From contig QZJX01000100.1 in the NCBI GenBank assembly GCA_003599395.1, positions 1-53,008 of the forward strand: 53,008 nt of DNA, read 5' to 3'. Position 1 is the first letter of the stretch; every line of letters starts with the position of its first letter. The position numbers and the translations under genes are program-made. The stretch comes from Ignavibacteriales bacterium (GTDB lineage Bacteria > Bacteroidota > Ignavibacteria > Ignavibacteriales > Melioribacteraceae). The notes under the pieces were generated by a model that searched no databases, was not told the DNA's origin, and saw only the letters and a list, made by a program, of their open reading frames with translations. Of this stretch, positions 1-53,008 are shown in pieces.

Positions 1-2
1 AT

Positions 3-527
3 GAAACCAATAAAGTCCCTCATCCATTGATGAGTGAACTAATGATGGCGTTTCATCATGACGAGAAAATCACGTATTCTCTTGATAACCATCTTGAATG
101 CATTAAAAAATCAAGATACTCAGGTGATCGAATCGCCTTAATTCAACAGCTTCTCTTCTTAGCAGACCGTTATTTAGATGAAGGTAAGAAAAAAGATGCT
201 TTATTTTTACTTGAAGAAGTGTATCAACTCAATCAATCATTTCATTTGGGGTCTGCACTCAAACTTTATACCTATCGCTCTTCTGAACTACTGAAAAAAA
301 TTGATCCAAAGTTAGAACTTAAAAAGACGGAATCAAGCTTATTTACAGCTAAAGAACATGAAATCTTAGTCTATATTGAAAAGGGACTCAATAACGAAGA
401 GATAGCAAATAAACTATTTATCTCTATTGGTACAGTCAAATGGCATATCAATCATATCTTCAGTAAACTTGATGTTAAACATCGAGCAGAAGCTGTAAAG
501 AAAGCTAAAGATCAAAACTATCTCTAA
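3..527 (+). CDS. LuxR-family transcriptional regulator, C-terminal part (5' end outside window)
   Basis: The reading frame is open from the first bases of the window, so the gene starts upstream and only its C-terminal part is seen. The last 60 or so residues form a GerE/LuxR helix-turn-helix: LFTAKEHEILVYIEKG, then NNEEIANKLFISIGTVKWHI, then the INHIFSKLDVKHRAEAV recognition region. Everything before it is alpha-helical (LADRYLDEGKKKDALFLLEE), like the TPR-type arm of MalT/LuxR ATP-dependent regulators, but the ATPase part would lie outside the window. It probably activates a target promoter; none can be assigned. A strong terminator follows directly. The HTH assignment is firm; the larger architecture is inferred. 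Confidence 0.85.
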   Translation, partial: ETNKVPHPLMSELMMAFHHDEKITYSLDNHLECIKKSRYSGDRIALIQQLLFLADRYLDEGKKKDALFLLEEVYQLNQSFHLGSALKLYTYRSSELLKKIDPKLELKKTESSLFTAKEHEILVYIEKGLNNEEIANKLFISIGTVKWHINHIFSKLDVKHRAEAVKKAKDQNYL

Positions 528-537
528 CCTAACCAAG

Positions 538-563
538 AACCTAACTCCGGTTAGGTTTTTTTT
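538..563 (+). terminator. Rho-independent terminator of the LuxR-type gene
   Basis: A perfect 8-bp stem (AACCTAAC at 538-545 with GTTAGGTT at 550-557), a 4-nt loop and an uninterrupted T run at 556-563, starting 10 nt after the stop codon. Confidence 0.93.
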
Positions 564-610
564 ATCTCTTTATTTCTTATACTGATCCTGTAAAACACCA
601 GGAGGTTTTA

Positions 611-1225
611 ATGATGAATGTACTAATGGAACATTTTGGACAATGGGGAGCAGTGATTTTCTTCATCATTGTGTATGGGATAGCAATTCTCTTCATCCCT
701 TTCTATAAAAAAATGGAGCGCAAGCCTGCCTTTACGTATCTTGCCTTTGTGATTGCATTTGCTATCGAAATGCATGGGATTCCCTTTTCAATGCTTTTGA
801 TCTCATCTATTCTCGGTCGCTCTTTGCCTGAGGGGATCTTATGGGGACATACAATGATTGATTATGTAGGGTATATGGGACTTTATCTCAATATCGGTTT
901 CGCTTTAGCAGGTATGCTTATGATTATCTTTGGTTGGTATCAAATCTATCATGGATATTGGAAAAAGGTTGATGGATCAGGTCATATCGTGAGTGATGGA
1001 ATGTACAAATACATCCGTCATCCCCAGTACACAGGACTCATACTGATCGCATTAGGCATGGTTTTAGGGTGGGCAACACTCACTAATCTCATCATGTTAC
1101 CCATCATCATCTATATGTATTATCGTTTATCCCTTAGGGAAGAAAAACACATGATCGAAGAATTTGGTGACGCATATATCATTTACATGAAACATACCAA
1201 GCGGTTTATCCCTTGGATTATATAA
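611..1225 (+). CDS. Membrane methyltransferase, ICMT/phospholipid methyltransferase family
   Basis: This 204-residue integral membrane protein has about five hydrophobic segments. Its C-terminal signature is that of isoprenylcysteine carboxyl methyltransferase-like and phospholipid N-methyltransferase enzymes: DGMYKYIRHPQYTG (about residues 130-145), followed by LREEKHMIEEFGDAYIIYM (about 175-195). In this family the RHPxY and EExxL/M...F...Y motifs bind S-adenosylmethionine at the membrane face. The substrate in bacteria is usually unknown and cannot be told here. The start follows an AGGAGG at 600-605; a second ATG at 614 is equally plausible. It heads a + strand operon with the hydrolase 12 nt downstream. 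Confidence 0.8.
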   Translation: MMNVLMEHFGQWGAVIFFIIVYGIAILFIPFYKKMERKPAFTYLAFVIAFAIEMHGIPFSMLLISSILGRSLPEGILWGHTMIDYVGYMGLYLNIGFALAGMLMIIFGWYQIYHGYWKKVDGSGHIVSDGMYKYIRHPQYTGLILIALGMVLGWATLTNLIMLPIIIYMYYRLSLREEKHMIEEFGDAYIIYMKHTKRFIPWII

Positions 1226-1237
1226 GGAGGTTTTCAC

Positions 1238-2512
1238 ATGTTACAAACACTTAAACGTATCGCTTTATTCAACGCACTTCTCGTGATTTTAGAAGTGGCT
1301 GCCTATTTATTTCTTTTTCAAAAAGCTTATTACTTTCCCAGAGCCATTGTTCTATTACTCGTTGTTCAATGGATCTTTCTCTTCGTTTTTGGATTCATCC
1401 TTTTCATCTTTTGGATTATTCGAATGCTTCAATCCAAAACCCATTATTTTGTAATGAAAAAACTCATCCATACAACACTTTGGTTACTAATTATTCCTTG
1501 GATCATCGCACTCCATATCGTGATTTCACAAATGATGACTTATTCTCCAAATTCCAATGGAATAGCTGAAATCGTCGATGTTGAGATCAACAACTCGACT
1601 CAGTACTACAGTGTCCGTGGAACACATCATGAAAACCCGGTGATCCTCTTTCTCTCCGGAGGACCCGGGGGTGCCCAAATGCCCGCAACGCGAGAATTTT
1701 TAGCAGATTTAGAAGAGGATTACACAATTATCAACTGGGATCAACCCGGAACAGGTAAATCCTATGATGCCATCTATCGCTATGATCAGATGACACCTGA
1801 ACATTACATCCTTGATGCCCATCAACTCACAGATCACTTAAAACAAGCTTATAACCAAGAAAAGATTTACTTAATCGGTGAATCATGGGGAAGTTATCTC
1901 GCCATGGAACTCGCATATCAATATCCTGAGGATTACTATGCCGTCATTGGTACGGGTCAGATGGTTGACTTTACACAAACTGAAAAAGACTGTTACCAGT
2001 TCACTTTAGATCTTGCACGAGAAAACAATGATGAAGCACTCATCACTCGATTAGAGGAACTCGGCGAACCCCCTTATGATGGAACAGGATTATCCTTAAG
2101 GATGAATGCTTATCTTACTCCTATCTATATGTGGATGGGAATGCATCAAGACATCACACATCAAGATTGGGATACGTTTGACATTTTGATCTCTCCAGAA
2201 TATTCGATTTGGGACAGCGTAGGATTTGTCATGGGGTTACTGAGAACATTTGAAATGATCTATCCCCAACTTTATGAAAGAGATTTAAGAGAAACTCATA
2301 CAGAATTTAGTATACCTGTGTATATCTTCCAAGGAAAATACGATATGAATGCACCCACGTATTTAGCACAAGATTACATGAATCAAATCCATGCACCTCA
2401 AAAGGAAATCGTCATCTTTGAACATTCAGGACATAATCCCTGGATTGATGAATATGAACGTTTTAATGATGAGGTCAGACTTAAGTTTCAGGAGCATCTT
2501 TATCATGCGTAA
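1238..2512 (+). CDS. Membrane-anchored alpha/beta hydrolase (proline iminopeptidase-like)
   Basis: The protein has 424 residues. The first 100 hold three or four transmembrane helices, followed by a complete alpha/beta-hydrolase domain. The oxyanion motif is SGGPGG (140-145, compare HGGPGG of S33 prolyl aminopeptidases), and NWDQPGTGKS lies at about 166-175. The nucleophile elbow is GESWGS with Ser216, the acid is probably in GKYDMNAP, and the catalytic His is in HSGHNPW near the end. S33 enzymes release N-terminal amino acids or hydrolyse small esters. The membrane anchor suggests action at the cell surface, but topology is not certain. The RBS is AGGAGG in the 12-nt gap after the methyltransferase, so the two are cotranscribed. 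Confidence 0.85.
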   Translation: MLQTLKRIALFNALLVILEVAAYLFLFQKAYYFPRAIVLLLVVQWIFLFVFGFILFIFWIIRMLQSKTHYFVMKKLIHTTLWLLIIPWIIALHIVISQMMTYSPNSNGIAEIVDVEINNSTQYYSVRGTHHENPVILFLSGGPGGAQMPATREFLADLEEDYTIINWDQPGTGKSYDAIYRYDQMTPEHYILDAHQLTDHLKQAYNQEKIYLIGESWGSYLAMELAYQYPEDYYAVIGTGQMVDFTQTEKDCYQFTLDLARENNDEALITRLEELGEPPYDGTGLSLRMNAYLTPIYMWMGMHQDITHQDWDTFDILISPEYSIWDSVGFVMGLLRTFEMIYPQLYERDLRETHTEFSIPVYIFQGKYDMNAPTYLAQDYMNQIHAPQKEIVIFEHSGHNPWIDEYERFNDEVRLKFQEHLYHA

Positions 2513-2912
2513 GATGTTTCAAATCATGCTTCTCCTTGGATTGCTTGCCTCTTTATGCTATCTACTTGTCAGTCCAGCACCAAAAATTGATATTTACGAT
2601 GATGGAGCCATTATACAGGAAGGAGACTCTTATTTTTCAACATCTTATCGTGTGGAAAACACGAAGATTCTCGCAAAAGATTTCTCTGGAACAGATACGA
2701 TGATTTCGATGGAGGGAGGATATACCATGGATATTCAAATCGATGTGAAATTAGCATCTGGTCAATTAAGAATTGTATGGATCACACCTGATGATCGGGT
2801 TCATGAACTCAAAGAGGGTACACATACTTTATCGTTATGTGAAGGGAAACATCGAATTAAAGTGATTGGTAGTCAAGCAGATTTTGAGCTCACATATCAA
2901 ACAAACATATAA
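2505..2912 (+). CDS. Small exported or membrane-anchored protein, unknown function
   Basis: The protein has 135 residues and starts at the ATG at 2505, overlapping the hydrolase stop by 8 nt. A CAGGAG ribosome site lies 10 nt upstream inside the hydrolase gene. The frame is also open upstream of this ATG, but an earlier start would overlap the hydrolase much more deeply without an RBS. An N-terminal hydrophobic segment (MFQIMLLLGLLASLCYLLVS) is a signal peptide or anchor; the Cys is not in a proper lipobox. The rest is beta-rich with no recognised motif. Translational coupling implies it works with the hydrolase and methyltransferase. Confidence 0.7.
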   Translation: MRKMFQIMLLLGLLASLCYLLVSPAPKIDIYDDGAIIQEGDSYFSTSYRVENTKILAKDFSGTDTMISMEGGYTMDIQIDVKLASGQLRIVWITPDDRVHELKEGTHTLSLCEGKHRIKVIGSQADFELTYQTNI

Positions 2913-2985
2913 TGTGATTCAAGATCGGTCCACTTAAAAAGTTTGGGAATCTTGTGATAGTTACCATTAATAGTAAACATCCATC

Positions 2986-3021
2986 GCATTGCTAAGGAAT
3001 CTATAGCAATGCTTTTCTTTT
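2986..3021 (+). terminator. Rho-independent terminator of the 611-2912 operon
   Basis: A 9-bp stem (GCATTGCTA at 2986-2994 with TAGCAATGC at 3004-3012) and a T-rich tail (TTTTCTTTT) about 75 nt after the last stop of the operon. Confidence 0.88.
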
Positions 3022-3073
3022 GCTTGCATTTATCGTATAATAATCTTAATATCAAACTACGAGGGGGAACTTT

Positions 3074-4498
3074 ATGAAGAAAATGATTATGCTTTTGCTT
3101 ATGCTCTTTTTACTGTATGGTTGTGAAACAAAAGATCTAGAATCGATCTATCGAGAGATCCATCCTCAATATGAGGGGTATGCTACCCAGATCACCATCG
3201 AGGAAGACGTATCATTTATCGATACCTTGCCTCAAAAGTCGTTTGCAGTCAGTATCCAAAAAATCACGTATCACCCCATGACAAAGACGATTTCGATTAC
3301 CTATGAGATTTATGATGGTTCCTATCAACAAGCAACCTACATGACCGTAGGTCGTGAAGGGGAATCCATGAATGAAGATGAAACCTATCTTTATACATTG
3401 ACATCGAATAAAGGAACCTTTACCACATATTTTCATGGAGTTGATTTATCAGAGCCATTTCATATTTTATTTGGAAAATATGATTTAGATGATTTAAATC
3501 CTACTTGGGTCATCCAAGCTGTGAAATCCGTGACATTTACTGATAATGTATTGGATGAGAGACAACCGATTGAAATGGATAGTTATTTATTTGATCAATC
3601 CACAGACTTCACGAGGGAAGATCCAATTCGTATCGGGTTTGATTACACGATCGATGATCCATCAGAGGGCATCACCCATGTATCCTTTGTTCTTATTGAA
3701 GATTCCACTAAGGTTGAAGTTGAGAAACTTGACTATCCAATCGATGATGATATGCGCTTTGATAACCTTATCGAGTTTGAAGACATCATCTTTGACAATG
3801 TCGCTCCAGGTGTGAGTTATGATGTGGTCGTTTTAGTGACTGGTAGTGATGGAATAGATTCATTTACCGACATCCCCTTAACCGTCTTTGATCATACAGT
3901 GGGATCTTATTTAAATAATGAACATCCCAATTCATGGCATGGCCTATATGCAGCGATTACTGATATCTATGTTGAAGGTGATGAAGTTGTGGTTCATTAT
4001 ATGCTTCACAATGACCATACCATGAAAGATGAGTTTGGACATGAACCCATCATTGATTTAAGTTTTGTCGATGGTCGATATTATACTTTGGTCAACCTTA
4101 CTGAAATGCAACCTGGGCAAGGATCGTTTCGCATTCTCAAAGAATATTTTAAAGATGGAGCACAAATAAGTATCTATATTCGAGAAGGTTATAAAAACTT
4201 AGCTCACTACTCCTTTTATCCCAATAAACTTAGTTTTGCTTTAAATATCTTAAGTTCAAATTCTCTCTCATTCTATTTACTAAATGAGATCGCACCAACA
4301 GATCCTATCACCATCGAATTGATCACAAACGAAGACACGATTCTTGAGACATTAACCTTCACTCCACTTTCTGGAGCAAATACGTTAACAACATCCATTA
4401 ATATGCTTTCATACGCTAACCTTACAGCAAGAATTACCTATCAATCAGAGACTATTCTAGGCACTTTTACACACGAAATGTTCTATACGCTTAGATAA
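3074..4498 (+). CDS. Secreted lipoprotein of unknown function
   Basis: The protein has 474 residues. A type II signal peptide ends in the lipobox LYGC (Cys17), so it should be lipidated and held on the outer face of the membrane. The mature part is acidic and rich in beta-strand patterns with Ig/FN3-like spacing (for example SYDVVVLVTGSDG), but I recognise no named domain or catalytic motif. The RBS GAGGGGGAAC precedes the ATG. It lies between two terminators, so it is probably monocistronic. A TATAAT at 3036-3041 could be its -10 box, without a convincing -35. Confidence 0.85.
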   Translation: MKKMIMLLLMLFLLYGCETKDLESIYREIHPQYEGYATQITIEEDVSFIDTLPQKSFAVSIQKITYHPMTKTISITYEIYDGSYQQATYMTVGREGESMNEDETYLYTLTSNKGTFTTYFHGVDLSEPFHILFGKYDLDDLNPTWVIQAVKSVTFTDNVLDERQPIEMDSYLFDQSTDFTREDPIRIGFDYTIDDPSEGITHVSFVLIEDSTKVEVEKLDYPIDDDMRFDNLIEFEDIIFDNVAPGVSYDVVVLVTGSDGIDSFTDIPLTVFDHTVGSYLNNEHPNSWHGLYAAITDIYVEGDEVVVHYMLHNDHTMKDEFGHEPIIDLSFVDGRYYTLVNLTEMQPGQGSFRILKEYFKDGAQISIYIREGYKNLAHYSFYPNKLSFALNILSSNSLSFYLLNEIAPTDPITIELITNEDTILETLTFTPLSGANTLTTSINMLSYANLTARITYQSETILGTFTHEMFYTLR

Positions 4499-4524
4499 TG
4501 ATATTCTAAAAATCCATAAAGAAA

Positions 4525-4562
4525 GCTCCCCCTAACCGCTGGCTAGGTGGAGCATTTTTTTT
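4525..4562. terminator. Terminator hairpin, probably bidirectional
   Basis: A near-perfect 12-bp stem (GCTCCCCCTAAC with GCTAGGTGGAGC, few mismatches) is followed on the + strand by a run of eight T. It ends the lipoprotein transcript. Read on the - strand it is also followed by a T-rich stretch and may end the convergent 4673-5704 gene. The 4563-4672 interval to that gene's stop holds no other clear signal. Confidence 0.85.
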
Positions 4563-4672
4563 GTTCATCTTCTGGAAAGAGATGAGTGGATTGTGTGAAC
4601 TTCTCCTTGATATTTGAGTTCACTATAGAAAAATATGTACTGTTTGATGTACAGTAACTATACGTTGAGTCT

Positions 4673-5704
4673 TTATAAACGAATCATGTCTTTCTTGATA
4701 CTATATAAGTCCATATGGTTTTTTAGTCTGTTCATCAAATATCGATCGAATGGAATAAATACGATTATAGGATGACCCTCTTCATCTAAATGTGTGAGAT
4801 TTAAATAGAGTCTTTTGTCATCATAAGACATACTTTCAATGATTTCAAAAGGAACGACCATATATTTCTTACCACTAGCGTATCCAATGGCTTTTTGATT
4901 GAGCATATATTGATATTTCTGAGTATTCTTGAAATATCTAGGAAACCCTATGAGAATCATAGGAATCGCAATCAAATTCGCGAGGGTAGTCCCAATAGCT
5001 ATCCCACTATCCTCACTCCCTAAAGAAAGGCCTATCATCAAACCAACGCCAATGCCAAAAGCAAGCGAAACGAAGACAAAAAGAAACTTTAAAAGAATTA
5101 ATGTTTTATTGAATCCCCATACTTGAAAGGATTGATTGAATGTTTGATAGTCTTTTTGCGCCTCTTGAAGCGTCTGATCTTCTAAAGTCAATCTTGAATA
5201 ATGTGTGGTGAGTCTGATGATCAAATCATAAAGTGGGAGTAGGACTTCTCTTTGATCATCAAGCATAAGTGCCATATGCCATCCGTGCTCATCTTGTTTG
5301 GTAAAAAGTTTTATGATCTTATCCCAAGTAATTGATTCATTATTCAGGATAAGATGCTCTTTTGTCATATAGAGTTCTTGACCTTCAGCTAAAAGGGTGT
5401 CATCCTTTTTAGCAAACCAAGTGATAACCAACTTCTCTTCAGATTTAAGTTGCTTATCAAACCGCTCATCCATGACTTCTTGATAGATCCCTATCATGCG
5501 TTTACGACCCAATTTAATAATGATCACTGCCATGATAAATGATGCTATGCCTACGCCAAAAAGGATGATACTGAGTACTTTCAAGTGCTCTTGTGTTTCA
5601 AATAAAATGACACCTGAAATGACACCGATCATAAAAGTCAAAAGAAGACCTAAAATTGATCCTACATACCAATTCTTGAATTTTGAAGGTGATAATTTTT
5701 TCAT
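4673..5704 (-). CDS. Membrane protein of unknown function
   Basis: This 343-residue protein has two transmembrane helices near the N-terminus (about 15-37 and 42-64), a soluble stretch (about 70-200) and two more helices (about 205-260), ending with a soluble tail. The soluble segments contain PH-like strand patterns (EQELYMTKEHLILNNESITWDKI; KYMVVPFEIIESMSYDDKRLYL), like bacterial PH domains of membrane proteins; that is a tentative fold guess only. The RBS is GGGGGAACT. It has its own promoter, placed inside the terminator of the preceding gene. Confidence 0.75.
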   Translation of the reverse strand: MKKLSPSKFKNWYVGSILGLLLTFMIGVISGVILFETQEHLKVLSIILFGVGIASFIMAVIIIKLGRKRMIGIYQEVMDERFDKQLKSEEKLVITWFAKKDDTLLAEGQELYMTKEHLILNNESITWDKIIKLFTKQDEHGWHMALMLDDQREVLLPLYDLIIRLTTHYSRLTLEDQTLQEAQKDYQTFNQSFQVWGFNKTLILLKFLFVFVSLAFGIGVGLMIGLSLGSEDSGIAIGTTLANLIAIPMILIGFPRYFKNTQKYQYMLNQKAIGYASGKKYMVVPFEIIESMSYDDKRLYLNLTHLDEEGHPIIVFIPFDRYLMNRLKNHMDLYSIKKDMIRL

Positions 5705-5734
5705 AGTTCCCCCGATGCATGGCTGAATAGATTG

Positions 5735-5763
5735 ATTATAACAAAAAAGGTACGATGGGTCAA
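5735..5763 (-). promoter_or_regulatory. Sigma-A-type promoter of the 4673-5704 gene
   Basis: On the - strand, TTGACC (5758-5763), a 17-nt spacer and TATAAT (5735-5740) with an upstream TG (extended -10). The -35 box sits in the loop of the terminator that ends the upstream operon. Confidence 0.8.
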
Positions 5764-5780
5764 TTGAACCCTCGTACCTT
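5743..5780 (-). terminator. Terminator of the PadR/HAAS operon
   Basis: Inverted arms at 5747-5760 and 5768-5780 pair over 13 bp with one bulge. On the - strand the stem is followed by six T. It begins a few bases after the HAAS gene stop and overlaps the next promoter. Confidence 0.88.
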
Positions 5781-5785
5781 CATTT

Positions 5786-6433
5786 TTATTCAAACCATTC
5801 CCAGACATGCCAGAACTGAAAATCTTTAGCGACGATGACTGCTAAAAAGTATCCGATAATGGCTAAACCAACTGTCAATAAACCACTATACTTAAAGATC
5901 TTTTGATACATATCTTTTTGAGGAAACTCACCAATACGAATCGCTTGTTTCACAAGATATTGTTTTGTCATCGATTTTAAGATGCCATAAAACCTAACAC
6001 TTAAGGAGAACATAAACATCGCTGCTGAGAGTAAAACTAGAATAAATCCAATCTTAGGGACTAGGGGAATCATAGGCATGAAAGCAAGGGAATCAAGGCC
6101 AAAGAGGTAATAGATGGCCCCTCCCCAAAAAGCAAGACTTGAAGCACCAAAGGTAATGAGTACACCATAGTTCATGATCAATAAAGGAATAGCTAAAAAA
6201 GATATCGCCACGAGATCAAACCAATGTTTTCTACTTCCTTTGGAGTATTCTGAATAATCATCCATAATGGATTCCAAATCTCCTAAAGATAATGCAATGT
6301 CTTCTTCTTTTTTACCCAAGGTTAACTGTTCATCAAAATACACCCTATAGTCTTCGATGATATCACTTACTTCACTGACATGTTTTGATTTCAATCCTTT
6401 TTCAAGGTGCTCTAAAAATTGTTGTTTTGTCAT
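5786..6433 (-). CDS. HAAS-domain (DUF1700) membrane protein, partner of the PadR regulator
   Basis: The protein has 215 residues. The N-terminus, MTKQQFLEHLEKGLK...IIEDYRVYFDEQL...LGDLESIMDDY, is the HAAS/DUF1700 signature; in this family it senses or signals next to PadR repressors. The rest has four or five hydrophobic helices (about 75-105, 115-140, 150-165, 180-205). It starts 1 nt after the PadR gene stop. Such pairs usually regulate membrane or surface stress genes. The actual signal cannot be read from sequence. Confidence 0.88.
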   Translation of the reverse strand: MTKQQFLEHLEKGLKSKHVSEVSDIIEDYRVYFDEQLTLGKKEEDIALSLGDLESIMDDYSEYSKGSRKHWFDLVAISFLAIPLLIMNYGVLITFGASSLAFWGGAIYYLFGLDSLAFMPMIPLVPKIGFILVLLSAAMFMFSLSVRFYGILKSMTKQYLVKQAIRIGEFPQKDMYQKIFKYSGLLTVGLAIIGYFLAVIVAKDFQFWHVWEWFE

Positions 6434-6434
6434 G

Positions 6435-6743
6435 TTAGTCCTCCAAAAAATATTTAGTAATCATGATAAATTCTTTCCATTCAATGGATAGCTCATTATA
6501 TCTCTTGATGCCTTTATCGGTGAGTTTGTAGTACTTTCTTGCCGGTCCTGAACTTTGTTCAGATAAATAGGTCGTGACTAATCCATCGTCTTTGAGTTTC
6601 CTTAAAATAGGATAGACAGTCCCCGCTGAAATTTGAATCTTTTGACTGATATGATCTGAAATATCATAACCATACTGATCAGATTTCTTGAGCATTGATA
6701 AGACAAAGAGTTCAAGAACACCTTTTTTAAATTGAATATTCAT
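6435..6743 (-). CDS. PadR-family transcriptional regulator
   Basis: This 102-residue single-domain winged-helix protein has a classic PadR pattern: KGVLELFVLSML, YGYDIS, AGTVYPILRKLKDDGLV (wing and recognition helix), ARKYYKLTDKG, and a C-terminal dimerisation helix. Family members are repressors that usually control their own operon. Its start overlaps the stop of the upstream membrane protein by 4 nt (ATGA), and the HAAS protein follows, so the three are one operon under the promoter at 7465-7493. Confidence 0.93.
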   Translation of the reverse strand: MNIQFKKGVLELFVLSMLKKSDQYGYDISDHISQKIQISAGTVYPILRKLKDDGLVTTYLSEQSSGPARKYYKLTDKGIKRYNELSIEWKEFIMITKYFLED

Positions 6744-7432
6744 AGATTAACCTCGCTTGGATGATGCGTAAGTTTGCAAATCCCATGAAAGATCAAAAGA
6801 ATCGCTTTATAAAGTATAAATACGGATAAGAAGTATAAGAGGTAGGTATAACTCGATAATCTGTCACTACTGAAGTAGGTCGTTAAAAGGTCCCCACCTA
6901 ATAGAATTCGAATGAAGATAAAAGATTGTGGGAACGTGATCAGCTCATTCATGATAGAAACATAGATGACATACATCATGGTAAACACCATGATTCTTCT
7001 TTCCTCTTGCTTGGTATAGTTTAAATCTTTAATGATAAGCATACTTCCCAAATATAAAATCGCATGATTGATCAGTGCCATACTTGTTAGATAGAATCCA
7101 TTATTGAATAAGTAATCATCACCTAAAATCATGAAGGAGATCAAATAGCCAATGCCTGAGATGAATGCCATAAAAGCTGCAAGCAATTGCAACTTCTTGA
7201 GCTTAAAGATAATCGTCATGGAAAAGATAAAGTAACTCATTGTAGAAAACTCAAGTGGAATCTTGTGCAGTTGCATAGTTAGACCGAAGATCGTGTATTC
7301 CGTGAGTTTATAGAAAAACAAAATAAGTGCAAGGATCATCACTAAGTGATGTCTTTGGTTTTGGCTTAAAGTCACAAAGTAGATGCCTAGGATTAAGATG
7401 ATTGATGAGATGATGATTCCAAAAATAAACAT
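6740..7432 (-). CDS. Multi-pass membrane protein, possibly YwaF/TMEM164-like
   Basis: The protein has 230 residues and six or seven predicted membrane helices covering nearly its whole length. The order of motifs (LHKIPLEFSTMSYFIFSM in helix 3 and NHAILYLGSMLII later) is reminiscent of the YwaF (TIGR02206)/TMEM164 group, which has a conserved 'LPLHLC' element and a later His. The conserved Cys is not present, so this is a weak suggestion. It is the first gene of the PadR/HAAS operon, with RBS AGGAG, and is a natural candidate for the effector regulated by the pair. Confidence 0.75.
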   Translation of the reverse strand: MFIFGIIISSIILILGIYFVTLSQNQRHHLVMILALILFFYKLTEYTIFGLTMQLHKIPLEFSTMSYFIFSMTIIFKLKKLQLLAAFMAFISGIGYLISFMILGDDYLFNNGFYLTSMALINHAILYLGSMLIIKDLNYTKQEERRIMVFTMMYVIYVSIMNELITFPQSFIFIRILLGGDLLTTYFSSDRLSSYTYLLYFLSVFILYKAILLIFHGICKLTHHPSEVNL

Positions 7433-7464
7433 AGGTCTCTCCTATTTATTGTTCACTACTATAT

Positions 7465-7493
7465 ATTGTATAATAGATAAAAAACTTTGTCAA
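7465..7493 (-). promoter_or_regulatory. Strong promoter of the membrane protein-PadR-HAAS operon
   Basis: On the - strand, consensus TTGACA (7488-7493), an exact 17-nt spacer and TACAAT (7465-7470). The AT-rich dyad around the -10 (CTATATATTGTATAATAG) would be a reasonable PadR operator; that is inference. Confidence 0.85.
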
Positions 7494-7495
7494 CT

Positions 7496-7525
7496 ATAAA
7501 AAGAAAACAGATCGAAATCTGTTTT
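7496..7525 (-). terminator. Terminator of the WYL/nuclease operon
   Basis: Perfect 9-bp stem AAAACAGAT (7504-7512) with ATCTGTTTT (7517-7525), loop CGAA. The - strand continues CTTTTT. It lies 15 nt past the nuclease stop. Confidence 0.88.
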
Positions 7526-7540
7526 ATTTCTGTTATCGTT

Positions 7541-8584
7541 CTAAAAGAGAACGTTGATTGATTTCTCATCAACAAAGTGTTTATATTTCGTATTGAGTCG
7601 ATGAACCACTTGATAATCTTGTTCAAACGCATTTTGAACGTACTTCCAAATTTCAATCAAAGAATGATCCTTGATATCAATCATGATATTCAGTTGATCC
7701 TGAGTAACCATCCGTTTCTTTATTTCAGGTAAATCCTCTGCTGATTGATAATAGAGATCGATATCCCGATGGTCATCTTCAAGCACTTTATTGATGATGT
7801 CTATTTCTAATAGTCTTTCCTTTTTAATGATATATTTCCCCCAGAATGAGTCACTGTAAGCCATTCTTTCAATATAGGTTTTCTTGATGCGATCCATATG
7901 TTTGAACTTATGAATAACCTTGAGTCTTTCATAAAATTGATTAAACTGATGTTCAAGCATTGGATGGTCTTTAGGATAGATAACAATGAAATATCCAATC
8001 TTGCCCTTTTCAGATGAAAAGGCATGATAAAGATTTCGATATAGTTGGTAGTTATCCATGAATTCACATTCCTCGACAGGATCTCCCTCCATCCATTGAT
8101 TGATGTTTTGATAAAATTTTTGGAATTTTTCACTTCGAAGTTTATTGCCTGGTTTAACTCGATCAAAACATGATTCAGAATATTTAACTTCACATATGAT
8201 TTTTTCATCATGTTCCGTTTTCATAAATACATCAACATGTGTATAATCGGAAAACACTTCTTCAAATGATATTGAATTTATATGATCATAGATTTGAAAT
8301 TTCGCTTTAAGTCCTTCAGTGTTTTCTAGATAAGGTAAAAACAGGTCAAAAGCCATGAGTTGTGAGGATTTTAGATTACCGGGGCTATGGATATCGATAT
8401 CCTTTCTCATATACTTCTCAAATAATAACCGATTCTCAGGAAGTAGGGATTCAGATACATGATAACTCTTATCGATAATATATGGATGTTTGGCATCTAT
8501 AACATAATCTGGATAATTAAACTTTAGATAGTTTTCTAGATGTTTTTCAATCATGGAAATGTAGGCTTGGTAGGCTTTTTTCAT
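7541..8584 (-). CDS. PD-(D/E)XK nuclease-like protein (PGN_0703-type putative restriction enzyme)
   Basis: The protein has 347 residues. The central VDVFMKTEHDEKIICEVKYS (about 135-155) has the hydrophobic-D...E-V-K pattern of the PD-(D/E)XK fold. The preceding stretch with NLKSSQLMAFDLFLPYL matches the 'SSQ' region of PGN_0703-like putative restriction endonucleases. A helical region follows. Its ATG overlaps the stop of the WYL regulator by 4 nt (ATGA), so the two are translationally coupled and the regulator probably senses the condition under which the nuclease is made. No methylase is adjacent, so a classical restriction-modification role is not supported. The fold is well supported; the family name is moderate. 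Confidence 0.72.
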   Translation of the reverse strand: MKKAYQAYISMIEKHLENYLKFNYPDYVIDAKHPYIIDKSYHVSESLLPENRLLFEKYMRKDIDIHSPGNLKSSQLMAFDLFLPYLENTEGLKAKFQIYDHINSISFEEVFSDYTHVDVFMKTEHDEKIICEVKYSESCFDRVKPGNKLRSEKFQKFYQNINQWMEGDPVEECEFMDNYQLYRNLYHAFSSEKGKIGYFIVIYPKDHPMLEHQFNQFYERLKVIHKFKHMDRIKKTYIERMAYSDSFWGKYIIKKERLLEIDIINKVLEDDHRDIDLYYQSAEDLPEIKKRMVTQDQLNIMIDIKDHSLIEIWKYVQNAFEQDYQVVHRLNTKYKHFVDEKSINVLF

Positions 8585-9507
8585 GAATGATTACCATCCT
8601 TATACATTTGAATTATCTGAGTTGCTTCTCTTTTTAAATACTCTCTTAGTTCAATGGGCTCTATGATTTCAATCTTTGATCCTAGCGATAAAATCTTATA
8701 CCCCACTTCTTGAAGATGTTCAACCTTAATCTGGTATATAGTTTTACCACTTTCTGTTTCTACTTTCGTCATTTGGCCTGAAAATAAAGATTCCATGACA
8801 TCGATATACTTCGCATCAAGATAAAATTTGATGGAAGTCAATCCAGAATGATAAAACACTCCCGAGTTTTCTTCTATATTCTTTTTTTCACGAATCGCTA
8901 GTAACTCATCTTTAATAAATGATTGATTCGATGTTTTAAGCTCATGAATTCTCGATAATCTTAGATAAATGAGTTTATTTTCTTGATCCTCGTAACAGCA
9001 CACATACGTGATACCATACTTTTCAAAGAAAAAATAAGGATTCACCCATCTTTTTACTACATCTTGTTCTTTCTTAACGTAGTGAATATGGATTTTTTTC
9101 GTTTCATCTATCGCTTTCATCAACATCATATAAACTCTTAATTCATGTTTAGAAATACGTGATTTTATATAATGACGAAACTCTTCATGTATATGATATA
9201 AACGAGCAAAATCCATCAGTTCTGATAGATTATCTATTGGTAGTTCATTCCAATCGTTAAAGTCAAAAAAACGATTTTCACCTGAGATAAAAAAATCTAT
9301 TCGATGGCAATCGTTTTGTTTTAATTTATATCCACCATACCGCCCAGTTGTTGATTCAACATAGATACCTGCAAGTTCAAGTTCATCTTTATAACGACGT
9401 ACTTGTCTAGGGGTTACTTCTAGTTGATTTGCAATTTCCATTATTTGAATTTGATCATGATGACATAAAAGTTGCATCATCCGTATGATATTGGAGATTT
9501 TGCTCAT
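8581..9507 (-). CDS. WYL-domain transcriptional regulator
   Basis: The protein has 308 residues. The ATG at 9507 is chosen because an AGAGGTGG site lies 5 nt upstream; a GTG at 9516 lies inside that RBS. Residues 1-60 are an HTH_11/DeoR-type winged helix (IMEIANQLEVTPRQVRRYKDELE; GGYKL). Residues about 135-200 are the WYL domain (KIHIHYVKKEQDVVKRWVNPYFFFEKYG, YLRLSRI), and a WCX-like C-terminal region follows. WYL regulators bind nucleotides or nucleic acids and often control defence and DNA-damage genes. A palindrome sits on its own -10 box, which suggests autorepression. Confidence 0.9.
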   Translation of the reverse strand: MSKISNIIRMMQLLCHHDQIQIMEIANQLEVTPRQVRRYKDELELAGIYVESTTGRYGGYKLKQNDCHRIDFFISGENRFFDFNDWNELPIDNLSELMDFARLYHIHEEFRHYIKSRISKHELRVYMMLMKAIDETKKIHIHYVKKEQDVVKRWVNPYFFFEKYGITYVCCYEDQENKLIYLRLSRIHELKTSNQSFIKDELLAIREKKNIEENSGVFYHSGLTSIKFYLDAKYIDVMESLFSGQMTKVETESGKTIYQIKVEHLQEVGYKILSLGSKIEIIEPIELREYLKREATQIIQMYKDGNHS

Positions 9508-9520
9508 GATTTCCACCTCT

Positions 9521-9541
9521 TTAAGTTCATTATAAACTTAA
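9521..9541 (-). promoter_or_regulatory. Palindromic operator over the WYL regulator -10 box
   Basis: Perfect inverted arms TTAAGTT (9521-9527) and AACTTAA (9535-9541) flank a 7-nt centre containing the - strand TATAAT (9529-9534), just upstream of the ribosome site. This is the expected layout of an autoregulatory site. No good -35 is visible, in keeping with a regulated promoter. Confidence 0.65.
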
Positions 9542-9582
9542 TTGTGGACATAGAAAGGCACAATATGAAATTTTTTTTATTT

Positions 9583-10203
9583 TTATAAAGCATTCAACAG
9601 GACTACATCCATAGCTTGATACAAAACGGGATGATTTTTTGCTAATTGGGTAAAGTTTTCTTCCCATCGATCTCGACTTGTGATGTGCTTATTGTTTGTA
9701 TGAGATGTATCATTGATGAAGCACAAATAAACAATTCTCACTTTGAATCCTTGACTTAATAGAAAATTTTTCAATGCTATACGATTGGCTAATTGATAAT
9801 ACTTGTGATCGGTATATTGAGGATCCACACCATTTTTAGTAAAGCATTCTTTGATGATTGATACCCCTGATTTACTATGAGATGATGATAAGCTTTCATC
9901 TGGATGGGATTTGGCTTCAAAAATCAGGATTTCGTCATCACTTGAAATTGCTAATCCATCCAATGTTGGTGATTTACCTTTTATTGGCCAACCAAAAAGA
10001 GAGACATCTAATGGTTTGTGAAATGTCTTTTCAATGTAAGTCTTGAATGCCTTGCTCATAAATGTGTATTCCTTATATTGATTTTCTTCAATTGGAAATA
10101 ACCATTGTTTAATCGTGATTTTTTGGTGATTACGTGCATTCATTTCGTGAGGTAATGATTTTTCAACAAGTAATTGAATTTGGAGTTTACTTCCTTTTGG
10201 CAT
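9583..10203 (-). CDS. PD-(D/E)XK-fold protein, putative nuclease
   Basis: The protein has 206 residues. LDGLAISSDDEILIFEAKSHPDE (about 80-103) gives the D...E-A-K triad of PD-(D/E)XK nucleases, preceded by a helix-rich N-terminus and followed by YQLANRIALKNFLLSQG and the strand VRIVYLCFIND. It resembles small uncharacterised proteins annotated as nuclease-related. The RBS is GAGGAGG. It lies 30 nt after the DUF2785 gene, probably in the same transcript, and just upstream of the WYL promoter. Substrate unknown. Confidence 0.65.
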   Translation of the reverse strand: MPKGSKLQIQLLVEKSLPHEMNARNHQKITIKQWLFPIEENQYKEYTFMSKAFKTYIEKTFHKPLDVSLFGWPIKGKSPTLDGLAISSDDEILIFEAKSHPDESLSSSHSKSGVSIIKECFTKNGVDPQYTDHKYYQLANRIALKNFLLSQGFKVRIVYLCFINDTSHTNNKHITSRDRWEENFTQLAKNHPVLYQAMDVVLLNAL

Positions 10204-10233
10204 TAATCAAATCCTCCTCTTCTTTATATTTGG

Positions 10234-10255
10234 TTATTTGGCTTTATTGTGCAAT
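10234..10255 (+). repeat. 22-bp direct repeat, copy 1
   Basis: Starts TTATTTGGCTT and ends ATTGTGCAAT. It is identical to 22655-22676 at 21 of 22 positions, in the same orientation. This copy is the last seven codons of the DUF2785 gene. Confidence 0.6.
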
Positions 10256-11055
10256 AAAATCTTTGATATCTTCTCTGTTATAAATGTATAGGATTCATTA
10301 CCTAAACAATCAAAATAGAGTGCACTCAATAGATGTTTGATATTGTTGACTAACGTACTCTTGGTTAAGTAGTCTTCAGAGACTTCTTCGAGTAAGAAGA
10401 GATCAAGCCAAGAAAGAATCTGTTCTTGTGAGAGTTTCTTTTGATCGAGTCCTTTTTTGATAGCAACCACCATGCGTTCGTCTTCATTGGAAATATATAG
10501 ATAATCATCTATCATCATCTTTTTTGCAATCAAATGAAGCATCACACGTATCTTTTCACTATCAAACCAAGGAATTTGCATGAGTTGTGCAAAGAGATCT
10601 GCACTATGGGCAACAGAATGCATCCAACCGATGGATTGTTCATATCCGATCAAGATTTTCTCCTCTTGAAAGTACTTGATAAAGGCTTCATAAAGCACTT
10701 GAATATCATCATGACTTATGATGTTATCTCTTCGATGTACATAAACGATGATGACTAATTGTAAGATTGTAAAACTTCTTTTTAGCACGCTATAGGGAAG
10801 ATGATTCTTTATATCAAAAAAGAGAAATTGATCACTGATGAGTAGATGAAGATAATGCGTTAATCTTTCTTTTGATAGATGCTTATCATGAAAAAGATGT
10901 GCTAATATACCATACACTGTTTGATCTCTTATAATGGGATCTTGATCACCAATAAAGGGAAGAATTTCATCGATCAAAGATTCTGCTTGACTAGAATCAA
11001 TTTGGTACTTATTCTTCTTTATATCCTTTAGAGATTGAAATAAGTATTCATCCAT
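10234..11055 (-). CDS. DUF2785-family protein
   Basis: This 273-residue all-helical protein has the hallmarks of DUF2785: IIRDQTVYGILAHLF near the start, and IGWMHSVAHSADLFAQLMQIPWF in the middle (family form GWxHAxAHxADLL). No catalytic residues are known for this family. The RBS AAGGAGG precedes the ATG. It follows the signal-peptide membrane protein by 12 nt, so they are cotranscribed. Its stop codon begins one copy of a 22-bp sequence found again at 22655. Confidence 0.8.
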   Translation of the reverse strand: MDEYLFQSLKDIKKNKYQIDSSQAESLIDEILPFIGDQDPIIRDQTVYGILAHLFHDKHLSKERLTHYLHLLISDQFLFFDIKNHLPYSVLKRSFTILQLVIIVYVHRRDNIISHDDIQVLYEAFIKYFQEEKILIGYEQSIGWMHSVAHSADLFAQLMQIPWFDSEKIRVMLHLIAKKMMIDDYLYISNEDERMVVAIKKGLDQKKLSQEQILSWLDLFLLEEVSEDYLTKSTLVNNIKHLLSALYFDCLGNESYTFITEKISKILLHNKAK

Positions 11056-11067
11056 ATGTGAACCTCC

Positions 11068-11973
11068 TTAATAAATCAAACTAAGAAGTCCCAAACTAAT
11101 CGCTAATCCTAAGACTAAGGAAACAATATTTGCAAGGAATACCACTAATGTACGGACATACCATTTTTTTTCTCTAACGAGTAATGTGAGTAAGAACATC
11201 TCTCCAGTGAAGATCAAGAACTCACCAAAGATAAAGACAAAGATGGTTCCATAGGCACTATCTCCCCGGTAAAAACTATACATGGTTCCCAAAGTTAATC
11301 CCACTTGCGAAATCACGTTGATAATTGTAAAAACAATATAAGTCGACTTTTTTCTAAATCCAAAAGCAAAGAAAATCAATCCTTCAATCAAGATAGTGAC
11401 CACTAAACGTATGAACATATCCACATAATAGCTGGATTCATAAAACGGATTTTCACCAAGGCCAAGTATCGATCCAGCATCATAAGTGATCTCATCCGTA
11501 AAAGAAACATCACTCAAATCCAACACAATATCAAAATCATACGACTTCATCTCAATGACTTTAGAGATGATGAGTTCATCACTTTCGTTGATGAGAACGA
11601 TTTTGAAAGTGCGTGGAATATTCAAAAACATCACATATTTTTTATCGGATCCAACATCCCAGTATTCAAAATAATCTACACTCCCATAAAGAGTATTAGA
11701 GACATAATTATCTTTGTCTTGAAATGATTTTAAGAATTCTGGATAGGTATTCTGATAATAATAGCGATACATAAAGGCTTCCGCTTGATCGATTTGATCT
11801 TGGGTAAGAAGACCCTCTTGATAGATAAAGATGTCTAATGAATACTCTTCTGTTACACCGGTGATAGTTAAAGAAAGATTCGATGGTGGACCTGAGTTTG
11901 CCTGAACTGGCAAACTGATGCCTAGCAATCCCATAAAAATTAAAACTAAAATCATTCGATATTTTTTATTCAT
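11068..11973 (-). CDS. Membrane protein with signal peptide and extracytoplasmic N-terminal domain
   Basis: The protein has 301 residues. A signal peptide (MILVLIFMGLLGISLPVQA, cleavage near residue 25) is followed by about 145 residues of predicted extracellular beta-rich domain, then four hydrophobic helices to the C-terminus (about 185-300). I know no named family. The RBS is AGAGGTAA. It is the first gene of an apparent operon with DUF2785 and the small PD-(D/E)XK protein. Confidence 0.75.
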   Translation of the reverse strand: MNKKYRMILVLIFMGLLGISLPVQANSGPPSNLSLTITGVTEEYSLDIFIYQEGLLTQDQIDQAEAFMYRYYYQNTYPEFLKSFQDKDNYVSNTLYGSVDYFEYWDVGSDKKYVMFLNIPRTFKIVLINESDELIISKVIEMKSYDFDIVLDLSDVSFTDEITYDAGSILGLGENPFYESSYYVDMFIRLVVTILIEGLIFFAFGFRKKSTYIVFTIINVISQVGLTLGTMYSFYRGDSAYGTIFVFIFGEFLIFTGEMFLLTLLVREKKWYVRTLVVFLANIVSLVLGLAISLGLLSLIY

Positions 11974-12049
11974 ATTTACCTCTGCTTATTTCAGATGTGT
12001 AATGTCTTAAAAAACATATATGGTTGACAATCATAGCATATAACAATCA

Positions 12050-13000
12050 TCATAACACCAAAAATAAAATCACAATCCACCCAATAATGAACATGATGGG
12101 GATTAAAAATTGAACATAACGCGTGAATGAATTTTCGAGAATATGATTCATTTTCTTGTTTTTCGTTGAGCCCTTGATGATATAATTCATTCCGATAGAT
12201 TGAAATTTTTCTTCAAGTCCACAAGCATCTTTTTTTCTTTTTTGTAGGTATATTCTACCCATACGTATGGTATAAATATACCCAAAATTGATAATGATAA
12301 CAACAATCGCCAAAAATAGAAACAGGGTCTTATTAAAATCAGATGTCATTGCAGGTACCACCATTGCAAGTATGGCACCGTTAGTAATGACACTAAAATT
12401 GAACTTAGTCCATGTTAACTGGTCTTCATGCTTATACAAATCAACAGCAATCTGATATTGTAAGAGACCCGCTTCAACAAAGGTTTTGGAGTCTTGATGT
12501 TTATATCGAACCATGATGATTCTTTCTAGTTGATCTTTTTCTGTAATTCTTGCTATTTCACAAAAACCCATCTTTTTGTGAAATATAAGGGATGTCACAT
12601 TCAGTGGTTTAGCGACAATAGCTAAATAGATACTGCAACTCAAAATTTGAAAAAGTTGATGCATTAAGAATGTACCTGTACCTATTGGAGCATCTTGATG
12701 AGCACAGATTTGTTTCACGATAAAATCGTCCTCTTGGCCAAGTTTTTTCATGGTATCAGAAGATACTGATGGATCAGCATGTTTGATATAATATCCATAA
12801 ATGAAACCAATAACCCTGTTATCATCTGTCGCAACATAGATGTATTTGTCATCCTGAAAATAGAATGATTCATATTCATCTCTCGTAAATGATGAGACAA
12901 GAAACCCACGATCGGTTTGGTTACCTTTGGTAAGATCATACGATTCTGAAATCGCAAACACCTCATCAATCTGATCTAATTTTAATTCATTAAATTTCAT
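12050..13000 (-). CDS. GNAT acetyltransferase fused to a C-terminal membrane domain
   Basis: The protein has 316 residues, with the start at the ATG at 13000, 4 nt after GAGGGGGA. Residues 1-160 form a GNAT domain: RVIGFIYGYYIKH (strand 4), IVKQICAHQDAPIGTGTFLMHQLF (acetyl-CoA pyrophosphate loop, Q/RxxGxG/A type) and PLNVTSLIFHKKMGFCEI. After a linker come hydrophobic helices at about 195-245 and 290-315. The fusion would place the acetyltransferase at the inner membrane face. Substrate unknown. The 13001-13174 upstream interval is AT-rich; TATAAT-like words occur without a good -35. Confidence 0.82.
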   Translation of the reverse strand: MKFNELKLDQIDEVFAISESYDLTKGNQTDRGFLVSSFTRDEYESFYFQDDKYIYVATDDNRVIGFIYGYYIKHADPSVSSDTMKKLGQEDDFIVKQICAHQDAPIGTGTFLMHQLFQILSCSIYLAIVAKPLNVTSLIFHKKMGFCEIARITEKDQLERIIMVRYKHQDSKTFVEAGLLQYQIAVDLYKHEDQLTWTKFNFSVITNGAILAMVVPAMTSDFNKTLFLFLAIVVIIINFGYIYTIRMGRIYLQKRKKDACGLEEKFQSIGMNYIIKGSTKNKKMNHILENSFTRYVQFLIPIMFIIGWIVILFLVL

Positions 13001-13174
13001 TGAAATCCCCCTCAATTCATTGTTCTAACATAAAACTTACACAGTGATTAATTCTGTCAGAATGATATGTTGTTGTGAAAGCCAATGTACTCTTATATAA
13101 TAATTATACGCTATAACCGACAATGATTCTTAGAAAATTTTTAAATCTACCCATCTATGAAGCATAGTATAGTA

Positions 13175-13206
13175 AAAAACTAGAACTTTGACCAGTTCTA
13201 GTTTTT
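13175..13206 (-). terminator. Terminator of the large surface protein gene
   Basis: 13-bp perfect stem (13175-13187 with 13194-13206), including AAAAACTAGAACT, with a 6-nt loop. A/T runs on both sides make it potentially bidirectional. Confidence 0.92.
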
Positions 13207-13254
13207 ATGGTTTGTTTATTTTGATTTTTTTCAAATCGCTACATTTTTACATAA

Positions 13255-16200
13255 TTATCGTGTAAAGGTCACACTTACAACAAAGGTCACACTGGCTGCA
13301 TTCTTGGTAATCGTTATGTTATAGGTTGAATTCGTTCTGCTGACACGAACAAAACTGTTGACAGTAATCGTGACTCCAAGTCCGCTGGTGATTTCATTTG
13401 CCTTAGCAAGGAATGCTGTTTGTTTAACCGTGTTGTTATTCAATGTTGATACAACAACAGAATTTTCTGCAAAGTAAATATTAATAATCGCTTGTGCTGC
13501 AGCCACATCGATGATATCTTGAACCGCATTCAATCGATTTTGTAATGCAGTCTTGGATGTTCCATTAGGTAGTGCATTCACTAAGAGTTGTGCAGCATCG
13601 AGATCGGTTTGAGAATTGGTTGATTCTGCAAGGATGACAGCATCGGTTGCTGCATCAAGTTGAACGAGTTCGCTTTCTGCCGCGATTAAAATTGCTAAAT
13701 TTTGAACCAATGCTTTTTGATCAACCGTTAAGGCATCATAAGCAGCTCTTGCTGCTACAATCTCTGCTTCATCTGATAATGCGATCTCTCCTGAAGCAGG
13801 AATTGCTAAAATCAAACTATCGACAAAAGCAGCTGCATTAGTGTTAATGATCACCTGAACAGCATCAAGTCTTCCCTGAAGTGCTGTTTTTTCTGCACTT
13901 GGTGGTAAAGCAGTCACAAGGATTTGTGCTGCATCAAGATCTGCTTGTAGATTCGATCCTTCAGCAATCACCACTGCTGCTGTCGCTTCTAAAATCATGA
14001 TCTGATCAAGTAAGCTATCTAAGAGTGCTTTTTCAGGAAGTAATTCCGTTTGAGCTTCAGGTGTAAGTAGATCATAGGCTGCTAATGCTTGTTCTACGAT
14101 GGTAAGGTCACTTAACTGTACAGTGCCTACCGTTAAGGCAAGAGCCACGGCATGATTGGTTCTAAATTCTAAGACGAGCGCTTCGGTAGGTGTCTGGCTG
14201 TTAATCTCAATGAGTAGACTATCAAGAAGTGCTTTTTCAGCCGTTAATTCTGCCTTGACTGCAGGACTTAATAAGGCATAATCAGCAAGTGCAGCTTCAA
14301 CATCGGGTTTATCAGTTGGAACAACCGTGAGTATCGTTAAGGATAATGCATAGGTATGATCGAGTCTAAACAGATCGACGGCATCAATAATCGCTTGAAC
14401 GGCATTGATTCTATTTTGTAAGTCTGTCTTTTCAGTACTTGGATCAAGTGAAGACACTAAGATTTGTGCAGCATCGAGATCGGTTTGCTCATAGGTTGTT
14501 TCTGCGAGGATGACTGCTTCTGTTGCATTAAAGATCGCTTCTAAAGTAAGGATTTCTTGCCACAAACTATCAAGAAGTGCTTTTTCAGAGAGTAATGCAT
14601 TTTGTGCATCAAGACTTAATAGATCATACGAAGCTAAGGCTAACGCTACAGTGTCTTGATCGTCTAATGTGACATTAAGGACAGTTAAAGCGAGTGCACC
14701 TGCATAAATGGTTCTAAAACTTTCTGCTTCAAGGGCACTAGAAACGACATGCTCATAAATACGAACATCATCTAAGTTGAGGTAATCTGTGGTAGTACTG
14801 ATGATCGGGACAAAGCGGATGTTTAATGCTTCAGTGATGTTGACATTGATTTCTGAGTATGTCAACGGATTACCCGAGATGACATCAATGATAACATCAA
14901 CGCCACCATTTTGCAGGGTGACCCAAACGCCTGGATTCGATCCAAGTTCGTATTCAACTCTAAAGGCGAAGCTTGTACCACTATTAAAGTTTAAGGCACC
15001 ATGATAAAGCGTAATCTTATCGATACCATTGATAAATAGATCTCTTGATTCGAAATATGCACCTGTTCTAAGGGCAAGCGATCTGGTATCACGCCATACG
15101 TCATAAGCTGGGTCATTGGAAATAAAGACATCATTTCCGTACCAGGTTCTACCATCGATATCCACTGTACCCGTGAGACCTTGATCATATGGATACGCTT
15201 CAAAATCAAGATATACGCTATTTTCAAAGGCAATAATGGCTTCAAATAGATCAAGAAGGATATCTCTTTCAGGAATCAAGAGGGTCTGTGCATCCTCGCT
15301 TAACGTACCATACATAGCAAGTGCAGCTTCAATCGCTGTCTTATCCGTGATGTCAACCGTTTCAACAGTTAAGGCTAATAGAGCTTCATAATCGAGTCTA
15401 AAGAGTAGAACTGAATCAATCGTATCTTGAACATCATCAAGTCTTGCTTGTAGTAATGTTTTTTCTGTACCAGCAGGAAGTAAATTGATCAGGACTTGTG
15501 CTGCACTGACATCCACTGGATCAAAGGTTGTTTCAGCAAGCACGACCGCTTCTGTCGCTTCCTGAACCATGATTTCATAAAGCAGACTATCAAGAAGTGC
15601 TTTTTCAGAAAGCAACTCTGCTTGTGCTGCAGGTGTTAAGACATCATACGCATCAAGCGCTTGTTGGACGATGAGCTTATCAGTTATCTCTACCGTACCT
15701 ACGGTTAAAGCAAGGGCTGCAGCATTATTGGTTCTAAATTCTAAGACCAGGGTTTCTGTGGGTACTTGACTGTTGATTTCAGCAAGTAAACTATCAAGAA
15801 GTGCTTTTTCAGAAGAGAGTTCTGCTTGTGCACCTGCACTTAAGAGGTAATACGCATAAAGAGCAGCTTCTACATCGGGTTTATCCGTAAGTTGGACAGT
15901 ACCTACTGTCAATGTTAAGACTGCTGCATGATCGAATCTAAAGAGTTCAACCGCATCAATGATGGCTTGAACCGCATTGATTCTGTTTTGAAGGGCTGTC
16001 TTTTCTGGACTATCTGGCAGGAGAGAAACTAATGTTTGTGCAGCATCCAGATCAAGTTGATTATTGGTCATTTCAGCCAGTACTACAGCATTGGTTGCTG
16101 CTTCTACATCTTCTTGATACTCGATTTCGATGATTAGGGTATCTAGGAGTGCTTTTTCTGGAGCAAGCGTGGTTTGAGCATCAAGGCTTAATAAGTCATA

Positions 16201-17157
16201 GGCAGCAAGCGCAGATAAGACGATTGTCTTATCAGAGATGGTCACTGATTCTTCCGTTAATGCTAAAGCAGCAGCATAGACCGCACGATAGGTTTCGACT
16301 TCTAAACTGCTTGAAACAACATGTTCAAAGACGGTGATATCATCTAAGTTGATATAATCCGTGGTATTACCAATGACAGGGGTAAAGCGGATATTTAAAG
16401 CTTCTAGGATATTGACATTGATCTCAGTGAAGGTCATCGGAGTACCCGAAATAACATCAATGATTAAATCAACACCACCATCCTGTAAGGTTAACCAAGT
16501 ACCTGGATTCGATCCGAGTTCATATTCTACCTTGAAGGCGAAGCTTGTTCCATTATTATAGTTTAATGCACCATGATATAACGTAATCGTATCAATACCA
16601 TTGATGAAGAGATCTCTTGATTCAAAGTAAGCACCTGTTTTAAGTGCGAGTGAACGGGTATCACGCCATACATCATAGACTGGATCATTCGAGATATAGA
16701 CACCACTTCCATACCAAGTTCTTCCATCAATGTCTACAGTGCCTGTTAACCCTTGATCATAAGGATACGCTTCAAAGTCTAAGAAGACACTATTTTCTAA
16801 AGCAATGATTCTAGTAAGCAAGGATAAAAGAAGGTCACGTTCTGGGATAAGTTCAGCTTTCGCTTCATCACTTAAAAGACCATAGGCATTGAGTGCATCT
16901 TCGACAGCGTCTCTATTTAAAACTGTAACGGTTTCTGTGGTTAAGGCTAAAACTGCTGCATAGTCACTTCGGTAGGTTGCAACCACCAAGGCTGTATCTT
17001 CAAAATCCCACATGCCGATATTGACATCAAAGTTACCATCAGATGAGTTCCCTTGAACTGAAGATGCCCAAAAAGCGAAGGTAAGACCAAAATTGCTAAT
17101 CACTAGAATTAGCAGCAATACTGAAACGATGAACTTTTTGTTGTTCATGTTTTTCAT
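13255..17157 (-). CDS. Very large secreted repeat protein, SipW/TasA-like N-terminus
   Basis: The protein has 1300 residues; the ATG at 17157 lies 9 nt after GAGGGGA. The signal peptide (FIVSVLLLILVISNFGLTFAF, then WASSVQGNSSDGNFDVNIGMWDF) resembles TasA/camelysin-type exported proteins processed by SipW. The body alternates helical units: eight copies ending EKALLDSLL or PERDLL, and five copies of AVVLAE...DLDAAQ.LV..LP...EKTALQNRL. Two beta domains of about 155 residues (about 124-278 and 648-802), each starting LDFEAYPYDQGLTG, look lectin-like. Residues about 1220-1300 form a different C-terminal domain. No LPXTG or lipobox is present. It is probably a stalk-like surface or matrix protein. 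Codon-level drift between copies shows the repeats are old. Confidence 0.85.
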   Translation of the reverse strand: MKNMNNKKFIVSVLLLILVISNFGLTFAFWASSVQGNSSDGNFDVNIGMWDFEDTALVVATYRSDYAAVLALTTETVTVLNRDAVEDALNAYGLLSDEAKAELIPERDLLLSLLTRIIALENSVFLDFEAYPYDQGLTGTVDIDGRTWYGSGVYISNDPVYDVWRDTRSLALKTGAYFESRDLFINGIDTITLYHGALNYNNGTSFAFKVEYELGSNPGTWLTLQDGGVDLIIDVISGTPMTFTEINVNILEALNIRFTPVIGNTTDYINLDDITVFEHVVSSSLEVETYRAVYAAALALTEESVTISDKTIVLSALAAYDLLSLDAQTTLAPEKALLDTLIIEIEYQEDVEAATNAVVLAEMTNNQLDLDAAQTLVSLLPDSPEKTALQNRINAVQAIIDAVELFRFDHAAVLTLTVGTVQLTDKPDVEAALYAYYLLSAGAQAELSSEKALLDSLLAEINSQVPTETLVLEFRTNNAAALALTVGTVEITDKLIVQQALDAYDVLTPAAQAELLSEKALLDSLLYEIMVQEATEAVVLAETTFDPVDVSAAQVLINLLPAGTEKTLLQARLDDVQDTIDSVLLFRLDYEALLALTVETVDITDKTAIEAALAMYGTLSEDAQTLLIPERDILLDLFEAIIAFENSVYLDFEAYPYDQGLTGTVDIDGRTWYGNDVFISNDPAYDVWRDTRSLALRTGAYFESRDLFINGIDKITLYHGALNFNSGTSFAFRVEYELGSNPGVWVTLQNGGVDVIIDVISGNPLTYSEINVNITEALNIRFVPIISTTTDYLNLDDVRIYEHVVSSALEAESFRTIYAGALALTVLNVTLDDQDTVALALASYDLLSLDAQNALLSEKALLDSLWQEILTLEAIFNATEAVILAETTYEQTDLDAAQILVSSLDPSTEKTDLQNRINAVQAIIDAVDLFRLDHTYALSLTILTVVPTDKPDVEAALADYALLSPAVKAELTAEKALLDSLLIEINSQTPTEALVLEFRTNHAVALALTVGTVQLSDLTIVEQALAAYDLLTPEAQTELLPEKALLDSLLDQIMILEATAAVVIAEGSNLQADLDAAQILVTALPPSAEKTALQGRLDAVQVIINTNAAAFVDSLILAIPASGEIALSDEAEIVAARAAYDALTVDQKALVQNLAILIAAESELVQLDAATDAVILAESTNSQTDLDAAQLLVNALPNGTSKTALQNRLNAVQDIIDVAAAQAIINIYFAENSVVVSTLNNNTVKQTAFLAKANEITSGLGVTITVNSFVRVSRTNSTYNITITKNAASVTFVVSVTFTR
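14720..16860 (-). repeat. Internal 1572-bp (524-codon) duplication in the surface protein gene
   Basis: The two lectin-like domains align at a constant offset of 1572 bp. For example, the YPYDQ region lies at 16753 and at 15181. The helical units before and after follow the same order. The copies share long identical peptide blocks (TGTVDIDGRTWYG, TGAYFESRDLFINGID) but differ at many third positions. Confidence 0.8.
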
Positions 17158-17172
17158 TAAGTGTCGTCCCCT

Positions 17173-17188
17173 CATCATATATATGATG
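17173..17188. promoter_or_regulatory. Perfect 16-bp palindrome in the surface-protein leader
   Basis: CATCATATATATGATG lies between the -10 box and the ribosome site, right at the predicted 5' end of the mRNA. It could be an operator or a 5' stabilising hairpin. Confidence 0.55.
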
Positions 17189-17195
17189 CATTATC

Positions 17196-17223
17196 ATTAT
17201 AACATATTACAGTTTCATGTCAA
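17196..17223 (-). promoter_or_regulatory. Promoter of the large surface protein gene
   Basis: On the - strand, TTGACA (17218-17223), a 16-nt spacer and TATAAT (17196-17201) with TG one base upstream. Near-consensus with an extended -10, so strong expression is expected. Confidence 0.87.
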
Positions 17224-17263
17224 AAAATGAGCTAATTACACTTAAATGTGTGATAAATGACAT

Positions 17264-17296
17264 AAAAAAGGGTTGATTTTTAATAGCCCTTTTTTA
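17264..17296 (-). terminator. Terminator of the endonuclease I gene
   Basis: AAAAAAGGG (17264-17272) pairs with CCCTTTTTT (17287-17295). The - strand stem ends in six T. The 17297-17445 stretch to the endonuclease stop shows nothing else. Confidence 0.82.
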
Positions 17297-17445
17297 TGTA
17301 TTCTTTAATTCGCTTATCTTTATATTTAAACTTATGGAATATGTAAATTCTTTTATCGAAAATGTTTTTCTTCAGTATGTAATGAGATTTTTTTATAAAA
17401 TAGTCCTATCTCAATGATGCTTATGAATTTGAATTAACTAGGTGA

Positions 17446-18336
17446 TTAATTATTACAATTCCTCTTTTTGAGGTAATTATATAATCCACTAACGATGATT
17501 ATCATTAATAGAGTAAGCCACCAATTCCATATAAAGCTAATGATAATCGTATACAATATCATCAAACTGGTTGCATCCTTCAAAGATTTATTGCGATGGT
17601 TTTTCTGGTAAAAAGTAATATAAACCACTGCACCAACATAAACGATGAAACCAATTAGCCAGATATACCCAATATTTAAATCATTATCGCCAAAATAAAC
17701 ATATGCTAAATCAGGATCATCGATGAATGGATTTCTGTTGCCTTGTAGGGTATCGTTAGCAATCCTATCATTTCGAGCAATTTCAAAATCATCCACTGGA
17801 TCTACTTCGTGCCAAACAAGCAAAAGATTTTCATCAACGATGACATCTTCTATCTTAAGTGTCTTTTCATAGACAACATACATATACATGATGATTCTAG
17901 CAACATCTCCACAATCGTCTTCTCCTGGATAGAAGGTGATGTTTTCTGGAGCGATCAATCCATATGATCCTCCATCTAGTTTATTTGCAAAGGGATAATT
18001 CGCTCTTGAAAGATTGACACTCGGATTGCTTGCTCGAATATTGTGAAGATCCACTTTTTGTTTGGTACTCTTCAATTTTGATTCTGGCCATATGTGTTCC
18101 CTATTATAAGTTGTCCCCGAATCCCATGTCTTATCGACTCTTTCATTAGTGTAGATAAGTTTTAACTTGCTTTGGCTACCAATAGCAAGATCAGTGGTCG
18201 CAAGTGCTTGTCTAGTTTGATCCTCAGAAAGATAGATTCCTTGGTCATAAGATTCAGTTTTATTGCATGCAAATGAAGTGAATAATAATCCAAAGATGAT
18301 TATTAATGATAAAATTCTCTTTATAATTAAACGCAT
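17446..18336 (-). CDS. Endonuclease I family lipoprotein with C-terminal membrane domain
   Basis: The protein has 296 residues. The ATG at 18336 is chosen because a GAGG site lies about 10 nt upstream. The lipobox is TSFAC (Cys24). The EndA/NucM signature is complete: YNREHIWPES (77-86, with the metal/base residues Glu80-His81), DLHNIRASNPSVN and NYPF (96-115), CGDVARIIMYMYVVYE, LLVWHEVDPVD, and RNDRIAN.TLQGNRNPFID. This family cuts DNA and RNA without sequence specificity. Most members end after the nuclease; here three hydrophobic helices follow (about 215-295), so the enzyme seems doubly anchored outside the cell. A nutritional role (breaking down external nucleic acid) is likely. Confidence 0.92.
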   Translation of the reverse strand: MRLIIKRILSLIIIFGLLFTSFACNKTESYDQGIYLSEDQTRQALATTDLAIGSQSKLKLIYTNERVDKTWDSGTTYNREHIWPESKLKSTKQKVDLHNIRASNPSVNLSRANYPFANKLDGGSYGLIAPENITFYPGEDDCGDVARIIMYMYVVYEKTLKIEDVIVDENLLLVWHEVDPVDDFEIARNDRIANDTLQGNRNPFIDDPDLAYVYFGDNDLNIGYIWLIGFIVYVGAVVYITFYQKNHRNKSLKDATSLMILYTIIISFIWNWWLTLLMIIIVSGLYNYLKKRNCNN

Positions 18337-18427
18337 ACTATAAGACCTCACGATCAAGGGTTTAAATCATGATAAAAGATGATTCCACAATAATGAAATC
18401 GATTAAGGAAATTTTAAAGGTGAGAAA

Positions 18428-18673
18428 CTATTCTTTAATGACATCAACAATCTTAGTGAATTTGTTTTTTACATCTTTAATGCTTTTGTTAATCTCTTGG
18501 TTGAGTTTAAATGCAGGATTTTCCAAGAAGATGAGAATTACACCAAAATGAGGTGTGGCAACTGCGTTGACAAATTCCCAACCTATCTTACCATTTTCAC
18601 TGATGACCTCTTCAATCTTCTTCGCACGCTTTGTAATACTGTAAATACCTTTAATCACTTCTGTTTTGTACAT
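18428..18673 (-). CDS. DUF4177-like small protein
   Basis: The protein has 81 residues. [49 protein letters not shown] follows the DUF4177 pattern (short beta hairpin, helix, then 'GWEFV..V' and a final strand), with a longer C-terminal helix than usual. The RBS is AGGGAGGAAA. Function of the family unknown. It stands alone between the endonuclease I gene and the MATE locus. Confidence 0.75.
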
Positions 18674-18941
18674 GGAACATTTCCTCCCTATGTTATATAT
18701 TAATCAGTATGGATATAACTTTAAAATGGGCTCAAAGGTAAAGTATGGATTTCCTATGATAGTATTTGATTAAAATGGTTATATGCACAACCGTTATGGT
18801 TTCTTAGATGAATTATAACACGATTTTTTATTTATATTAAACCATGCTTTTTACTTTTGCTAGTCTAATACGTGTATTATTCATGAAAATATTCAAGTAT
18901 CGATAAATTAGATATAAAAAGTAAATGGTTCATAAAAATAG

Positions 18942-18961
18942 CCCATTAGTTCACTAATGGG
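18942..18961 (-). terminator. Terminator hairpin downstream of the MATE gene
   Basis: CCCATTAG (18942-18949) with CTAATGGG (18954-18961); the - strand continues CTATTTTTA. A second hairpin (18985-18994 with 19003-19012, TTGACTGAAA arms) lies closer to the stop. Otherwise the 18674-19063 gap shows no gene. Confidence 0.65.
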
Positions 18962-19063
18962 TATTCATTTAGGTACCGAAAAATTTGACTGAAATAAGAA
19001 ATTTTCAGTCAATATATAGTTTTAGAATTTAGACTAAAATTTGTGATAAAGATAAATCATATG

Positions 19064-20392
19064 TTAGACAGGATTTTCAAGTAAATTGATATTCCTTAAC
19101 TTCAACATCCATAAAAACATTCCAAACGTTAAAAGGCTATCGAAAGCTATCCCTGCAGCAAACATTAACGCAATTAGCATCAATGTTGGTTGATAGATAT
19201 CCAAAATGTATAAGATAAATAATACACCATAAAAAACTGTATTAATGATGACTGATTGAAAGAGCATGTATTTTGTTTTACCAATGCCATAAAAGATGCT
19301 ATCAATTGCGTTATTGAAAGCAAATAAAACATAGAAACCAACACTGATGATGGCGATATTATAGATATCTTGATAATTGGATAATTGAAGTACATCTCTC
19401 AAAAAAGGTCTCCATAAAGGAATAGATATAAACCAGATGATGACAATCAACATCGTGATAGCAAAATAACCTAAGGTTTTATCTCTAATCGCATTCTGAT
19501 CCTCACCACAATCACGTTTGACCAACTCACCAAGTTGTAAAACAGGAAGCAGTAACCATCCCCAAATGAAATTATTAGCTACCCAAAATGTTCCTTGCTC
19601 ACCGACAACATTAATCATTCGAATGATCATAAACATGAAAGCCATGTTTCTAACAAAACTTTCTATACCAGAAATCCCACCTATTCTACCAAGATCTTTA
19701 ATCCATAAAAATGAAAGTTTTGTTTTCGAAAATACATGAATATCTTCTCTTCTTAAAATAAAATACACGAGAACTAATAATATCGCATTAACAATTATGT
19801 TCGTCCATGCGATTCCGTTGACTCCTAACTGAAGAGAAACATTTAGGGTGGAAACAAAGAAAATATCAAATATCACTGATAGAATCATTTGAAGTAGCAA
19901 AACAAAATAGAGATATTTTTCCTTGTTAATGACAACTAAAACTACTATAGAAAACTTGACTAAAGTCATGAATACTGCTGCAACAGTTTCTAATCGAATG
20001 TAACTTGCAGTTTCAGAAATCAAGGTAAGATCTTGTGCCATAAATCGTATCAAGGGAACTGCAAAAACCATGATGATTAGTGACAATAATGCATATACTG
20101 AGCCTGTAAATAACAATCCCGTTTTGACCTTGTTTTCTAATTCACTTTTGTTCCTAATTGCCATTCCGATAAAATAAAACAATGGTAATATGATGGCTTC
20201 TTGAAGTATTTCATATAATAGATTAACCCAGGATAGCTGACTAGCGATGTTAAATCCCCAATCACCTGGTAATTGACCTAAAAGAAATATTCTTACTGTT
20301 GTATATATGGTTGGGATTAATCCCATAAGTAATAATGCATAAAACAGTTTCAAGTTAACTCTTTTCACTGATCGAATAATCTTTTTAAGCAT
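19064..20392 (-). CDS. MATE-family efflux transporter
   Basis: The protein has 442 residues and 12 predicted helices. The ATG at 20392 follows GGAGAA by 7 nt; an open frame extends upstream to 20470 but has no RBS and runs through a structured leader. The MATE fold shows in two similar halves, with the inter-half loop near KTKLSFLWIKDLGRIGGISGIESFVRN and helix 7 motifs FWVANNFIWGW. Members export cationic drugs or metabolites with Na+ or H+. The long leader with three abutting hairpins suggests RNA-based control. Confidence 0.88.
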   Translation of the reverse strand: MLKKIIRSVKRVNLKLFYALLLMGLIPTIYTTVRIFLLGQLPGDWGFNIASQLSWVNLLYEILQEAIILPLFYFIGMAIRNKSELENKVKTGLLFTGSVYALLSLIIMVFAVPLIRFMAQDLTLISETASYIRLETVAAVFMTLVKFSIVVLVVINKEKYLYFVLLLQMILSVIFDIFFVSTLNVSLQLGVNGIAWTNIIVNAILLVLVYFILRREDIHVFSKTKLSFLWIKDLGRIGGISGIESFVRNMAFMFMIIRMINVVGEQGTFWVANNFIWGWLLLPVLQLGELVKRDCGEDQNAIRDKTLGYFAITMLIVIIWFISIPLWRPFLRDVLQLSNYQDIYNIAIISVGFYVLFAFNNAIDSIFYGIGKTKYMLFQSVIINTVFYGVLFILYILDIYQPTLMLIALMFAAGIAFDSLLTFGMFLWMLKLRNINLLENPV

Positions 20393-20419
20393 ATATTTTC
20401 TCCATAAATGGTTATTTTT

Positions 20420-20527
20420 GATTAGCACTCTATAAATATGTAAATATCCATAAAGTGCAAAGTTGAACAACTTTAATACCAGAAACGGTATTAGCCTTGA
20501 TTAAGGCTATAATCACCAGTGCTAATC
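20420..20527 (-). ncRNA. Structured leader RNA (candidate riboswitch) of the MATE gene
   Basis: On the - strand, a perfect 10-bp outer stem (GATTAGCACT, complement of 20518-20527, with AGTGCTAATC, complement of 20420-20429) encloses three hairpins that touch without gaps. These are 20493-20508 (6 bp), 20475-20492 (6 bp) and 20459-20474 (7 bp). This makes a four- or five-way junction. Downstream, CCATTTATGG can pair on itself and partly cover the GGAG of the MATE ribosome site. I do not recognise it as a known riboswitch class. The outer stem starts in the stop codon region of the 55-residue gene, so it is intercistronic. Confidence 0.65.
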
Positions 20528-20689
20528 TTCATCGTCGTTTTGATACTTTTCATTATTTGGATTTAATTGATCTGCATGATTATCCAAATTTGCTTGATAT
20601 GCATCATTATTGGGATTGTTTTTGTTAGCATAGTCATCGCGTTGTTCTTGTGTATGAGTATGTCCACTCACTCCACCGCCTTTAGGCAT
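20522..20689 (-). CDS. Small Asn-rich hydrophilic protein (55 residues)
   Basis: Translation MPKGGGVSGHTHTQEQRDDY, then ANKNNPNNDAYQANLDNHAD, then QLNPNNEKYQNDDED. An AGGAGG sits 7 nt before the ATG. The GHTHTQ..DYAN..NPNN.AY.AN pattern, with NPNN repeated, resembles a recurring family of tiny uncharacterised bacterial proteins. No signal peptide or helix-forming hydrophobics are present, and it is probably disordered. It has a good promoter and is followed by the MATE leader RNA, so cotranscription is likely. Confidence 0.8.
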   Translation of the reverse strand: MPKGGGVSGHTHTQEQRDDYANKNNPNNDAYQANLDNHADQLNPNNEKYQNDDED

Positions 20690-20734
20690 GATAATTCCTC
20701 CTTTCCTTTGACAAATAAAACCATTCTCACTAAG

Positions 20735-20797
20735 TATAGTGAAAATGGCTTCTGTTATAATTATTTATGCAAGTGTTTACAGCCATCTTCACTATAA
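20735..20797. repeat. 16-bp inverted repeat overlapping the promoter of the 55-residue gene
   Basis: TATAGTGAAAATGGCT (20735-20750) pairs with AGCCATCTTCACTATA (20782-20797) at 15 of 16 positions, the remaining pair being G-U in RNA, with a 31-nt spacer. The distal arm contains the -10 box, so the transcript would begin inside the element. Confidence 0.75.
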
Positions 20798-20820
20798 CCA
20801 TTTTTATGGTTTACGACAAG
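20792..20820 (-). promoter_or_regulatory. Promoter of the 55-residue gene and MATE operon
   Basis: On the - strand, TTGTCG (20815-20820), a 17-nt spacer and TATAGT (20792-20797). Confidence 0.7.
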
Positions 20821-21033
20821 TATTTTAAGTAAAGTCGCAGGGTTGTAAGTCCTTAAATAGTGAAATTTCCTTATTTAATCAGCCACATTATATTCCCAAC
20901 TGTGTGATAGGTCAATGGGTAATGAGTTATTAATTCTATTTATTCACCATGTTTCTCGTGTAATGCTTATGATGCCAAACGTGCAATGAAATGCTATGGG
21001 GATATATGAATGCAACAAAATACAAGAAAAAGA
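20821..21033. other. Gene-free spacer
   Basis: No frame with a ribosome site and no clear element was found in this part of the 600-bp interval between the 55-residue gene and the small RNA. The 21054-21252 part is equally empty. A short frame at 21089-21271 lacks an RBS and protein-like composition. Confidence 0.5.
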
Positions 21034-21053
21034 CCCACTAGAGGACTAATGGG
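21034..21053 (-). terminator. Candidate distal terminator for the DUF3644 transcript
   Basis: CCCACTAG (21034-21041) with CTAATGGG (21046-21053), one wobble pair. The - strand continues TCTTTTTCTTGT. It is almost the same hairpin as at 18942. If used, the DUF3644 mRNA would carry a 3' tail fully antisense to the small RNA. Confidence 0.55.
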
Positions 21054-21255
21054 TAATATTGGGGAAGTTCTTGGTGTTGTAAAGAAAAGTGTGGAACAAT
21101 TCAATGAGCATTAGCTCAAATCTAAACTCTAATGGCGTTTCAACTACTAAAAAAATTATCACTTACACCTATGTGGATTCTTATTATCTGTATCTCCAGT
21201 TTGAAGCTAATTCCGTATTTCAAATTTTTTATCGCACATTTTTAAGTGAATGTTG

Positions 21256-21283
21256 TTGTATTTTATCCTAGGTATAGTATAAT
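21256..21283 (+). promoter_or_regulatory. Promoter of the small RNA
   Basis: TTGTAT (21256-21261), a 16-nt spacer and consensus TATAAT (21278-21283). Predicted start near 21290, at the first base of the closing stem. Confidence 0.72.
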
Positions 21284-21287
21284 ATTA

Positions 21288-21380
21288 TTGAACTAACTTG
21301 TGCAGGGTTAAAGCTGGGTTACCGAATGGTAGTAGGCGAAAGCCAAGAATTCCTTTGCTCCTAGGGTTAGTTCTTTTTTT
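21288..21380 (+). ncRNA. Structured small RNA convergent with the DUF3644 gene
   Basis: Closing stem GAACTAAC (21290-21297) with GTTAGTTC (21366-21373), immediately followed by seven T (terminator). Inside lies a second helix, GGGTTAAAG (21305-21313) with CTTTGCTCC (21353-21361, one mismatch, one wobble). Within it are two tetraloop hairpins, TACC-GAAT-GGTA (21320-21331) and GGC-GAAA-GCC (21335-21344). A promoter ends 6 nt before the stem. No ribosome site or frame is present. It lacks the SRP RNA consensus, tmRNA, 6S and tRNA features, so no known family is claimed. Its T run overlaps the DUF3644 stop codon on the other strand. Confidence 0.75.
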
Positions 21381-22392
21381 ATTTTATAGCCTCTTTTATC
21401 TTCTTGAAAATATCAGGATCATTACAAATATCGTCAATAATTTTCTGAGTTAACTCATATGAATATGTGTACGACCAACGATCTCCCAATTTATGCTTAT
21501 AAGCAAATTCGGAGATTTCTTTTATTTTGAAATGCTTGCTATAAAGACCAAACGTAAATGTAGTAAAATGCGTTTTAGCGCCCTCACTTACCGGGGTAAT
21601 CTGTATGTCTTGTTTCATGAGTTCTGCATTCACTAAATCAAGCACTTGTTTATTCGATAATGGGTGTGATATACCTGAGTCAATTGGTTTGTGAACTATT
21701 TTGAGTTGAGCGTCTTTTGGAGATGTTTTAGTTACTTTAAAATCAGCATCGCTTGCATTCTTAACTTGTTTAACTGCTATTTGATAAGTAATCGCCATTG
21801 TTTGAGGTACTATATCATTGTGGCTAGTCTCAACCAATATATGCTCAATGTACTTCTTAGTTGCTTCATACTTAGCTTTGATTTCTTTGTTATATTTGTG
21901 AATGATTTGTATCGAGTCTTGGGGAGATGGCAAAAACATAGTAATATAGTTTGTTGGTAATTTGTCATTGATGCTTATATCAAAGTATTGATGTAGTTTA
22001 TTGCTGAAGTTCATAACGCAAGCCATAAAAATATCATTAAACATGATTGCATATTCTGGAACAATCAAGTGGTTTGCCATGTTTCTTAGACCAACAACTG
22101 CTTCTAAATTTATACGGATAGGATCTTTTGAGTTCGTCATAATCTTCTTAATCGCATCAGTTAATGATATTGTTCTATTGATATTCTTTTTATTGTAGTG
22201 TATCGGCATTTCATTTTTCATCATGTATGCTTTTAACATCAATTCCCAAGCATTACAAATGAAGAAAGTGAATCCTTCAACTTTATATTTAATCGTTGGT
22301 TTGTTATAGATCTCAATCGCTAAAAGAAAAGCCTCTTGGCTTTTTTCTAGCATAACTTCTATTAATTTCTCGTTTTCTTTTTTTACAGTCAT
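21379..22392 (-). CDS. DUF3644-domain protein with HEPN-like R-x4-H motif
   Basis: The protein has 337 residues (ATG at 22392; a GTG at 22401 is possible). The N-terminus (LEKSQEAFLLAIEIYNKPTI, then KYKVEGFTFFICNAWELMLKAYM) is the DUF3644 signature. At residues 103-108 it has RNMANH within GLRNMANHLIVPE, which fits the R-x4-6-H catalytic motif of HEPN ribonucleases in a helical context; this motif reading is mine. The C-terminal half contains PLSNKQVLDLVNAEL and DRWSYTYSYELTQKIIDDI, a helix-turn-helix-like or nucleic-acid-binding tail. HEPN proteins are common toxins in abortive infection systems. The gene ends against a structured small RNA on the other strand. Confidence 0.8.
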   Translation of the reverse strand: MTVKKENEKLIEVMLEKSQEAFLLAIEIYNKPTIKYKVEGFTFFICNAWELMLKAYMMKNEMPIHYNKKNINRTISLTDAIKKIMTNSKDPIRINLEAVVGLRNMANHLIVPEYAIMFNDIFMACVMNFSNKLHQYFDISINDKLPTNYITMFLPSPQDSIQIIHKYNKEIKAKYEATKKYIEHILVETSHNDIVPQTMAITYQIAVKQVKNASDADFKVTKTSPKDAQLKIVHKPIDSGISHPLSNKQVLDLVNAELMKQDIQITPVSEGAKTHFTTFTFGLYSKHFKIKEISEFAYKHKLGDRWSYTYSYELTQKIIDDICNDPDIFKKIKEAIK

Positions 22393-22424
22393 ATACCCCA
22401 CCCCATACCTTATCTCTATTTATA

Positions 22425-22453
22425 ATTATACTTTATTTTACCGAAATTGTTAA
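22425..22453 (-). promoter_or_regulatory. Promoter of the DUF3644 gene
   Basis: On the - strand, TTAACA (22448-22453), a 17-nt spacer and TATAAT (22425-22430). Confidence 0.75.
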
Positions 22454-22597
22454 ATTATGTCTGACTTAGTAAAACCTTTTCAATATTCCTATCTAATGTT
22501 TTGTAAACTTAAATATCACTAGTCTAAATCATTCATCTTAAACAATGCATTTTCACTATTTTTCCTTTTTTTGTGAATTTGCATGAAATTGATAAAT

Positions 22598-22637
22598 AAA
22601 AAAACACTCTCACGCGCGTGTAGGGGGTGAAAGTGTT
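22598..22637 (-). terminator. Terminator at the left end of the defence island
   Basis: AACACTCTCAC (22603-22613) with GTGAAAGTGTT (22627-22637), one wobble pair. Seven T follow on the - strand. It ends the long - strand transcription unit of the island. Confidence 0.88.
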
Positions 22638-22796
22638 TGTCCTCAAAAAGTGTATTATTTGGCTTAATTGTGCAATTTGATTAAAATCTCGTTTTCAAAA
22701 TCACGATTTTCAAAAACCAGTGCCACGTATTATGGATGTGTGGCTTGCGGTCGTGAAAGTTTAGTAAATAGAATTTGACCGGGGGGGTATCAAAGA
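22638..22796. other. Possible island boundary region
   Basis: There is no gene here. It contains the second 22-bp repeat copy (22655-22676), a GCCAC...GTGGC inverted pair (about 22723-22745) and the motif GACCGGGGGGG just before the first island gene. The G run is unusual in such AT-rich DNA. Confidence 0.4.
22655..22676 (+). repeat. 22-bp direct repeat, copy 2
   Basis: Matches 10234-10255 at 21 of 22 bases, same orientation, but here non-coding. The pair brackets 12.4 kb. Confidence 0.6.
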
Positions 22797-23465
22797 TTAA
22801 TTAATCGGCTTATGACTCTCTTCATAAAGTTCTCTAATCTCTATGGGTGTATGACCATTGTTTTCATACATTCTGGTGTTGTTATGAAGAATCATAGTTA
22901 GTCCAACAAAGAGGTTTAATTGAACTTCATCTTTTAACTGATAACCTCTTTTGTTTATATAACCCATATAATCAGAAGGTTTACCACCCATGATGATACG
23001 ATCATGTATTTCTAGTACATCATAGCGAATATCTTCTGGTCTTCTGATAACAACCAAATTATTCGCTTTAATGAACTTCTCTAGGTCTAAGAGAGGTTTC
23101 ATTGGTTCGACGTATTCATCATCTTCGTATTTAAGAAACTCTTCCTTAGATGGCAAATATCGAGGTTTATTCGACTGTGCTAAAAGCAAGTCCTTAGCGA
23201 CACTAATAGCTTTACTATCACTTAAGTAGAAATAACCATTAGCAAGTATCTCTTGTTTAAAGGATAAGTCAATCTCATCAATGCTTGATAAAAGTTCAAG
23301 TAAAGGGACCGTTTCTTCTTTGGATAAGGATTCTTTTTCATAGTGATTAAAGACTGAAATGAAGTCTTCTAGTTTAATTACACCATAAAGATTGATAGCT
23401 GCAAAAGCATATCTTTTCATAAGGATTAATCGATTTGGTTTTTGATTGGTTGGTTTACTTGCCAT
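22797..23465 (-). CDS. Helical protein related to the N-terminal region of SEC-C proteins
   Basis: The protein has 222 residues; the ATG at 23465 follows AGAGG by 7 nt. AFAAINLYGVIKLEDFISVFNHY (about 20-42) and the C-terminal NNTRMYENNGHTPIEI resemble the N-terminal region of uncharacterised proteins that end in a zinc-binding SEC-C motif. Here the protein stops right after that region, with no Cys/His cluster, so the metal site is absent. Function unknown. Its start overlaps the upstream 36-residue gene by 11 nt. Confidence 0.7.
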   Translation of the reverse strand: MASKPTNQKPNRLILMKRYAFAAINLYGVIKLEDFISVFNHYEKESLSKEETVPLLELLSSIDEIDLSFKQEILANGYFYLSDSKAISVAKDLLLAQSNKPRYLPSKEEFLKYEDDEYVEPMKPLLDLEKFIKANNLVVIRRPEDIRYDVLEIHDRIIMGGKPSDYMGYINKRGYQLKDEVQLNLFVGLTMILHNNTRMYENNGHTPIEIRELYEESHKPIN

Positions 23466-23565
23466 TTGACATCCTCTTCTTTCTAAGTTCGATAAAAATA
23501 TAGATAGCATTTGGTATTAACATACTAAGTATAAAGATAATAATCACTACAACTTCATAGCTCAT
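23455..23565 (-). CDS. 36-residue single-pass membrane peptide
   Basis: Sequence MSYEVVVIIIFILSMLIPNA, then IYIFIELRKKRMSNGK: one hydrophobic helix and a basic cytoplasmic tail. AGAGGAC lies 5 nt before the ATG at 23565. It overlaps the next gene by 11 nt, which suggests translational coupling. The frame upstream of the ATG lacks an RBS. It may be a small membrane regulator or toxin-like peptide; nothing proves function. Confidence 0.55.
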   Translation of the reverse strand: MSYEVVVIIIFILSMLIPNAIYIFIELRKKRMSNGK

Positions 23566-23730
23566 AGTGGTCCTCTTTCTATTGCCGTTCACTGTGATAT
23601 TTGCTATGTGAACGACATAACGCTTTTTTGTCCTACAAAGGGTATATAAAAGGTAGTCTGTGTACCTCAAAAGGTATGTTGGTGTTGGCGTTCACATCCA
23701 TTATCGGACATTCAAATAAACAATAAAAAT

Positions 23731-25185
23731 CTATTCATCATTTTCATTTGTTATTGAAGCTTGAGGTTCTATATCAATAGCAATAGATTTCTCTTCTACA
23801 AGATTCTTCGCTTTATCGAATTGAACGCTTAAATTTTTCGATGTAATGTCAATGTCTTTAACATCATCTACTAAATTTTCAACTCTTTTTCTATGAATTT
23901 CCCATCTTTTTGAAAACAAATTGAATTGTTTCCCAAGTTCATCTATCAGATTAAGGATTTCATCAGCATTGTTTCTCAAGTGATAGTCCTTAAGTATAAA
24001 TTGCAATATTTGAATAATGGTAACAATCAAACTTGGAGAAGCTATAATAATTTTTTGCTTTCGTGATTCCTCTACTATATCAGGAAATTCTTTAAATATA
24101 TCAATAAAAACAGCCTCTGCAGGAACAAACATAATAGCATAGGGAGCTGTTTTGCCATCAATTATATATTTTGTCACCTCTTTAATTCTTCCTTTAACAT
24201 CAATTCGAAATTTCTTTTTGACTTCGTTTTTTTCTTCAATGCTAATGTTTTCATCAAGTAGTGGAAGATAATTGACATACGGGAATTTAGCATCAATAGA
24301 AAGTGGTAAAATACCATGATCTGTTGAAATATTAAAAAGGAAGTCTACAATAACATTCTTCTTTTCACCCAATTCATCTTTCAACTGCTTAACACTGAAC
24401 TCTTTTGTAAAATCAACTTGTTTCCTATAAAAATAACTGTTTGACGGTTCACCAAAAATTGAAGTCAAAATTTGCTCTAATACATCTTCGCCAAAATTAC
24501 CTCTAGATTTTTGATTACTCAGTATGTTGTTGAACTTATTGATTTCTTTACGAAGTTCTTCTATTTGTCTTGTTGAGGCTTCAATTGCTGCTGTTTTTTC
24601 TATAAATTCATGTATTGCTTTTTCGTTTTTTTCAAATCCTTGTTCGAGTGATTTTTGAACTTGATCCTTAAGTGTCTGGATTTGGCTTGTTATTTTTTCT
24701 TGTGTTTTTTCGTTTTGCTGATTTACATTTGTGTTATTCTTCAAATTAGTCTCATTTATTTCGGATAGAATCTTTGATTTCAATTCATTAACATCTTTTG
24801 TCGTCTGGGCGATTAAATCTTTAATGTTAGTCGAATTTTGCTGTTTAACATCCGATGATTCTTTGATAAAGTTCGACTGCAAATCTGTCAATTTAGTTTT
24901 TGTGTCTTCAAGAAACTTATATAAATCTGTTTGATTTAGTTTTTGTGCCTCATGCATTCCTTTCGTAATAGAATCTTTTAATACTTGAATCTCGTTATTT
25001 TGTTCCTTAATACTATCTTTAAAATCCTTTAATGATTTAATTCTACTTTCCTCAAACAGTCCTCTTACATCGTCTTTGAATGAGTTTTTTTGAGAATCCT
25101 TCTTCTTATCTAACATCAATAAAACTAATAACACCACCATAATAACTAATAAAACTATTGCAATTATTAACAAAATATCTGTCAT
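23731..25185 (-). CDS. rmuC: RmuC-family DNA recombination protein
   Basis: The protein has 484 residues. An N-terminal membrane helix (about 4-26) is followed by a long coiled coil (about 50-225) and the RmuC domain (about 235-440). That domain shows RGNFGEDVLEQIL, VIVDFLFNIS...LPLSIDAKFP (D...DAK, a PD-(D/E)XK-like core), APYAIMFVPAEAVF and IIIASPSLIVTIIQIL. RmuC is linked to limiting DNA inversions and to handling abnormal DNA ends. Here it is the gene after hsdR, 81 nt downstream with an RBS of its own (GAAGGAGG), a frequent neighbour of restriction loci. Confidence 0.93.
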   Translation of the reverse strand: MTDILLIIAIVLLVIMVVLLVLLMLDKKKDSQKNSFKDDVRGLFEESRIKSLKDFKDSIKEQNNEIQVLKDSITKGMHEAQKLNQTDLYKFLEDTKTKLTDLQSNFIKESSDVKQQNSTNIKDLIAQTTKDVNELKSKILSEINETNLKNNTNVNQQNEKTQEKITSQIQTLKDQVQKSLEQGFEKNEKAIHEFIEKTAAIEASTRQIEELRKEINKFNNILSNQKSRGNFGEDVLEQILTSIFGEPSNSYFYRKQVDFTKEFSVKQLKDELGEKKNVIVDFLFNISTDHGILPLSIDAKFPYVNYLPLLDENISIEEKNEVKKKFRIDVKGRIKEVTKYIIDGKTAPYAIMFVPAEAVFIDIFKEFPDIVEESRKQKIIIASPSLIVTIIQILQFILKDYHLRNNADEILNLIDELGKQFNLFSKRWEIHRKRVENLVDDVKDIDITSKNLSVQFDKAKNLVEEKSIAIDIEPQASITNENDE

Positions 25186-25266
25186 GAATGAGCCTCCTTC
25201 AAAAGTATATTTTAAGAAAATTTATTTGATGAAATATGAGTTTTCAAACGAATGAGCAAAACTTAG

Positions 25267-28200
25267 TTATTTCGAATCTTTCCTAATTCTCTCGAATACT
25301 AAAGGTAATAATTTATCCATCACAACTTTCTTGAAGTCATCATCCTGACCGAGTTTTTCAAAGAAGTTGTTATTCTCTTCAATTCTATCAATAAGCATAT
25401 TGTCAAAATAGTCTTTATATATAAGTTCGAAAGATTTAATATCATTGTTTTTACCAAATGATTTTAACTCATGGTTCTTAGTCAAATCTTCAACAAACTG
25501 CAATAGTACTTTATCCATTTCACTAAAATGTGTGCCAAATGCAAGATTGATGTCATCAAGAATTCTTGAAAGTTTATCTTTCTTTTTTTCTTTACCCAAA
25601 ATTCCACCTTGAATTGGTACAACACCGCCCTGGTTTTCTTCCAGATGAATTGATCCACTAAAAATCTGCTCGTTCTTGTAATATTCCAAGATGAGTTTAT
25701 CATCAAGTATAATTTTGTTATTATCTCTAGGTAAGATCATTCGCAAAAACTTGAGGTAATTATAGTATTCATGAAGTTTTTTATCGAGTAATCTTTCAAC
25801 ATTGGTAATAAATGAATATACTCTTAGAAAGGATGATACGCCACTCTTGAACTCACTCTTCTTAATATCATCAAGTAAATTGTATCTGTCGATTGCTGGT
25901 CTAAGGAAATTAGAGAATTTAGAAGCGTTTTTTTCTTCACGACTAAAGTAGATTGTATTAAAACCTACAATCTCTTCTGTGCGGTATATTTGCATATTAT
26001 CTAGTTGATTCTTGATGTCATACATAACATTTGGATTCGTTTCATTCTCAAGAATCGTCGCTTCATAATATGGTTGGAAAGACTTTTTGATTTCATCAAC
26101 ATGATTAACAAAATCCAGAATAAATGTATCTTCTTTGCCTTTAACAATTCTATTAAGACGTGATAGTGTCTGAACAGCTTTAACTCCAGTCAGTCTTTTA
26201 TCGACAAACATTGTATGAAGTAGGGGTTCATCAAATCCAGTTTGATACTTTTCAGCAACAATTAAGCAATTGAAATTTCTTTCGAATTCTCTAGGTAGTT
26301 GAGTTTCACTGATCACTCTTCCTTCTTTAGTTTTGTTAATGCCTTGCTCTGTATATTCAGTTCCTTGATCTTCAACCACCCCTGAAAAAGCAACTAAAAT
26401 ATCTAATCCAGTCATTTGCTTTTCTGATATTTGCTTTGCAAATTCATAATAATATCGAACTGCAGACAATCTGGATGATGTAACTACCATAGCTTTGGCT
26501 TTTCCACCAATCTTATTCTTAGTTATATGGCTAAAGTGATCTAGCATAATCGCTGTTTTTTGGGATATATTATATGGATGTAGTGATTGATATTTTAAAA
26601 CTTCTTTTGCTGCACTTTTGATTTCCATTTCAGGGTCATCTGCTACAGATTTAGCAATTTTAAAGTATGTTTCATATGCCATATAGTTTTTTAAAACATC
26701 GAGAATAAATCCTTCTTCAATTGCTTGCTTCATTGAATAGACATGAAATGGACGATATTTCCTCTTTCCATCTTCTTCATAAGGCACTCCAAACAATTGT
26801 AGTGTTTTATTCTTTGGGGTTGCTGTGAAAGCAAAAAATGAAAGGTTATTATGACTTCCTTGAGATAAGATTTCCAGTGTTTCCAAATCATCTTTTAGTT
26901 TTTCTTCTTCAATTTCTTGAAGCTCTGCATAATACTTCAAGGTTTCTTCAATGTTTGCTAAACCTTGTTTAAGTGCTTTTGCAGTTTCTCCAGTTTGACT
27001 TTGATGAGCTTCATCGACAATAACAGCAAAATTTCTATTGTTTTGAACGATATCCTGATAGATGTTTGGAAATTTTTGAATTGTAGTGATGATGATTTGT
27101 TTGCCATCGTTAATTGCTTTTAATAGGTCTTTAGATGTTTTACCTTTATCAATCTTAACAACAACTCCAGGAGTGTGGTCAAACTGATATATTGTACTTT
27201 GTAGTTGTGAATCTAATACTTTTCTATCTGTAACAACGATTATTGTGTTAAAGACTTTTTGGTCATTCTTATGTAAGGTTGATAGACGATGAGCTAACCA
27301 GGCAATCGAATTGGATTTTCCACTTCCTGCTGAATGTTCTATGAGGTAATTCTTTCCACTTCCGTTTTCTGAAACATCATCTATAATTTTCGAAACAACA
27401 TCAAGTTGATGATATCTTGGAAAGATAATATATTCCTTCTCAACTTCCCCCGTTTCTTCGTTAATATCTTGTTGGTAATGAACGAAGCGATTGAGAATGT
27501 TTAACAAATTGTCTTTAGTCAAGACATGATTCCACAAGTATGATGTGTCATAATCATTAGTGTTAATTGGGTTTCCTGAGCCACCTACATTGCCTGCCCC
27601 ATTACTTCCTTGGTTAAAGGGGAGAAAACGAGTCGCTTCGTCCTCTAGTCTCGTTGTCATGTAAGCGTTAGTCGTATCTACTGCAAAATGAACTAAGGTT
27701 CTTCGTTTAAACTCAAAGATTGGTTCTCTTGAATCTCTATCTGTTTTATACTGGGTAATGGCATTCTCATAATTTTGACCAGTATATTCATTTTTGAATT
27801 CAATCGTTACTAATGGGAGACCATTGACGAATAAAACTGTGTCTAACGATAAATCTTTATTAAGATTTGAATAATGAAGTTGTCTTGCAACATAAAAAGT
27901 ATTGGCATCATATTGGTAAGTAAGTTCAGCGTTCATTGAGGTATTAGGCGTAAATCTAATAAGTCTAAACTCAACTCCTCGATCAGTAATCCCTTTTCTT
28001 AATACATCTATGATTCCTCTGCGTTTAATTTCTTGAATAGTTCTATCAATAAGGGCTTTTTCTGATGTTGAAGGATAGTTGTTCGTATGTGCCTTCCAAG
28101 CTTTTGGTTGAGAAGTTTTGACATATTCAATAAGGACACTTTCTATAAGGGCACTTTGTGGATTGAAATCTATTAGTTTTGAGGAGGGTTGAGAATGAAT

Positions 28201-28290
28201 GGTGTATTTATCTCTTACTGAAATGTATCCTTCTGAAACGAGAGACTTTTCACAAACTTCTTCTATTCGAATTTCGTGATGTTTATTCAT
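25267..28290 (-). CDS. hsdR: Type I restriction enzyme, R (motor-nuclease) subunit
   Basis: The protein has 1007 residues. The N-terminal nuclease has LDTVLFVNGLPLVTIEFKNE with Asp150, Glu164 and Lys166 of the PD-(D/E)XK site and a following ITQYK (Q..Y motif). The translocase has Walker A SAGSGKS (320-326), VTDRKVLDSQ, DEAH (426-429), AFTATP, and a second RecA half ending SRLNRIVKGKEDTFILDF. It forms the R2M2S complex that translocates DNA from unmethylated sites and cuts at a distance. All core motifs are intact. Its ATG overlaps the membrane protein gene by 8 nt. Confidence 0.96.
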   Translation of the reverse strand: MNKHHEIRIEEVCEKSLVSEGYISVRDKYTIHSQPSSKLIDFNPQSALIESVLIEYVKTSQPKAWKAHTNNYPSTSEKALIDRTIQEIKRRGIIDVLRKGITDRGVEFRLIRFTPNTSMNAELTYQYDANTFYVARQLHYSNLNKDLSLDTVLFVNGLPLVTIEFKNEYTGQNYENAITQYKTDRDSREPIFEFKRRTLVHFAVDTTNAYMTTRLEDEATRFLPFNQGSNGAGNVGGSGNPINTNDYDTSYLWNHVLTKDNLLNILNRFVHYQQDINEETGEVEKEYIIFPRYHQLDVVSKIIDDVSENGSGKNYLIEHSAGSGKSNSIAWLAHRLSTLHKNDQKVFNTIIVVTDRKVLDSQLQSTIYQFDHTPGVVVKIDKGKTSKDLLKAINDGKQIIITTIQKFPNIYQDIVQNNRNFAVIVDEAHQSQTGETAKALKQGLANIEETLKYYAELQEIEEEKLKDDLETLEILSQGSHNNLSFFAFTATPKNKTLQLFGVPYEEDGKRKYRPFHVYSMKQAIEEGFILDVLKNYMAYETYFKIAKSVADDPEMEIKSAAKEVLKYQSLHPYNISQKTAIMLDHFSHITKNKIGGKAKAMVVTSSRLSAVRYYYEFAKQISEKQMTGLDILVAFSGVVEDQGTEYTEQGINKTKEGRVISETQLPREFERNFNCLIVAEKYQTGFDEPLLHTMFVDKRLTGVKAVQTLSRLNRIVKGKEDTFILDFVNHVDEIKKSFQPYYEATILENETNPNVMYDIKNQLDNMQIYRTEEIVGFNTIYFSREEKNASKFSNFLRPAIDRYNLLDDIKKSEFKSGVSSFLRVYSFITNVERLLDKKLHEYYNYLKFLRMILPRDNNKIILDDKLILEYYKNEQIFSGSIHLEENQGGVVPIQGGILGKEKKKDKLSRILDDINLAFGTHFSEMDKVLLQFVEDLTKNHELKSFGKNNDIKSFELIYKDYFDNMLIDRIEENNNFFEKLGQDDDFKKVVMDKLLPLVFERIRKDSK

Positions 28291-29443
28291 TGGTTACTAC
28301 CTCCTGTATTTTAAGAATCTCATTTACTGAAATATTATGTTCATATGTAACGATGTATTTATATTTGTTGCCTTCAACATCATAAATATAAAGTAATGCT
28401 TCATGGCTCGATTCTGTGTAAGACTCAGCAAAAATCAATACTTCTGTAATTTTCCCTTTTTCTACAACTGATACCGATTCTGGTAAATAGTCAACATCAT
28501 CTATAACCAATCTATCAATGATAAACTCCGATTTATCAGAATTTTTAAACGCTCCAATAATTTGATGATCCCCAGTTCTTTTCTCAATATTTGGTACAAA
28601 CCAAACTTGAATAGTAGAATTATTCATATGGTTCACATTTGAATATTTGATAGGATAGAACAAAGGTTTTATTTGATTTATATGATTTAGTCTAATTGAT
28701 TTATTGTTTTCTTTGATTGTCCATGCAATACCAATCAAAGTTATCATCCCACCGTACACAGCGCTTATGATAGTTAGTACAATCATCTGTATTTTTTCGT
28801 CGGGAATCATGTATATTAAGTAAATTGTGATTCCTATTCCAACAATAAAATCTTGAAGTAAGAATACTTTGTTTCTTTTTTTGTCTGATAGAAAACTAAA
28901 TGTTAGATTATAGAAAACCATTAGCATCGCTAATCCACCAAAAATGAATATCGAAGAAACCCATTCTTTTACGCTTGAAATGAATAGCAAATCAATTATC
29001 CACCAATAAATGATTATCTTGCTTAAGTTTGAATAACCTATCTTTAATTGCTCATTAGTAGGTTTCATAGTTTTATTGCTAAAAACCATGAGGTTAATAG
29101 CTGTATTTGGAATTCCAATTCCAACCAGTATAAAAATAGCCCAATACCAATCGTAATTAGTGTCATAATAATTAATTACTAACGCACTTGTCATAAGTAT
29201 TATGATTAATAGAAAACTACGATCACCAATAAAACTAATCAGATTTGCATTTTCATTTCTATCTTTTCTAAAAATACTGTGTATTATCATGAATGCTGTA
29301 GACAAATACCAGGCAATTTGTGCAAACAAGTGGTTTATTGAATTATTCAAAAAAGGAAAAGCAACAAAAACACCAAAAGCAGTTAAGCCAATGATAGAAT
29401 AGATAATTCGACCTATTTTGCTTAAAACTTGTCTTATTGTCAT
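28283..29443 (-). CDS. Eight-helix membrane protein embedded in the hsd operon
   Basis: The protein has 386 residues. Eight predicted membrane helices fall within about residues 12-245, then a soluble C-terminal domain of about 140 residues with alternating strands (STIQVWFVPNIEKRTGDHQI, EFIIDRLVIDDVDYLP, ITEVLIFAESYTESS). It begins immediately after hsdS and overlaps hsdR by 8 nt, so it is made with the restriction subunits. I know no membrane subunit of type I systems. It may link restriction to the membrane or be a separate defence effector. No family recognised. Confidence 0.8.
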   Translation of the reverse strand: MTIRQVLSKIGRIIYSIIGLTAFGVFVAFPFLNNSINHLFAQIAWYLSTAFMIIHSIFRKDRNENANLISFIGDRSFLLIIILMTSALVINYYDTNYDWYWAIFILVGIGIPNTAINLMVFSNKTMKPTNEQLKIGYSNLSKIIIYWWIIDLLFISSVKEWVSSIFIFGGLAMLMVFYNLTFSFLSDKKRNKVFLLQDFIVGIGITIYLIYMIPDEKIQMIVLTIISAVYGGMITLIGIAWTIKENNKSIRLNHINQIKPLFYPIKYSNVNHMNNSTIQVWFVPNIEKRTGDHQIIGAFKNSDKSEFIIDRLVIDDVDYLPESVSVVEKGKITEVLIFAESYTESSHEALLYIYDVEGNKYKYIVTYEHNISVNEILKIQEVVTNE

Positions 29444-30733
29444 TTATACCTCTTTCTTACCTGTTACATATTCATAAATTAACGACTTTTTATATTCATT
29501 AAGTTTTTCGATTTTCGCTTGAATTGTTTTCTCGATTTTTTTAAACTTTTCTTCTTTGTTTTTTATAAATTTGCATATTCTTATTTGTTCATTTACTGGA
29601 GGTAATGGAAGTTGCATGTTTGCGTATTTACTTGCACCAATATTTTGAATTGTTGCTTGTATGAAAATATTTCTTGTCCACTCCAAATACGAATTACTAA
29701 GTGTGAAATAGTATAAATATTCAGGAATTAATAAACTGTAATCCACTGAGGCTTTGATTAAATAGCCAGCAAACACAGATTGCCCATATTCATCTTTAAA
29801 TATGAAACTTTTTCCTACTGTAGCTCCTGATCTAGCAAACAAAACATCACCATTTTTAAGATAATAACCAGATGCTTGATCTAGAGTTAGTGAAAGCTTG
29901 TTATCATGACTAAGCTCATTATCGCTTGTTATATCAGTTATTCTTATGTATCTGGGTAAATTTTCATCGTATGAAACCCCACTAGAATTAGCCCCATATT
30001 GAAGTTTCGATTCTAGACAGGCTTTAAGTTTTCTTACAGTCCAATGTGATGGAATTTGGCCAAACCAATCAATTTTTGTATCTATTAGCGGAACATAATT
30101 ATCTAATCCTTTAGTAACAATGTCGGTTAGTAATACCCTTCTATATTCGAATATTACATCTAGTTGTCTTTCCTGAATTGTAATAAGCTTATCTATTCTT
30201 TTAACTTTATCATTTAAAACTGATATGATTTTATGTTGTTTAGATGAAGGTGGGACTGGGAGTGGAAATAAATTTAGATTAGACATTGGGATTCTCATTC
30301 TAATGTCTAGAATCCCATTGCCATACCCATGTGATTTGCTTTGCAACTCTTTGGTTTGAAATAACTGAGCATAGTATTCGATTGAGTCATTATCATTTCT
30401 TTTATATAACATGTAATACACTGGTGATACTACACCGATGTATTTAGACAATCCCACTGATCCTATATATAGATTCATGCTGTTTATAACGATGTCATTT
30501 TCTTTAACAATTTTATATCCTGAAATATCCTCTTTAGCCCTATTACCTATATCACCCTTATCTGCATATGGAATCACTCCTCTGTTATTTGTTAAGGATA
30601 AGATATCTTTAACTTTTACAGGATTGTTTATTTCATTTCGCTCGCATAAAACATGCTTCAGGGGATGGACTTCCCAATCAATAGGGATTTTGCCAATCCA
30701 ATCTACTCCACTTTCTCTCATATTTCTATTCAT
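29444..30733 (-). CDS. hsdS: Type I restriction enzyme, S (specificity) subunit
   Basis: The protein has 429 residues; the ATG at 30733 lies 10 nt after AAGGAG and overlaps hsdM by 8 nt. There are two target recognition domains, each opening with the hallmark W-x-G-x-I-P-x-x-W: DWIGKIPIDWEV near the start and DWFGQIPSHWTV near residue 220. Each is followed by a conserved spacer helix (KIISVLNDKVKRIDKLITIQERQL; ICKFIKNKEEKFKKIEKTI). The two half-sites would define a bipartite recognition sequence, which cannot be predicted by eye. No second hsdS or inverted repeats suggest phase shuffling here. Confidence 0.95.
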   Translation of the reverse strand: MNRNMRESGVDWIGKIPIDWEVHPLKHVLCERNEINNPVKVKDILSLTNNRGVIPYADKGDIGNRAKEDISGYKIVKENDIVINSMNLYIGSVGLSKYIGVVSPVYYMLYKRNDNDSIEYYAQLFQTKELQSKSHGYGNGILDIRMRIPMSNLNLFPLPVPPSSKQHKIISVLNDKVKRIDKLITIQERQLDVIFEYRRVLLTDIVTKGLDNYVPLIDTKIDWFGQIPSHWTVRKLKACLESKLQYGANSSGVSYDENLPRYIRITDITSDNELSHDNKLSLTLDQASGYYLKNGDVLFARSGATVGKSFIFKDEYGQSVFAGYLIKASVDYSLLIPEYLYYFTLSNSYLEWTRNIFIQATIQNIGASKYANMQLPLPPVNEQIRICKFIKNKEEKFKKIEKTIQAKIEKLNEYKKSLIYEYVTGKKEV

Positions 30734-32504
30734 TACCAAAAAGCTCCTTCATCAAGAATTCTTCTTCCTGTTCAAGTTCCTTAATTTCAGCATATATTTC
30801 TGAGCTATCTCTTGGTTGAGTAAATTTGTAAAAATGTCTTGTGAATGGGATGTCATATCCAATTATATCCTTTGAGTGATCTATCACTGCATCTGGAGTG
30901 TATACTAGTATCTCGTTTTTTATGTACTCATCAAAATCTCTACTTAATGGGATGTTTTCTGTGTCTGTCTTTTCTTTATCAATTTCTGTTAATCCTTTTT
31001 TATTTCTGACAATTTGGCCTTTTTCGTTCCTCAAAGGTTGATTAATTGTTGTCTTGATATATCCAAAGTCAATATTATTAAATATTTTTGATATTTCAGA
31101 TGTCTTAAACTCAGCAAAAACTTTCGTTATTGCATTAATCTGATCTGGATCAGATATTTCTACACGTTTATTACCTAAATTTTTTCTCAGTTTTTCATAG
31201 AAGTTTGAAGCGTCTATCAATTGAACTTTCCCTTTTTTGATAAGAGGTTTTTTATTCGATAAAACCCATATATATACAGTGATACCAGTGTTGTAAAATA
31301 TATCGTTAGGAAGTTGTACTATAGCTTCTATTAGATCATTTTCAAATAAATATCTTCTAAGATTAGAAACAGCACTACCAGCATCACCAGAGAATAGAGG
31401 TGAACCATTATGAATAATTGCAACTCTAGATCCACCATCCTTTATATCTTTCATTTTCGAAATTGCAGTTGCTAAAAATAAGGTTTGGCTATCGCTAACA
31501 TCTGGGAATTTGTCACCTTTTCCAGTGTTATATGCATTATAAATACCAAATCTTCCTGCAAAACCATCTTTGTACTCTTCTATAACAGCGTCTTTTTCTT
31601 TCTTCCATTCTCTACCAAATGGTGGATTAGATATTATATAGTCGAATGATGAACCTTTAAATGTATCATTTGATAGAGTATTCCCGTGACGTATATTTTC
31701 TGATTTAAACCCCTTAATCAAGACATCCGACTTAGCAATGGCAACTGTTTCTTCATTTAATTCTTGTCCAAACAGTTCGAGTCTTGATGAAGTGTTTAAC
31801 TCAGCTAGTGTTTCTGTAGCAACGGTTAACATTCCTCCTGTACCACACGCAGGATCGTAGATTGTCTTAATTTTTGAATCCCCAGACAGTATTTCATCAT
31901 CATCTGAAAAAAGTAGGTTGACCATCAATTTAATAACTTCTCTTGGTGTATAATGTTGTCCAGCTTCCTCAGCGTAGCTTTCTGAAAATCTCCTAATGAG
32001 TTCTTCAAATATATATCCCATTTCGATGTTTGATATCTTATTGGGATGGAGATCAATCTTACTATCATTAATTTTTTCTAGAACAGCAAATAGAATATTA
32101 CCATTATCTGGATTTGCCATTTTTTCAATTTGTGTATTGAACTCATAGTATTTTAAAATACCCTGAACTTCTGGACTAAATGACTCTAGGTATTGTAGTA
32201 AATTTGCTTTTAGATCAGGTGCATCCTCTAGTAAAGTTTTAAAAGTATATTTGCTTGTATTATAAAATTGATGTTTAGTTGTTCTTTTCAACAAAACATC
32301 TAGGTTACTTGGGCTCATAGATGCATTTTTAGAAAGTTTCTCGAGCACTTGCTCGTGAGTCGGTTCTAAGATGCAGTCAAATCTTTTTATCACCGTTAGT
32401 GGCAATATAACTTTTCCGTACTCGTGTGGCTTGTATGCTCCCGTTAGAACATCTGCTATACTCCATATCAAGTTAGCATTATTCTGAATCTTTCCATTTA
32501 TCAT
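30726..32504 (-). CDS. hsdM: Type I restriction enzyme, M (adenine methylase) subunit
   Basis: The protein has 592 residues; the ATG at 32504 follows GAGGGG. The N-terminal HsdM_N bundle (WSIADVLTGAYKPHEYGKVILPL) precedes the N6-adenine methyltransferase core: SAGQ...HYTPREVIKLM, motif I DPACGTGG (217-224) and catalytic motif IV NPPF (293-296). It methylates both strands at the HsdS target to protect host DNA. All motifs are intact. It has its own likely promoter (32560-32588) and heads hsdM-hsdS-membrane protein-hsdR. Confidence 0.96.
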   Translation of the reverse strand: MINGKIQNNANLIWSIADVLTGAYKPHEYGKVILPLTVIKRFDCILEPTHEQVLEKLSKNASMSPSNLDVLLKRTTKHQFYNTSKYTFKTLLEDAPDLKANLLQYLESFSPEVQGILKYYEFNTQIEKMANPDNGNILFAVLEKINDSKIDLHPNKISNIEMGYIFEELIRRFSESYAEEAGQHYTPREVIKLMVNLLFSDDDEILSGDSKIKTIYDPACGTGGMLTVATETLAELNTSSRLELFGQELNEETVAIAKSDVLIKGFKSENIRHGNTLSNDTFKGSSFDYIISNPPFGREWKKEKDAVIEEYKDGFAGRFGIYNAYNTGKGDKFPDVSDSQTLFLATAISKMKDIKDGGSRVAIIHNGSPLFSGDAGSAVSNLRRYLFENDLIEAIVQLPNDIFYNTGITVYIWVLSNKKPLIKKGKVQLIDASNFYEKLRKNLGNKRVEISDPDQINAITKVFAEFKTSEISKIFNNIDFGYIKTTINQPLRNEKGQIVRNKKGLTEIDKEKTDTENIPLSRDFDEYIKNEILVYTPDAVIDHSKDIIGYDIPFTRHFYKFTQPRDSSEIYAEIKELEQEEEFLMKELFGNE

Positions 32505-32559
32505 TATAAAAATCCCCTCTTTCATCTATTTTATACAATTAAATGTGATTATTGGTTTA

Positions 32560-32588
32560 ATTATACCATTTGAATCATACTTTCTAAA
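32560..32588 (-). promoter_or_regulatory. Likely hsdM promoter
   Basis: On the - strand, TTTAGA (32583-32588), a 17-nt spacer and TATAAT (32560-32565). The -35 is weak. Confidence 0.55.
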
Positions 32589-32633
32589 ACCCTGTTTTAA
32601 AATGAATAAGCATATCTAAAAAGTTCTTTACTT

Positions 32634-33167
32634 TTAAAATACTTCTTGGAAATACTTTGTGGATTTCAATCGTTCAACAAATGATGTCTTTGTTACTTTT
32701 AAATTACCATTTGAATCTTCTAGCCTTTGTATCTTCGGATATTCCTCTGGAGCTTTTTCACAGGCAGCAAGAAAACTGCTAGCATCACCAATATTTACGC
32801 CTTTATGAGGTATAGGACCTACTAAAACATCAGAATATTTTGAAGAATATCTCAGTTTAGCGAAGTCAAAATTGCTTTTGTATTCGATGAAATCAATTTT
32901 ACTTAGATCAATGCCTAGTTTTTTTGCTGCGATTTTTAGATTATCTTGATTGAGCTGATATGCTAAAACAAGAATTTTCGAATGTCTGACATCAACATAT
33001 GTGTATGATGGAACACTATCAGTAATTAGATACTCATACCCTAATCTTTTGAATACTTCATATGCATTACCAATTGCATTTGCTTGAAAAATTTCAGTTT
33101 GAATTTTATCAATCAATTTATTTAGCACATCAGTTAATTGATCTGAGTTAAGTATTTTGCTACTCAT
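32634..33167 (-). CDS. Unknown protein coupled to the orphan methylase
   Basis: The protein has 177 residues (ATG at 33167, overlapping the methylase stop by 8 nt). An N-terminal helix pair precedes an alternating alpha/beta region (SKILVLAYQLNQDNLKIAAK, IDFIEYKSNFDFAKL) with a Rossmann-like look, then a conserved-looking SDVLVGPIPHKGVNIGDASS (Gly-Pro-rich loop). No metal or nucleotide motif can be named. Coupling to a DNA methylase suggests it is a partner or regulator of that enzyme. Confidence 0.7.
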   Translation of the reverse strand: MSSKILNSDQLTDVLNKLIDKIQTEIFQANAIGNAYEVFKRLGYEYLITDSVPSYTYVDVRHSKILVLAYQLNQDNLKIAAKKLGIDLSKIDFIEYKSNFDFAKLRYSSKYSDVLVGPIPHKGVNIGDASSFLAACEKAPEEYPKIQRLEDSNGNLKVTKTSFVERLKSTKYFQEVF

Positions 33168-34938
33168 TCGAGTCACCATTTGTAACAAAATCAAATAATG
33201 AATCTACCTCTTTTTCTAGCTTAGCCAGTCTCTTTTTTTCAAAGTTTATCTTATCTAGCTTATCTTTATATTGCATAGCTAATTGTTTTTGTTTACTCAC
33301 AGAAAGCAAAGGGATTTGTAATTTTTTAACGTTGTTAACAGTTAAGTTAGGTATAACATTTCCAGTTTGTTTCAAAGATAGCAGGTGTTGTCCAATCGGA
33401 GAGTCAAGAAAAGCTCTCAGGTAATATGGGTCTATTTTATCTTTTATTACTCTTAGAACCATAATACTACCTGATGCAATCAATCTTTCATTATCCGATA
33501 TCTCAACAACTGCCGACTTAACTTTTGCACTTTTTGTGGAAATAACGACATCCCCATTTTTTAGTGAGAACTTCTCAAATTGCTTATCATCAACTTTATA
33601 GAGATTTGTGTTTCTTGTAATGATTCCATCGTTGACATCTCCCATTTGAATAATTTGTGTAACACAATCTTTTTCTTCTGGATTTAAGATAAATCTTTCA
33701 TCTAGTTGAGCACTTGATACTTGCCAGCCAGTGAATACTTCACAGACTTCTTCTAAATCTTGTCCATTCAAAATATCAATTCGACTCTGATGTAAGTAAG
33801 ATGTCGGAACAAGGTTATATCTTTGATTATCAACATCTTTCAAGCTTACTACTTTCATAAAATCATTTTCTTCATCACTGTTTATCAATTCAATTGATTT
33901 GCTAACATCTAAAATATTCGTATTTCTTTGTTTTTCTAAAATGCATTTCGATAGATCAACAAATCTTATGTTCTTATTTCCAAAACTCATGACAATTAAA
34001 TAGGTTTTAATACTTGTATAGTAAAACAATCTTTCAGGAAGTTCGATGATTGACTCAATTAGTCCATTACTAACCATATACTTTCTGATATCTTGATCAA
34101 TTGAATTAAACAAAGAGCCTCCAGCAGTGACAGCAATAGCTTTTCCGTTTTTATCTAGATTTCTTAGCATTAACGAGATGAAAGAGTAATCAGTTGTGTT
34201 TCTTCTTTGTATAGGTAAATCATTCTCGGTTTTGTATTTTTCATCGAAATTTGGTTTTTCTTGATCTTGTATTCTAAGACCGAAAGGAAAATTACTAAAT
34301 ACACCACCAAACTTAATTTTTGATTTATTCGTCAGTATATCAAAAGTAGAGAATACATCTCCTCTATACAAAAAAGTATCCGCGGGGTCATCAAGTTGCA
34401 TCTTAATCAGTGAAGAAATGTATGAATCAATATTGATTTCTACTCCATAATATTTTGATGCAACATTATTTCTCTTTGCTTGATAGAGAAAGCTTCCAGT
34501 TCCACTACACAAATCGAGTAACGGTCTATTTTTAACCGTTGACCCAAATAAACTAATACTTAGATCAACGATTGATTGTGGCGTGCAATCATAATAATTG
34601 TCACCAAAACTATCATCTATAAGAAATTCTCTGATATCGTATAAATCGTGCTTCATTAGAGTATTAAATAGTGCATCGTTATCAAACGTAGCATCTTCGA
34701 CATTACTGGTGTAATCAAAATATCCTTCTTCATTAGGCAAGATAGTTAACGGTATTTTTTTATCCATAACTAGTTGAACATGTTCTCTCGAAGTATAAGG
34801 TCTGTTCCAATTCTCAAAAATCGAAGGATAACTAGTTCTTAATATGTAGTATTCAAGAACTCTTAATTTCATCTTTTGTAAGTTCAGTCCATATCCTCTA
34901 ATTTTGTCAGCAAGTTCCCATTTTAGATTATTAGCCAC
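33160..34938 (-). CDS. N6-adenine methylase fused to an HsdS-like specificity domain, altered motif IV
   Basis: The protein has 592 residues, starting at a GTG at 34938 that lies 9 nt after AAAGGAG. Residues about 100-330 form an HsdM-type methylase core: motif I DLCSGTGSF (from 142) and motif IV SNFPFG (215-220). Standard enzymes have NPPF/Y; here the first Pro is Phe. From about 385, EVCEVFTGWQVSSAQL...IQMGDVNDG and GDVVISTKSAKVKS, then IPLLSVSKQKQLAMQY with a terminal coiled coil, match one HsdS target recognition domain plus spacer helix. It is a single-chain M-S protein with no nuclease part. It could be an orphan methylase or a DNA-binding regulator that has lost catalysis. Confidence 0.85.
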   Translation of the reverse strand: MANNLKWELADKIRGYGLNLQKMKLRVLEYYILRTSYPSIFENWNRPYTSREHVQLVMDKKIPLTILPNEEGYFDYTSNVEDATFDNDALFNTLMKHDLYDIREFLIDDSFGDNYYDCTPQSIVDLSISLFGSTVKNRPLLDLCSGTGSFLYQAKRNNVASKYYGVEINIDSYISSLIKMQLDDPADTFLYRGDVFSTFDILTNKSKIKFGGVFSNFPFGLRIQDQEKPNFDEKYKTENDLPIQRRNTTDYSFISLMLRNLDKNGKAIAVTAGGSLFNSIDQDIRKYMVSNGLIESIIELPERLFYYTSIKTYLIVMSFGNKNIRFVDLSKCILEKQRNTNILDVSKSIELINSDEENDFMKVVSLKDVDNQRYNLVPTSYLHQSRIDILNGQDLEEVCEVFTGWQVSSAQLDERFILNPEEKDCVTQIIQMGDVNDGIITRNTNLYKVDDKQFEKFSLKNGDVVISTKSAKVKSAVVEISDNERLIASGSIMVLRVIKDKIDPYYLRAFLDSPIGQHLLSLKQTGNVIPNLTVNNVKKLQIPLLSVSKQKQLAMQYKDKLDKINFEKKRLAKLEKEVDSLFDFVTNGDSNE

Positions 34939-34984
34939 GGCAAACACTCCTTTTTATTCTTTGGTTAGAATAGTTTATAACTCT

Positions 34985-35013
34985 ATTGTAAACCCACATT
35001 ACTTTGTTGTCAA
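34985..35013 (-). promoter_or_regulatory. Consensus promoter of the methylase operon
   Basis: On the - strand, TTGACA (35008-35013), a 17-nt spacer and TACAAT (34985-34990), the same design as the promoter at 7465. Confidence 0.87.
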
Positions 35014-35069
35014 TAGTTTTATGCAAATATTAGAATAATTTTTATTTAATGTTTTATCCCTAATAGAAA

Positions 35070-35921
35070 TTACCTATTTAAAGCCTTCTTTCCTTCTTTA
35101 ATAGAAGCAACAAAATAAGCGTATTTATTCTCTATTTTTTCACTAACTGTTGGTTTTGATTCCTTTATACTCCCATCAGGCATTTGATAGATTTTTACTT
35201 TCAATCTTTCATGATAATGATAAAGAAAGTATTGAACCATGATTTTGATGTCGCTATGTGCCCATCCTTCTTGTTCCATCATCTTTTGAAATAACCTGTC
35301 ATACTTAAAGTATTCTCTTTGATCCATCAGTGTTAAGTACTTGTCATGGATTAAATACCTCGTGAAAATATGATTTTTCCCAATCTCATTAAAATCAAAT
35401 GAATTATCTTGAGATAAAGGGGTATATATATTTTTATCTTTTTTATCATTTCTATTTCTTTTATCGACTTCATCTTTGGATATCGTATTGGATATATACC
35501 CTTTAGTATAAGATATATTATTGTGTCCGATTTTCGTACCACTCCCGTCTGTTTTTCGGACACCCTCTTGTTCGATAGTCAAACTGGGGGAGTCCGATTT
35601 TCGGACGGGGTGTTCGATTTCCCCATACATATATTGATTGGGGATTACTTTATATTGAATCATTCTTTGGTTGTTTAAGTATGTCTCATTCTTTTCAATG
35701 AGATTTTTCTTTACTAAATTCTTTAATACTTCAAATACTGTCGACCTAGCTTTTATGGATAGTCTTTCTTGGATGTATCCAATGGATCCATAATAACTGC
35801 CTTGCCCATCTTGTGAATAAGAATATATTAGAGCGTAGACTCTAAGTTCATTTGTTGTTAGTCCAAGCTTTGTCATCCAGTAAAACTCTAAAATATAATG
35901 ATTATCCCCAATCTCATTCAT
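35070..35921 (-). CDS. Winged-helix DNA-binding protein of a mobile element (replication/transfer type)
   Basis: The protein has 283 residues; the ATG at 35921 lies about 10 nt after AAGGGA and overlaps the excisionase stop by 8 nt. Residues 10-95 form a winged helix (LGLTTNELRVYALIYSYSQDG, YYGSIGYIQERLSIKARSTVFEVLKNLVKKNLIEK) like the initiator or HTH proteins on Firmicute integrative elements and plasmids. The middle is low-complexity and charged. The C-terminus (DRLFQKMMEQEGWAHSDIKIMVQYFLYHY) is helical. It probably controls or initiates element functions. Confidence 0.75.
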   Translation of the reverse strand: MNEIGDNHYILEFYWMTKLGLTTNELRVYALIYSYSQDGQGSYYGSIGYIQERLSIKARSTVFEVLKNLVKKNLIEKNETYLNNQRMIQYKVIPNQYMYGEIEHPVRKSDSPSLTIEQEGVRKTDGSGTKIGHNNISYTKGYISNTISKDEVDKRNRNDKKDKNIYTPLSQDNSFDFNEIGKNHIFTRYLIHDKYLTLMDQREYFKYDRLFQKMMEQEGWAHSDIKIMVQYFLYHYHERLKVKIYQMPDGSIKESKPTVSEKIENKYAYFVASIKEGKKALNR

Positions 35922-36099
35922 CAGAATCACATCCCTTCGCTGACTTTTGAATCAATTTATTCAAACTTGATTCAAAGACTCGGTATTGATTCCCAATCAT
36001 GATGGCTTTCAACTTACCTTCCCTAATGTATTTTGCAATGGTTTTTTTAGTGACTCTGAGACGTTTTGCTACTTCGTTAACTTTCAAAAACTCTTCCAT
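35914..36099 (-). CDS. Excisionase-family MerR-like DNA-binding protein
   Basis: The protein has 61 residues. LKVNEVAKRLRVTKKTIAKYIREGKLKAIMIGNQYRV is the HTH_17/excisionase winged helix. The ATG at 36099 follows AAAGGA by 10 nt. In mobile elements such proteins bend DNA and steer recombination towards excision. It is divergent from the recombinases with a 24-bp inverted repeat between them. Confidence 0.88.
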   Translation of the reverse strand: MEEFLKVNEVAKRLRVTKKTIAKYIREGKLKAIMIGNQYRVFESSLNKLIQKSAKGCDSDE

Positions 36100-36154
36100 A
36101 TCATAATCATCCTTTCTAATGGCTTTATTGCTATTGTACAAGGATGATTTGTTT

Positions 36155-36231
36155 TATTTGGTGGTCAAACTGATGACTTGTTATCTTTTTTCTGCAAAGG
36201 TTTCAATAGTCATCAGTTTGACCACCAAATA
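36155..36231. repeat. 24-bp perfect inverted repeat between excisionase and recombinase genes
   Basis: Arms 36155-36178 and 36208-36231 are exact reverse complements. The left arm contains GGTGGTCAAACTGATGAC and the right arm GTCATCAGTTTGACCACC; the spacer is 29 nt. It sits in the middle of the divergent promoter region (36100-36335), a typical place for an operator or a recombination control site. Confidence 0.92.
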
Positions 36232-36335
36232 TTCAAAAGTCTTCAAGTAAAATGGAAAAGAAATCAAGTTTTGCAACACAAAGCATGAACTTTAAGGTAT
36301 ATAACAAACAACACATAATTTAGGAGGATTTAAAC

Positions 36336-37955
36336 ATGAGAAGCGTTGAAGTGATTAAAGCGAATCAACAAATCAATAAAGCAGATAATAGTGGTGAGAT
36401 TAGAAAGAAAAGAGTTTGTGCTTATGCCAGAGTATCTACAGATGATGAAGACCAAATCAACTCATACAAAGCTCAAATTGATGAGTATACAACAAGAATT
36501 AAGGAAAACAAAGAATGGACGTTTATTGGTATGTTTGCTGATCAAGGCATATCAGGAACTCAAACCAAGAAACGTCCTGAGTTCATGAAGATGATTGAAC
36601 TTGCCAGGAATCAAGAGATTGATTTAATCTTGGTAAAGTCCATCTCACGCTTTGCAAGAAATACAGTTGATGTCTTATCTTTAGTGAGAGAACTTAGATT
36701 CATCGGCTGCATCATCTACTTTGAAAAAGAAAATCTTTATTCAGATGATCCAAAGATTGATTTCACATTGGCAATTCTTTCATCTATCGCACAAGAGGAA
36801 TCCAGAAGTATATCGACCAATGTGAAATGGTCGATTGAAAAGCGGTTTAAAGCTGGAAAGATTCATGTTCCCAAAATCTATGGTTATCACAAACAAGAAG
36901 ATGGAAGTTTAATTGTAAATGATACTCAAGCAGAAATTGTTAAGCTCATCTTCTCTTTATTCATCGAAGGTTATAACATCAATGACATCAGAAAGATTTT
37001 AGAAGATAAAGGAAATCCTTCAAGTTCAAAACCCTTATGGAGTTATTCCAGTGTTAGAAGCATTTTAACCAATGAGAAGTACACTGGGAACACCATCTTA
37101 CAAAAAACGGTCACACTGGATTATTTAACCCATAAACAAATCCCTAATCACAACCTTGCAGATAAGTATTACATCAAAAACTCACATGAAGCGATTATCC
37201 CTTCTGCTGTATTTGAGATTGCTCAAACCATTTATAACGATAAAGAAAGATATTCGACGAACCTAGTCACAAAGTATCCTTTAACAAATCTCATTTACTG
37301 TAAAAAGTGTGGAAGGAGTTTAAAACGACATCATGTCGGAGAGGTCGGACGTCTTCCTAAGATTAATTTAGATTGTAAACATAATCCAAGAAATCCAAAA
37401 GCTTGTGATGCATCTTGGTTAGATGCAAATTTAGTTCAAGATACCATTGATCAAGCTATAAAGGATATGATATCTAATTCTAAAGTTTTTAAGAGAATCA
37501 TTGAATATTTAACACCAACATATCCTTTAAATGCACTTTATAAAAGATTAGAGCGTTTATCTGAAGAAATGGTTGAACTAACCAATATTAAAGCAAGTAC
37601 TGAACCCTATGATTTACCCAAAATTGAACATGAAGAAAAGATTCTAGATACGGAAATCAAGAAGATTCGAAAAGATATGTTACATCATCACAGAAACACT
37701 TCAACGATCAATACCTTAAGAGATTTAGAGAAGGATTTAACTCAAGACGTTCCTCTATTGCTTTATAAGAAACTCTTTGGACTTATCATTCATCAATCTG
37801 GTGAACTCATCTGTATCTTATCAAAAGCGCATGAAACTCATGAACTACTTCATCTCTTGAAAGAACAGACGAAGCGTCCAGTCTTCCTAGAAAACTTACA
37901 CATTGATTACAAACTAAAGAAAGGCATTAACTATAAGGTAATCCTCCATGAATAA
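36336..37955 (+). CDS. Large serine recombinase, first of a pair
   Basis: The protein has 539 residues; TAGGAGGA lies 9 nt before the ATG. The resolvase domain has the nucleophile in VCAYARVSTDDE, then LILVKSISRFARNTVD and AILSSIAQEESRSIS. The recombinase domain is at about 175-280 (KIYGYHKQEDGSLIV, SVRSILTNEKYTGNT). The zinc ribbon has CKKCGRSLKRHH and a later Cys pair (CKHNPRNPKACDASWL), and a coiled coil follows. It catalyses site-specific integration or excision. It overlaps the next recombinase by 8 nt, implying both are needed together. Confidence 0.95.
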   Translation: MRSVEVIKANQQINKADNSGEIRKKRVCAYARVSTDDEDQINSYKAQIDEYTTRIKENKEWTFIGMFADQGISGTQTKKRPEFMKMIELARNQEIDLILVKSISRFARNTVDVLSLVRELRFIGCIIYFEKENLYSDDPKIDFTLAILSSIAQEESRSISTNVKWSIEKRFKAGKIHVPKIYGYHKQEDGSLIVNDTQAEIVKLIFSLFIEGYNINDIRKILEDKGNPSSSKPLWSYSSVRSILTNEKYTGNTILQKTVTLDYLTHKQIPNHNLADKYYIKNSHEAIIPSAVFEIAQTIYNDKERYSTNLVTKYPLTNLIYCKKCGRSLKRHHVGEVGRLPKINLDCKHNPRNPKACDASWLDANLVQDTIDQAIKDMISNSKVFKRIIEYLTPTYPLNALYKRLERLSEEMVELTNIKASTEPYDLPKIEHEEKILDTEIKKIRKDMLHHHRNTSTINTLRDLEKDLTQDVPLLLYKKLFGLIIHQSGELICILSKAHETHELLHLLKEQTKRPVFLENLHIDYKLKKGINYKVILHE

Positions 37956-39465
37956 CGTCATCGCAATCCCTGTAGTACCTGGTATTAAGAAAAAGAAAAG
38001 AGTCGTCATTTACGCAAGAGTATCCACACTAGAAGGTAAACAAGATTCTAGCTATCAACTCCAGGTTGGAGAACTCACAAAAAGCATCCTCAAAAACCCC
38101 GATTACGAGCTTATCTGCATCTATGCGGATAAAGAGTCAGGTAAGACAAACAAACGCTCTAGTCTCCAAAAAATGATGGATTTAGCACGTGCTGGTGGTA
38201 TTGATTTGATTGTGACTAAATCCATCTCTAGGTTTGGTAGAAATACGATTAATGTCATTGGAGCAATTCAAGAATTAAGAAAGCTTGGGATTGAAATCTA
38301 CTTTGAAAAAGAGAATATGTCAACATTAGATCCAACGATTGATTTCATGTTAACGATACTTGCAGCATACGCTGAAGAGGAGTCACATCAGATATCGACT
38401 AATACCAAATGGTCTATCATGAAAAAGATGAAACGCGGTGGTAATACAACGACAAGACTATATGGTTATCATATCGAAAAGGAAGTATTTACCATTAAGG
38501 AAGATGAAGCAATAGTCGTTTCATTCATCTTTGATAGTTATCTTCAAGGCGTGGGCTATAAAGCTATGATTGATATATTGCATGAAAAAGGAATTAAATC
38601 CCCAAAGGGATGTGAGAAATGGAGCCAGTCCACTCTAGAAACGATGCTCACCAATGAGAAGTATTCTGGTGATAGTCTCTTACAAAAGACTTTATATGGA
38701 AAATCAATAAAAAATCATGATCATCGATTAGGCAGAGTCAATCAGTATTTAGTCAGAAATAACCATCCTGGAATTATCTCAAGGGATAAATTTGAAATGA
38801 TTCAGAAGATTAGAAATTCAAAAACTAAAAACGATCACAAAGGTGAGTCTCATGTTATCAGCCCTTATGCTTACTACTTCTATTCAGTTGATTTAGCAAA
38901 GTATTTAACAAGAATCGTAGAAAAGCATAATAAGAAATATGAAGTTGAGATGTTGCTAGGCAGTAAAAATGGACAAAGAGTATATCTTCGATTCGAATAC
39001 ATCAAAGAAGGCGTGATGCAAATGGCTAAATACTTGGTTGATAATAAGTCAGCAATCACAACTAAGCTTAAAGAAATGAAAAAGCCTACTTTAGCCAAAT
39101 TGGAATTGGAGAAAGAAAAGCTTTATAAGAGTCTCGAAGGATTGACCTTAAGTGAAAGACTTGAGACGTATGGACTAATCTCCGATGTCAGATTAAGGAT
39201 AGAAAAACTAGCTAAACTAGCTGAGATGATTGATGAATATATCATTATAGCTAAAAAACTATCTAAAGAGTTTGATATTGTTTTAGCTAAGCAGTTGTTT
39301 TCATCGTTTATTGTGAAGGAATCGGAAGTACATCTGTTAGTATCTTTAGGTAACGATAAAATTACTGAGGTTCCTTCTCAAGAGATTATAATCCACTCTA
39401 TCGATAGACAAATAACATATTTGTTCAGAAGAGAAAATCTAGGATTTAATCTATATTTGTTATAA
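37948..39465 (+). CDS. Large serine recombinase, second of a pair, lacking a zinc ribbon
   Basis: The protein has 505 residues. The catalytic domain is intact (VVIYARVSTLEG, IVTKSISRFGRNTI, ILAAYAEEESHQIS), and the recombinase domain follows (LYGYHIEKEVFTIKEDEA, TLETMLTNEKYSGDS). Where the first partner has its Cys4 ribbon this protein has none (HVISPYAYYFYSVDLAKYL). The final part is a long coiled coil. Losing the ribbon suggests it relies on its partner for DNA-end recognition, like paired recombinases in staphylococcal cassette elements. Confidence 0.93.
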   Translation: MNNVIAIPVVPGIKKKKRVVIYARVSTLEGKQDSSYQLQVGELTKSILKNPDYELICIYADKESGKTNKRSSLQKMMDLARAGGIDLIVTKSISRFGRNTINVIGAIQELRKLGIEIYFEKENMSTLDPTIDFMLTILAAYAEEESHQISTNTKWSIMKKMKRGGNTTTRLYGYHIEKEVFTIKEDEAIVVSFIFDSYLQGVGYKAMIDILHEKGIKSPKGCEKWSQSTLETMLTNEKYSGDSLLQKTLYGKSIKNHDHRLGRVNQYLVRNNHPGIISRDKFEMIQKIRNSKTKNDHKGESHVISPYAYYFYSVDLAKYLTRIVEKHNKKYEVEMLLGSKNGQRVYLRFEYIKEGVMQMAKYLVDNKSAITTKLKEMKKPTLAKLELEKEKLYKSLEGLTLSERLETYGLISDVRLRIEKLAKLAEMIDEYIIIAKKLSKEFDIVLAKQLFSSFIVKESEVHLLVSLGNDKITEVPSQEIIIHSIDRQITYLFRRENLGFNLYLL

Positions 39466-39487
39466 AATCGTATTTTATATTGATATA

Positions 39488-39790
39488 CTAAAATGGGAGT
39501 TTTTCTTCTGAATCTGCTTGTTCAACAGCGGTCTTTTCAGTGGCAATCTTTTCATAGGATTTTTTTAAAGTCTCAAATTGAACATAAAACTCAGAACCAG
39601 GTTTAGTTTCATCACGTATCATTGCGAACAGTTTGGATATCGGATCAGTATCGTCAATATCATATTCAATTTCACTTTTCAACGAACTCATAAATAAGCT
39701 ATCAAGGAATACACTATTAATCTCCTTTTTGATTACTTCTTTACCATCGAAAGTGACTTTTCCATCTTTAGTTACAGTGATTTTTTTCAT
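39488..39790 (-). CDS. Small acidic protein coupled to the PHP-ATPase
   Basis: The protein has 100 residues. Its ATG shares one base with the ATPase stop (TAATG). The N-terminal half is a beta hairpin (KITVTKDGKVTFDGKEVIKKEI) and the rest is acidic helix. No family recognised. The one-base coupling suggests a stoichiometric partner or an inhibitor of the ATPase. Confidence 0.72.
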   Translation of the reverse strand: MKKITVTKDGKVTFDGKEVIKKEINSVFLDSLFMSSLKSEIEYDIDDTDPISKLFAMIRDETKPGSEFYVQFETLKKSYEKIATEKTAVEQADSEEKLPF

Positions 39791-42255
39791 TAATTTGAAC
39801 CTCCATATATTTGATTTCTTAATTGAATTGCTTTTCTATTACCATCAATTAGTTGAGCGATTTTCTCAATAGCAGCTTTCTTATCTCCAACATCATACAT
39901 GGTAAGGTTTTCAAATGTTATCTTATTAACTCCAGCTACTGGGTCATTAGCAACACGAATTATATTATTCGAATCAGAGTTTATTACCAATAGAGGTTCG
40001 TGAGTAGTTATTATTACTTGATATTTTTTCTTCAATTCTGCAAGCTTTCTTCCAAGCGTTTCTAAAATAAATGTTTTTTCCAAATTATTATCTGGTTGAT
40101 CATATAAAACTATTGCATTGTTCTCCATTGCCTTTAACTTACTATCAATCAATACATTTATATAAATCTTTGATAATTGTCCAGCACTTAATGTATCTAT
40201 TTTCTGATATTCCTCATCCAAGTTCTTAATCATAATATCAAACTTAATTAGAGACTCTGGAATCAATTTAAAGATACTTGAGTTTCTATATTTCTTTTCA
40301 ATAAATACATCCGCTAACTTCTTAACAGATTTTTGTTCGAACAGCGATATGGGAATATTCTTAAACACTGAGAATTCGCTTTTTAATACTTTCCCTTGAG
40401 CCGAGCCTATAGCTGAGTCAAAAAAAGTAGTGAAATCCTCATAGTCAATATGTTCCACAACACTAAAGTTTTCTAGTTTGATTAACTCGTCATTTTTTAT
40501 AACACTTTGTATCAGCATCTTTTTATTTAAGATAGGTATTAAAAGTTTTTCTTTTGTGAATGTTGATGCTTTCAATGTATTGATAATACTCTCAAATTCA
40601 TCAGAGATTATTTGCTTTGATTCATTAGCAACTTTTGCTCGTTGACCAATTGATTTATTGTATTCAGTTACTATTGAACTTAGTTTACTCGAAATAAGAA
40701 TCTTGGCATCTAATTGTATAATTTTGCCCTTTGAGTCAATCTTATTAAGTAGGACTTTTCTTAATAAAGACAACCTAATGTCAATTATCGATTTGACTTC
40801 TTCTTTAAGTGCATACTTATTTAGTAATTGTTTAATAGAATCAAAGTTTAGTTTTGCCTTATTAATATCATCATTTATTGAGTTTAAAGTTGTGTTCAAC
40901 TCTTGTTTATCCGTTCTTAACTTGGGATTTATAATATACTCTACTAAATCAGGTAAGTTCTCATTGCTCCTTAAATATTCCATAGAAGCAAATGACTTTA
41001 CTAGAGACTCATTGATAGTTACCAAATTATCGTTAAGTTTTATTCGATTAGAAATATAAATGTTTAATTCATTATTAAATTTATCTATTAGTTTTTGCGT
41101 TTCAACAAATGATGGCATAGCATTTAAATCTATCAACAATTTTGATTTGTCATAGTTTAGAGTTGAAACAATTTGTTTATAGAGGTTTTCACCTTCGAAA
41201 ACATTGATTTCGTTTGGTTTAAAAACAACACCATTATTATCGGAAATAAGTATTTCTGAATTTTTATACATCTGTGAATAATCCGCATTTGTAGCACTGA
41301 CGGCATTAGTTAAATTTTTACCAGTTAGTTTTAGTTTGATCAAATTTAAAAGTAGCGTTTTTCCACTTCCTGAATTTCCTATAATTGAGTTTAGTCCGTG
41401 AGAAAAGTTTAAATCAATTGTTTGTAAGACTCCACCTTTGTTTTTTATTTCTATTTTTTTAACATATCTACTTTTTTCAATAATGTCGTTTTCCCTAAGT
41501 ACTCTATCCTTCCCAATGATTGCACAATAAAATAAAGAATCAAACGAAGGTTCTCCCCATATATATGTTGGCTCTATTATTGAAGAAAAATCATTCCCTT
41601 GATCAAGAGATGAGATTGAACCTGCATTAGTTAACCACTCGAATTCTTCGGATGTCAAATGTGCTCTAATCTTTGATTCAAGTATTGCTCTTTTTGCTGC
41701 GGATTTATCCTCTATTAAAATAGGGAAAAAATCACGAATACTTAAAATATCATCAAATGAAGGTATATTTCTAAGTGCACTTCTTTTACCTTGTTTCGTT
41801 CCATGAGGAATTAATATGCTTTTATTTGCATATGCTAGTTCAGTTAATTGTTCTATTGTAACTGCATATTCGCCGTTGTTAGTAATATATTGAGCTATAG
41901 AATTTGAAAATATATCAAGATTTGATGAGGGACTAATTAATATAACCACATGTAGATATTGCTTGTTACCTGATCTATCATCTACAATGTCCAACTCAGC
42001 TCCAGGAATTAAAGTTATATTAAAACTATTATCTTCAATATATTTATTTAATTCTAAGTACTCAGATTTCCAAAAGACATTGTGGTTTGTCAAAGCAAGA
42101 AGTTGATATTCATTGACAGAAGCATTATCAATTTTAGTTTCTGCTAATCTCATATCAAATAGTGGGTTAGAATTCACACCACCTCTGGCAAAATCAGCAC
42201 TCTTTCCACCAAAGTGATTATGAAGACTTGTTTTGGTAAACTCTATTTTTTCCAT
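39790..42255 (-). CDS. PHP phosphoesterase-ABC ATPase fusion, TrlF-like defence protein
   Basis: The protein has 821 residues. The N-terminal PHP domain shows LHNHFGG (His12, His14), TNHN (His58), PGAELD (Glu87), LHVVILIS (His102) and IPHGTK (His151), which can form a metal centre. Then comes an SMC/RecF-like ATPase: Walker A GNSGSGKT (293-300), a long helical insert with a coiled coil (about 380-560), signature LSAGQ (689-693), Walker B IVLYDQPDNN (715-724) and switch TTHEP (750-754). This layout matches TrlF-family proteins, which pair PHP with an ATPase in defence loci. It probably senses phage DNA or tRNA status through the ATPase and cuts nucleic acid through PHP. The RBS is GGAGGAAAT. 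Confidence 0.82.
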   Translation of the reverse strand: MEKIEFTKTSLHNHFGGKSADFARGGVNSNPLFDMRLAETKIDNASVNEYQLLALTNHNVFWKSEYLELNKYIEDNSFNITLIPGAELDIVDDRSGNKQYLHVVILISPSSNLDIFSNSIAQYITNNGEYAVTIEQLTELAYANKSILIPHGTKQGKRSALRNIPSFDDILSIRDFFPILIEDKSAAKRAILESKIRAHLTSEEFEWLTNAGSISSLDQGNDFSSIIEPTYIWGEPSFDSLFYCAIIGKDRVLRENDIIEKSRYVKKIEIKNKGGVLQTIDLNFSHGLNSIIGNSGSGKTLLLNLIKLKLTGKNLTNAVSATNADYSQMYKNSEILISDNNGVVFKPNEINVFEGENLYKQIVSTLNYDKSKLLIDLNAMPSFVETQKLIDKFNNELNIYISNRIKLNDNLVTINESLVKSFASMEYLRSNENLPDLVEYIINPKLRTDKQELNTTLNSINDDINKAKLNFDSIKQLLNKYALKEEVKSIIDIRLSLLRKVLLNKIDSKGKIIQLDAKILISSKLSSIVTEYNKSIGQRAKVANESKQIISDEFESIINTLKASTFTKEKLLIPILNKKMLIQSVIKNDELIKLENFSVVEHIDYEDFTTFFDSAIGSAQGKVLKSEFSVFKNIPISLFEQKSVKKLADVFIEKKYRNSSIFKLIPESLIKFDIMIKNLDEEYQKIDTLSAGQLSKIYINVLIDSKLKAMENNAIVLYDQPDNNLEKTFILETLGRKLAELKKKYQVIITTHEPLLVINSDSNNIIRVANDPVAGVNKITFENLTMYDVGDKKAAIEKIAQLIDGNRKAIQLRNQIYGGSN

Positions 42256-42536
42256 ATTTCCTCCGCAATTTCATATCATCAAGATGTCTAAATCCTCGAT
42301 ATGTCAATATCCTAAACTAGACTTTGCATGAACGATTAGACATATATTTAAATTCGTAATCACATCTACCTAACTACGAATTTGACCATTTGAGATGCCC
42401 AACATCTCTAGTAGCTATCTATCATCCATCAATATCATAAAATTAACTAGCTTTATAGCATTAATAGTTTTTTTCTTTTAACGCTCATAACTAATCATCT
42501 CTTCGGTGCTGACAATATGTCATGATGTTTATTCGA
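42256..42536. promoter_or_regulatory. Upstream region of the PHP-ATPase operon with repeat elements
   Basis: There is no gene here. An inverted repeat AAATTCGTA/TACGAATTT lies at 42350-42358 and 42375-42383. The segment 42304-42366 contains TCAATATCC and, 49 nt further, TTCGTAATCACATC; both words recur upstream of thsA. A TTGACA (- strand, about 42300-42305) lacks a good -10. Confidence 0.5.
42304..42366 (+). repeat. Diverged defence-operon repeat, copy 1
   Basis: TCAATATCC at 42304-42312 and TTCGTAATCACATC at 42353-42366. The same words in the same order and nearly the same spacing occur at 44769-44832; the sequence between is diverged. Confidence 0.55.
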
Positions 42537-43211
42537 TTACATTCCGTTTTTAAGATTAATTCTACATTCATAGTCCTCAAAATTGTTTCTTCTTTCCCAT
42601 GCTTTATCGATATATCCTTGCATATCGCTGATAAAATCTGACCATTTAACTAGTTGCATATATGATCCCGTATCTGAATCATAAACTTTGTCACAACAAC
42701 CTTTATTGCATTTATGATCTCCATTTCTCAAATTAAAAGTATTATCTTGAATCATTAATGGGAATTTAGGAGTGAAATGTGTTGTTGTTCCACATTCTTT
42801 TTTCTCCAAATAAAACGTATAATCCCCTCCGGCTTCAATAGGCTTTAAACTGGAGTTTAGTGGTAAGTAAACCCCAATTAAACCATTACGAGTCATGTTT
42901 TGTTCTTCTTTATAAGTTCGTTCTCGTAACGATAAAGAGATTTCCCATGGAATCCATTTACTGTGTTTAGTATTTGGAGTGATTAAAACAACAGTTATAG
43001 ACGATTTTTTAATATATGGTGCGATTTTTTGATAAATTTCATCCTCTGAATAATCTTCCATATCAAACGATTCATCGTCTTCTCCTTTATGTCGTAATCC
43101 GTTCTCACCTAATCGCTCGATTAAATCATCTCTAAAATTAAACTTGCCTTCTCTTCCTTCAACTACATCACTATATTTATAACTTACAAATACTTTTTTC
43201 GGTGTACTCAT
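42537..43211 (-). CDS. thsB: Thoeris ThsB-type TIR protein
   Basis: The protein has 224 residues. The TIR/DUF1863 fold shows in KKVFVSYKYSD (strand A), IAPYIKKSSITVVLITPNT and SKWIPWEISLSL with the catalytic Glu90. In Thoeris, ThsB senses infection and converts NAD+ into a cyclic ADP-ribose signal that activates ThsA. It starts 6 nt after thsA with AAGGGGGC as RBS. A Cys-rich stretch CNKGCCDKVYD (about 170) is unusual. The operon mate confirms the role. Confidence 0.9.
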   Translation of the reverse strand: MSTPKKVFVSYKYSDVVEGREGKFNFRDDLIERLGENGLRHKGEDDESFDMEDYSEDEIYQKIAPYIKKSSITVVLITPNTKHSKWIPWEISLSLRERTYKEEQNMTRNGLIGVYLPLNSSLKPIEAGGDYTFYLEKKECGTTTHFTPKFPLMIQDNTFNLRNGDHKCNKGCCDKVYDSDTGSYMQLVKWSDFISDMQGYIDKAWERRNNFEDYECRINLKNGM

Positions 43212-43217
43212 AAAAAT

Positions 43218-44627
43218 TTAAGCCCCCTTATTAATAATTTCTAAAACTGTATTGATGATTTTGTCTATATCAAGCTCATTGGATAGTAATTCTATATATT
43301 CTTTAAGGTATGCATATTTATCTAAATTTTCCGATACAATTTTCATAATTCCTTGAGCAGCATAACCTGTGCTAGCAATTGGAATTATTGTTAATCCTAG
43401 TTTATCAGCGATTTCAAACTCATTGTAAACACCCTTTGCTTCTTTAACTTCCCCATTCACAATTTTATTACCAAACACAAAAATCGCAAAATTTGACAAT
43501 CCAATTATTTTTTTTCTATGACCCTTCCATATTTCTTGTGAATCTTCATCTTTTTCAATTTTTTGTGGAAATGGGTGAAGCTCAAAATGATTAGATACAT
43601 CTTGCTTGGTTGGATCTATTGCAAGTGATGCACCTTCAATCACGAAACCTCCGATACCTAAACCATAGCCAGAAATGATTTTGTTCCCATTTTGAACTAA
43701 TCTTTTAGATAAAGATTGTATGAAGGTTTTCGTTTTATTAATATCCCATTGATCGCCATATTCAAATGCACTCCCTGAAATAAATACATTATGTATTTTT
43801 AATCTATGTTCCAATTCTATTAGAAAACTTGTGATTTCGGAAAATTCATCTACAATGATAGGTTCCAAATAGTAGTATGATAAATCCTCAATTTGTAGTT
43901 GTTGCTTAATCTTTTGATACTCAAAATCTTCATCACTAGTGCACTCTTCTCTACTGATTTTTTTAACAAAATAATAATGTGTTCTAGAGTTTCTAGAAAG
44001 TTTTATTCTAATCTTTGCTAATAATTTTTCGAAATTAGGATCGCTAAAACTATATCCTATAAACAAAAAGGTTGATGAAACTAATTCTCCTATCAACTTA
44101 TCTATAAAAAAACCGCGATTTCCAGAAAACTCCTCATAATCGTCTCTAGTTAATACTGCGTCGTTTGGATTATTTGCATCTCCATGAATTTTGTATAAAA
44201 CCACATCGCGATTGTATATATTATTACTTAAGTCATCGTGATATATCTTCACATCCACGACTTTATTTAATTTTTTTAAAGTTCTTTCAATCAATAAGTC
44301 GTAATTTGTAGTCCAGTAATAACGAATGGGTAATCTGGATAAAACATCCATATCATTGCTATATTTATTATCTTCAAGAAATTTATTTTTAATTAATTCG
44401 TTTATATAGTTCCGGTTTTTCTTTTTATTATTATATGCGTATTGTACTAAAGCAATCATATCTGTTTCTTTTTTTACATCAAGTCCTAATTCTTCAACAA
44501 TTTCAGAAGCTAATTCTTTCCAATCTGGATAACCTGCTCCTTTCGATAATCCTGCTCCAGCAAAAACTGATAAGTTATTTCGTTTAATTTCTTCTAGTAA
44601 ATTTTTTAGTATTGCTTCTTTTTTCAT
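43218..44627 (-). CDS. thsA: Thoeris ThsA, SIR2-SLOG NADase
   Basis: The protein has 469 residues, close to the 476 of the Bacillus cereus enzyme. The SIR2 domain starts VFAGAGLSKGAGYPDW (21-36) and keeps TTNYD with Asn108 and KIHGD with His148, equivalent to the known catalytic Asn/His with a constant offset of four. The C-terminal SLOG/STALD domain is at about 285-440 (VFISGSAFEYG, ISGYGLGIGGFVIEGA, FVFGN, GVYNEFEIADKLG). ThsA depletes NAD+ when the SLOG domain binds the ThsB signal, stopping phage at the cost of the cell. The ATG at 44627 follows GGGGAGAG. Confidence 0.96.
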   Translation of the reverse strand: MKKEAILKNLLEEIKRNNLSVFAGAGLSKGAGYPDWKELASEIVEELGLDVKKETDMIALVQYAYNNKKKNRNYINELIKNKFLEDNKYSNDMDVLSRLPIRYYWTTNYDLLIERTLKKLNKVVDVKIYHDDLSNNIYNRDVVLYKIHGDANNPNDAVLTRDDYEEFSGNRGFFIDKLIGELVSSTFLFIGYSFSDPNFEKLLAKIRIKLSRNSRTHYYFVKKISREECTSDEDFEYQKIKQQLQIEDLSYYYLEPIIVDEFSEITSFLIELEHRLKIHNVFISGSAFEYGDQWDINKTKTFIQSLSKRLVQNGNKIISGYGLGIGGFVIEGASLAIDPTKQDVSNHFELHPFPQKIEKDEDSQEIWKGHRKKIIGLSNFAIFVFGNKIVNGEVKEAKGVYNEFEIADKLGLTIIPIASTGYAAQGIMKIVSENLDKYAYLKEYIELLSNELDIDKIINTVLEIINKGA

Positions 44628-44669
44628 TTTCTCTCCCCTAAAATACAATATTTTAAACATGTACTATAA

Positions 44670-44697
44670 ATTATCATTTTGATGCATTGGTCAGCAA
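44670..44697 (-). promoter_or_regulatory. Candidate thsA promoter
   Basis: On the - strand, TTGCTG (44692-44697), a 16-nt spacer and GATAAT (44670-44675). Confidence 0.6.
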
Positions 44698-45097
44698 ATT
44701 TTCTAATATATGTCATCATTAAGTAGGAGTCATACTCTTTGTCTCTACTAATCAAATCTAGCACCAGTTCAATATCCCAGACCTACCCTATATCAATTGA
44801 CTTGTCTTAGAAATTCAGTTCGTAATCACATCACCCCTTGGATGTATTTGGATATCCCAAACGATGACTTGACTCAAACAGTAACTCCTATACTACTTAC
44901 ACTATTTAATACACTCATTTTATCGCTTAAATAGGCTGTTTTTCGCTATATTTTGCGATTAACCAAACATCTCTTTGGTGTCGTTATTGTTATATGAACA
45001 AAAATTCCCCAAACACCCCTAATAAAGTTAACATCGATGCAAAACATTCTATAGGTTATGAATACTGATAATATCATTATATATCTATAAATACTAT
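44698..45097. other. Gene-free interval at the right edge of the defence island
   Basis: It holds copy 2 of the diverged repeat (44769-44832) and otherwise no coding frame with an RBS. This is the likely junction with chromosomal genes. Confidence 0.5.
44769..44832 (+). repeat. Diverged defence-operon repeat, copy 2
   Basis: TCAATATCC (44769-44777) and TTCGTAATCACATC (44819-44832), spaced 50 nt against 49 nt in copy 1, about 140-205 nt upstream of thsA. Confidence 0.55.
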
Positions 45098-45120
45098 AAA
45101 AACAGGGCGTATCCGCCCTA
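45098..45120 (-). terminator. Terminator of the purine nucleoside phosphorylase gene
   Basis: AGGGCG (45104-45109) with CGCCCT (45114-45119); the - strand tail is GTTTTTAT. About 50 nt past the stop. Confidence 0.82.
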
Positions 45121-45169
45121 TTCGTCATAATTTTGTCACTTTTTACTTTCATTCATTTTCATTTGCAAT

Positions 45170-45988
45170 TCATATCTTCGCCACTAAAGATTTCACTATC
45201 TTCCCGAATGACACCCTCACATCTTTTGCTACATCAAGCACTTCTTGATGTGATAACTTTTGAGGAAGTATCCCTGATGCCATATTGGTTAAACACGAGA
45301 TCCCCAACACTTCCATACCTGCATGAACTCCAACAATCGCTTCCGGTACCGTAGACATCCCTACTGCATCCCCACCCAAAACTCGGATCATCTTAATCTC
45401 TGCAGGTGTTTCATACATAGGACCTGTCCACCAAGCATAGACACCTTCGCGTAAAGTGATTCCTAAATCTTTTGCTATATCTTTAGCGATCTCTCTCAAT
45501 CTCATAGAATACACTTCGGTAGCATCCGGAAATCTTACCCCCAATTCACTTAAATTCTTACCTATTAATGGATTATTCCCTGTTAAATTGATATGATCCG
45601 TGATCAACATCAAATCCCCTGGTTTAAAACTAGTATTAATCGCGCCACACGCATTGGTTAGTATTAACTTTTCAACACCCAAGAGTTTCATGACTCTGAC
45701 AGGAAATGTAATCTCATCTAAAGTATAGCCTTCATAGTAATGATATCTTCCATTTAAGAGAACCACCTCAACCCCATTCAGTTTACCAACCACAAGTTCT
45801 CCTTTATGTCCTTCTGCGGTAGGTTTGACAAAATGAGGAATCTCTTCAAATGAAAAATGAATAGCATCTTCCATCTCTTCTGCTAATACTCCTAAACCAG
45901 AGCCTAAGATCAAACCAATTTTGGGTCTTTTATTTGTTCTTTTTAAGATAAAGTTTCTTACTTCTAGATAATCTTTCATTTCAAACAT
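45170..45988 (-). CDS. punA: Purine nucleoside phosphorylase (trimeric, low-molecular-mass class)
   Basis: The protein has 272 residues, the usual family length. Motifs are GLILGSGLG (phosphate loop), GHKGELVVGKL, LLNGRYHYYEGY (phosphate-binding His), LILTNACGAIN (purine pocket), GPMYETPAEI (catalytic Glu) and VGMSTVPEAIVG...LTNMASG (substrate binding). It splits inosine or guanosine with phosphate to base and ribose-1-phosphate in purine salvage. VYAWWTGP replaces the common VYAGLTGP. ATGs at 45988 and 45979 both have usable GAGG sites; the upstream one is given. Confidence 0.95.
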   Translation of the reverse strand: MFEMKDYLEVRNFILKRTNKRPKIGLILGSGLGVLAEEMEDAIHFSFEEIPHFVKPTAEGHKGELVVGKLNGVEVVLLNGRYHYYEGYTLDEITFPVRVMKLLGVEKLILTNACGAINTSFKPGDLMLITDHINLTGNNPLIGKNLSELGVRFPDATEVYSMRLREIAKDIAKDLGITLREGVYAWWTGPMYETPAEIKMIRVLGGDAVGMSTVPEAIVGVHAGMEVLGISCLTNMASGILPQKLSHQEVLDVAKDVRVSFGKIVKSLVAKI

Positions 45989-46020
45989 CCTCTATCCCTC
46001 GTTTCCTGATCAACATTTCT

Positions 46021-46689
46021 TTATGTGTTTGCTTTCTTCTTTTTCCCACTAGGTGTAATATCTATGCCATCCATCCCTGATAAAGCTTCACCTTCACTTA
46101 AGACAATTAACACAATGATACTGATTAATAGAAATGCTCCCAAACTTACCCATGCCATCTCTTTACTCAAATCCTTAAGTGAATCTGTGACTGATATCAT
46201 TCCCACCATAAAGAAGTAGATGATATTTAAATAATAAAACGATAACCCACTAAACTCATCAACCGATAACCATAAGATCAATGAAACGATCAATGAAACT
46301 ATAATGATGATAGCTGTCATCCACTTGATATGTTTCTTCACTCTTTCCATGAATGTTAAGGCTAGAAACCCAGATAACATCAAAAGAGATACTATGATAG
46401 CAAACATAAAATCTTCAAATGCTAATGAATATTCTTTAAAGACATAATAAGCTGTAATCGATAAACCGACACCCATCATATTACTGATAAATGACAATAG
46501 ATAAAACAATCCGTGTCTTTTCCCAAACTGATAGATGATGATACCTACAATCATGAACCCAACACCGATGATGAGACCTAACCACTGGTTATGTCCTACC
46601 ATGTACTCAAACCCAACATAGATACTCATACTTGAAATGATCAAACCCATGACTGCAAATCCTAAAATCGTTAACCGTTTATATTCCAT
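46021..46689 (-). CDS. Multi-pass membrane protein, unknown
   Basis: The protein has 222 residues and seven hydrophobic helices from about residue 5 to 200, ending in a short basic tail (SGKKKKANT). The ATG at 46689 lies 4 nt after GGGGGA; an earlier in-frame start lacks a site. No family recognised. It lies 32 nt upstream of the phosphorylase gene on the same strand and may be cotranscribed with it. Confidence 0.75.
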   Translation of the reverse strand: MEYKRLTILGFAVMGLIISSMSIYVGFEYMVGHNQWLGLIIGVGFMIVGIIIYQFGKRHGLFYLLSFISNMMGVGLSITAYYVFKEYSLAFEDFMFAIIVSLLMLSGFLALTFMERVKKHIKWMTAIIIIVSLIVSLILWLSVDEFSGLSFYYLNIIYFFMVGMISVTDSLKDLSKEMAWVSLGAFLLISIIVLIVLSEGEALSGMDGIDITPSGKKKKANT

Positions 46690-46738
46690 AAATCCCCCGA
46701 CATACTTTATTAGTCTCATTATAACATTCAATGATAAG

Positions 46739-46768
46739 AAAAAGACTCTATCTTCGAAGATAGAATCT
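46739..46768 (-). terminator. Terminator of the DEAD-box helicase gene
   Basis: Near-perfect palindromic stem at 46743-46768 centred on TTCGAA; the - strand ends in TTTTTC. Confidence 0.9.
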
Positions 46769-46776
46769 TATGTGAT

Positions 46777-48258
46777 TTATCGTTTTCTGTCGTATTTACT
46801 ATTACTGTTCTTCTTAAAATCATAGAACTTATCACTTGTTTTCTTTGATTTTGGTGAATTGGGTTTTTGAGAAGACTTATTTGTTTCCTCTTTTTTAGGA
46901 CCTAGCTTTTCTTGTTTCTTGGAAGGATTGGTTGAAACATAATCCTTCGTGAAACGATTCAAGTCCATCGGTTTCTTCTCACTTGTTGAGGGTGAGGGTT
47001 TCGTTCTACTTGCCTTAGGTTGTTGACTTAAAGGTTTTGTTCTTGACCCTTGAGGTTGTTCTCTAAATGGCTTCTCTTGTTTTTTCTTGGGTTGTTCTTG
47101 TTTATTTCCATTGTCTTTAATCACCACATGAAAGGGTTGTTCAGTAACAAGAGGTATCGGCATTTGAATCAGCTTTTCAATCGCTTTAAGCAAATTCATC
47201 TCATCATGAGAACAAAATGAATAGGCTTCGCCTGATAACCCTGCTCTACCTGTTCTGCCCATTCTATGAACATAGGTTTCTGGTGTTTCCGGTAAATCAA
47301 AGTTGATGACATGAGACAGTTCATCAATATCGATCCCACGTGCTGCAATATCTGTAGCTACCAAAACTCTAAGTTTTCTATTCTTGAAATCTAAAAGGGC
47401 TTGTTGCCGCTTATTTTGCGATTTATTCCCGTGAATCGCATCCGCCTTAACACCATAAGCAATGAGTTCTTTAACAAGCTTATTCGCGCCATGTTTGGTT
47501 CTAGTAAAGACTAAAACAGAGACTAATTTAGGATTGACAAGAAGATCTAAAAGTAACTTAAACTTATCTTTTTTAGGGACATAATATAAGGACTGTTTGA
47601 TTTTATCGATCATCGCTTCAGGAGGGGTGACTTCAATTCTCACGGGATCTTTCAGTAAATCATTGGCAAGTTTTAAGATCTCATTTGGGATAGTTGCTGA
47701 AAAGAGCATCGTCTGTCTTTCTTTAGGAATTGTTGAGACGATCTTTCTCACATCGTTGATAAATCCCATATCGAGCATCCGGTCTGCTTCATCTAAGACA
47801 AAATACTCAATCGTATCTAAAAAGACGAGTTTTTGATTCATGAGATCAAGAAGTCTTCCTGGGGTTGCGATTAAGACATCAAGTCCTTTTTTTAAGGCGA
47901 CTTCTTGATTTTTTTGTGAAACGCCACCGTAGATGACTTCAGCTTTAATGTGAAGATCTCTGCTATAATTTCGAAAGCTTTCTTTAATCTGTTCTGCGAG
48001 TTCACGTGTGGGTGCGAGAACTAAAGCTTTGATTTCTCTTTTGGTATGCTCCTCAGTTCTTTTTTGATAAAGTGCTTGAATAATGGGAATAGCGAATGCT
48101 GCGGTTTTCCCTGTGCCTGTTTGAGCGCTGGCGAGCATGTCATGCCCTTTAAGTAAGACAGGAATAGCTTGTTCCTGAATGGGGGAAGGTTCTGTATATC
48201 CTTCGTAGGCGACTGCCTTTAAAATGGGGGATATAATCCCCAGTTGTTCAAATGTCAT
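46777..48258 (-). CDS. DEAD-box RNA helicase with long basic tail
   Basis: The protein has 493 residues. The order of motifs is complete: Q motif (FEQLGI...PSPIQEQAIP), motif I AQTGTGKT (45-52), PTRELAEQ, TPGRLLDL, DEAD (about 154), SAT, then VLVFTRTKHGANKL, VLVATDIAARGIDI and HRMGRTGRAG. The last 110 residues are Lys/Gln/Ser-rich and disordered, typical of CshA/CsdA-like or RhlE-like helicases that bind RNA non-specifically in ribosome assembly and mRNA decay. The leader is about 190 nt and has an attenuator-like hairpin. Confidence 0.95.
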   Translation of the reverse strand: MTFEQLGIISPILKAVAYEGYTEPSPIQEQAIPVLLKGHDMLASAQTGTGKTAAFAIPIIQALYQKRTEEHTKREIKALVLAPTRELAEQIKESFRNYSRDLHIKAEVIYGGVSQKNQEVALKKGLDVLIATPGRLLDLMNQKLVFLDTIEYFVLDEADRMLDMGFINDVRKIVSTIPKERQTMLFSATIPNEILKLANDLLKDPVRIEVTPPEAMIDKIKQSLYYVPKKDKFKLLLDLLVNPKLVSVLVFTRTKHGANKLVKELIAYGVKADAIHGNKSQNKRQQALLDFKNRKLRVLVATDIAARGIDIDELSHVINFDLPETPETYVHRMGRTGRAGLSGEAYSFCSHDEMNLLKAIEKLIQMPIPLVTEQPFHVVIKDNGNKQEQPKKKQEKPFREQPQGSRTKPLSQQPKASRTKPSPSTSEKKPMDLNRFTKDYVSTNPSKKQEKLGPKKEETNKSSQKPNSPKSKKTSDKFYDFKKNSNSKYDRKR

Positions 48259-48297
48259 GGTTTCTCCTTTATGATCATGAAATGGTGATGAACCAAC

Positions 48298-48330
48298 AAA
48301 AAAAGCGTTGGTAAAAAGCTATCCAGCGCT
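48298..48330 (-). terminator. Attenuator-like terminator in the helicase leader
   Basis: On the - strand, AGCGCTGG and CCAACGCT (complements of 48323-48330 and 48304-48311) form a stem with one mismatch followed by seven T, about 40 nt before the helicase ATG and about 120 nt after the predicted start. It could stop early transcripts unless overridden. A second hairpin, CCATCAAA/TTTGATGG, lies upstream in the leader. Confidence 0.65.
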
Positions 48331-48454
48331 TCATTGAATCATGTAAAATCTTTCAAAGTATCCTAAGGAGATCTATGTTCCAAACCATCAAAGATTTGAT
48401 GGGCGTTGATTTAACTTTCGTTTCCTTTTTTAACATCGTTTTTAGGAACACCTT

Positions 48455-48483
48455 ATCTTAACACAGATGACGCCATTACACAA
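48455..48483 (-). promoter_or_regulatory. Promoter of the DEAD-box helicase
   Basis: On the - strand, TTGTGT (48478-48483), a 17-nt spacer and TAAGAT (48455-48460) with TG one base upstream. Confidence 0.68.
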
Positions 48484-48552
48484 CCCATATCCCTCATTTA
48501 CCGATGAATGATTGCATTCTCTCGTATATTGACGTATCAAAAAATGAAAAAG

Positions 48553-48582
48553 AAATGACCTCATCCGAAGATGACGTCATTT
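48553..48582 (-). terminator. Terminator of the S41 lipoprotein gene
   Basis: AAATGACcTCATC and GATGAcGTCATTT pair over 12 of 13 positions (48553-48582). A/T-rich on both sides. Confidence 0.85.
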
Positions 48583-48594
48583 TTAATCTACAAA

Positions 48595-51500
48595 CTATCT
48601 CATATAGAAGAAATAATCAAGATCGCTGTATTGTGAATACACTTCAATATAATAGATTCCTTCTACAAGATCATAATGATACCCATTAAATAAACGAGTG
48701 CTATTGCCTTCACTATCATAAAGATAAGCGATGATCTTCGTAGAATCAACCACACTAAATTTATAATTACCGGGTGTGGTCACGTTCAAGATAAAGCAAT
48801 CCACATCATCTTCGTAATCCAAGCTACCTTCTGCGCGACCTTCATAATCAAAGGGAGGTGTAAATTGACGGTACATCTCTTCTGGGAAATCAGTTATTGC
48901 TGGATCTTGATCATCCGTGATATAAGGATTTAAATTGACGATAAAATGATAAACCTCATCTGCTAAAGAGATGTTTTCTCCAATCACGATGACATAAGAT
49001 CCAGGAATGAGTTCGATGATTTTATATCCATAATAGATTTTATAAATCATATCCCCTTGGCTATTATAGATTTCTGCGGATGCTGAATGTCCATCAACGA
49101 CATCGAATTCGATATGTTGATGTTCAGTAACTTCAAACGTATAATAATCCAAATCGCCATCTCTTTCAATGATAGCCTCAAAAGGAACACCAATCTCGAC
49201 GGGAATCTTATTATTTTCATCACTTAAATCCATCAGCATCTCCACATGGATATTGACGCTATAGGTATCTTCATGACTCAAGGTTTCAAACATAAAGTAA
49301 TGTGTTCCTGGTTCTAAGGTGAAAAGTTCACTTTCCCACTTGCAATCAGCGACTCCAGGTGAGGTAATCTCACACACCGTGACATCTTGATCTCTAAAAA
49401 ACTGTAGATCCACTTTTTGTTCTGTTGTGAATTGATAGATATCTCTATCCCATTTGGCTTCAAAGAGAACTGTCATATCACCGATGATTAGAGGTTCATA
49501 AGAGGCTTGAGTGAGCATTTTATCGCCACTCACATCACCTGATAAAGGAGTCGATTCAAATTTGATTGTATAGGAGCGACTCGACTCAACGTCTCGGTGA
49601 AACTTCACCATGTAGGTGCCTGGTTCAAGAAGTGCTTCTTCTCTTTCTGACATTAACAAATAATCTGCATTGTGATGATAGAGTCTTCCTTCACTATCGG
49701 CTATATAATAATCACTACTGACATAGGCATCACTGTAGATCTTGACTTTCATCGTTTGATCGAGAGTGAAGACAACCCATTCTTCATCATAAGGGAAATC
49801 ATAATAGAGTGTCACACTGGTGATTCCTTCCGTTAAGTGAATTTCAGTCCCACCAACGTTGTCATCATTCATGCGTGATAAACGAATGGAGTATTGAAAA
49901 TCAAGGCGATCTAAGTCAACTTCGATATAATAGACGCCAGGTTCTAATATATAGATGCCACTTCCACTCACACGATCTCCAGATTCATTATACATATTGG
50001 ATTCATTATCGGTATAAGACCCACTGACTACCGATAATTTATACGCATCGGTTTCTTCAATCATGACACGTAAATAATCGATATCTAAATCATTATGTTT
50101 GGTTGTGTAGTAGATTTGGTCTAAAGATAACGTAAACGTATCTTCACTCATTGCACTAGGTAATTCATCGACATAATCGACATAAATCACTTCATCCATC
50201 GTGATTCCATGATAGGTGTAATTCGCGGTAATTCTTATTTTAACCAGTTTCGACGTGACTGTGATCTGTTGATCGATTGCTACATCGAGTTCTGTGCTCG
50301 TTTGCGTGTAAAGAACGTGATCGGTTAATCCATCGATATATTCAAAGGTATAGGTGATTAAATCAAGATTAGAATTTGAAGCAGTGGTATCGATCAAGAG
50401 TTTAAACTCATTGAGCGTTGACTCGTTATCCACCAAAAAGATACCTATATTTTGATAAATCTTCATCGATTCTTCAATGTATTGATCTCGGTTATATAAA
50501 ACAGAAACTTCAACATGGGGCTTGACGCCATTTTCAATCATTTCATGGGCTTGGTTTAATAGAACCATCGGTGAAGAATAGGTCATAATCAGTTGATTGG
50601 GTAAAATCGTCGTTCTCACAGCAGCAGCTCCACCCAACGTTGATCTTCCAACAATGATTCCTAGATCCATATCTTTCACGATCGATGTGAAGACATTAGC
50701 AGCACTATAGGTTGCCTTTGTCGTAAGCACGATAAAGGGATTATCTACTTTTTTATCGACTGTGGATTCATAGGTCTCATGATAGATCACATCAGTTGTC
50801 GCATTCTTATAGGTAATCTCGATGGGATCATTGGTCATATAAGATAGTAGTTCAATCGCACTGATGATATACCCACCTGAGTTACACGTTAAATCAATGT
50901 AGATAGGTTTCCCTGGTTCTGCCGTACCAATTGTCTTTTCGAGTTGATCTTTGAGTTCCATCTTAAACGCATTCAGTTCTAAAATGTAATAATCACCATT
51001 GTCAATCCACTTAAAGTCCTGTGTTTCATAAAGCTCACAATGCTTCACATAGGCATTGACATATTCTCTGATTCTTGAATATGTGGTCGGAAATCCGGTT
51101 GGGTTGACATCTTCTCGGTCTAGACCAAAATCTAAGATTTGGGTATGAAGATCATCCATGAGAAGGACTTCATTGTAGAATGCATTATCAAAGGAGACAA
51201 ACGTACTCTTTTGATCAAGACTCTTATCTTCAAATTTTTCAAGATATGAGGTGACATGTTGAAAGTCTTTTAGTCCATAGAAGTAATCAAAAAGTAATGC
51301 ACTAAAACGGTAGGTAAAGTCAATCAAAGGTTGATCAGCCTCTTTACTCTCCAGTGTCGCGCGATCAATGATTTCAAGGAGTGTTGCTTCATCATCGATG
51401 ATATATAAACCATCTCCCATTTGATAGACATTCAAAGAGTAGCTCGTTAAGATGAGATTTGCGAGTTCTAAGGGAATATAATAAGATTCTTCTCTATATA

Positions 51501-52032
51501 AGATATCCATCCCATAGTCATTTAGATCAATCGTTAATCCCGCTGCATTATCGGATGTTTCAAATTCAGTCATCACAAGATCAGTCGTATAACTGAAATA
51601 ACCTGGTCTGCTTAATGCTTGGTAAAAATTGAAATCATCATAAATTAGAAGATTGAGTGTGGGATCTATGGATAAACTGTATTCATCAAAGATTTCTCCT
51701 TCATCAGCTCCATATAGGACTGCGGTTATGGTCAAAGAGGATCCTTTTTCTATTGAATATGTATTGATTCCTGGCGATAGAAGACTTAAAAATTCTTCAA
51801 CATCCACAAAAGAGATCCCTGGATAGCGATCATCTTTATGGGTATCAAAGAGCTCTGTATCAAAATTATACTCATTGATATAGTCATAGACTCTAAGTAT
51901 TTTTTTGATTTCCATATGTTCTTGATCATTTTGGATATCGACTGGAGTTTCAATGATATCTTCAGGATCTTTTTGGCATGATGAAAAAAAGAAAATCAAC
52001 ATGATGAGTCCTAATACTTTAATATATTTCAT
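48595..52032 (-). CDS. Large lipoprotein with S41 protease domain and tandem beta domains
   Basis: The protein has 1145 residues. The lipobox is FSSC (Cys19). Residues about 340-520 carry the S41/C-terminal processing peptidase core: IYIDLTCNSGGYIISAIELL, LTTKATYSAANVF with the probable catalytic Ser443, and GIIVGRSTLGGAAAV. The expected Lys should lie about 25 residues after the Ser; GRSTLGGAA has none, so activity is uncertain. From about 540 to the end, at least five beta domains of roughly 100 residues end in patterns such as EPGVYYIEVDLD, EPGTYMVKFHRD and VEGIYYIEVYSQ, like PPC (pre-peptidase C-terminal) domains. Surface-exposed processing or binding role. The RBS is AAGGGGGA. Confidence 0.82.
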   Translation of the reverse strand: MKYIKVLGLIMLIFFFSSCQKDPEDIIETPVDIQNDQEHMEIKKILRVYDYINEYNFDTELFDTHKDDRYPGISFVDVEEFLSLLSPGINTYSIEKGSSLTITAVLYGADEGEIFDEYSLSIDPTLNLLIYDDFNFYQALSRPGYFSYTTDLVMTEFETSDNAAGLTIDLNDYGMDILYREESYYIPLELANLILTSYSLNVYQMGDGLYIIDDEATLLEIIDRATLESKEADQPLIDFTYRFSALLFDYFYGLKDFQHVTSYLEKFEDKSLDQKSTFVSFDNAFYNEVLLMDDLHTQILDFGLDREDVNPTGFPTTYSRIREYVNAYVKHCELYETQDFKWIDNGDYYILELNAFKMELKDQLEKTIGTAEPGKPIYIDLTCNSGGYIISAIELLSYMTNDPIEITYKNATTDVIYHETYESTVDKKVDNPFIVLTTKATYSAANVFTSIVKDMDLGIIVGRSTLGGAAAVRTTILPNQLIMTYSSPMVLLNQAHEMIENGVKPHVEVSVLYNRDQYIEESMKIYQNIGIFLVDNESTLNEFKLLIDTTASNSNLDLITYTFEYIDGLTDHVLYTQTSTELDVAIDQQITVTSKLVKIRITANYTYHGITMDEVIYVDYVDELPSAMSEDTFTLSLDQIYYTTKHNDLDIDYLRVMIEETDAYKLSVVSGSYTDNESNMYNESGDRVSGSGIYILEPGVYYIEVDLDRLDFQYSIRLSRMNDDNVGGTEIHLTEGITSVTLYYDFPYDEEWVVFTLDQTMKVKIYSDAYVSSDYYIADSEGRLYHHNADYLLMSEREEALLEPGTYMVKFHRDVESSRSYTIKFESTPLSGDVSGDKMLTQASYEPLIIGDMTVLFEAKWDRDIYQFTTEQKVDLQFFRDQDVTVCEITSPGVADCKWESELFTLEPGTHYFMFETLSHEDTYSVNIHVEMLMDLSDENNKIPVEIGVPFEAIIERDGDLDYYTFEVTEHQHIEFDVVDGHSASAEIYNSQGDMIYKIYYGYKIIELIPGSYVIVIGENISLADEVYHFIVNLNPYITDDQDPAITDFPEEMYRQFTPPFDYEGRAEGSLDYEDDVDCFILNVTTPGNYKFSVVDSTKIIAYLYDSEGNSTRLFNGYHYDLVEGIYYIEVYSQYSDLDYFFYMR

Positions 52033-52070
52033 ATGTCCCCCTTAAAACAACAACGTTTGCGTTTGGTAGT

Positions 52071-52079
52071 ATTGTATCA
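52071..52079 (-). promoter_or_regulatory. Possible extended -10 element of the S41 gene
   Basis: TGATACAAT on the - strand without a good -35. Confidence 0.4.
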
Positions 52080-52176
52080 AAAAATCGTTTGAATGTCGTA
52101 AAATCTAAGAAAATAGAAAAAAGATCAACGTGATCTTCTTTCATTTTTGTTAAAAATGATTTAAGTTATAAATCAA

Positions 52177-52824
52177 TCATGACTTCTTACGTTTTATGTA
52201 GTCCGCGTTGATCTTCTCATTCCAATGATCTTCGATTCTATCGAAAGATCTGAATTCATTGATCGCTTCATGAAGCGCTTCATAGTTGGTTTCAGTCCCT
52301 TTTTTGTCGTTATGGAAGTTCGCGACGCGACTTCTTTTAATCCCCAATCTGTCTGCTTCATTAAAACTATCGATGTTCGCACCTAAGAAAATGAACTCCC
52401 ACCCATATTCTTCAGTTTCAATTGTAATCATTTTCTTGATATCAGCATAGGAATACTCACGACTTGCATTTTCCAATCCATCAGTGGTGATGACAAAAAG
52501 TACTTTTTCAGGTCTTTCTTCTTTACTTAAATGGCGATGGATTTGGGCAATCTTTGTAATCGAACGACCCATGGCATCCAGTAATGCGGTACATCCTCTG
52601 ACATAGTAATCTTTTTCTGTCATCGGTTTGATTTCTTTTAAGTTTTTCCTGTTATGAAGCACTTCAAATCTGTCATCAAATAAAACCGTCGAAACCAAAC
52701 AATCGCCTTCTAATTTTTTCTGTTTCTCAATCACACCATTAAAGCCACCAATCGTATCTTTCTCTAAACCACTCATCGATCCACTACGATCCAAAATAAA
52801 AACCAGTTCTACGTTTTGACTCAT
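52177..52824 (-). CDS. Cytoplasmic VWA-domain protein
   Basis: The protein has 215 residues. The MIDAS metal site is complete: FILDRSGSMSG (DxSxS), GCTALLDAMGRSI (Thr) and VLFVITTDGLENAS (Asp). The C-terminal helix continues with EFIFLGANIDSFNEADRLGI. There is no signal peptide. Proteins of this type are common next to stress and AAA+ systems, but no MoxR-like ATPase is visible here. The RBS AAAGGGTG precedes the ATG. Confidence 0.88.
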   Translation of the reverse strand: MSQNVELVFILDRSGSMSGLEKDTIGGFNGVIEKQKKLEGDCLVSTVLFDDRFEVLHNRKNLKEIKPMTEKDYYVRGCTALLDAMGRSITKIAQIHRHLSKEERPEKVLFVITTDGLENASREYSYADIKKMITIETEEYGWEFIFLGANIDSFNEADRLGIKRSRVANFHNDKKGTETNYEALHEAINEFRSFDRIEDHWNEKINADYIKRKKS

Positions 52825-52893
52825 TCTTTCACCCTTTCTGATTTAAGAATAGCAAATAGTAAACTGGTTTTGGTCAACTGACAGGGGACAAGT

Positions 52894-53007
52894 TTAACTT
52901 TCAGCACCAATCAATTTCTGTTCATAATGGTAAAGCATGAGATTCACTTGATATAGATCATAAATTTCATTTTCGATGTGATATTGACAAATGATATCAA
53001 ACTTCAT
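52894..53007 (-). CDS. C-terminal end or short gene at the window edge
   Basis: A - strand frame reads MKFDIICQYHIENEIYDLYQ, then VNLMLYHYEQKLIGAES and stop. The ATG is at the very edge of the window, so it may be the start or an internal Met of a longer gene. No family recognised. Confidence 0.45.
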   Translation of the reverse strand: MKFDIICQYHIENEIYDLYQVNLMLYHYEQKLIGAES

Positions 53008-53008
53008 A

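Follow-up and report, generated by a model that had tools for sequence, protein, structure and literature searches.

The window analysed here, meaning the whole stretch of 53,008 nucleotides, carries on its minus strand an operon with the order promoter, structured RNA R0, 55-aa open reading frame (ORF), structured RNA R1 and MATE gene. The predicted sigma-70 promoter lies at 20915–20887 (TTGACC-17-TATAAT, 11/12, by consensus match only) and is followed by R0 at 20876–20712 and by the ORF, encoding MPKGGGVSGHTHTQEQ...NDDED, at 20689–20522. R1 was delineated by sequence, inverted-repeat and fold analysis and spans 20527–20420. The gene for a MATE-family transporter of 442 aa occupies 20392–19064, with its ATG at 20392 and a Shine-Dalgarno sequence GGAG at 20403–20400; the protein scores 562 bits against NF045539 (cut-off 350), and its score against PF01554 stays under that family's cut-off. 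The initial annotation had recognised an RNA-level structure in front of the MATE gene, and R1 does lie on the MATE strand. Its placement of R1 in the 5′ leader of that gene does not hold: the stop codon of the 55-aa ORF falls inside the outer stem, and R1 is therefore intercistronic. Neither the ORF nor the second structured RNA at 20876–20712 had been noted.

The outer stem of R1, P1, pairs 20527–20518 with 20429–20420 over 10 bp that are 100% complementary, as first described, with arms 88 nt apart, and its strand GATTAGCACT contains the TAG stop (20524–20522) of the ORF. Both sequence and fold confirm the three hairpins reported at 20459–20474, 20475–20492 and 20493–20508 with zero bases between them; on the minus strand the fold draws them as hairpins A, B and C at 20509–20492, 20491–20476 and 20475–20459. 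When R1 is folded as the minus strand, it gains a fourth hairpin, D (20458–20425), of up to 15 bp; the 3′ strand of P1 is contested by the outer 5 bp of D (GCACU/AGUGC). In 5000 dinucleotide shuffles of R1, a 10-bp stem with the span of P1 arose 11 times, three abutting 5-bp hairpins arose twice, and both features together never, which upholds the earlier statement that the structure exceeds chance. The minimum free energy relative to dinucleotide shuffles corresponds to z = −5.1 for the minus and −4.6 for the plus strand. The minus strand is taken as the functional one because it carries the MATE gene, the small ORF and the G-U pairs.

R1 matches no Rfam family, and we file it under none. A search with Rfam 15 at gathering threshold gave no match over the whole window, in agreement with the initial annotation, which could name no class; the permissive threshold (E up to 10) yielded chance-level matches only, and ARAGORN found no tRNA or tmRNA genes in the window region or in the counterpart locus described below. 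The guanidine-IV riboswitch and its Gd4v variant are RNAs that lie near MATE-type genes and are equipped with an intrinsic terminator (PMC7736828, PMC9788692). The window resembles them in that an RNA element and an intrinsic terminator adjoin a MATE-type gene; it differs in its P1 with three abutting hairpins, its four-segment swap, the lack of an Rfam match and the intercistronic position of R1. The proposal that R1 itself is a ligand-binding riboswitch is unsupported: no aptamer core is definable from two sequences, and no ligand-binding signature is visible.

The same order of small ORF, R1 and MATE recurs in the Bacillota metagenome-assembled genome Emb289P3bin92 (locus L025), the sole one to show it among twelve MATE loci in named genomes. 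Between this locus and the window the small ORF is 75% and the MATE protein 54% identical, and a promoter-like TTTACA-17-TATTAT stands at the matching place (by eye). In the R1 counterpart (L025 2791–2910) all 21 of the 21 compared pairs stand, two through double (compensatory) and four through single changes, and sliding the partner strand by 1–3 columns lowers the pairing to 24–41%; for these two sequences, covariation is not significant by shuffles of 3′ letters (124/500). L025 retains TAGCACTGGT, both central hairpins, the closing strand AGTGCTA and the outer pairing of hairpin D (GCAC...GUGC), and the junction sequence common to both loci comprises TAGCACTGGT, TACCG, GGTATT and GTTC; hairpins C and D align poorly. 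The TAG stop of the ORF occupies the same place in P1 at both loci. After this stop, both loci read CAC TGG and then a second in-frame stop (TAG CAC TGG TGA at 20524–20513 on the minus strand of the window, TAG CAC TGG TAG in L025).

In sense-strand orientation the wobble pairs are G-U, so selection acts on the RNA. This wobble pattern also argues against R1 as a DNA-level element, that is, a recombination site or mobile-element remnant (integron attC-like, inverted-repeat) bordering an acquired cassette. The variable island with serine recombinases at 36336–39465 and the tyrosine-type integrase upstream in L025 (both by eye) would fit such an origin, which we nevertheless regard as very improbable, given that R1 is a single copy in its genome and that the attC R-box consensus is not seen at the stem ends by eye. 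R1 as a repeat or mobile element in general was rejected on the same copy number.

Searches beyond these two loci delimit the distribution of R1. The initial annotation had suggested checking homologous MATE leaders for the stems; L025 keeps them, and the three closer MATE orthologs (L021–L023, 68–76% identical) have neither R1 nor the small ORF, and are without R0 as well. A covariance model of R1, run on 250 genomes related to that of L025, on 391 of its class and on 160 of the Acholeplasma order, recovered only L025 itself. R1 was not found at any other small-ORF locus and is seen only with the ORF–MATE pair. Its sequence patterns had no match in 2.9 million viral contigs, and a search by way of MATE in viral contigs and plasmids found none either. 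Two candidates were discarded: a match of the R1 model at L080, a false positive inside a coding region, and a BLAST match in plasmids, 26 nt long and AT-rich, which we take as chance. The 400 bases upstream of the MATE gene at 6001 in L023 (MATE 68% identical) hold another kind of leader, one whose outer stem, ATATTAGGG/CCCTAATAT, has 9 bp.

The closest MATE protein is that of Acholeplasma equifetale (76% identical), and both MATE and small ORF are absent from 96 other genomes around the assembly under which the window is filed. From this absence and this best match we infer that the contig probably comes from an Acholeplasma relative and was misbinned. For the window gene at 46777–48258, the genome listed as the same species gave partial matches only (66–69% identity), and two genomes of the same genus gave no match. 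Elsewhere in the window, a defence island at 21379–44660 contains PDC-S19 (DUF3644), type I restriction-modification genes, two recombinase-like genes at 36336–39465 and a Thoeris pair assigned by PADLOC (ThsB 42537–43211, ThsA 43218–44660). The most stable 108-nt fold of the window (36121–36228, −43 kcal/mol on the plus strand) lies just before the first recombinase gene.

We then consider how R1 could reach the MATE gene. A CCATTTATGG hairpin next to R1 had been proposed to mask the ribosome site of MATE, a claim that the folds do not support: the stem has only 3 bp, engages UGG in the Shine-Dalgarno region intermittently while GAG stays free, and is not kept in L025. With a ribosome placed on the ORF stop codon, folding of the window predicts an almost unchanged openness of the MATE Shine-Dalgarno sequence, and because it barely changes, the window shows no direct way for R1 to affect MATE translation. 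This predicted absence of an effect favours the main rival to the interpretation given below, namely that R1 is a 3′-end or processing element of the small-ORF message that replaces the plain terminator of other family members and protects the 3′ end of the message or is cut there, with MATE expressed by readthrough. Most other small ORFs indeed end in an ordinary terminator hairpin where R1 would be, and L025 has a long, strong GC-rich hairpin with a weak U-run 3′ of R1, which the window lacks. Conservation of the junction sequence (TAGCACTGGT, TACCG, GGTATT, GTTC) beyond the needs of a stability hairpin speaks against this role, as does the occurrence of R1 only together with MATE, so that we consider it possible but doubtful.

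R0, upstream of the 55-aa ORF, is a predicted four-segment transcription attenuator. On the minus strand it consists of segment 1 (20865–20857), three hairpins (20852–20841, 20838–20813 and 20811–20796), segment 2 (20795–20780), segment 3 (20750–20735) and segment 4 with the U-tract (20732–20712), preceded by a 5′ stretch AAATAAGG (20876–20869) that can pair with the U-tract. In one state, segments 1 and 2 pair around the three hairpins and segments 3 and 4 form an intrinsic terminator; in the alternative state, 2 pairs with 3 and 1 with 4, and the U-tract is bound by the 5′ AAATAAGG. In the window, the two states differ little in predicted energy (−40.4 vs −42.2 kcal/mol). The alternative pairings 2:3, 1:4 and 5′ end with U-tract exist in both the window and L025, and in both R0 is predicted to place before the ORF a terminator together with a mutually exclusive antiterminator, the hallmark of an attenuator.

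A model built from L025 alone locates R0 of the window where it should lie (28.3 bits, E 7.5e-7) with no non-standard pair, in a search of 9.5 kb with filters off; default filters miss the window copy. In a structure-guided alignment fitted to the L025 structure, 37 compared pairs stand, 13 by compensatory double changes, a result reached in 0/500 shuffles. Applied to the 160 Acholeplasma-order genomes, the R0 model gave five weak matches, of which those inspected are plain terminators. R0 shares with trp-type four-segment attenuators the mutually exclusive pairings 1:2, 2:3 and 3:4 and the U-tract. It differs from them by the additional 1:4 and 5′-end:U-tract pairing of the antiterminated state and by the leader peptide: inspection by eye of the window found no ORF with a Shine-Dalgarno sequence and a standard start over segment 1. 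As a predicted switch, R0 is clearer and better supported than R1, and it is R0, not R1, that most resembles a riboswitch- or attenuator-like expression platform within the operon.

The terminator platform in R0, and the build of R0 and R1 alike as multi-helix junctions with a P1 around three abutting hairpins, would suit a metabolite-binding riboswitch for the MATE substrate, formed by R1 alone or in tandem with R0, the more so as riboswitches are known to target MATE genes (guanidine-IV, PMC7736828). Of the unpaired bases in the two sequences, some are kept in R1 (GGT, GTTC) and hardly any in R0. We judge the riboswitch reading unlikely. Rfam has no match, closer MATE orthologs contain neither R0 nor R1, and the loops of R0 are not conserved between the window and L025. 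Attenuators, moreover, precede the ORF also where MATE is absent. A bolder version, in which R0 and R1 would be two instances of a new class of junction-RNA sensor jointly gating an efflux operon, R0 controlling transcription of the small ORF and R1, entered at the stop codon, the pump, would make pump synthesis dependent on both ligand and translation of the 55-aa ORF; we give it a slim chance.

The 55-aa protein belongs to an Asn-rich family with homologs in 14/160 Acholeplasma-order genomes and in phage contigs; the homolog in L043 is 78% identical. Some homologs neighbour genes named, by annotation or by eye, as tape-measure or ParB-like. Because this conserved family is found without pumps, the protein is more than a leader peptide. 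The leaders of two phage contigs (L059 and L085) each combine an outer stem and a terminator with a competing pairing, in a logic similar to that of R0, and the L043 leader contains a terminator and a 2:3 alternative, its segment 1 being uncertain. Since attenuators precede the ORF in two phage contigs too, attenuation appears to belong to the ORF family and not to MATE. In L059 and L085, the ribosome site of the small ORF has a possible pairing partner in a 5′ CCTCC stretch of the leader.

The nearest working analogue of the window operon is bmrB-bmrCD of Bacillus subtilis, which is controlled by ribosome-mediated transcription attenuation with terminator and antiterminator inside bmrB (PMC4191407). 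In both systems a small ORF stands right before a multidrug pump and a switchable RNA structure lies at the ORF end; in the window and in L025 the predicted ORF ends within such a structure, its TAG being part of P1. The two systems differ in that (i) the terminator of the window precedes the ORF, in R0, and the element after the ORF has none, (ii) the pump is an ABC transporter there and a MATE transporter here, and (iii) the 55-aa protein is one member of a broader family. With the bmrB precedent and a stop codon inside the switchable stem, antibiotic-responsive attenuation of this type, in which slow translation of the 55-aa ORF would refold R1 and raise MATE, can be envisaged. We hold it to be rather unlikely, however, as the window has no terminator inside the ORF or right after it and the protein family is conserved also without pumps. 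A terminator of the bmrB type, overlapping or following the leader ORF, was not found in the window in the interval from the ORF to MATE, where L025 has the GC hairpin with its weak U-run.

The structures of R0 and R1, the recurrence of both and the overlap of R1 with the stop codon come directly from the computation. We tentatively favour the reading of R1 as a conserved RNA that acts in cis and separates the two genes of an attenuator-controlled small-ORF/MATE operon, in which R0 gates and R1 sets the MATE level; it supposes in vivo switching of R0, an action of R1 on MATE and triggering by the ribosome. R0 would determine whether the polymerase reads through the terminator that precedes the ORF, with the OFF state given by stem 1:2 and terminator 3:4 and the ON state by antiterminator 2:3 together with 1:4 and the U-tract paired to the 5′ AAATAAGG. 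R1 would set the amount of MATE relative to the small protein, most likely through a translation-coupled effect. As P1 begins at the stop codon of the ORF, a ribosome that terminates there would have to open this stem, after which its released 3′ strand may extend hairpin D; on an untranslated message, the R1 junction would close.

The joint retention, in two distant bacteria, of an upstream attenuator and of a structured RNA absent from Rfam whose start is a stop codon would constitute a new way of arranging the control of a drug or metabolite pump. It would also provide the first regulatory handle on a family of small Asn-rich proteins that occurs in phages and in relatives of Acholeplasma.
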